NCBI RefSeq assembly: GCF_000257645.1
Contig: NZ_AJHJ01000045.1
Location: 1-36,286, forward strand
Source of the DNA: Serratia sp. M24T3
GTDB taxonomy: Bacteria; Pseudomonadota; Gammaproteobacteria; Enterobacterales; Enterobacteriaceae
Reading direction: 5' to 3'
Length of the DNA stretch: 36,286 bases
Part shown: in pieces, positions 1 through 36,286 of the stretch
Numbering within the stretch: the first letter of the stretch is position 1
Layout: every line of letters starts with the position of its first letter
Made by a program: the position numbers and the translations under genes
Notes under the pieces: generated by a model
What the model saw: only the letters and a program-made list of their open reading frames with translations
What the model was told of the DNA's origin: nothing
Databases searched by the model: none

Positions 1-85
1 CCCGAATCACTGACTTTTGTCAGCTCATCGGGACTTGCGCGCATTGCACCCTGCCACAGCACCAATGGCTTTGAAGATTGGTACT
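1..85. repeat. ERIC/IRU-type intergenic repeat, truncated by the window edge
   Basis: Positions 1-32 form a palindrome: CCCGA (1-5) pairs with TCGGG (28-32) and CTGAC (10-14) pairs with GTCAG (19-23) around a TTTT loop. Layout and wording (CCCGAATCAC near the start, AGCTCATCGGG at the end) match the central palindrome of the enterobacterial repetitive intergenic consensus, in the version I remember from Yersinia and Serratia. Bases 33 to about 85 would be one arm, although they diverge from the consensus. The other arm lies outside the window. The right boundary is a guess. It sits just downstream of queD, a usual place for such elements, which are transcribed into stable hairpins at mRNA 3' ends. 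Confidence 0.65.
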
Positions 86-139
86 GTTGGTGGGCTTACA
101 GATATTTTGTGAGCTTGAGGATATTTCTGGGCAGGCAGA

Positions 140-499
140 TTAACCGCGATAAACGCAGCCGGCGGTGCAGGTCTCTTTAATACGCACAGCGCTAAGCAGG
201 GGAAGGTGAGGTTTCATCTTGTCCCAGATCCACTTGGCCAGCACTTCGCTGGTTGGATTCTCAAGACCCGGAATATCATTAAGATAATAGTGATCCAGGC
301 TGTCTAGCGTCGGCGCGAACGCGGCTTTAAGCTCGGCAAAATCCATTACCCAGCCAGTATGCGCATCAACTTCGCCCGTAATCTCCAGACGCACGGCAAA
401 TGAGTGCCCATGCAGGCGGCCGCACTTGTGCCCTGCGGGAACGTGAGGCAGGTGATGAGCGGCTTCGAACATAAAATCTTTAAATAATGTAGTGGTCAT
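140..499 (-). CDS. queD: 6-carboxy-5,6,7,8-tetrahydropterin synthase QueD
   Basis: QueD converts 7,8-dihydroneopterin triphosphate to 6-carboxytetrahydropterin, the second step of queuosine (preQ0) synthesis, in the cytosol. The 119-residue protein covers the whole family fold and is one residue shorter at the N-terminus than E. coli QueD by my alignment from memory. Visible active-site elements are the zinc histidines His15, His30 and His32 (FEAAHH, RLHGHSF), the catalytic Cys26 in HKCGR, the Asp69-His70 pair in LDHYY and Glu109 in the KETCTAG motif. It is transcribed leftward, away from the hydrolase gene at 669, and lies near cysJIH as in E. coli. No partner queuosine gene is inside the window. 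Confidence 0.95.
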
Positions 500-668
500 G
501 ACACTGTCTCGTTGACTGCAAAAAACGCGGCATATTAACGGAAAGCGGCCCGTTACGCCATGAGTTATCTGCTCTGCGAATATACAGTTATTGTACTTTG
601 GTGTATTTACTCCTGATGACCCGATGACTTACATTGGGAGCGTTAGAACTAACCTATTGAGATAGTGA

Positions 669-1847
669 ATGATTAGAGCGCTGCGTTTGGCCGTGTTGTT
701 GCTGGTTTTTTCAGCAGCAGTGGAAGCCGATAATTCATCGACCACCAACATTTTGCCTGCAGCGAACGATGCTGCGGCGGCAAAAGATAGTGCTCCTGCG
801 GCACCGGCTGCTGCTGCCTCGGCATCAACAACGCCAGTTGCTCCGACAACAACCGCTGCTCCGGCAACAACAGTTGCTCCACAGTCTGGCAGTGTAGCGA
901 CTCCTGTTCCAGCCAGGTCCGCACAGTCAAATACAGCAGCGGCAAAAACGGCGTCGGTAAAACCTGTTCCGACAAAAGCCGCCGCCAAGCCCGCCGGAAT
1001 TGTGGTAAAGACTTTGGCTGACGGCACCGGAAGTTTCTATTTTCCAATCGGTGGTAATAAAAAGCCGCTTGAGATCTATACCTATCAGCCCGAAGGCACT
1101 GATGCCAGCACGCCAATCATTATGGCAATGACAGGCATTGACCGTAACGCTTCAGCTGATCGAAATGACTGGATCAAGGTGGCCGATCAATATCATTTCC
1201 GCATTGTGGTGCCGCGATTCACCGAGCAGGATTTTCCGGGTAGTTATGGTTATCCGTTAGGCAATATTCAGGACCTGAAAACCCATCGCCGCCTGCCGAA
1301 ATCGCAGTGGGGCTTTACTGTGGTCAATGATATCTTCAACGCCATGCATCAGCAGGGCATTACCACGCAGTCACAGTATTACCTTTTCGGCAGCAGCGCG
1401 GGGTGCCAGTTTGTGCATCGCATGCTGACGCTGCTCCCTCAGCCGCAGGTCAAAGCGGCTATTTGCGCCGGTGCGGGCTGGTGGACGCTGCCAGATACCG
1501 ATCAGCGCTGGCCTTACGGTCTGCGTGCGTCGCCGATAAAAGTGGACCAGACGCAACTCGCCGCTTACTTTGCGAAACCGATTCTGATTGCGGTCGGCAA
1601 CAGTGATGACGATGCGGAAAACCGCCTGTTGCGCCACTCAAAAGGTGCGATGGCGCAGGGAACCAATCGACTGGAGCGGGCGGAAAACTTCTTCACTACT
1701 TCGCAGCAGCAGGCGGAACAAAATTACATGCCGTTTAACTGGCACTTTGTTGCGCTGCCGGACATCGGCCACAGCGACAGTAAAATGTCGATTTACGCTG
1801 CCGGTCAGTTCTCGCGCTTCGAGCAGCAACACGAATTCAATCCCTAA
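669..1847 (+). CDS. Secreted alpha/beta hydrolase with Ala/Pro/Thr-rich linker
   Basis: I do not recognise a named gene. The 392-residue product starts with a signal peptide (charged MIRALR, hydrophobic core to about residue 17, likely cleavage after VEA near 20). Residues about 32-110 are low-complexity sequence rich in Ala, Pro, Thr and later Lys, probably an extended tether. The rest, about 115-392, reads as an alpha/beta hydrolase: nucleophile elbow GSSAG with Ser243, a likely acid among Asp313-315 (VGNSDDD) and His368 in DIGHSD. The pattern recalls esterase or polyhydroxybutyrate-depolymerase-like enzymes, but the substrate cannot be told from sequence. It is a single gene closed by its own terminator at 1894-1922. 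Composition of the linker is unlike its neighbours; the catalytic part is ordinary. Confidence 0.75.
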   Translation: MIRALRLAVLLLVFSAAVEADNSSTTNILPAANDAAAAKDSAPAAPAAAASASTTPVAPTTTAAPATTVAPQSGSVATPVPARSAQSNTAAAKTASVKPVPTKAAAKPAGIVVKTLADGTGSFYFPIGGNKKPLEIYTYQPEGTDASTPIIMAMTGIDRNASADRNDWIKVADQYHFRIVVPRFTEQDFPGSYGYPLGNIQDLKTHRRLPKSQWGFTVVNDIFNAMHQQGITTQSQYYLFGSSAGCQFVHRMLTLLPQPQVKAAICAGAGWWTLPDTDQRWPYGLRASPIKVDQTQLAAYFAKPILIAVGNSDDDAENRLLRHSKGAMAQGTNRLERAENFFTTSQQQAEQNYMPFNWHFVALPDIGHSDSKMSIYAAGQFSRFEQQHEFNP

Positions 1848-1893
1848 AAGCTTGTCTGCTTGACTGCAAACCTGTGAACCGCAAGATATTTTC

Positions 1894-1922
1894 AGCCCCG
1901 CAAATGCGGGGCTTTCTCATTT
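1894..1922 (+). terminator. Rho-independent terminator after the secreted hydrolase
   Basis: An 8-bp perfect stem AGCCCCGC (1894-1901) with GCGGGGCT (1906-1913), loop AAAT, followed by a T-rich tail TTCTCATTT. It lies 47 bases after the stop codon and separates the hydrolase from the cysJIH promoter. Confidence 0.85.
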
Positions 1923-2174
1923 ATAAGCCTAATTTTATTGCCACAGAATAACCCTGATTTTTTTATTAGTTATTTCAGTAGCCTATAAAGGTTGCTTTAC
2001 CACTTTTAACGATTGATCCTATCTGAAAAAACACTTAGTCATTATGGTTATTTAATATTCCCATCACTTATTTAATTGTTATGATCCTGCTGGTTAACCT
2101 TACAAGCTATCAAACTCTTAACCATCTAACGGCCCATAGACACTGGCTGAAGCAATAAGGGAATTCGTACCGCG
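1923..2174 (+). promoter_or_regulatory. cysJIH promoter and leader region
   Basis: This AT-rich stretch, with the terminator before it, fills the 327-base gap between the hydrolase and cysJ. A candidate -10 is TATGAT at 2080-2085 with no good -35 about 17 bases upstream (ATTCCC region), as expected for a promoter needing CysB. That would give a leader of roughly 80 bases. In the leader, TGGTTAA (2091-2097) and TTAACCA (2118-2124) form an inverted repeat. The ribosome binding site is AAGGGA at 2157-2162, somewhat far (12 bases) from the ATG. I cannot place CysB half-sites with certainty because their consensus is loose. Confidence 0.45.
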
Positions 2175-3977
2175 ATGACGACTCAGGCACCTCCTACTTC
2201 TTTGCTCCCCTTGAACCCGGAGCAAATGGCACGGCTGCAATCGGCGATTGGTGAATACTCGCCGACCCAATTGGCCTGGCTTTCAGGTTATTTTTGGGGA
2301 TTGACCAACCAGCAGCCGGGCGCGGTAGCAGCGCCAGCTCCCGTTGCCGCGGCGGCGTCGATTACTCTGATTTCTGCTTCGCAGACCGGTAATGCGCGCC
2401 GTCTGGCTGAACAACTGCGCGATGCACTGGTTGCAGCTAAGCTTAATGTTAATCTGGTTAATGCGGGCGACTACAAGTTCAAGCAGATAGGCCAGGAGAA
2501 ACTGTTGCTGTTAGTCGCCTCTACTCAGGGCGAGGGCGAACCAGCCGAAGAGGCGGTTGCGCTGCACAAATTCCTGATGTCCAAGAAAGCGCCCAATATG
2601 GCTGACAGCGCGTTTGCAGTGTTTGGCCTCGGCGATACTTCTTACGAATTCTTCTGTCAGGCGGGCAAGGATTTTGATACCCGTCTGGGCGAGCTGGGCG
2701 CAGAGCGTTTGCTCGACCGCGTTGACGCTGACGTTGAATATCAGGATCTGGCCACCGACTGGATCCAGCGCGTGGTTGAAGCGTTGAAAAAACGTGTTCC
2801 TGCGGAATCGCCGGTTGCTCAGGCGGCATCGGTTGCCGGTAATGTTAATCTGGTCGATAGCAGCCCATACACCAAGGAAGAGCCGCTGACCGCGCTGCTG
2901 GCAGTGAATCAAAAAATCACCGGTCGTGATTCTGACAAAGACGTTCGTCATATTGAAATAGATTTGGGTGATTCTGGCCTGCGTTATCAGCCGGGCGATG
3001 CGTTGGGCGTATGGTTTGAAAACGATCCTGCTCTGGTCAAAGAACTCGTTGAGCTGTTGTGGTTGAAGGGCGATGAGCCTGTCGATATTAACGGCAAAAG
3101 CCTGCCGTTGATTGACGCGCTTCAGCATCACATCGAACTGACGCAAAACACCACGGTGATTGTCGATAAGTATGCCGCGGTTTGTCGCGATACCGATCTG
3201 CTGGCGCTGCTGACTGACAAGAGCGCGCTGCAAAAGTACGCCCACAGCACGCCGTTTGTAGACATGGTTCGCCGTGCGCCGACCGAGCTGCAGCCGCAAC
3301 AGCTAATCGACCTGCTGCGTCCACTGACGCCGCGCCTGTATTCTATCGCCTCGTCGCAGGCCGAAACGGATACCGAAGTGCACATTACTGTAGGCGTAGT
3401 GCGCTACGACATTGACGGCCGCGCCCGCAGCGGTGGTGCTTCTGGCTATTTGTCCGATCGTCTGGAAGAAGAGGGTGAAGTCCGCGTGTTTATTGAGCAC
3501 AACGATAACTTCCGACTACCGGCCGACTCCGAAACGCCGGTCATCATGATTGGCCCAGGAACCGGTATCGCGCCGTTCCGCGCCTTTATGCAGCAGCGCG
3601 ACAACGACGGAGCAGGCGGCAAAAACTGGCTGTTCTTCGGTAATCCGCACTTTACCGATGATTTCCTGTATCAGGTTGAATGGCAGCGCTACGTCAAAGA
3701 CGGTCTGCTGACCAATATCGATCTGGCTTGGTCTCGTGATCAGTCCGAGAAGGTTTATGTGCAGGACAAAATTCGCGCCAAAGGTGCCGAGGTCTGGCAA
3801 TGGCTGCAGGAAGGCGCGCATATTTATGTCTGCGGTGATGCAAACCGTATGGCAAAAGACGTAGAACAGACACTGCTCGAGCTTATCGCCGAGCATGGTT
3901 CGATGAGCCTTGAAGCCGCCGATGAATTCTTGAGTGACCTGCGCTTTGAGCGTCGCTATCAGCGAGATGTCTATTAA
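2175..3977 (+). CDS. cysJ: Sulfite reductase (NADPH) flavoprotein alpha subunit
   Basis: CysJ carries electrons from NADPH through FAD and FMN to the CysI hemoprotein, which reduces sulfite to sulfide in cysteine synthesis. The 600-residue protein is full length (E. coli about 599). An N-terminal linker of about 60 residues precedes a flavodoxin domain with SASQTGNAR (67-75), STQGEGEP (116-123) and FGLGDTSYE (150-158) for FMN. The FAD part has RLYSIASS (387-394) and GGASGYLS (420-427). The NADPH part has [12 protein letters not shown] (460-471), SRDQ (520-523) and YVCGDA (551-556), ending in the aromatic C-terminus DVY. The stop codon overlaps the cysI start by one base (TAATG), so the two are translationally coupled. 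Confidence 0.98.
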
Positions 3978-5707
3978 TGAGCAACGAAATTATGAACGAA
4001 AAACATCCCGGACCTTTGGTGGTCGAAGGCAAGTTGACTGACGCAGAACGCCTTAAAAAAGAAAGTAATTTCCTGCGTGGCACTATTACCGAAGACCTGT
4101 CTGACGGCCTGACCGGCGGTTTTAATGGCGATAACTTCCTGCTGATCCGTTTTCACGGCATGTACCAGCAGGATGACCGTGATATTCGTGCCGAACGTGC
4201 CGAGCAAAAACTCGAACCGCGCCACGCAATGATGCTGCGCTGCCGCCTGCCGGGCGGAGTGATGACGCCTGAGCAATGGCTGGGTATCGACAAGTTTGCC
4301 GAAGACAGCACTATTTACGGCAGTATCCGTATTACCAACCGTCAGACCTTCCAGTTTCACGGTATTTTGAAGCAGAACGTCAAGCCGGTGCATCAGTTGC
4401 TCAACAAACTGGGACTCGACGCGCTGGCGACCGCCAATGACGTTAACCGTAACGTGCTGTGTACTTCGAACCCGGTGGAGTCAGAGCTGCATTATGAAGC
4501 CTGGCAGTGGGCGAAGAAAATTTCCGAGCACCTGTTGCCGCGCACTCGTGCCTATGCAGAAGTCTGGCTGGATCAGGAAAAGGTTGAGACCACTGACGAA
4601 GAGCCGATTCTAGGCTCGACTTATCTGCCGCGTAAATTTAAGACGACTGTGGTTATCCCGCCGCAGAACGACGTGGATTTGCACGCCAATGACCTGAATT
4701 TTGTCGCGATTGCCGAGAACGGCAAGCTGGTTGGCTTTAACGTGCTGGTCGGCGGCGGCCTGTCAATTGCTCACGGCGACAAGGCAACTTATGCACGCAC
4801 CGCCAGCGAGCTGGGCTTTATTCCATTGGATAAAACGCTGGCCGTGGCAGAAGCCGTCGTGACCACCCAGCGCGATTGGGGTAATCGTACCAATCGCAAG
4901 AATGCCAAAACTAAATACACTCTTGAACGCGTCGGTGTTGAGACCTTCAAGGCTGAAGTCGAGAAACGTGCCGAAATTACCTTTGGCGACGTCCGTCCCT
5001 ACGAATTCACCGGGCGTGGCGATCGCATCGGCTGGGTAAAAGGCATCGACAATCAGTGGCACCTGACACTGTTTATCGAGAATGGGCGTATTTTGGATTA
5101 TCCGGGGCGTCCGCTTAAAACCGGTCTGGCCGAGATTGCCCGTATTCACCAAGGCGATTTCCGTCTTACGGCGAACCAGAACCTGATTATTGCGGGTGTG
5201 AGCGAGAAAGATAAAGATGCGATCGAAACCCTGGCACGGAATCATGGGTTAATCGATGACAGCGTCACCGAGCAGCGTAAAAACTCGATGGCCTGCGTGT
5301 CTTATCCAACCTGTCCGCTGGCGATGGCTGAAGCTGAACGGTTCCTGCCGGAGTTTGTGACCCAGGTCGAAGGCATCATGCATCGGCACGGTGTCGGCAA
5401 AGAACACATTGTACTGCGCGTGACCGGCTGCCCTAACGGCTGTGGTCGTGCGCTACTGGCTGAAATCGGGTTAGTCGGTAAAGCCATGAACCGTTATAAC
5501 CTGCATCTGGGCGGTAACCGCGAAGGTACACGTATTCCGCGTATGTATCGCGAAAATATCAGCGATGTAGAGATTCTGGCGATTATCGATGAGCTGGTTG
5601 GTCGTTGGGCGAAAGAACGCACGGCGAATGAAGGCTTCGGCGATTACGTGATCCGCGCTGGAATCATCAAGCCGGTGCTTGATCCGGCACGCGACTTTTA
5701 CGACTGA
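3977..5707 (+). CDS. cysI: Sulfite reductase (NADPH) hemoprotein beta subunit
   Basis: CysI holds siroheme and a 4Fe-4S cluster and performs the six-electron reduction of sulfite to sulfide. The 576-residue product is a few residues longer at the N-terminus than E. coli CysI (570). The four cluster cysteines are present as Cys440-X5-Cys446 (ACVSYPTCP) and Cys485-X3-Cys489 (TGCPNGCGR); the last one also binds siroheme iron. Anion-binding basic residues are seen around [10 protein letters not shown] (120-129). Second gene of cysJIH; its siroheme comes from CysG, encoded about 2 kb downstream in this genome. Confidence 0.98.
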
Positions 5708-5718
5708 CAGGAGGCGAT

Positions 5719-6450
5719 ATGACAGCACTCTCCCTTACAGAATTAAATGCTCTGCCCAAGTCCGGGCAGGCATTGGCCCTGGCCGAAATCAACGGCCAGC
5801 TGGAAAAACTTTCGGCGGAAGAACGTGTTGGCTGGGCGTTGGAAAATCTGCCGGGCGAGTTCACTTTATCGTCAAGTTTTGGGATTCAGGCGGCGGTATG
5901 TTTGCATCTGGTCACCCGCCAGAAACCTGATATTCCGGTTATCCTCACTGACACCGGATATCTGTTCCCGGAAACCTATCAGTTTATCGATTCTTTAACC
6001 GAACAGCTTAATCTCAACCTTAAGGTTTTTCGTGCCGAGCATTCTGCCGCCTGGCAGGAAGCGCGCTACGGCAAACTTTGGGAGCAGGGCGTCGAGGGCA
6101 TTGAGAAATATAATTTGATTAACAAGGTTGAGCCGATGAACCGCGCGGTGCAAACGCTGGGCGTGCAGACTTGGTTCGCCGGTCTGCGTCGCGAACAGTC
6201 GGGCAGCCGGGCGCATTTGCCGGTGCTGGCGGTGCAGCGCGGGGGGTTTAAAATCCTGCCAATCATCGACTGGGACAACCGTCAGATCTTCCAATACCTC
6301 AAGCAGCACGGACTGAGCTATCACCCGCTGTGGGATCAGGGCTATCTGTCGGTTGGCGATACGCACACCACGAAGAAGTGGGAAGAGGGCATGAAGGAGG
6401 AAGATACCCGTTTCTTCGGCCTAAAACGCGAGTGCGGATTGCACGAGTAA
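5719..6450 (+). CDS. cysH: Phosphoadenosine phosphosulfate (PAPS) reductase
   Basis: CysH reduces PAPS to sulfite and adenosine 3',5'-bisphosphate using thioredoxin or glutaredoxin. The 243-residue protein matches the family length (244 in E. coli). The P-loop-like region is [10 protein letters not shown] (51-60), [11 protein letters not shown] follows, and the C-terminal tail ends in ECGLHE with the redox-active Cys239. There is no CCxxRKxxPL-type cluster motif, so it is the PAPS-specific, cluster-free type rather than an APS reductase. A strong Shine-Dalgarno AGGAGG at 5709-5714 sets the ATG. It follows cysI by 11 bases and closes the operon; I see no clear terminator between it and the convergent iap gene. 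Confidence 0.97.
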
Positions 6451-6487
6451 TTGCGCGGCCGTTTGCCCCCATCCCTGGCGCTAACAT

Positions 6488-7528
6488 TCAGGAGCGAATA
6501 GACGGATTGGCTAACTCTTTAAGTAAAGGCAGCAGAATTTTTACGCTGTCTTTTTCTCGTCTGGCGATCCGTCCCGGCAAGATCCGATCGAGATATTGCA
6601 GATTGTCGATTTGCCCCTGATAGCGGCTGGTGCCGTCGGGGAAATACTTGCTGACAGAGCGCTGCTGCTGACCGTCTTTTTTGCCTAATCCCCAGTCGCT
6701 GGCAGAAACTAGCAACAGAGGAATATGTTCGCTGTCCAAAGCCTCTAGTCCTTCACAGCAGCTGGTGCCGGTGGGGCTGGTAGTCGCGGCGATGCCCATG
6801 CGCCGAGCGAAGTTTAGCGCTTTATCGCGCGACAGCTTGGCCACTGCCGATGAAGTGTTGAGGCCGCTGTTGAAATACAGCCGATCGCCGACGATCAGCG
6901 AATTAATATTGATCACCAGTAGCGTGCGCTTTTTTTCTTCCGGGCTGAGCGAAGCAAGATAATCTTTCGCCCCTTGCTCTCCTGCTTCCTGAGCGCTCAG
7001 CGCCACAAAACGCAGGCTGTAATGGGTAGAGACTTTGCTCATCCGCTCGGCCAGTTCGAGCATCGCGCCGACGCCAGACGCGTTGTCATCGACACCTTGC
7101 AGCGTCAGGCCGCCAAGGTTGTGGTCACTGTCGGCGTCACTTTGTGGCAGATAAGTATCGAAATGCGCCATGACCACGATTTGCTGCGGCACTTTGCCGG
7201 CGCGGTCGGCGATCACTGAAGTGGCGTGAACACTGTGCCAGTTTTGGCGACCGTTCTGACTGGTATAAAGAAAGCGGGCATCAAAAGCGTGCAGGTGACT
7301 TTGGTAACCCATTTTGCTCAGACTTTGATTCAGATAATCCGCGGCAATAATCTCGGCCGGGCTTCCGGCCATGCGTCCGGGAAAATAGGTGGCGATATGT
7401 CGCGTTTGTTGCTCGGCAATGTGTCCGACTGGCTGAGTTTTTAAAGATTGGCCCACGGCACCGGTTGCATAAAGGCCGCCTAGCGTCAAAAGCAAGGCTG
7501 AACGCGCTACGTGGCGAAGAAAGAGCAT
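6488..7528 (-). CDS. iap: Iap-like exported aminopeptidase (M28 family)
   Basis: In E. coli, Iap removes N-terminal arginine from alkaline phosphatase in the periplasm, giving its isozymes. This 346-residue protein has a signal peptide (hydrophobic LLLTLGGLYATGAVG, cleavage around residues 24-27). M28 zinc motifs are present: His122-Phe-Asp124 in MAHFDTY, Asp147 in GVDDNASG and the Glu181 region SAQEAGEQG, with NINS at 207 and two adjacent cysteines at 257-258. In E. coli iap lies beside cysDNC and the CRISPR-Cas locus; here it sits between cysH and cysG, which supports the name. Identity of the native substrate in this organism is inferred only. Confidence 0.85.
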   Translation of the reverse strand: MLFLRHVARSALLLTLGGLYATGAVGQSLKTQPVGHIAEQQTRHIATYFPGRMAGSPAEIIAADYLNQSLSKMGYQSHLHAFDARFLYTSQNGRQNWHSVHATSVIADRAGKVPQQIVVMAHFDTYLPQSDADSDHNLGGLTLQGVDDNASGVGAMLELAERMSKVSTHYSLRFVALSAQEAGEQGAKDYLASLSPEEKKRTLLVININSLIVGDRLYFNSGLNTSSAVAKLSRDKALNFARRMGIAATTSPTGTSCCEGLEALDSEHIPLLLVSASDWGLGKKDGQQQRSVSKYFPDGTSRYQGQIDNLQYLDRILPGRIARREKDSVKILLPLLKELANPSIRS

Positions 7529-7734
7529 ACTAAAAATCCTTATCAGGCGTCCTTGGAAAGTCAGGGCATAGTATGCGATTCAGCGGATAAATTAACAATT
7601 TAGTGTTTTCTCAAAACGAGCTATTTCGGGGCTATATTCCATTCTGGAACTAATCATTCCATTTCATCATTTCATATGGATCGCGGCCAAGCCGTATAGT
7701 CATATTATGGATTTACTTATGCTAAAAGGTTGCT
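7529..7734 (+). promoter_or_regulatory. Divergent iap / cysGDNC promoter region
   Basis: This 206-base gap lies between divergently transcribed iap and cysG, so it must hold both promoters. Candidate -10 elements for cysG are TATAGT (7695-7700) and TATTAT (7703-7708). The direct repeats ATTCCATT around 7636-7665 could be CysB contacts, but I cannot demonstrate this. Confidence 0.35.
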
Positions 7735-9159
7735 GTGGACTATCTCCCTATATTTGCCGATCTTAAACAACGTCCGGTGTTGGTTGTTGGCGGCGGAGAA
7801 GTGGCTGCACGAAAAATTGATCTCCTTCTGCGCGCAGGTGCGGAAGTGCGGGTTGTTGCACAATCACTTTCCTCGGAAGTCGAACATTTACACCAGCAGT
7901 CGGCCATTCAATGGCTGGCAGAGTCGTTCATTGCCGAGCAGCTCGACGACGTTTTTCTGGTCATTGCGGCGACTGACGATCCGCTGCTAAACGCCGAGGT
8001 CTACGAGGAAGCAAACGTGCGCCGGGTGCTGGCCAACGTGGTTGACGATCAGCCCAAGTGTTCATTTATCTTCCCGTCTATCGTCGATCGTTCACCGATT
8101 GTGGTCGCGATTTCTTCCAGCGGGCAAGCCCCTGTGCTTGCAAGAATGCTGCGTGAAAAGCTAGAAACACTGCTGCCTGCCAGTTTGGGCAAGATGGCAG
8201 AAATCGCAGGAAGCTGGCGATCGCGGGTCAAGCAGCGCTTTGGCATGATGTCTGCGCGTCGCCGTTTCTGGGAACAGGCATTTGACGGCAAATTCGCTTC
8301 TTTGACCGCCGGGGGGCAGTTCAAGGAAGCCGAGTTGGCGTTACAACAATTAATCGACGCGCCAGACGACGCCACTCATCAGGGCATGGTGACTCTGGTT
8401 GGAGCCGGTCCTGGCGATCCCGGACTGCTCACTCTGCGAGGTTTACAGGTGATGCAGCAGGCCGATGTGGTGCTCTATGACTTCCTGGTCAGCGCGGAGG
8501 TGCTGGATCTGGTGCGCCGCGACGCGGAGAAAATCTGTGTCGGCAAACGCGCCGGGAATCATCTGGTGATGCAGGAAGAGACCAATCGTCTGCTGGTCGA
8601 ACTGGCCAAACAGGGAAAAAAAGTGGTCAGGCTGAAAGGCGGTGACCCGTTTATTTTTGGTCGCGGCGGCGAAGAGTTGGAAGTTGTCGCCGCGGCGGGT
8701 ATTCCTTTTCAGGTGGTGCCGGGCATTACTGCCGCAGCGGGCGCAACGGCCTATGCGGGTATTCCTTTGACTCACCGTGAGCGCGCGCAGAGCGTGATGT
8801 TTATTACCGGCCAGATTCGCACCGATGGCAATGGCCTGCAATGGTCCGAGCTTGCCCGAGGGCAGCAGACGCTGGCGATTTATATGGGCGCGATGAAAGC
8901 TTCGGACATCAGCCGTAACCTTATTGCTCACGGGCGCGCAGCGGATACGCCAGTGGCGGTGATTGGTCGTGGCACGCGTCCCGATCAACAAGTGCTGACC
9001 GGAACATTGGAAAATCTAGAACAATTAGCCCAACAGGCGCCTTCACCGGCCCTGCTGGTGATCGGTGAAGTCGCTGAACTTCATCACCAACTCGCCTGGT
9101 TTGGGCATCATCCAGAGACTGCCGGTGCCCAGCGCCCGTCGGTCGTGAATTTGGCTTAA
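7735..9159 (+). CDS. cysG: Siroheme synthase (methyltransferase / dehydrogenase / ferrochelatase)
   Basis: CysG makes siroheme from uroporphyrinogen III, the cofactor of CysI. The 474-residue protein has both halves. The N-terminal precorrin-2 dehydrogenase/ferrochelatase (1-215) has the NAD loop [11 protein letters not shown] (17-27), Asp104 and Ser128 in [11 protein letters not shown]. The C-terminal SAM uroporphyrinogen methyltransferase (216-460) has [12 protein letters not shown] (222-233), Asp249 in LYDFLVS, Lys271 in VGKRAG and [17 protein letters not shown] start at 7735 gives MDYLPIF, matching MDHLPIF of E. coli; a further ATG would remove the nucleotide fold. The SD is weak. In E. 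coli cysG sits by nirBDC; here it leads cysDNC with a 9-base gap to cysD, so siroheme supply is tied to sulfur control. Confidence 0.96.
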
Positions 9160-9168
9160 GGATCTGAT

Positions 9169-10077
9169 ATGGACGAAAAACGACTCACCCATTTACGACA
9201 GCTGGAGGCGGAAAGCATTCATATCATCCGCGAAGTTGCGGCTGAATTCGCGAACCCGGTGATGATGTATTCCATCGGCAAAGACTCTTCGGTAATGCTC
9301 CATTTGGCGCGCAAGGCCTTTTACCCGGGCACGCTGCCATTTCCGCTGCTGCACGTTGATACCGGCTGGAAATTCAAGGAGATGTACGAGTTCCGCGATC
9401 GTACCGCTAAAAACTACGGTTTTGAGCTGCTGGTGCACAAAAATCCGGAAGGCGTGGCGATGGGCATCAACCCGTTTGTTCACGGCAGTGCCAAACATAC
9501 CGACATCATGAAAACCGAGGGCTTGAAGCAGGCGCTGAATAAATACGGCTTTGACGCTGCCTTCGGTGGCGCGCGTCGTGACGAAGAAAAGTCTCGTGCC
9601 AAAGAGCGTATCTACTCGTTCCGTGACCGTTTCCATCGCTGGGACCCGAAAAATCAGCGTCCTGAGCTGTGGCACAACTATAACGGTCAGATTAACAAGG
9701 GTGAAAGTATCCGCGTATTTCCGCTGTCCAACTGGACCGAGCTGGATATCTGGCAGTACATTTATCTGGAAAATATCGAGATCGTTCCTCTATATCTGGC
9801 CGCGCCGCGCCCGGTTCTTGAGCGTGACGGCATGCTGCTGATGGTCGACGACGATCGTATTGATTTACAGCCGGGTGAGCAGATTGAAGAAAAAATGGTT
9901 CGTTTCCGTACCCTGGGATGCTGGCCGCTGACCGGCGCGGTGGAGTCCGAAGCACAATCGCTGCCGGAAATCATCGAAGAGATGCTGGTTTCTACCACCA
10001 GCGAGCGTCAGGGGCGTGCCATCGACCGCGATCAGGCGGGTTCGATGGAGCTTAAAAAGCGTCAAGGGTATTTCTAA
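9169..10077 (+). CDS. cysD: Sulfate adenylyltransferase subunit 2
   Basis: CysD is the catalytic ATP-sulfurylase subunit, forming APS from ATP and sulfate, driven by GTP hydrolysis in CysN. The 302 residues equal the E. coli length. The PP-loop motif SIGKDSS is at 35-41, followed by [11 protein letters not shown] (62-72) and a conserved [15 protein letters not shown] block. AAGGA at 9159-9163 serves as Shine-Dalgarno for the ATG at 9169. Second gene of cysGDNC, 12 bases before cysN. Confidence 0.97.
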
Positions 10078-10089
10078 GGAGCACGGACA

Positions 10090-11517
10090 ATGAATAACGC
10101 AATTGCACAACAAATCGCCGAGCAGGGTGGCGTTGAAGCTTACCTGCACTCTCAACAGCACAAAAGTCTGCTGCGCTTCCTGACCTGCGGCAGTGTCGAC
10201 GATGGCAAAAGTACGCTAATAGGCCGCCTGCTGCACGACACGCGCCAGATTTACGAAGACCAGCTGTCTTCGCTGCACAATGACAGCAAACGTCACGGCA
10301 CTCAGGGCGAGAAGATTGACCTTGCGCTGCTGGTGGACGGTTTGCAGGCCGAGCGCGAGCAGGGCATCACCATCGACGTGGCCTATCGCTATTTTTCCAC
10401 CGAAAAACGTAAATTTATTATTGCCGATACGCCGGGGCACGAGCAGTACACTCGTAACATGGCAACCGGTGCTTCAACCTGCGACCTGGCTATCCTGCTG
10501 ATTGACGCCCGTAAAGGCGTGCTGGATCAGACCCGTCGTCACAGCTTTATCGCTACGCTGCTGGGTATCCGCCACCTGGTAGTGGCAGTGAATAAAATGG
10601 ATCTGGTGGATTACAGCGAAGCGGTATTCGAGCAGTTCAAGCAAGATTATCTCGATTTTGCCCAGCAGCTGCCGACCGATCTGGATATTAAATTTGTGCC
10701 GCTGTCAGCCCTTGAAGGTGACAACGTTGCCAGCCAGAGTGAGAAGATGCCGTGGTACACTGGGCCAACGCTGCTCGACGTGCTGGAAACCGTTAATGTC
10801 ATTAATATCCGCGAGCAGCAGCCGATGCGCTTCCCGGTGCAATACGTTAACCGTCCAAACCTCGATTTCCGTGGTTATGCGGGTACGCTGGCCTCGGGTT
10901 CGGTGCGCGTCGGTCAGAAAATCAAGGTATTGCCGTCCGGCGTTGAGTCTACCGTGGCACGTATTGTAACTTTCGATGGCGATCTGCAGGAAGCCTGGGC
11001 CGGTGAGGCGATTACGCTGGTGCTGGAAACCGAGGTAGATATCAGCCGTGGCGACCTGCTGGTTGATGCCAGCGAAACGGTGAAAGCGGTTCAAAATGCT
11101 AAAGTTGACGTGGTGTGGATGGCCGAACAGCCACTGAGCGTTGGTCAAAGCTATGACATTAAGGTCGGTGGCAAGAAAGCCCGTGCGCGGGTAGAAAACA
11201 TCGAATATCAGGTGGAAATCAACTCACTGACTCAGCGCGTTGTCGAAAGCCTGCCTCTGAACGGTATCGGGCTGGTCGAGCTGGCGTTTGATGAGCCGCT
11301 GGTGCTGGATAACTACCAGCAAAACGCGGTCACAGGCGGACTGATCTTTATCGATCGCCTGACCAACGTGACTGTCGGCGCAGGTCTGGTGCGTGAAGCA
11401 CTTGAGCAGGTTTACCAGGATAATGGCGCTTTTAGCGCATTCGAACTTGAACTTAACGCACTGGTTCGCCGCCACTTCCCACACTGGGGCGCTCGCGACC
11501 TGTTGGGTGGAAAATAA
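10090..11517 (+). CDS. cysN: Sulfate adenylyltransferase subunit 1 (GTPase)
   Basis: CysN is an EF-Tu-like GTPase coupling GTP hydrolysis to APS formation by CysD. The 475-residue protein shows G1 GSVDDGKS (34-41), the ITIDVAY switch region (93-99), G3 DTPGH (113-117) and G4 NKMD (168-171), then the two beta-barrel domains. Length matches E. coli (475). There is no CysC kinase domain fused to its C-terminus, unlike the NodQ-type fusion; cysC follows as a separate gene one base after the stop. SD is AAGGAG just upstream of the start. Confidence 0.97.
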
Positions 11518-11518
11518 T

Positions 11519-12124
11519 ATGGCTCTGCAAGACGAAAATATCGTCTGGCATCCGCACGCGGTGACGCGTGCGGATCGCGAAAAGCAGCACGGGCATCGCG
11601 GCGCGGTACTGTGGTTTACCGGGCTGTCAGGCTCGGGTAAATCCACTGTAGCCGGCGCGCTGGAACAGGCCTTGTTTAGCCTTGGCGTCAGCACTTACCT
11701 GCTAGATGGTGACAATGTAAGACACGGGCTTTGTCGCGATCTGGGTTTTTCAGATGACGATCGCCGTGAAAACATTCGCCGCGTGGGTGAGGTTGCCAAA
11801 CTGATGGTCGATGCTGGTCAGGTCGTCTTGACTGCGTTCATATCGCCACATCGTGCCGAACGTGAAATGGTGCGTGAGTTACTGGATAACGGGGAGTTTA
11901 TCGAGGTATTTGTCGATACGCCGATCGAGATCTGCGAGGCGCGCGATCCTAAAGGTTTATACAAAAAAGCCCGTGCCGGAGAGCTGAAAAACTTCACCGG
12001 GATAGACTCGGTTTACGAAGCGCCATTGCAGGCCGATGTGCATCTTGATGGTGAACAATTAGTAACAAATTTAGTCCCGCAATTATTAGCTGTGTTACGT
12101 CGTAGAGGTATTATCAACTCCTAA
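11519..12124 (+). CDS. cysC: Adenylylsulfate (APS) kinase
   Basis: CysC phosphorylates APS to PAPS, the substrate of CysH. Starting at ATG 11519 gives 201 residues, the E. coli length; a longer reading frame upstream would overlap cysN by over 100 bases and is not credible. Walker [10 protein letters not shown] is at 35-43, and the phospho-acceptor Ser109 lies in FISPHRAER. The start lies one base after the cysN stop, so translation is likely coupled; the SD would be inside the cysN end (GGTGG). Last gene of cysGDNC. The next gene, ygbE, is 63 bases on and may be read from the same mRNA. Confidence 0.96.
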
Positions 12125-12187
12125 GTGTTACTGACAAAAACGCCAAACAGCGTGTCAGTTTACAGCGAGCCAATAGGGGGTTGAACA

Positions 12188-12523
12188 ATGCAAACGTTAA
12201 GTCAATTTTTCAACGACATAACCGGTAAGAGGCCAGAAGCAGAGGAAAAGGAAGATCCATCCTACTCCATGCTGGGTGGCTGTACCGGTTTTGTGTTTTT
12301 CTGGCTGGCATTGGCAATCCCTTTTATCGTCTACGGTTCCAATACGCTGTTTTTCCTGCTTTATACTTGGCCATTTTTTCTGGCTTTAATGCCAATCTCC
12401 GTGCTTATCGGCATTGCGTTTAGCACTTTGTTCAATGGCAGCTTGTTGAAAGCATTACCGTTAACAGGGCTTGCCGTGATGTGCGTGTTCTGGATGGTCT
12501 TCTCATTTCTCAGCGGTTGGTAA
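12188..12523 (+). CDS. ygbE: YgbE-like inner membrane protein (DUF3561)
   Basis: A 111-residue protein of unknown function with a polar, acidic N-terminus (to about residue 27) and three hydrophobic segments (about 30-48, 53-75, 88-108) suggesting an inner-membrane protein. The block YGSNTLFFLLYTWPFFLALMP near the middle is very like E. coli YgbE, and the place between cysC and ftsB is the same. AGGGGG at 12174-12179 precedes the ATG. No catalytic motif is visible. Confidence 0.85.
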   Translation: MQTLSQFFNDITGKRPEAEEKEDPSYSMLGGCTGFVFFWLALAIPFIVYGSNTLFFLLYTWPFFLALMPISVLIGIAFSTLFNGSLLKALPLTGLAVMCVFWMVFSFLSGW

Positions 12524-12727
12524 CTTACCGCATCGTCTGGCCACAGTTTCGTAAACTGACGAATTTACCCTCAAATTTATGCCGTTTTTCTCCGCACTGT
12601 TGTAAACCATTGTGTCATTCTTGTGCTTATTCCTAACTTAACTCCTAATCTGCATGTCAATTTCCCCTTCAGTGTGGAGTCAGAGTGAAAGTTGTGGGAT
12701 GATTGAGCGGCTTTTTCAGGGGGCGGA

Positions 12728-13057
12728 ATGGGCAAATTAACGCTGCTATTATTGATTGTACTTGGCTGGCTACAGTATTCGCTGTGGCTGGGTAAGAATG
12801 GTATTCACGATTACGTGCGGGTTAACGACGATGTTGAAGTGCAACAAGGCAGCAACATCAAACTTAAATCACGCAATGACCAACTCTTCGCAGAGATTGA
12901 CGACCTTAACGGTGGTCAGGAGGCGATTGAGGAACGCGCACGCAACGAGCTAGGCATGATTAAGCCTGGCGAGAGTTTCTATCGCCTTGTGCCAGACCAA
13001 AATAAGCACAGTCAGGCTTCCAACACAACGCAAGTAAGAATCAACAATAATCCATGA
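12728..13057 (+). CDS. ftsB: Cell division protein FtsB
   Basis: FtsB is a small bitopic division protein that joins FtsL and FtsQ and helps activate septal synthesis by FtsWI. The 109-residue product has one N-terminal membrane helix (about 3-20), a periplasmic coiled coil (about 28-65, with heptad-like Leu, Ile and Asn) and the conserved [15 protein letters not shown] segment (68-82) used for FtsQ and FtsL contact. It is slightly longer than in E. coli (103), through a polar tail. SD is GGGGCGG just before the ATG. The stop overlaps the ispD start (ATGA). The 204-base gap upstream presumably holds its promoter, but I could not define one. Confidence 0.94.
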
Positions 13058-13773
13058 GTCACACAGCCGTCTCCTCGGCCGATATCGTCGCGGTATTGCC
13101 CGCAGCCGGTATTGGCAGCCGCATGCAAAGCGAACTTCCAAAACAATATCTGACCATTGAGGGTAAAACGCTGCTTGAGCATGCTGTTGGCGCGTTGCTG
13201 CGCAGCCCTCGCGTGCAGAAAGTTATTGTTGCCATTAGTCCAAAGGACACCTTTTTTGCTCAACTGCCGATTGCCAGCGACCCGCGCGTCAAGGTGGTGA
13301 CCGGTGGCGCACAGCGTGCCGATTCAGTAATGGCTGGGCTGCAACACGCCGGTGATGCCGAATGGGTGCTGGTCCACGATGCAGCAAGGCCGTGTTTGCA
13401 CATTGATGATCTCAATCGACTGCTGGCAATCAGCGCACACAGTAAAATCGGCGGTATTCTTGCCGCACCGGTGCGAGACACCATGAAGCGCGGCGAGCCG
13501 GGCATTGAAAAAATTGCCCATACTGTCGATAGACAAGATCTTTGGCACGCGCTTACGCCACAATTTTTCCCATTGGATCTGCTTAAAACCTGCCTCGCCC
13601 GCGCGCTTGCGGAAGGCGCGATCGTTACTGACGAAGCCTCTGCGCTGGAGCACTGTGGCTATCATCCCGAGCTGGTGGCTGGAAGATCCGATAATATTAA
13701 AGTTACCCGTCCAGAAGATCTGGCACTGGCAGCATTCTATTTAACTCAGTTGCACCAAGAGGAGAGCGCGTAA
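13054..13773 (+). CDS. ispD: 2-C-methyl-D-erythritol 4-phosphate cytidylyltransferase
   Basis: IspD transfers CMP from CTP to methylerythritol phosphate, third step of the MEP isoprenoid pathway. The 239-residue protein has the CTP-binding loop PAAGIGSRM (16-24), Lys30 in [16 protein letters not shown] and VHDAARPC, all family signatures. It overlaps ftsB by four bases and ispF by one (TAATG), so ftsB-ispD-ispF form a coupled unit, with IspD and IspF catalysing nearby steps of one pathway. Confidence 0.97.
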
Positions 13774-14246
13774 TGCGTATCGGTCACGGTTTTGATGTTC
13801 ATGCATTTGGAGGCGAAGGCCCTCTGGTGATCGGCGGTGTGCGCATCCCTTTTGATCGGGGATTACTGGCACACTCCGACGGTGACGTTGCCCTGCACGC
13901 GGCAACTGATGCCCTGCTTGGCGCTGCGGCGCTGGGCGATATCGGCAAACTGTTCCCTGACACCGACCCGGCCTATAAAGGTGCCGACAGCCGCGAACTG
14001 CTGCGTGAAGCCTACCGCCAGATCAAAGCCAAAGGTTACCGTCTTGGCAATATCGACATAACTATTATCGCCCAGGCCCCGAAAATGCTGCCGCACATTC
14101 CACAGATGCGCGTATTTATCGCCGAAGACCTTGGCTGTCACATGGACGACGTCAACGTAAAAGCAACCACTACCGAGAAGCTTGGATTTACCGGTCGTGG
14201 CGAAGGCATTGCCTGTGAAGCTGTTGCCTTGTTGATCAAGGACTGA
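13773..14246 (+). CDS. ispF: 2-C-methyl-D-erythritol 2,4-cyclodiphosphate synthase
   Basis: IspF cyclises CDP-methylerythritol phosphate to the 2,4-cyclodiphosphate with release of CMP. The 157-residue protein keeps the metal ligands Asp8 and His10 in GFDVH and His42 in VALHA, and the CMP-binding [18 protein letters not shown] block. It forms a homotrimer in known relatives. The start overlaps the ispD stop; truD begins 4 bases after the stop. Confidence 0.97.
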
Positions 14247-14250
14247 CGCC

Positions 14251-15297
14251 GTGGATATGAATAATCTGACCTGGCTGTACGGCAAGCCGCTTTCCACCGG
14301 TACGCTCAAGGCCAATGCAGAGGATTTCATCGTTGAAGAAGACCTCGGTTTTGAGCCGGACGGCGAGGGCGAGCATTTGCTGGTTCGCATCCGTAAAACC
14401 GGCTGTAATACCCAGTTTGTTGCCGAACAGTTAGCGCGCTTTGCTGGTGTTCATCCTCGTTCTGTGAGCTATGCCGGGTTGAAAGACCGTCATGCTGTGA
14501 CCGAGCAGTGGTTCTGTGTACATTTGCCCGGTAAAGAAACGCCGGACCTGAGTCAGTTTCAGCTGGAGGGTTGTGAGGTTGTACGTCACGCTCGTCATCT
14601 GAAAAAGATGCGTATCGGCACGTTGAAAGGCAACCTGTTTACTCTGGTGCTGCGTGATCTCACTGATTTGGCCGACGTGCAGCAACGTCTGGAGAAAATT
14701 GTTTCTCAGGGTGTACCAAACTATTTCGGCGTGCAGCGCTTCGGACGCGGTGGCAATAACCTGGTAATGGCCACCCGTTGGGCGAAAGACGAAATTCGTG
14801 TTAAAGAACGTCCGAAGCGCAGCTTTTACCTCTCGGCGAGCCGCAGCGCGATGTTTAATATCGTTGCCAGTGAGCGACTTGCTCGAGGTTTGATGACTGA
14901 AGCCATGCTGGGTGATGCCCTACAGCTTAGCGGCCGCGGCAGCTGGTTTGTTGCTAAAGAAGAAGAGCTGGAGTCGGTGCAATCGCGCGTCGCCAGCGGT
15001 GATTTGCTGATCACGGCGCCACTGCCGGGCGATGGCCCGCTGGGGTCGCAGCAAGATGCTGAACTATTTGAACTGGGCTGCATAGAGGACCAAACGGCAT
15101 TGTTGTCCCTGCTTAAACGCGAACGGGTTGAACCCGCGCGCCGCGCAGTTATGCTGCATCCAAGAGATCTCGCATGGCGAACTGTGGATGACGCGACGCT
15201 AGAACTTAAGTTTTGGCTTCCGGCAGGCAGCTTTGCCACCAGTCTTGTCAGAGAACTGATGGGACAAGATGCAGGCGAAGCCGACATTAGCGAATAA
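14251..15297 (+). CDS. truD: tRNA pseudouridine(13) synthase TruD
   Basis: TruD makes pseudouridine 13 in tRNA-Glu. The 348-residue protein (E. coli 349) has the catalytic Asp79 in [21 protein letters not shown] and the C-terminal [15 protein letters not shown] block. GTG at 14251 is the likely start because AAGGA (14238-14242) stands 8 bases upstream; an ATG two codons on (14257) is the alternative and changes little. surE starts 22 bases after its stop. Confidence 0.96.
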
Positions 15298-15319
15298 GAC
15301 CTGGCGTGGAGAATAACGC

Positions 15320-16096
15320 ATGACATCCCTGATACGGATATTACTGAGTAATGATGATGGCGTTACCGCTCCTGGGATTCAGGCGCTAGCCTCGGCACTG
15401 CGTGAGTTTGCCGAGGTTACCCTCGTTGCACCTGACAGAAATCGCAGCGGCGCTTCCAATGCGCTGACGCTGGACTCGCCGCTGCGCATTCAAAAAAATG
15501 CCAATGGCGATACGGCAGTGATCAACGGCACGCCAACGGACTGTGTTTATCTGGGGGTCAATTCCCTGATGCGTCCGCGACCGGATATCGTGGTTTCCGG
15601 TATTAATGCCGGACCGAATCTGGGCGATGATGTCATTTACTCCGGCACCGTTGCAGCCGCGATGGAAGGGCGTCATCTCGGTTATCCGGCGGTTGCCGTT
15701 TCCCTCGATGGCAACCGGCATTACGACACTGCTGCGGCAATCACCTGCCGTATTGTAAAAATGTTGGCCTCCGAGCCTTTGCACACCGGTCGTATCCTCA
15801 ATATTAATGTTCCTGATCTGCCTTTGGGTCAAATTAAAGGCTATCGCGTCACACGCTGCGGTAGCCGTCATCCGGCAGAACAGGTATTTTGTCAGCAAGA
15901 CCCGCGTGGTCATGATATGTACTGGATTGGTCCGCCCGGCGAGAAATTCGATATTGCGCCGGATACTGACTTTGCCGCCGTAGCACAGGGATATGTATCA
16001 ATAACCCCTCTGCACGTCGATCTGACGGCCTATGCGGCGCAAGAAACCGTCAGAACATGGTTAGCCAAAGCCGAGGTGAACGGGAATGGTGATTAA
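15320..16096 (+). CDS. surE: 5'/3'-nucleotidase SurE (survival protein E)
   Basis: SurE is a metal-dependent nucleoside monophosphatase that also trims polyphosphate and is linked to stationary-phase survival. The 258-residue protein carries SNDDG with Asp12 and Asp13, RNRSGASN (Ser near 43) and SGINAGPN with Asn near 96, the metal ligands of the family. Its start is four residues upstream of the E. coli start because the E. coli Met is an Ile (ATA) here; GGAG at 15308-15311 supports ATG 15320. The 3' end overlaps pcm by 11 bases. Confidence 0.96.
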
Positions 16097-16712
16097 GCCG
16101 ATGTACAATTTGCTGGAACAGCTGCGAAAACAGGGCATCTCGGATGAGAATCTGCTGCACGCGATGGAAACTGTGCCGCGCGAGCGCTTCGTTGATGAGG
16201 CGTTTCAGCATAAAGCTTATGAAAATACCGCGTTGCCTATCGGCCTTGGACAAACTATCTCTCAGCCTTATACCGTAGCTCGCATGACAGAACTGTTGCG
16301 CCTGACGCCGCAGTCGCGAGTGCTGGAGATTGGCACCGGCTCGGGATACCAGACGGCTATTTTGGCGCATCTGGTTGAGCACGTATTTTCCGTAGAGCGT
16401 ATTAAAGGCCTGCAATGGCAGGCGAAGCGTCGGCTTAAGCAGCTGGATCTGCACAATATTTCCACCCGCCACGGCGATGGTTGGGAAGGGTGGCCTTCGC
16501 GCGGCCCTTTTGACGCTATTATCGTGACCGCGGCCCCTCCAGAAATTCCTCAGGATCTGATAACCCAGCTTGCCGAAGGCGGGATCATGGTTTTGCCCGT
16601 GGGTGAGCAAAATCAGACTTTGCAACGTATCCAGCGACGAGCCAACGATTTTACAATTGAAACTATTGAAGCCGTGCGTTTTGTTCCTTTAGTCAAAGGC
16701 GAGCTTGCCTGA
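16086..16712 (+). CDS. pcm: Protein-L-isoaspartate O-methyltransferase
   Basis: Pcm methylates L-isoaspartyl residues of aged proteins so they can revert to aspartate. The 208 residues equal E. coli Pcm, with [12 protein letters not shown], the SAM motif [18 protein letters not shown] (about 79-96) and the C-terminal [12 protein letters not shown]. It starts inside surE in another frame, as in E. coli. The surE-pcm-nlpD-rpoS order suggests a stationary-phase maintenance cluster. Confidence 0.96.
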
Positions 16713-16969
16713 CGCTTGTTTTTCGCTCTGTCGGACACTAAGCCCTTAAAATTTAAATACAACTGATTTATGGTGCTTAAGTTGCGTTGTTGATAGCATT
16801 CACTACAGTTTTTTATTGCCACAGTTTTTTTAACTATCGCCATCGGGCTGACCAGTGTTCAGCCAGCAGGTTAACGGTATGCCTTACGTTGCTATAAGGT
16901 TCCAAATGGAGCCAGGCAGCGTCTGGCCTGAGCCGCGATAGATTCTGATATTGCCGTCATGGGGGAGTT
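16713..16969 (+). promoter_or_regulatory. pcm-nlpD intergenic region (presumed nlpD promoter)
   Basis: The 257-base AT-rich gap should hold the nlpD promoter, which also gives basal rpoS transcription in E. coli. I could not fix a -35/-10 pair. A small hairpin, GCCAG with CTGGC, lies near 16912-16927. GGGGGAG at about 16961-16966 is the nlpD ribosome binding site. Confidence 0.3.
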
Positions 16970-18025
16970 ATGAGCACGGGAAGCCCAATTAAAACCTTAA
17001 GCCGCATTGCGGTATGTACATTTGTTGGTGCCTGGCTCGCGGGATGTTCCAATAATGCCTCGACAACTGCTCCAATTAGCAGCGTAAACAACGGTGGAGG
17101 CATGCTGCGCAGCAATTCTGGAGGTCAGATTACTCCTAATTATGGCGCGCAGGCGGCTCCAAATTCTGTTGATAATGCCCCGATGATTAACGCCCAGGGA
17201 CACATCGTTTATAACCGAAGTTATAACAGTATTCCTAAAGGCAGCTATAACGGTAAAACGTATACCGTCAAGCGCGGCGACACACTCTTTTATATTGCCT
17301 GGATAACCGGCAATGACTTCCGTGATCTCGCGGCGCGCAACAATATCCCGCAACCTTACGGCCTTGAAGTTGGACAAAAGATTCAAATCAATAATGTTTC
17401 TTCCGAGGCGAGCTCTGGCAGCGGTACGTTGGTGGCAACCGATGCGACTCACGGAGGGGTCCCACAAGCGCCATCCGGTGGCATGATGCAAGGGACAGTG
17501 GTTGCATCTCAACCAACTACCACGTATTCTGAAACTTCAAGTAAACAGAATGTAGGTCATATGTTGCCTACAGCAGGCGTTGTCGCTACGACAACAGCCC
17601 CTGTTACCGCACCGACTACCCCCGTTGAAAGCACCACAGACAATGGCGGTCCAGTTTCCTCTTGGAGATGGCCGACTAACGGGAAAATTATCGATAACTT
17701 CTCTGCCTCTGAAGGTGGAAATAAAGGTATCGATATAGCCGGTTCGCGAGGTCAACCTGTATTGGCAACCGCCAGTGGGCGCGTAGTTTATGCAGGCAAT
17801 GCGCTTCGTGGTTACGGTAATCTAATCATCATCAAACACAATGATGATTACTTGAGCGCCTATGCACACAATGATTCAATGCTGGTCCGGGAACAACAAG
17901 AAGTGCAGGCGGGACAAAAAATAGCGACGATGGGTAGCACCGGAACCAGCTCAGTAAGATTACATTTTGAAATTCGTTACAAGGGGAAATCCGTAAACCC
18001 GCTGCGTTATCTTCCGCAGCGATAA
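16970..18025 (+). CDS. nlpD: Murein hydrolase activator lipoprotein NlpD
   Basis: NlpD is an outer-membrane lipoprotein that activates the amidase AmiC to split septal peptidoglycan. The 351-residue protein has a lipobox LAGC with Cys26, a LysM domain ([14 protein letters not shown] onward, 98-141), a low-complexity Ser/Thr/Gly/Pro linker (about 145-230) and a C-terminal LytM/M23 domain (about 240-350). In the LytM domain the first zinc histidine is replaced (Asn251-Lys-Gly-Ile-Asp), so it is a degenerate, non-hydrolytic activator as in E. coli. The linker is shorter than E. coli's (379-residue protein). In E. coli the main rpoS promoter lies inside nlpD; I expect the same but could not place it. 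Confidence 0.96.
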
Positions 18026-18076
18026 GCCGGGCAGAGTCTCCGATTCTGTCCTTGGGACCACGGGTAGGAGCAGCTT

Positions 18077-19075
18077 ATGAGTCAGAATACGCTGAAAGTT
18101 AACGAGTTACACGATGATGTAGATTTCGACGAGAACAGCGCTGAAGCCTTTGACGAAGAGAAAGCAACCGTCGAGGAGTCTGTTGAGATTGACGCTTCTG
18201 AAGCAGAAGAAGAGTTACTTTCGCAGGCTGTAAGCCAAAGAGTGCTGGATGCAACTCAACTGTACCTTGGTGAAATTGGTTACTCTCCTCTGCTAACCGC
18301 AGAAGAGGAAGTCTATTTTGCACGACGTGCGCTGCGAGGTGATGTTCCATCCCGTCGCCGCATGATCGAAAGTAACCTGCGTTTAGTGGTTAAAATTGCG
18401 CGCCGCTACAGTAATCGCGGCCTGGCACTGCTGGATCTCATTGAAGAGGGTAACCTCGGCCTGATCCGTGCGGTAGAGAAATTTGACCCTGAACGCGGTT
18501 TTAGATTCTCAACTTACGCAACCTGGTGGATCCGCCAGACGATTGAACGGGCGATCATGAATCAAACCCGTACTATTCGTTTGCCGATTCACATCGTTAA
18601 AGAATTGAACGTTTACCTGCGTACTGCGCGTGAATTGGCACACAAGCTTGATCATGAGCCAAGTGCTGAAGAAATTGCAGAGCAGCTCGACAAACCGGTC
18701 CATGACGTCAGCCGTATGCTGCGCCTGAATGAGCGTATTACTTCTGTAGATACCCCGTTGGGTGGTGACTCTGAAAAGGCGCTGTTAGATATTCTGGCGG
18801 ATGAGAAAGAGAACGGTCCGGAAGATACAACGCAAGACGATGATATGAAACACAGCATCGTTAAGTGGTTGTACGAGCTGAATGCCAAGCAGCGTGAAGT
18901 CCTGGCGCGTCGTTTCGGCCTGTTGGGCTATGAAGCGGCAACCCTTGAGGATGTCGGTCGAGAAATCGGTCTTACGCGTGAACGTGTTCGTCAGATTCAA
19001 GTTGAAGGATTGCGTCGCCTGCGTGAAATTTTGCAGGGTCAAGGTCTGAGCATCGAAGCACTGTTTCGTGAATAA
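18077..19075 (+). CDS. rpoS: RNA polymerase sigma factor RpoS
   Basis: RpoS is the stationary-phase and general stress sigma factor. The 332-residue protein has an acidic N-terminus, region 1.2 from about 55, region 2 with [19 protein letters not shown] (143-161), region 3 beginning at [14 protein letters not shown], and region 4 with a helix-turn-helix (about 288-316, [19 protein letters not shown]). Lys175 corresponds to Lys173 of E. coli, needed for RssB/ClpXP turnover. The reading frame is intact, with no attenuating mutation as often seen in lab strains. GGAG at 18066-18069 is the SD. It lies 51 bases after nlpD. Confidence 0.98.
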
Positions 19076-19197
19076 TTAGTTTTACGGGCAAGTAGCTTCT
19101 TGCATGGCTAGTTTCGTGAATGATTTGTACTAAACAGAACCAGTTTTACGACGATCCAATTGAGTCGATGGTTTAACGAAACACAGCTAAGCAGCAT

Positions 19198-19233
19198 AAA
19201 AAAAGGTGGGCAATCTGATTGCCCACCTTTTTT
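19198..19233. terminator. Bidirectional terminator between rpoS and mutS
   Basis: A 10-bp perfect stem GGTGGGCAAT (19205-19214) / ATTGCCCACC (19218-19227) with loop CTG is flanked by seven A on the left and six T on the right. This serves rpoS on the plus strand and mutS on the minus strand. Confidence 0.93.
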
Positions 19234-19249
19234 CATTTCAAGTTATCCG

Positions 19250-21805
19250 TCACAGCATGGTTTTGAGACGGTAGATCCATTCCAGCGCTTGCCTTGGCGA
19301 CAGGGAATCAGCGTCTAGTGCCTCCAACGCCTCAACTGCCGGAGAAACTTCCTCGCTCAGCAAAGGCAACTGTGGGCCATCCACTTTGCTGGACGCCGCG
19401 TTGTTCGACAATGTTTCCAGCTCTTTAAGTTTCTGCTTCGCGCGTTTGATTACCTCACGCGGAACCCCCGCCAGTGCCGCTACTGCCAGGCCATAACTCT
19501 TGCTGGCCGCTCCTTCCTGCACGCTGTGCATAAAGGCGATAGTATCGCCATGCTCGACGGCATCCAGATGAATATTTACCGTGCCTTCCATTTTTTCCGG
19601 CAGCGTGGTTAGCTCGAAATAGTGGGTAGCGAAAAGGGTCATTGCTTTAATACGGCTTGCCAGATTTTCCGCGCAGGCCCAGGCCAGTGACAGTCCGTCA
19701 TAGGTCGACGTGCCGCGTCCAATTTCATCCATCAGCACCAGGCTATTTTCAGTGGCGTTGTGCAGGATATTGGCCGTTTCAGTCATTTCCACCATAAAGG
19801 TTGAACGACCCGAAGCCAGATCATCCGCTGCACCTACGCGGGTGAAAATGCGATCGATAGGGCCTAATGTCGCCTGCTCGGCGGGCACGAAGCTGCCGAT
19901 GTGCGCCATTAAGGCGATCAACGCTGCCTGACGCATATAAGTACTTTTACCGCCCATGTTTGGGCCAGTAATAATCAGCATTCGGCGCTGTGGTGACATC
20001 TGCAACGGGTTGGAAATAAAGGGTTCGCTAAGCACCTGCTCGACCACTGGATGGCGACCGCCCACAATATTAATCCCCGGCTTATCGCTCAGCGTCGGGC
20101 AGCAATAATTCAGGGTGTAGGCGCGCTCGGCCAGATTGTTCAGCACGTCGATTTCCGCAAGAGCAGCCGCGCTCTGTTGCAGCGCAGGAAGATGCGGCAT
20201 CAGCAGGTCGAACAACTCTTCATACAGAGCTTTTTCCAGAGACAGGGCTTTGCCTTTTGAAGTCAGGACCTTGTCTTCATACTCTTTCAGCTCGGGAATG
20301 ATATAACGCTCGGCGTTTTTCAGCGTCTGGCGGCGCACGTAATGAATAGGGGCCAGATGACTCTGCCCACGGCTGATTTGAATGTAATAGCCGTGAACGC
20401 CGTTAAATCCGACTTTCAAAGTATCCAGACCGAGCTTCTCACGTTCGCGGATTTCCAGACGATCCAGATAATCCGTTGCTCCATCGGCGAGGGCGCGCCA
20501 CTCATCCAGCTCGGTGTTATAACCTGGAGCAATCACGCCACCATCGCGAACCAGCACCGGCGGTGCCTCAATAATTGCGTGTTCAAGCAGGGCGATCAGT
20601 TCGTCAAACTCGCCGGCCTGTTCTACCAGCGTCTGGATATACGGCACGTCGATAGACTTTAGAATCAGGCGAATTTCAGGGAGTTGTTGCAGCGCATGCC
20701 GCATGCGGGCGAGATCGCGCGGGCGAGCACTGCGCAGAGCCAGACGAGCCAGAATTCGTTCCAGATCGCCAACCTGACGCAGAACCGGTTGCAAATCGGC
20801 GGTCAAATCTTGCAACCCTCCCACAGCCTGCTGGCGATTGTTCAGTACTTTGAAATCACGGGTAGGCATGTGGATCCAGCGCTTGAGCATGCGGCTGCCC
20901 ATAGGCGTCACGCTTTGATCGAGGATCGCTGCCAGGGTGTTTTCAACTCCGCCGGACAGATTCTGAGTCAGCTCAAGATTACGGCGCGTTGCGGCGTCCA
21001 TAATAATGCCGTCCTGCTGGCGCTCCATGGTAACGCCACGAATGTGCGGCAGCGAAGTGCGCTGAGTATCTTTAACGTATTGCAGCAGACAGCCTGCGGC
21101 ACGTAACGCCTGGGTGGCCTGCTCGACGCCGAACCCGATAAGGTCGCGGGTGCCAAACTGCAGGTTCAACTGCTGGCGGGCAGTTTCTAACTCAAATTCC
21201 CACATCGGCCTGCGACGCAGACCACGGCGGTTATCGATAAGAGACATCGATTCAAAGCTTTCCGGATACAGAAGTTCAGCCGGATTAGTGCGTTGGATCT
21301 CGGCGGCCATGGTTTCAAGGTCAGCCGGCTGGGCGACGCGAAAACGCCCCGAGCTGATATCCAGCGTAGCGTAGCCAAAACCTCGCCCGTCTTGCCAGAT
21401 GGCAGCGAGAAGGTTGTCCTGGCGTTCGCTGAGCAGGGCTTCGTCACTGACAGTACCGGGAGTTACGATGCGAACTACTTTGCGCTCGACCGGACCTTTG
21501 CTCAATGCCGGATCGCCGACTTGTTCGCAGATAGCCACTGATTCACCGAGGTTAACCAGCTTGGCCAGATAGCCTTCAACCGCATGATAAGGCACACCTG
21601 CCATCGGGATAGGTTCACCGGCGGAGGCGCCGCGCTTGGTCAGCGAGATTTCCAGCAGTTGGGAGGCTTTTTTGGCGTCATCATAGAACAACTCATAAAA
21701 GTCGCCCATCCGATAAAACATCAGGATTTCAGGATTCTGTGCCTTAAGACGCAGATACTGCTGCATCATGGGGGTGTGGGCATCTAAATTATCGCTATTA
21801 CTCAT
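19250..21805 (-). CDS. mutS: DNA mismatch repair protein MutS
   Basis: MutS recognises mismatches and small loops and recruits MutL. The 851-residue protein is full length (E. coli 853). Mismatch-contacting Phe36 and Glu38 are in GDFYELF; the Walker A is GPNMGGKS (614-621), followed by a [12 protein letters not shown] signature and an ATHYFEL block; the C-terminal tail includes the short tetramerisation segment. It is convergent with rpoS. The frame is unbroken, so there is no sign of a mutator allele. Confidence 0.98.
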
Positions 21806-22071
21806 GCGCTTAGTTTCTTAGTTGTTTAATTTTAACGTTTTTGTGATTTGAACTGTGACCAACAGACCTGCGGCAAGTTCGTAAAATCATCCCTGAGGCA
21901 ACATCACAAAAATCAATTTATTGCGTGAATTCATAGAGCTAACATCTGGAAGACTCTTAAATTTTTGTGCTGCTATAGTAGCCCAAGCACGGCAAAACTG
22001 ACACCCGTAAACTGGAATGCGCCTCGAAGATTTGCAAATATCAAAATCGATCGATGCGTTTTAATTCCGAT

Positions 22072-22989
22072 TTAAACACCGCTTGCTGATCGTTGGCGAT
22101 CTCGCAGTTCATGCACCAAATCGATCAACGCTTTCAATCCTGGCGGAATATGGCGGCGGCCGGAATAGTAGAGGCGCAGCCCGTCAAACGATGGGCACCA
22201 GTCTTCGAGCACGCTGTGTAGATTGCCATTGACCAAGTCTTTTTCTATGAACCAGCTTGAAATAAAGGCCAGCCCGATACCGTTGCGCGCTGCCTGTCGA
22301 ATCGCGCGTAACTCATTGAGGACGACGCGGGTGGGCATGTTGATCGTAAACTTTTGCTGGTGGCGCTCCAACTCCCAGTGATAAATCCCGCCGTGTGACA
22401 TGCGCATGCCAATGCCCAGATGATTCGCCAAATCGTCCGGTGACTGCGGCTTGCCGCGAGCCGCGAAATATTCCGGGCTACCGACAATCAGCATCCTCAT
22501 CGGAGGGGTTAAGGGAACGGCAATCATATCCTGCGGCACAGACTCGGCAAGGCGGATACCGGCGTCAAACCCTTCGGCGATGATATCGACCATTCGCGGC
22601 TCGGTCGCAATATCCAGACGCATATTCGGATAACGTTGCAAATATTCACGCAGCAACGGCTCAAACAAAATCATGGCTGATTCAGGAGGGGCGTTGATGC
22701 GCAATGTGCCGGTTGGCGTTTCAGGTAAAGTGCTGATCTCTTCTGACGCGCGTTGGATTTCGGCCAGCGCCGGGGCGATGCGCTCGACGTAGCGACGCCC
22801 GGCTTCGGTCAGCGAAACGCTGCGGGTGGAGCGATTAAATAGCCTGATATTTAGCCGTGTCTCAAGACCGGCTATGGCATTGCTGACCGCCGTGGCAGAC
22901 ATACCCAGCTCGCGGGCTGCCGCACGAAAGCTGCTGCGCTGCGCAACCGCCAGAGTGACTTCCAGTTCTGTTAGCCCGGTGCGATGCAT
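22072..22989 (-). CDS. LysR-family transcriptional regulator
   Basis: A 305-residue LysR regulator with an N-terminal winged helix-turn-helix (about 4-62; recognition part about 20-41, FRAAARELGMSATAVSNAI) and a periplasmic-binding-like effector domain (about 90-295). Its ligand is unknown. It is divergent from the aldehyde dehydrogenase across a 123-base gap between the two start codons, the usual layout of a LysR regulator and its target. The style (NRSTRSVSLTEAGRRY) is that of the large 'CrgA/YafC-like' set, which gives no hint of ligand. Confidence 0.9.
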   Translation of the reverse strand: MHRTGLTELEVTLAVAQRSSFRAAARELGMSATAVSNAIAGLETRLNIRLFNRSTRSVSLTEAGRRYVERIAPALAEIQRASEEISTLPETPTGTLRINAPPESAMILFEPLLREYLQRYPNMRLDIATEPRMVDIIAEGFDAGIRLAESVPQDMIAVPLTPPMRMLIVGSPEYFAARGKPQSPDDLANHLGIGMRMSHGGIYHWELERHQQKFTINMPTRVVLNELRAIRQAARNGIGLAFISSWFIEKDLVNGNLHSVLEDWCPSFDGLRLYYSGRRHIPPGLKALIDLVHELRDRQRSASGV

Positions 22990-23112
22990 AAAAGATTATC
23001 CTGATTTTCGGTATTCCCCGTACAGCATAACCCCGCTTATCAGAGCAACAAAGCCTTCTTATACTCCTTGTCATCAAGCAGACGCCAGCTCGGCGTCGTA
23101 AAGGAGAACATC

Positions 23113-24531
23113 ATGCAGCACATCGATAAAATCTATATCAACGGTGAATTTGTCACGCCGCACGGCACCGAGTTGTTTGAGCTGTTTAATCCGGCGACCG
23201 AGGAGGTGATCGGCACGGTACGAATGGCGGATGTTGAAGATACCCAGCCCGCGATTGCCGCTGCAAAAGCCGCGTTTCCGGCCTGGTCCCGCACCACTAA
23301 GCAACAGCGAGTTGAGTTTCTGACACGTATGCATGCTGCCGTGGTCGAGTGCGAAAACGAACTGTTAGAAGCGATTATCGAAGAATATGGCGCGCCTGTC
23401 GCCCGTTCTAGCTGGATGGCGACTTACCCGGCAGACGTAATTTTGCAGGCTATTGAAGCGCTGGAGTCTTTCGAATTTGAAGAGCAGGCGGGAGCGGCGC
23501 AGGTAATTTATTCTCCGGTTGGAGTGGCAGGATTGATTACGCCATGGAACAGCGACGCCGGTTTTATCTGTAACAAGCTGGCGACGGCGCTGGCTGCTGG
23601 ATGTACTGCGGTCATTAAACCTAGCGAAATGAGTGCGATGCAGACTCAAATCATCACCCAGGCACTGCACAAGGCAGGGCTGCCAGCAGGTGTCTTCAAT
23701 ATTGTCACTGGCCGTGGTGATGTCGTCGGTGCTGAAATCAGTCGCCACCCAGATATCGCCAAAATATCCTTTACCGGCTCGACGGCGGTAGGTAAGGGGA
23801 TTGTCGAGAGCAGCGCGGCGACACTTAAGAGAGTGACGCTTGAACTCGGCGGCAAATCTCCGACCATTATTCTTGACGATGCAGACGCCGCTACGGTCGT
23901 GCCGATGGCGCTGATGGCCGGTTTTGGCAATAGTGGTCAAGCCTGTATTGCCGGAACCCGTATTCTGGTGCCGCAAAGCCGTTTAGGTGAATTTGAACAG
24001 GCTTTTGCTTTCGCTGTTACTTACATTAAGTCTGGCGATCCTCGCGATGAAAGCACTGATATTGGGCCGATGGTCAGCCGCAAACAGTGGGAAAGGGTGC
24101 AGGGTTATATTCGTCTGGGCATTGAAGAGGGAGCTAAAGTGCTGATTGGCGGCGAAGGGCGTCCGCAGGGATTTGACAAAGGCTGGCTGGTAAAACCTAC
24201 GATATTTACCAGTGCAAACAATCAGATGCGTATTGCCCGTGAAGAAATTTTTGGACCGGTGCTGGTGATCATTCCTTATCTGGATGAGGACGATGCTATT
24301 GCCATCGCCAATGATACTTCCTATGGTTTGAACGCCATCGTTCTGAGCGGAGATTTGCAACGCGGAATCAGCGTGGCGCGGCAAATCGAGACTGGCCGCG
24401 TGTTGGTAAATACCTTTGCGCATGAGCCAAAAGCGCCATTTGGCGGCGTTAAGCAGTCTGGCCTGGGCCGCGAAATGGGTAAATGGGGGCTTTCTGCTTA
24501 CCTGGAGCCAAAAACGCTGTTGGTCGGTTAA
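23113..24531 (+). CDS. NAD(P)-dependent aldehyde dehydrogenase
   Basis: A 472-residue aldehyde dehydrogenase superfamily enzyme, oxidising an unknown aldehyde to the acid. In this numbering the catalytic residues are Asn146 (TPWNS), Glu244 (LELGGKSP) and Cys278 (GQACIAGTR); the NAD motif FTGSTAVGKGI and C-terminal PFGGVKQSGLGRE are present. ATG 23113 is chosen because AAGGAG (23101-23106) precedes it by 6 bases; an upstream ATG (23068) would add 15 residues with no homology I know. A hairpin TACCCCG/CGGGGTA (24546-24570) after the stop lacks a T-run. Control by the divergent LysR gene is inferred. Confidence 0.9.
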   Translation: MQHIDKIYINGEFVTPHGTELFELFNPATEEVIGTVRMADVEDTQPAIAAAKAAFPAWSRTTKQQRVEFLTRMHAAVVECENELLEAIIEEYGAPVARSSWMATYPADVILQAIEALESFEFEEQAGAAQVIYSPVGVAGLITPWNSDAGFICNKLATALAAGCTAVIKPSEMSAMQTQIITQALHKAGLPAGVFNIVTGRGDVVGAEISRHPDIAKISFTGSTAVGKGIVESSAATLKRVTLELGGKSPTIILDDADAATVVPMALMAGFGNSGQACIAGTRILVPQSRLGEFEQAFAFAVTYIKSGDPRDESTDIGPMVSRKQWERVQGYIRLGIEEGAKVLIGGEGRPQGFDKGWLVKPTIFTSANNQMRIAREEIFGPVLVIIPYLDEDDAIAIANDTSYGLNAIVLSGDLQRGISVARQIETGRVLVNTFAHEPKAPFGGVKQSGLGREMGKWGLSAYLEPKTLLVG

Positions 24532-24681
24532 ATCCTATCGCTGATTACCCCGTGCAAGGCCGCCGGGGTATGCACAAACCTCATAAAAAGCTAAAATCCT
24601 TTCAAATAAAGACAGACAAATATTGTGGTCTTTTATTTTCGGAGTTTTCATTTTTTTTATAATAATTATTAAGAGGTTAGC

Positions 24682-25023
24682 GTGCAATCATTACCCCCTT
24701 GTCCAAAGTGCAGTTCTGAATTTACCTGGCAGGAAGGCGAGCAGTTAAACTGCCCGGAATGTGGACATGAGTGGTCTGCCAATGCTAATGCAGGGGCAGA
24801 AGATGAATCATTGATAGTTAAAGATGCCAACGGAAACCTGCTTGCCGACGGCGATTCGGTGACGGTTATCAAAGATCTCAAAGTTAAAGGCAGCTCAACA
24901 CCTTTGAAGATGGGTACCAAAGTAAAAAGCATCCGCCTGGTTGAAGGTGATCACAATATTGACTGCAAAATTGATGGTTTTGGACCGATGAAGCTGAAAT
25001 CTGAATTCGTTAAGAAAAACTAG
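24682..25023 (+). CDS. yjdM: Zinc-ribbon protein YjdM (PhnA family)
   Basis: A 113-residue protein with an N-terminal zinc ribbon (Cys7-X2-Cys10 and Cys24-X2-Cys27) and a C-terminal PhnA domain whose wording ([14 protein letters not shown], then [21 protein letters not shown]) is nearly identical to E. coli YjdM. Despite the old name phnA it is not the phosphonoacetate hydrolase, and its role is unknown. It uses a GTG start at 24682, with AAGAGG (24671-24676) as SD. In E. coli it lies near the phn genes; here it is alone, with none nearby. Confidence 0.9.
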
Positions 25024-25059
25024 TCCTCTCGAGTCAATCTCTGTCGGCAATGAGTTATC

Positions 25060-25088
25060 ACGGCCCTTGGTTGATAGTTTTGGGCCGT
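25060..25088 (+). other. Hairpin between yjdM and mltB
   Basis: ACGGCCC (25060-25066) pairs with GGGCCGT (25082-25088) over a 15-base loop; AAAA follows instead of a T-run. It may mark the end of yjdM transcription or be a 3' structure. Function unproven. Confidence 0.4.
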
Positions 25089-25223
25089 AAAATGACAGGT
25101 TCTTTGTCAACGGAGTATTCCTGCTGCAATTTGATTAAAATCCTTTAAACATTCCTTTTGTTCGAATCAAACAATGCATTAACATGATCATCTACCTTTA
25201 TTGTATCGCCAAACGGATGTCTG

Positions 25224-26303
25224 ATGCGTTATCTGGCCACCCTTCTTCCTATGGTTGTTCTGCTCTCAGCCTGTAGCAGCACGCCAAAACATAATACTGC
25301 GCAGGGCACGGCCCCGAGTGGCGGATTTTTAAATCCTCCTTCGCAGAATGGCTTCTTTACCAACGGTGCCAATGGCGATTTTGCCGATAATCCAGCCGCG
25401 AACGCCTTCATTGACAAGATGGTGCGCGAGCACGGATTCGACCGCCAGCAGTTGCAAAACACTTTCGGCCAGACGAAACGTCTGGACTGGGTATTGCGCT
25501 TGATGGACCGTCAGGCTCCGACCACGCTACCGCCTTCAGGGCCTTATGGCGCGTGGATCCGTTATCGCGGCAAGTTTATTACGCCAGATAACGTGCAGAA
25601 TGGCGTCGCCTTCTGGGATCAGTATCAGGACGCGCTGCAGCGTGCCTATCAGCAATACGGCGTGCCGCCGGAGATTATTGTCGGGATTATCGGTGTTGAA
25701 ACTCGTTGGGGCAGGGTGATGGGCAAGACGCGTATCATCGATGCGCTGGCGACGCTGGCGTTTGACTACCCGCGCCGTGCCGATTATTTTGCCGGTGAGC
25801 TGGAAACCTTCCTGTTGATGTCGCGGTCTGAAAATGACGATCCGCTGTTGCTGCGCGGCTCATTTGCCGGTGCGATGGGCTATGGGCAGTTTATGCCGTC
25901 AGCGTTCAAACAGTTCGCGGTAGATTTCGACGGTGACGGGCACATTAACCTGTGGGACCCCATCGATGCTATCGGTAGCGTCGCCAATTACTTTAAAGCG
26001 AATGGCTGGGTCAGTGGCGAGCCGGTTGCGGTGCAGGCCAGCGGACAGGCGCCCGGGCTGGAAAACGGTTATCAAACCAAGTATTCCGTCTCCACGCTGT
26101 CTTCAGTGGGCCTGATGCCACTCGGATCGCTTGGCGGTTATCAGCAGGCTAGCCTTTTGCGTCTGGATATGGGCACGAGCTATCAGTATTGGTATGGTTT
26201 ACCAAACTTCTACGCGATTACGCGCTACAACCACAGCACGCAGTATGCAATGGCAGTGTGGCAGCTGGGTCTGGCAGTCAAGCAGGCACGCGGCGGATCA
26301 TAA
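25224..26303 (+). CDS. mltB: Membrane-bound lytic murein transglycosylase B
   Basis: MltB cleaves the glycan strands of peptidoglycan to 1,6-anhydromuropeptides. The 359-residue protein is an outer-membrane lipoprotein (lipobox LSAC, Cys17). The catalytic Glu159 is in GIIGVETRWGR, matching Glu162 of E. coli Slt35, and the Ca-binding EF-hand-like loop DFDGDGHINLWD is present. Length compares with 361 in E. coli. It sits ahead of pncC-recA as in E. coli, but here with an operon inserted between. Confidence 0.96.
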   Translation: MRYLATLLPMVVLLSACSSTPKHNTAQGTAPSGGFLNPPSQNGFFTNGANGDFADNPAANAFIDKMVREHGFDRQQLQNTFGQTKRLDWVLRLMDRQAPTTLPPSGPYGAWIRYRGKFITPDNVQNGVAFWDQYQDALQRAYQQYGVPPEIIVGIIGVETRWGRVMGKTRIIDALATLAFDYPRRADYFAGELETFLLMSRSENDDPLLLRGSFAGAMGYGQFMPSAFKQFAVDFDGDGHINLWDPIDAIGSVANYFKANGWVSGEPVAVQASGQAPGLENGYQTKYSVSTLSSVGLMPLGSLGGYQQASLLRLDMGTSYQYWYGLPNFYAITRYNHSTQYAMAVWQLGLAVKQARGGS

Positions 26304-26308
26304 TGAAG

Positions 26309-26338
26309 ATGGCGGCCACAGTGGGCCGCCATTTTTTT
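26309..26338 (+). terminator. Terminator of mltB
   Basis: Nine-bp stem ATGGCGGCC (26309-26317) / GGCCGCCAT (26324-26332), loop ACAGTG, followed by a run of seven T. On the minus strand the tail is only CTTCATTAT, so it is a weaker stop for the convergent hydrolase operon. Confidence 0.9.
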
Positions 26339-26352
26339 AGCTATTCCTCGAT

Positions 26353-27036
26353 TCAGGCCAGCGCTTGCAGTACCGCTGCCGAATCCGCCACTGCCCCGAA
26401 AACTCCGCCCTGCATTTTTACCATCGCTAACGCCGCCAGATGATTGGCCGGATCTGTAGCCGCGCAGCAATCAGCAACCAGCAAACATTCAAATCCGCGA
26501 TCGTTGGCTTCACGCAGGGTGGTGTGAACGCACACGTCGGTCGTGATGCCCGTCAGCAAAAGGTTGGTTATTCCCTTTGTGTGCAACACCAGCTCCAAAT
26601 CGGTGGCATAAAACGAGCCTTTGCCCGGTTTGTCAATAATGATTTCTCCTGCTAACGGTTGAAGCTCGGGGATAATTTCCCAGCCCGGCTCGCCGCGTAC
26701 CAGAATTTTGCCACACGGGCCATCGTCGCCAATCCCCGCGCCAATCTGCCGTGAGCGCCAGCGCTTGTTGGCGGGCAAATCTGCCAAGTCTGGTCGGTGG
26801 CCTTCGCGAGTATGAATGATGGTATAACCGGCGCTGCGCATCACGCCCAGCAAATCGCCAATCGGTGCTATCGGGGCGCGGGTCAGGGCAATGTCATAGC
26901 CCATGGTGTCGACATAACCGCCGACGCCGCAAAAATCGGTCTGCATATCAATAATCACCAGCGCAGTGTTGGTCGGACTGAGCTGGCCATTGTAAGGCCA
27001 GGCATAAGGCGCGGATTCTATGTAGCGTTTGTTCAT
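26353..27036 (-). CDS. Isochorismatase-family cysteine hydrolase, probable biuret hydrolase
   Basis: A 227-residue isochorismatase-fold amidohydrolase. It recalls the biuret hydrolase (BiuH) of Rhizobium leguminosarum, which splits biuret to allophanate and ammonia. The catalytic triad is visible: Asp30 in IIDMQTDF, Lys136 in IDKPGKGSF and Cys169 in TTDVCVHTT. These are exactly six below the BiuH numbers I remember (36, 142, 175), and Gln209 fits the substrate glutamine at 215. The blocks YPWPYNG-like N-terminus, [20 protein letters not shown] and KMQGGVFG are also shared. Ureidoacrylate hydrolase RutB is a relative but lacks the biuret set by memory. Third gene of a leftward operon, 12 bases after the permease. 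No tool was used, so substrate is inferred. Confidence 0.8.
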
Positions 27037-27048
27037 TGGCTTTGCCCC

Positions 27049-28347
27049 TTATGCAGTAACCAGTTTTTTGGCAGTCATTGACTGAATGATCGAGTAAGCC
27101 ACGCCGCCAGCGATCATGCCGATCAGAGCCTCGCCGAAGTCGGGGAACCACAGGTGAGCAATCGATGCGCAAACTGTGCCGATGGCCCAGGATAAAAACG
27201 CACTGCCGCGATAATGGCTTTCGGCGCGCGCGCTGTTGATATGGCCGAGGAATAACAGGTCAACAATCATCACCGCGCCGATAGGGGGCACGGCTACGCC
27301 CAGCAGGCTCAGCCAGTTGAGGAAATAGCTCCATACGCCAATCACTGCCAGCACGCCGCCAATTACGCCGAGAATAATGGTCCACAGGCGCATTTTACTG
27401 TTCAGCAAATGGCTATAACCCACCGCGCCGTTGTACAGGCAATGGGTGCAGACTGATCCAAGATTGATAAACACGAACAGCAGGGCCAGCAGGTTCAATA
27501 GCACATTATGACCGACCAGCAGATGCAGGAAATCGCCGCCGTTTTGAGCTGGGTTAATTCCCGCACCTGCCGAAACAATTACCACCCCAGACAGCAACGA
27601 GACGACGTTAGCAACCGGAAAAGCCGAGAAAGTGGCGGCTACGGCTGATTTACCGGTTTGTGACCAGCGGGTGAAATCGGCGGTCATGGTGCCCGAATCG
27701 GCAAAACCGGCAATCACCATCGTCATGGCAATCCCCATCGTGATACCACCTGCGGTACCTTTATATTGCGTCACCTGACTTAAATCAGTGTGTTGTGAAA
27801 CAAAATACAGCGCTGCCAGGCCCAGGATCACAAACATGGGTGCTGCAATCATGCCGATGATCGACAGGGCGCGCACGCCGAGGAAAGTGACACCAGTGTA
27901 AAGCACGGTGGCGAGCACGATCACCCACGAGGTGTTCCAGCCAAAAGTGCTGTTGACGATGGTGCCGGTGAGGCCGGTCTGGAAAGCGTACCAGCCGATT
28001 ACCACGGTTGAAAGAAATGCCGAGGTAATGATGTAACCCCGGCTGCCAAAAGTTTTACGTGCCTGCATCGCGAAGTTAAGTCCGGTTTTACCCGCCAGAT
28101 AACTTAGTGCGCCAACATAGGCAAACAGCACCAGATTGCCGAGCAAAATGGCAATAATTGCCCGCCAGAACCCAAGATTGTAGGCCATGATGCCGCCAAA
28201 AACGGCATTGGTAAGAATCATGGGGAAACCAAACCACACCGCTGAAACTGAACGGGTCGAATGGCGATGAGAAAGTGGCACTGCTTCATTTTCGAATTCT
28301 TGTTCCAGCCCGATGGCCGTATCCTGCCGAGTGATGTTTTTGCTCAT
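27049..28347 (-). CDS. NCS1-family permease (CodB-type cytosine/ureide transporter)
   Basis: A 432-residue integral membrane protein of the nucleobase-cation symporter-1 family. It has about 12 hydrophobic segments after a polar N-terminus of about 33 residues. Similarities to E. coli CodB include the GNLVLFAYVGALSYLAGKTGL segment (compare GNLLLGIYTSFLGYIGAKTGL), GTMTADFTRW near residue 220 and VPPIGAVMIVDLL. Known NCS1 substrates include cytosine, allantoin, hydantoins and uracil. Given the flanking amidase and cysteine hydrolase, import of biuret or a related ureide is the likely role. It lies 44 bases after the amidase and 12 before the hydrolase. Confidence 0.88.
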   Translation of the reverse strand: MSKNITRQDTAIGLEQEFENEAVPLSHRHSTRSVSAVWFGFPMILTNAVFGGIMAYNLGFWRAIIAILLGNLVLFAYVGALSYLAGKTGLNFAMQARKTFGSRGYIITSAFLSTVVIGWYAFQTGLTGTIVNSTFGWNTSWVIVLATVLYTGVTFLGVRALSIIGMIAAPMFVILGLAALYFVSQHTDLSQVTQYKGTAGGITMGIAMTMVIAGFADSGTMTADFTRWSQTGKSAVAATFSAFPVANVVSLLSGVVIVSAGAGINPAQNGGDFLHLLVGHNVLLNLLALLFVFINLGSVCTHCLYNGAVGYSHLLNSKMRLWTIILGVIGGVLAVIGVWSYFLNWLSLLGVAVPPIGAVMIVDLLFLGHINSARAESHYRGSAFLSWAIGTVCASIAHLWFPDFGEALIGMIAGGVAYSIIQSMTAKKLVTA

Positions 28348-28391
28348 GGTGTTGTTCCTGAAAAATGTGGCAACAAGGGAAAACGGGACCT

Positions 28392-29828
28392 TCAGCGGCT
28401 GAGGATCGGCGGCAACCGATCATTCCAGCCACAGACTTTTTCAAACGCTGCACTGGCGCGTAACACCAGCGCATCATCAAGATGTCGGCCAATAATTTGC
28501 AATCCCACCGGCAACCCTTGCGCGGTAAATCCGGCGGGGATCGAGGCGGCAGGCTGGCCGGTCAAATTTATCGGGAAGACAAAAGCGAGCCATTCACTTG
28601 GCGTGACCTTGCGGCCATCAATCATCTCGGGGCTTTCTATATTGACCGGGAAGGGCGGCGTCGCGAGAGTCGGTGTCAGCAGCAGGTCGTAGCGCTGCAT
28701 AAAGCGCCACATTTTGTTGACCACCGCCTTGCGTTGCATGTTGGCATTGGTAAACATTTCGGCGGTCCAGTCGGTGTTAAGCATCGCGACCAGATGGGGA
28801 GACATACGACTGCCAAAGGTTTCCAGCAGTTTGCGCATGCCGGTGAGGTCAGTTTCCTGAGCCACAAGCGCGGCAAAAGTGTCTTTAGGATCCTCAAAGC
28901 CGGGATGCGCTTCTTCTACGACGCAACCGAGATCACGCTCGAAGACTTTTACTGCCTTACCGACGATCTCGCGGACCTGCGGATCCACTGCTGCGTAGCC
29001 CCAGTCAGCGCTGTAGGCAACGCGCAGACCTTTAAGACTGCCTTTAAGCGCACCGTTCCAGTCAATATCGCTGGTGGGAATTGAATGACGATCGCGCGAG
29101 TCAGGCCCGGCGATTACGGAAAGCATCAGCGCTGCATCGGCGACGCTGCGGGTCATTGGGCCGATGTGTTCCAGCGATTCCCAGCTGGAGATGCCGGGAT
29201 AGCGCTCGTCGCGGCAGCCGGGATACAGCGGCACGCGGCCCATCGAGGCTTTCATGCCAAATATGCCACTGTGCGCGGCGGGAATGCGTACCGAACCGCC
29301 GCCGTCGCTGCCTAAAGCCAGCGGGCAAATTCTTGCTGCGAGTGCCGCCGCAGAACCGGCGCTAGACCCGCCGGTGGTCAGGTCGGTATTCCACGGATTA
29401 CGGGTTGTTGGGAACACCGGATTGTGCCCGGTGCCGCTGTAGCCAAATTCCGGGGCATTGGTTTTGCCGAGAATAATGGCCCCCGCAGCCTTAAGCCGTT
29501 CTACGGTAATGTCGTCTTCGTCAGGAATAAAATTTTCATAAATCCACGAACCAGAGACTGTTTTGATCCCTTTGGTACTGATCAAATCTTTAATCGCCAC
29601 GGGAATTCCTGCCAGCGGGCCGACTTCTTCACCACGCATGATTCGTTGCTCGATGACTTTGGCCTGCGCCAGCGCACTCTCTGTGGTTGGGGTACAAAAG
29701 GCATGCAGCTCGGGTTCAAGCTGTTCCATCCGCGCAATTGAAGCAGACACCAGCTCCACCGGAGAAAGGCGCCTATCGCGAATATTGGCCGCAAGTGTCA
29801 CGGCATCAAGCTGAAGAATATCCTGCAT
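28392..29828 (-). CDS. Amidase-signature-family hydrolase, first gene of the ureide operon
   Basis: A 478-residue amidase of the Ser-cisSer-Lys family: Lys80 (VAIKDLI), cis-Ser155 in GGSSAGS and nucleophile Ser179 in SDGGGSVRIPA. The usual length is about 450-500, so it is complete. It is shorter than AtzF-type allophanate hydrolases (about 600, with an extra C-terminal domain), but could act on allophanate, a carboxybiuret-like acid or another amide. Start choice: ATG 29828 gives MQDIL, with GGGAG 11 bases upstream. A TTG two codons earlier has better SD spacing, and a frame open to 29882 lacks one. I favour 29828, uncertain by a few residues. Confidence 0.82.
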   Translation of the reverse strand: MQDILQLDAVTLAANIRDRRLSPVELVSASIARMEQLEPELHAFCTPTTESALAQAKVIEQRIMRGEEVGPLAGIPVAIKDLISTKGIKTVSGSWIYENFIPDEDDITVERLKAAGAIILGKTNAPEFGYSGTGHNPVFPTTRNPWNTDLTTGGSSAGSAAALAARICPLALGSDGGGSVRIPAAHSGIFGMKASMGRVPLYPGCRDERYPGISSWESLEHIGPMTRSVADAALMLSVIAGPDSRDRHSIPTSDIDWNGALKGSLKGLRVAYSADWGYAAVDPQVREIVGKAVKVFERDLGCVVEEAHPGFEDPKDTFAALVAQETDLTGMRKLLETFGSRMSPHLVAMLNTDWTAEMFTNANMQRKAVVNKMWRFMQRYDLLLTPTLATPPFPVNIESPEMIDGRKVTPSEWLAFVFPINLTGQPAASIPAGFTAQGLPVGLQIIGRHLDDALVLRASAAFEKVCGWNDRLPPILSR

Positions 29829-30256
29829 CGTCAAATCCACTCCCGTTACAATTCCTGGTGATAACTTGCATATTGCTAGCAATGCACGTTTCAGGCCAAA
29901 AATAGGCGTGGTGAATAAATAACCGCAAAAATATTTCTAACATCTTGTATACAGCGCGGTATTCCAGTTTGTCCGGGCAGATTGTTTTTACAACATTCGA
30001 TACAGGGCGGGGCTATACAAATAAGCGATTCACCGTGGGGGTGCAGCGATCCTAAAAAGTGGTGCAGAAACAGACTGGAGCTTGAAATAATGGGAATTTG
30101 GCCCCATTTGAGAGGAGACTCGAAAGAATATTGCTAGCGGATGTTCACATTATTCATAACCTGGACGTTATCTCGTAATGTAAGGTTTAGAACCGATCCT
30201 TTAAGCCGTGAAGTGCTAACATTGCCTGAGTTCCCTTTTTTCTTGCAGGATAGACG
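29829..30256. promoter_or_regulatory. Divergent control region of the amidase operon and pncC
   Basis: A 428-base AT-rich gap with no gene I can support. TTGTATACA (29945-29953) and an inverted TATACAA (30014-30020) lie about 60 bases apart and look like operators of a GntR-type (FCD) repressor, a guess from the motif alone. A palindrome TTGCTAGCAA lies near 29873-29882, and TTGCTAGC recurs near 30131. No promoter was fixed for either gene. No regulator gene is adjacent. Confidence 0.35.
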
Positions 30257-30751
30257 ATGACTGAAAATGATTTGCGTCAATTGAGCACCGACGTCGGTGC
30301 CGCCTTGAAATCCAAGGGCCTGTGGCTAACCTGTGCTGAATCCTGCACGGGTGGTTGGGTCGCCAAAGCTATTACTGATATTGCCGGCAGCTCTGCCTGG
30401 TTTGACCGCGGTTTTGTCACTTACAGCAACGTTGCCAAGCGCGAGATGCTCGATGTATCAGAATCCACGCTCAAAGAGCATGGCGCAGTGAGTGAACCCG
30501 TAGTGCGCGAGATGGCCCGAGGAGCGCGCTATGCGGCCGGCGCTGATTTGGCGGTATCAATCAGCGGCATTGCCGGCCCGGACGGCGGCACAAAAGATAA
30601 ACCGGTTGGCACTGTGTGGTTTGGATTTGCCGATGAAAACGGTCGAATTTTTGCCTGCAAAAAGAATTTTTCTGGGGATCGCGACGCAGTGCGTTTGCAA
30701 GCTGCTGTTTTTTCACTACAAACTTTGCTAGACGAGTTTTTGAAAAAATAG
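30257..30751 (+). CDS. pncC: Nicotinamide-nucleotide amidohydrolase PncC
   Basis: PncC deamidates NMN to nicotinate mononucleotide in pyridine-nucleotide recycling. The 164-residue protein (CinA C-terminal domain only; E. coli YgaD is 165) has AESCTGG with Ser29, ERGFVTYSN-like RGFVTYSN and SISGIAGPDGG. It stands before recA as in E. coli. The recA promoter starts just past the stop codon, so pncC is read separately, perhaps with readthrough. Confidence 0.96.
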   Translation: MTENDLRQLSTDVGAALKSKGLWLTCAESCTGGWVAKAITDIAGSSAWFDRGFVTYSNVAKREMLDVSESTLKEHGAVSEPVVREMARGARYAAGADLAVSISGIAGPDGGTKDKPVGTVWFGFADENGRIFACKKNFSGDRDAVRLQAAVFSLQTLLDEFLKK

Positions 30752-30753
30752 GC

Positions 30754-30781
30754 TTGATACTGTATGAGCATACAGTATAAT
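30754..30781 (+). promoter_or_regulatory. recA promoter with LexA (SOS) operator
   Basis: A -35 TTGATA (30754-30759) and -10 TATAAT (30776-30781) stand 16 bp apart. The LexA box CTGTATGAGCATACAG (30760-30775) fills the spacer and fits CTG-N10-CAG exactly; with its flanks it is identical to the E. coli recA SOS box as I remember it. LexA binding would block the polymerase until RecA filaments trigger LexA self-cleavage. Confidence 0.97.
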
Positions 30782-30832
30782 TAGTCTCAATTACCTGCAT
30801 CTGTACTTGCATCCGACAACAACATTCAGTGA

Positions 30833-31942
<1,110 letters not shown>

Positions 31943-31956
31943 TACTCTCTGCTGAA

Positions 31957-32035
31957 CCTGCCGGGGAATCTGGCAGGCATTAAGCTAAAGGCTATCGCCT
32001 TCCAAAAAACAGCCTGCAAAACGGGCTGTTTTTTT
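31957..32035 (+). terminator. recA-recX leaky terminator region
   Basis: Three hairpins follow recA: CCTGCC/GGCAGG (31957-31977), AAGGC/GCCTT (around 31987-32001) and ACAGCC (32009-32014) / GGCTGT (32024-32029). The last has flanking A and T tracts, giving an intrinsic terminator at about 32004-32035. recX starts only 20 bases later with no promoter of its own in sight. So recX probably depends on readthrough, as in E. coli, keeping RecX far below RecA. Confidence 0.88.
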
Positions 32036-32054
32036 GCTTTATAAGGAATCAAGC

Positions 32055-32654
32055 ATGACGCAGGATACCGAAAACTATCAGGAATCTTCGTCGTTGTTCT
32101 CAACGGCGAAGGACGACCAGGCGAAAAAACTCAATAACCTGATTGCCCGTGCAATGCGGCTGTTAGGCCAGCGAGACCACGGTGAAGCCGAGCTGCGGCG
32201 CAAATTGTTGACTCCTCCACAACCTTTTTCCCGACCTTCCTCCTACAAAGCGCGACAAAATCCTGATTCACGCCGCCAGGCGGTGCCCAAAGAAGTTGAA
32301 GAGATTGACCCGGAACAGGTTGAAGAGGTTATCGCCTACTGCTATCAGCATGACTGGCTTGATGATGCCAAATTTGCCGGGCGCTATATTTCAGGGCGCA
32401 GCAACCGTGGATTAGGCGCACAGCGCATTCGATCCGAGCTGACACAAAAGGGCGTCGATAAAGAAATCATCACCCAGGCGTTGGAAGAGTGTGAGGTTGA
32501 CTGGTGCAGTAAAGCCTACGAGTTGGCGACGCACAAATTTGGCCAACCTTTACCGACCGAGTGGAAGGAAAAGTCGAAAGTATTACGTTATTTGCTCTAT
32601 CGCGGTTTTTTTCAGGAAGAAATTCAGTCTATTTATCGCGATTTTGAGGAATGA
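32055..32654 (+). CDS. recX: Regulatory protein RecX
   Basis: RecX caps and shortens RecA filaments. Starting at ATG 32055, with AAGGA (32043-32047) as SD, it has 199 residues; a TTG 21 bases upstream lies in the terminator and is unlikely. Conserved parts are RDHGEAELRRKL (40-51), WLDDAKFAGRYI and RGLGAQRIRSELTQKG. It is longer than the usual 166 of E. coli: the N-terminus adds about 13 residues, and a segment after RRKL (about 52-82, rich in Pro, Ser and Arg) is longer by about 18. This is a loop extension, not a new domain. Read as part of the recA transcript. Confidence 0.93.
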   Translation: MTQDTENYQESSSLFSTAKDDQAKKLNNLIARAMRLLGQRDHGEAELRRKLLTPPQPFSRPSSYKARQNPDSRRQAVPKEVEEIDPEQVEEVIAYCYQHDWLDDAKFAGRYISGRSNRGLGAQRIRSELTQKGVDKEIITQALEECEVDWCSKAYELATHKFGQPLPTEWKEKSKVLRYLLYRGFFQEEIQSIYRDFEE

Positions 32655-32792
32655 TTGCATACGGGATTTTACTTCCCAGCGAAGAAATTTTATCTTATCC
32701 CCACTTTTTGTTCGTGAGCGACAAAGTAAGCAGGCCGTTATCACGCTAATCTTGCTCACGGGCCGACCTTTTAGCCTTATTCCGGGACATTT

Positions 32793-35420
32793 ATGAGCAA
32801 GAGCACCGCTGAGATCCGTCAAGCGTTTCTCGATTTCTTCCATAGTAAGGGACACACTGTTGTCGACAGCAGCTCGCTGATCCCTACTAATGATCCGACA
32901 TTGATGTTTACCAATGCCGGTATGAACCAATTCAAAGACGTTTTTCTGGGCCTGGACAATCGCGATTACAATCGTGCTACCACGTCTCAGCGTTGCGTAC
33001 GTGCCGGCGGCAAGCACAACGATCTGGAAAACGTCGGCTATACTGCACGTCACCATACCTTCTTCGAGATGCTGGGTAACTTCAGCTTCGGCGATTACTT
33101 CAAAGAAGATGCGATTAAGTTTGCCTGGGAACTGTTGACCGGTGAGCATTGGTTTAACCTGCCTAAAGAGAAACTGTGGGTTACCGTCTACGCTACCGAT
33201 GACGAAGCTTACGACATCTGGGAAAAACAGATTGGCGTGCCGAAAGAGCGCATTATTCGCATCGGCGACAACAAAGGTGCTCAATACGCGTCAGACAACT
33301 TCTGGCAGATGGGTGATACCGGTCCTTGCGGCCCTTGCTCCGAGATTTTCTACGATCACGGCGACCACATCTGGGGCGGTCCTCCGGGCAGCGCAGAAGA
33401 AGACGGCGACCGTTATATCGAAATCTGGAACCTGGTATTCATGCAGTTCAACCGCCAGGCGGACGGCACTATGCTGCCACTGCCTAAGCCATCTGTTGAT
33501 ACCGGAATGGGTCTGGAGCGTATTACAGCGGTGCTGCAACACGTTAATTCCAACTACGACATCGACCTGTTCCAGAAACTGATCGCTGCAGTTGCACAGG
33601 TTACCGGTGCGACCGACTTGAACAACAAGTCGCTGCGCGTGATTGCCGATCATATTCGTTCTTGTGCTTTCCTGATTTCCGATGGCGTGATCCCTTCCAA
33701 TGAAGGGCGTGGCTACGTGCTGCGTCGCATCATTCGTCGTGCGGTTCGTCATGGCAACATGCTTGGCGCCAAGGAAACCTTCTTCTATAAGCTGGTTGCG
33801 CCTTTGGTTGAAGTCATGGGTTCTGCGGGCATTGAACTCGCTAAACAGCAGTCTACCGTCGAACAGTTGCTTAAAACCGAAGAAGAGCAGTTTGCTCGCA
33901 CTCTGGAACGCGGATTAGCGCTGCTGGATGAAGAGCTGGCTGCGCTGAAAGGCGACACTTTGCCGGGCGATATCGTTTTCCGCCTGTATGACACCTTTGG
34001 CTTCCCGGTCGATCTGACTGCTGATGTTTGCCGCGAGCGCAATCTCAAGATTGACGAAGAAGGCTTCGAGAAGGCAATGGAAGTCCAGCGTAACCGCGCA
34101 CGCGAGTCCAGCGGTTTCAGCGCTGACTACAACAGCATGGTGCGAGTGGACGGCGTCACTCAGTTCTCGGGCTACGAGCACGTTCAACGCCAGTCTAAAG
34201 TGGTTGCCCTGTTTGTTGACGGCCAGCCAGTTAACGAAATTGAGGCGGGTGTAAACGCCATTGTGGTCCTCGACGATACGCCTTTCTATGGCGAATCAGG
34301 TGGCCAGGTTGGTGATAAAGGCGTATTGAAAACATCTGCCGGTGAATTTGCGGTGGGTGACACGCAAAAATACGGTAAGGCGATTGGCCATCAGGGCGTT
34401 CTTAGTGCCGGTAAGCTGGCGATTGGCGACAGCGTAGAGGCGGATGTCGATTCTGCTCGCCGCGACCGTATTCGTCTGAACCACTCTGCTACCCACCTGC
34501 TGCATGCTGCGCTGCGCCAGACTCTGGGCAAGCACGTTGCTCAGAAGGGTTCTTTGGTTAACGATAACTACCTGCGCTTTGACTTCTCGCACTTTGAAGC
34601 GATGAAGCCGGAAGAGATCCGTCAGGTAGAAGATTTGGTAAATGCGCAAATCCGTCGTAATCTGCCTATCGAGACCAAGATCATGGCGCTCGATGATGCA
34701 AAAGAGAAGGGCGCAATGGCGCTGTTCGGCGAGAAGTACGAAGATAACGTTCGCGTGCTGTCGATGGGCGACTTCTCTACCGAGTTGTGTGGTGGCATAC
34801 ACGCCAGCCGTACCGGTGATATCGGCCTGTTCCGCATTCAGAGTGAATCAGGTACTGCAGCAGGCGTACGCCGTATCGAAGCGGTTACAGGCGAGAATGC
34901 GATTAATACGTTGCACCAGCAAAGCGATTTATTGCAGGACGTTGCGCATCTGGTTAAAGGTGACGTGAACAGCGTTACTGACAAGATTCGTTCTCTGATG
35001 GAGCGTTCACGCCTGCTGGAAAAAGAGCTTCAGCAAGTGAAAGACCAGCAGGCGGCGCAGGAAAGTGCTTCACTGTCTGGCCAGACCAAAGAAGTCAAAG
35101 GCGTCAAACTGCTGGTGAAACAGCTTGATGGCGTAGAAGCAAAAATGCTGCGTACTATGGTCGATGACCTTAAGAATCAACTTGGCTCTGCCATCATTGT
35201 GCTGGCTACTGCGGCTGAAGGTAAGGTAAGTTTGATCGTTGGCGTGACAAAAGACCTGACCGATCGTGTCAAAGCCGGTGAGTTAATCGGAACGATTGCG
35301 TCCCAGGTCGGCGGGAAAGGCGGCGGTCGTCCTGATATGGCTCAGGCGGGCGGTACCGATGTACAGGCTTTGCCAGCGGCGCTTGGCGGTGTCGAAGCCT
35401 GGGTATCTGAAAAGCTGTAG
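32793..35420 (+). CDS. alaS: Alanyl-tRNA synthetase
   Basis: AlaS charges tRNA-Ala and edits mischarged Ser and Gly. The 875-residue protein (E. coli 876) has the class II catalytic domain (1-460), then the editing domain with His564 and His568 in HSATH, Cys666 and His670 in CGGIH, and the C-Ala domain with [11 protein letters not shown] and the [15 protein letters not shown] tail. All zinc ligands of editing match the E. coli positions. The 138-base gap upstream has an imperfect inverted repeat ACTTTTTGT/ACAAAGT near 32701-32725, possibly a regulatory site. Confidence 0.98.
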
Positions 35421-35440
35421 TCATAAAATCAGTAACAGTG

Positions 35441-35475
35441 AAAACGCCATAATCTCTTGTCTATTATGGCGTTTT
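35441..35475 (+). terminator. Terminator of alaS
   Basis: A perfect 13-bp stem AAAACGCCATAAT (35441-35453) / ATTATGGCGTTTT (35463-35475) with a 9-base loop; the right arm ends in TTTT. It stands 20 bases after the alaS stop and separates alaS from csrA. Confidence 0.88.
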
Positions 35476-35674
35476 CAGTCTTAACGACCGGTAAACTCTT
35501 ACTATTTAAGTCACGACTTCGCCGATTTCGGCTAAACTAAAATTACTCACAGCTAATGTATAAGGCTGACATACATTTTATGTGGGGGTCATGGCTTACG
35601 TTTCTTCAGCATATGATAGATAATGCTTAAGATACTGAGAGACCCGACTCTTTTAATTTTCCAAGGAGCAAAGA

Positions 35675-35860
35675 ATGCTTATTCTGACTCGCCGAGTTGG
35701 TGAAACCCTCATGATTGGCGATGAGGTAACGGTTACCGTATTAGGCGTTAAAGGTAATCAGGTACGTATTGGTGTGAATGCGCCAAAAGAGGTCTCTGTT
35801 CATCGTGAAGAGATCTATCAGCGTATTCAGGCTGAAAAATCTCAACAGACGAGTTTCTAA
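35675..35860 (+). CDS. csrA: Carbon storage regulator CsrA
   Basis: CsrA is a dimeric RNA-binding protein that blocks translation or changes decay of target mRNAs, repressing glycogen synthesis and biofilm and favouring motility. The 61 residues are almost identical to E. coli CsrA; only the tail (QQTSF for QQSSY) differs, which may affect nothing. The RNA-binding Leu4 and Arg44 are present. AAGGAGCAAAGA precedes the ATG. The 254-base gap upstream should hold several promoters, which I could not fix. Confidence 0.98.
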
Positions 35861-36186
35861 TTTATCAGGCGTCTCGTCTTTGGCGAGGCGCTGATGAAAC
35901 TTCAGCACGGTTTTACGTGTTACCTTCTCGTTTTGTCTCTATTCTTCAAAAACTTTTTTCCCTTCTGTCATTCTTCACGCAACTCTTTTTACTGATTAAA
36001 CATTGGTTTTTGCCCTTTATAGCTATTATTTTGCCGGTAATCTGCTCAGGTTGAGTGGGAATTGTCCAAACAGGCGATTCTTGGGAAAAAAGGGTTTGAC
36101 TTATAAGTGCGGGAAAGTAATATGTGCGCCACGCAGTGCCGATGAGCTTAAACAAAGTTAGTCAGCACAATTCGAAAGAAGCGTAT
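35861..36186 (+). promoter_or_regulatory. csrA-tRNA-Ser intergenic region and tRNA promoter
   Basis: Of this 326-base gap, the start holds a hairpin GCGTCTCG (35869-35876) / CGAGGCGC (35884-35891), without a T-run. Near the end a strong promoter stands at -35 TTGACT (36096-36101), -10 TAATAT (36118-36123), spacing 16, followed by a GC-rich stretch (GCGCC) typical of stringently controlled tRNA promoters. Transcription would start about 55 bases before the mature tRNA. The middle is AT-rich with nothing else visible. Confidence 0.75.
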
Positions 36187-36279
36187 GGTGAGGTGGCCGA
36201 GAGGCTGAAGGCGCTCCCCTGCTAAGGGAGTATGCGGTCAAAAGCTGCATCCGGGGTTCGAATCCCCGCCTCACCGCCA
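36187..36279 (+). tRNA. serV: tRNA-Ser (anticodon GCT)
   Basis: A 93-base tRNA with encoded CCA end. Acceptor stem GGTGAGG/CCTCACC, long variable arm typical of tRNA-Ser, and anticodon GCT at 36221-36223 in CTCCCCTGCTAAGGGAG, reading AGC and AGT. The TTCGAAT T-loop follows CCGGGG. Its sequence equals E. coli serV as I remember it, and in E. coli it also follows csrA and leads a row of arginine tRNAs that would lie beyond this window. Confidence 0.96.
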
Positions 36280-36286
36280 TTTAAGA

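Follow-up and report, generated by a model that had tools for sequence, protein, structure and literature searches.

Which nitrogen compound is handled by three tightly packed genes that lie between mltB and pncC in Serratia sp. M24T3, and do these genes suffice for its breakdown to ammonia? We analyzed the locus in a stretch of 36,286 nucleotides (contig NZ_AJHJ01000045.1; hereafter the window). An earlier note, made from the sequence of the window, had read the genes as a probable biuret or ureide operon in which a hydrolase would split biuret to allophanate and an amidase would hydrolyze the latter, though it left the final step open.

Gene order, surroundings and predicted promoter

The three leftward genes (Table 1) exist as the note described, with gaps of 44 bases (amidase/permease) and 12 bases (permease/hydrolase), and the flanks (end of mltB at 26303; start of pncC at 30257) agree with the position given for the operon. 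An upstream TTG at 29882 was rejected as the start of the amidase because it lies before the inferred transcription start. That E. coli has no such operon was also borne out: blastn of the operon DNA against ecoli_genomes (5,426 genomes; DNA level only) gave no match, and mltB, pncC and recA are adjacent in strain M217, the one genome read. In Rouxiella the operon is inserted between mltB and pncC, where two congeners have no genes. Base composition gave no hint of a foreign origin, GC3 being 0.61-0.62 for the operon genes and 0.52-0.64 for seven others of the window.

Table 1 Features of the operon region, in positions of the window
Feature	Position	Strand	Remarks
biuH, isochorismatase-fold hydrolase gene	26353..27036	minus	227 aa
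NCS1-family permease gene	27049..28347	minus	432 aa
Amidase gene	28392..29828	minus	478 aa, amidase-signature hydrolase
Terminator-like hairpin	26309..26332	minus	between convergent ends of biuH and mltB
Sigma-54 type -24/-12 promoter TGGCCTGAAACGTGCA	29883..29898	minus	predicted; 54 bases before amidase ATG
NtrC-like site TGCACCCCCACGGTGAA	30029..30045	minus	11/12 consensus bases

The location of the hairpin fits an operon end. Nine terminator-like hairpins were found in the region versus a mean of 5.2 (sd 2.2) in shuffles, so the hairpin evidence is weak as a scan. A sigma-70 scan of the operon region returned two sites versus 2.4 in shuffles.

The sigma-54 type promoter and the NtrC-like site were scored against the consensus sequences of -24/-12 elements and of NtrC sites. 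Of 2000 mononucleotide shuffles, 2 gave an NtrC-like site as good as 11/12. When a threshold of 13 was applied (the score of the window itself, chosen once that score was known), 22 of 27 distinct upstream regions from Enterobacterales, which include many related Pantoea, had a sigma-54 element scoring at least as high, against 70 of 5400 dinucleotide shuffles and 17 of 277 other ORFs used as control. The -24/-12 element is conserved across genera; where no site was scored, in five regions, the source was always the Cedecea group. The NtrC-like site has 11/12 both in R. silvae and in the species from which the window comes, and is at 9-10/12 or absent outside Rouxiella. Judging from these sites, the operon is probably switched on under nitrogen scarcity.

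Products of the three genes

The hydrolase very probably converts biuret to allophanate and ammonia, as a true biuret hydrolase (BiuH). It scored 417 bits with the equivalog model NCBIfam NF050097 (cut-off 370), shares 74 % identity with the Rhizobium enzyme of known structure (RlBiuH) and has 6azo/5bk6 as its best PDB matches. All 16 active-site positions are the same as in RlBiuH. The triad Asp30-Lys136-Cys169 and Gln209, which the note had placed at a constant offset of six from biuret hydrolase, do align in this way with D36, K142, C175 and Q215 of RlBiuH; with K139 and F35 (K145 and F41 in RlBiuH), the biuret-binding and catalytic residues looked for are all present. At the six positions that discriminate BiuH from TrtA, as given in PMC7948467, all residues are of the BiuH type (Y41, Y47, S141, D167, T194 and V212), and TrtA was rejected. 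RutB was rejected on a score of 116.3 bits versus a cut-off of 377.95, and the comparison that the note had proposed, against RlBiuH and RutB, thus favored RlBiuH. As the isochorismatase Pfam family matches nine places in the window genome, the fold alone says little; it is the equivalog model and the residues that carry the identification. High specificity is reported for RlBiuH (PMC5806882). It cannot be presumed for every BiuH, since the biuret/triuret generalist of PMC7948467 is a Rhodococcus BiuH.

The permease matches Pfam PF02133. It was not accepted as CodB, as it scored 195 bits with the CodB model PRK11017 (cut-off 326) and has SVCTHCLY at the segment TTNDNALY of the solved cytosine permease. 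It is related to CodB and is a putative importer of biuret or a ureide. In the permease tree, which is rooted at the midpoint only, BiuH-linked permeases stand at three places (Enterobacterales, Nocardia and Rhodococcus), and the enterobacterial operons nest in a group whose other 10 rows, except one from Beijerinckia, are with the amidase. Some relatives of the permease adjoin allFGHK-type genes (read from the sequence, not family-scored). MetT, a metformin transporter that is also an NCS1 protein, is reported to carry a linear biguanide (PMC13390362); the likeness, by description only, lies in the linear nitrogen-rich substrate.

The amidase matches Pfam PF01425, with putative catalytic residues Lys80-Ser155-Ser179, and its best NCBIfam match was PRK06169 (466.8 versus a cut-off of 506). 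Its family has 134 positions conserved in at least 97 % of 48 sequences and a conserved loop, GCRDERYPG-SSWE, that is slightly varied in some relatives. With the allophanate hydrolase family it scored 162.1 bits (cut-off 511.05). The Tyr/Arg pair of the allophanate hydrolase motif, presumably its substrate residues, is absent, with Phe and a gap in 4/4 family rows. In addition, six genomes with a permease-BiuH pair (two Pantoea and four Nocardia) contain no close copy of the amidase anywhere: the best amidase-like matches had 37-41 % identity and P. allii had none, while the positive control for this genome-wide search, Erwinia aphidicola, gave 64 % identity; this species has the amidase-permease pair but gave no BiuH match. 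We therefore rejected AtzF as its identity. AtzE was rejected as well, because the scores with two AtzE models were below the cut-offs (257.3 versus 461 and 246.2 versus 425.75) and the gaps between the operon genes leave no room for AtzG, the partner that AtzE needs according to PMC6219798. On its sequence, the amidase is placed in a separate conserved family and not with the allophanate hydrolases. The note was right that it is not a standard allophanate hydrolase, but the argument that it is too short is weak by itself, because an AtzF fragment of about 467 residues is reported to have retained amidase activity (PMC3944691).

Distribution, allophanate hydrolase and known systems

The amidase-permease-BiuH set was also found in Pantoea, Ewingella, Duffyella and Cedecea, so it is not peculiar to the source genome, and the operon is widespread across Enterobacterales. 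BiuH was found in 13 of 392 genomes of the family. A limited literature search found no published description of the three-gene set in Enterobacterales. The amidase adjoined the permease in 47 of 80 loci, 26 of them without adjacent BiuH. Of the latter pairs, nine are from genomes that have no BiuH match at all, and the permease may therefore carry something other than, or besides, biuret. Formamidase and PxpA are other partners near the amidase family. Neighboring ORFs in high-GC loci were grouped by conservation, and the names given to them are a reading of the sequences, except for those that were family-scored, such as these two.

In the host genome a complete allophanate hydrolase (812.7 bits; cut-off 511) is encoded outside the operon, with urea carboxylase (1961 bits; cut-off 1304) and UrtA next to it. 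Together with the low family score, the missing Tyr/Arg pair and the six permease-BiuH genomes, all of which have an allophanate hydrolase (6/6), this speaks against the suggestion that the operon amidase finishes allophanate. When allophanate hydrolase was called at E up to 1e-150, it was present in 12 of the 13 BiuH-bearing genomes of the family versus 113 of the 379 others (Fisher p 7e-6, a statistic that ignores the kinship of genomes); the remaining BiuH genome gave no match. The enzyme is thus present, and would complete the BiuH route. With no TrtA found in the host, triuret is probably not the source of the biuret. A search of the host for cyanuric acid hydrolase (PF09663) gave no match, and neither did its control.

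RlBiuH itself, whose identity with our hydrolase is given above, is encoded on plasmid pRL10 of Rhizobium johnstonii (leguminosarum bv. viciae) 3841 in a cluster with a BMP-type ABC transporter, formamidase, atzD, a second hydrolase and GntR, whereas the operon here has an NCS1 permease, a different amidase and no atzD. The plasmid triuret-biuret clusters (atzF, ABC transporter, formamidase, biuH, a TrtA-like gene and GntR), comparable to the Herbaspirillum pathway, share with it the BiuH step and an allophanate hydrolase that completes the route; in contrast, the operon contains no atzF or TrtA-like gene, and its regulation would be by NtrC and sigma-54. In ammonia-oxidizing archaea, biuH contigs are described that also bear a gene for a gatA-like amidohydrolase and, in a few cases, codB; synteny between genera is not strong, and no atzF is collocated (PMC12625717). 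This is an earlier report of co-location of the same three kinds of gene, likened by gene kind only, and its authors propose the gatA-like amidase as the allophanate hydrolase.

Proposed role and alternatives

The explanation that we consider likely is a nitrogen-scavenging biuret operon that feeds the housekeeping allophanate hydrolase, with the amidase as an accessory. Under nitrogen limitation, transcription would be initiated by NtrC and sigma-54 RNA polymerase some 40-50 bases upstream of the amidase, as suggested by the conserved sites. The NCS1 permease would import biuret, BiuH (assigned by strong homology) would release allophanate and ammonia, and the chromosomal enzyme beside urea carboxylase would convert allophanate to ammonia and CO2. 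The amidase may serve the same permease by acting on a second imported or related ureide or amide. Counted against this explanation were the BiuH genome without allophanate hydrolase, the five Cedecea-group regions and the weak NtrC sites outside Rouxiella, and also a B. cenocepacia ntrC mutant reported to grow better on biuret (PMC5491218), the Rhodococcus generalist (PMC7948467) and the archaeal proposal (PMC12625717).

It is improbable that the operon is self-sufficient, with the amidase acting as a non-orthologous allophanate hydrolase and converting the product of BiuH to ammonia. Its tight packing with BiuH would suit such a role, as would the active AtzF fragment, which consists of the amidase domain only (PMC3944691), the one BiuH genome without an allophanate hydrolase match and the archaeal proposal (PMC12625717). 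However, a separate allophanate hydrolase accompanies BiuH in the 12 other family genomes, the amidase is far below the family cut-off with a gap at the Arg, and some genomes that have it give no BiuH match. Moreover, Salipiger has a 62 % relative of the amidase in one gene run with a separate allophanate hydrolase-like amidase, which keeps Tyr/Arg yet scores under the allophanate hydrolase cut-offs. The six permease-BiuH genomes have the allophanate hydrolase without the amidase, and the lack of a close amidase copy elsewhere in them makes self-sufficiency slightly less likely still.

The amidase could instead be a second ureide hydrolase, for biuret or a close relative (a substituted biuret or a ureido acid), amidase and permease forming an older route that worked without BiuH and was joined by it later. 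We regard this as possible but not likely. The amidase-permease loci without adjacent BiuH and the nesting of the enterobacterial operons among amidase-bearing permease rows point in this direction, as may the allophanate hydrolase of 8 among the 9 amidase genomes without BiuH that were tested; yet the tree has only a midpoint root, formamidase and PxpA point elsewhere, and the redundancy with BiuH is left unexplained. A more far-reaching proposal, which we put forward very tentatively, is that the amidase founds an unrecognized ureide amidohydrolase family of narrow specificity, which with its NCS1 partner would give Pseudomonadota, Actinomycetota and Acidobacteriota a route for biuret or a closely related compound that needs no BiuH; Enterobacterales would later have added BiuH under sigma-54, and Nocardia and Rhodococcus would have joined BiuH to such a permease independently. 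There is little likelihood that the true substrate of the operon is a different ureide or amide and that biuret is incidental: permease and amidase are indeed widespread without BiuH and some permease relatives stand beside allFGHK-type genes, but the residue set and equivalog score of BiuH oppose this, as does the high specificity of RlBiuH (PMC5806882), even with the Rhodococcus generalist (PMC7948467).

Under the favored explanation, a biuret operon feeding the chromosomal allophanate hydrolase, Enterobacterales associated with plants and soil would use biuret under the control of a nitrogen-type promoter. The permease becomes a candidate that can be tested as a dedicated transporter of biuret, and a conserved amidase family is singled out. 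A neighboring amidase should not be read as an allophanate hydrolase before the whole genome is checked. Biuret is described as a urea fertilizer impurity that is toxic to plants (PMC7700744), and bacteria that use it therefore bear on its fate in soil.

Identity of the hydrolase

The three genes stand as the earlier note placed them, in order and strand, in their coordinates and in the intervals of 44 and 12 bases that separate them, with mltB downstream (convergent, 49 bases between) and pncC upstream (divergent, 428 bases between). The active-site alignment proposed there also held: Asp30, Lys136, Cys169 and Gln209 of the hydrolase align with D36, K142, C175 and Q215 of the Rhizobium biuret hydrolase RlBiuH at a constant offset of six. 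The hydrolase scored 417 bits against the biuret amidohydrolase equivalog NF050097 (cut-off 370) and 116 bits against RutB (cut-off 378), so that RutB was rejected and the BiuH model favoured. The best solved structures were 6azo and its variants, followed by 6xjm (chain named biuret hydrolase) and then by 6xix and 6xj4. Entries 6azo and 5bk6 are RlBiuH (PMC5806882), and 6xix and 6xj4 are the triuret hydrolase TrtA (PMC7948467). All 16 RlBiuH positions named in the available text of PMC5806882 are identical in the window hydrolase.

Features of the operon and its surroundings in the window
Feature	Position	Strand	Remark
Amidase gene	28392-29828	minus	
NCS1 permease gene	27049-28347	minus	
Hydrolase gene (very probably biuH)	26353-27036	minus	
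Sigma-54 type -24/-12 element TGGCCTGAAACGTGCA	29883-29898	minus	54 bases before amidase ATG
NtrC-like site	30029-30045	minus	11 of 12 consensus bases; 2 of 2000 mononucleotide shuffles
LysR regulator and aldehyde dehydrogenase genes	22072-24531	divergent	adjoining mutS

Six positions separating TrtA from BiuH are named in the available text of PMC7948467. Here the hydrolase carries Tyr41, Tyr47, Ser141, Asp167, Thr194 and Val212, all of BiuH type, which argues against TrtA; four TrtA-like rows depart from this type at all six. The last marker is not absolute, since Ile is found there in the BiuH of Duffyella and Pantoea soli. No TrtA was seen in the host genome (5.25 Mb, 113 contigs), because the runner-up there against the BiuH model has 138 bits and the TrtA-like rows have 228 (locus L052) or 278 and 276 bits (loci L021 and L022). 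By sequence homology, the window hydrolase is very probably a biuret hydrolase. One BiuH from Rhodococcus is less selective, a generalist that accepts triuret as well as biuret (PMC7948467). Three genomes hold a BiuH/TrtA-clade hydrolase of 247-262 bits, below the BiuH cut-off, together with a true BiuH in G672 and G667 and alone in G670.

Amidase, permease and promoter

The amidase is an amidase-signature enzyme (Lys80, Ser155, Ser179) that falls short of each of the 25 NCBIfam cut-offs shown, the best model being PRK06169 (466.8 bits, cut-off 506). AtzE was rejected (257 bits of 461 and 246 of 426), as was allophanate hydrolase (AH; 162 bits, cut-off 511), whose characteristic Tyr/Arg pair is missing. 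These positions are Phe and a gap in all four rows of the amidase family, and the pair is present in the host AH and in an AH-like Salipiger amidase. The earlier note had excluded a standard AH because the amidase is too short; the conclusion stands and the argument from length by itself does not, since an AtzF piece of about 467 residues retained amidase activity (PMC3944691). When 48 amidases (47 loci and the window) were aligned, 134 positions held the window's residue in at least 97 % of them, and the loop GCRDERYPG-SSWE was common to Enterobacterales through Gordonia, with small changes in some (GTKDERYPG in Geodermatophilus). Because of these features the amidases look like one narrow family, as judged from the alignment. 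Salipiger profundus has a 62 % relative in one gene run with an ABC transporter, AtzG, AtzE, HpxZ, the AH-like amidase (408 bits of 511 and 452 of 487) and two BiuH-like hydrolases that lack the Gln and, with 329 and 341 bits, do not reach the cut-off. A formamidase-type gene, scored as formamidase in locus L099 and assigned by annotation in L053, L052, L177, L050 and L055, recurs in two settings, next to BiuH where the cluster has an ABC transporter and close to amidase-NCS1 pairs, suggesting a step common to both cluster kinds.

The permease is CodB-like (195 bits), but CodB itself was rejected, as the cut-off is 326 and this protein has SVCTHCLY where the cytosine permease of known structure has TTNDNALY. 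MetT is an NCS1 protein carrying metformin, a linear compound of this kind (PMC13390362). Biuret would be the substrate here, since the permease is repeatedly paired with BiuH.

The element TGGCCTGAAACGTGCA fits the sigma-54 -24/-12 consensus and is weak singly (58 of 2000 shuffles reach its score). With a threshold of 13, the window element's own score and chosen after that score was seen, a site 20-80 bases before the amidase was found in 22 of 27 distinct upstream regions, which are non-independent and include many from Pantoea; the controls gave such a site in 70 out of 5400 dinucleotide shuffles and before 17 out of the 277 other ORFs of the same loci. The positive regions include Rouxiella, Ewingella, Pantoea, Duffyella and Erwinia (16 of 22 score 15), and all five regions without a scored site belong to the Cedecea group. 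Left out were the partial locus L093 and two amidase-less Pantoea loci, which have a sigma-54-type site about 190 bases before the permease. The NtrC-like site has 11 of 12 consensus bases also in R. silvae and 9-10 or none elsewhere. Sigma-54 control of the operon is well supported as a prediction from sequence, and NtrC control is likely as an inference.

Distribution and history

When genome contigs were scanned with an alignment of the permease, 167 relatives were confirmed, of which the best 80 were kept. Of these 80 permeases, 21 have both amidase and BiuH within 400 bases, 26 the amidase alone, seven BiuH alone and 26 neither; seven of the 80 are no more than 1600 bases away from the end of their locus, and in three loci BiuH stands at a greater distance. 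The 21 loci belong to Rouxiella, Ewingella, Pantoea (including two records titled Enterobacter that group with Pantoea on the tree), Cedecea and one relative, and one Rhodococcus; the seven belong to Pantoea ananatis, P. allii and Nocardia (five). A close amidase copy was absent in all six genomes searched for these seven (P. allii, no match at E up to 1e-60; the other five, 37-41 % identity), the same search being positive in Erwinia aphidicola (64 %). AH was present in all six, in P. allii as a match over 123-563 of 563. In Erwinia aphidicola the amidase-permease pair occurs at two identical places, and its genome gave no BiuH match. The 26 genomes behind chosen loci (26 of the best 80) were searched for both enzymes: AH was found in 23 and BiuH over cut-off in 15. 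In nine the permease adjoins an amidase while BiuH gave no match at E up to 1e-60; eight of the nine have AH, a raw count that takes no account of how common AH is in their groups.

On the midpoint-rooted permease tree (85 rows), the 27 enterobacterial rows stand together (support 100/99), nested in a larger group of 37 (99/98). Of the 10 further rows in that group, all carry the amidase but one, from Beijerinckia. Nocardia, with BiuH only, and Rhodococcus, with both, branch at other places on the tree, and deeper joins are unsure because of long branches. In the simplest history, the amidase-permease pair came first, and BiuH joined it once in Enterobacterales and independently in actinomycetes; two Pantoea then lost the amidase and Erwinia aphidicola lost BiuH.

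The site between mltB and pncC is occupied by the operon in the window species, the same-species genome G398 and R. silvae (strain 213 is the nearest named record; permease 92 %, RecA 98 %). In congeners G623 and G496 the mltB-pncC gap is 227 and 267 bases; with the window stretch as blastn query, the match runs through mltB to near its end and resumes in G623 some 50 bases ahead of pncC and in G496 within that gene, and operon DNA has no match at either site. In the Ewingella-group genome G446, mltB is beside pncC and the operon is at another place. A single acquisition, in the lineage of the window species and R. silvae, accounts for this pattern. No foreign-origin signal was found in operon GC3. 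The LysR/aldehyde dehydrogenase pair is kept in R. silvae and the same-species genome; its regulator is below every NCBIfam cut-off among those shown.

Large plasmids carry the operon in Duffyella and several Pantoea; in P. agglomerans HJS002 it is on a record whose title says chromosome. The BiuH on plasmids of Enterobacter, Klebsiella and Citrobacter (from patients, a drain and water) shares 78 % identity with the window hydrolase. The one read of these, locus L052 (CP009856.1 15279-33956), holds atzF, an ABC transporter, formamidase, biuH, a TrtA-like hydrolase and GntR; being flanked by two transposase genes, it is probably a mobile triuret/biuret cluster. Among plasmid records with a BiuH-like match, 77 of 290 are Escherichia (six listed are 48 % identical). 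In the one read, L176 (NZ_CP097720.1 143557-158216), the genes form an AllFGHK-like set carried by an IncF plasmid of poultry origin, and the hydrolase heads DUF2877, fdrA, DUF1116, carbamate kinase and cytosine-permease genes, with a LysR gene. On a Pseudomonas silvicola plasmid (L058, CP093281.1 768723-781880) the annotation breaks the amidase and permease relatives into several short pieces, apparently through decay or sequencing errors.

The allophanate step

The earlier note assigned allophanate to the operon amidase and left the final step open; this gives way to a separate full-length AH elsewhere in the host genome (G000:C4:38424-40109; 812.7 bits, cut-off 511). It adjoins urea carboxylase (1961 bits, cut-off 1304), with the urea-binding protein UrtA (594 bits, cut-off 493) also beside it. 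Among 392 genomes of the host's family (both draws taken as one set, as handles agree), BiuH over cut-off was found in 13 and AH (E up to 1e-150) in 125. AH occurs in 12 of the 13 genomes with BiuH; among the 379 BiuH-less genomes it occurs in 113 (Fisher p 7e-6, a statistic that ignores relatedness). In the remaining BiuH genome, G541, no AH was found in the first search or a second look. Allophanate can break down spontaneously to urea and CO2 (PMC6219798), and this strain may therefore lose or reroute it. The best reading is that the last step of the operon's biuret route is borrowed from urea metabolism.

In ammonia-oxidising archaea, biuH lies beside a gatA-like amidase, proposed as allophanate hydrolase, with codB in a few (PMC12625717). 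No earlier report of the enterobacterial operon was found in a limited literature search. The biuret pathway is the known part; new here are a different transporter, the nitrogen-type promoter, the last step from urea metabolism and the conserved amidase.
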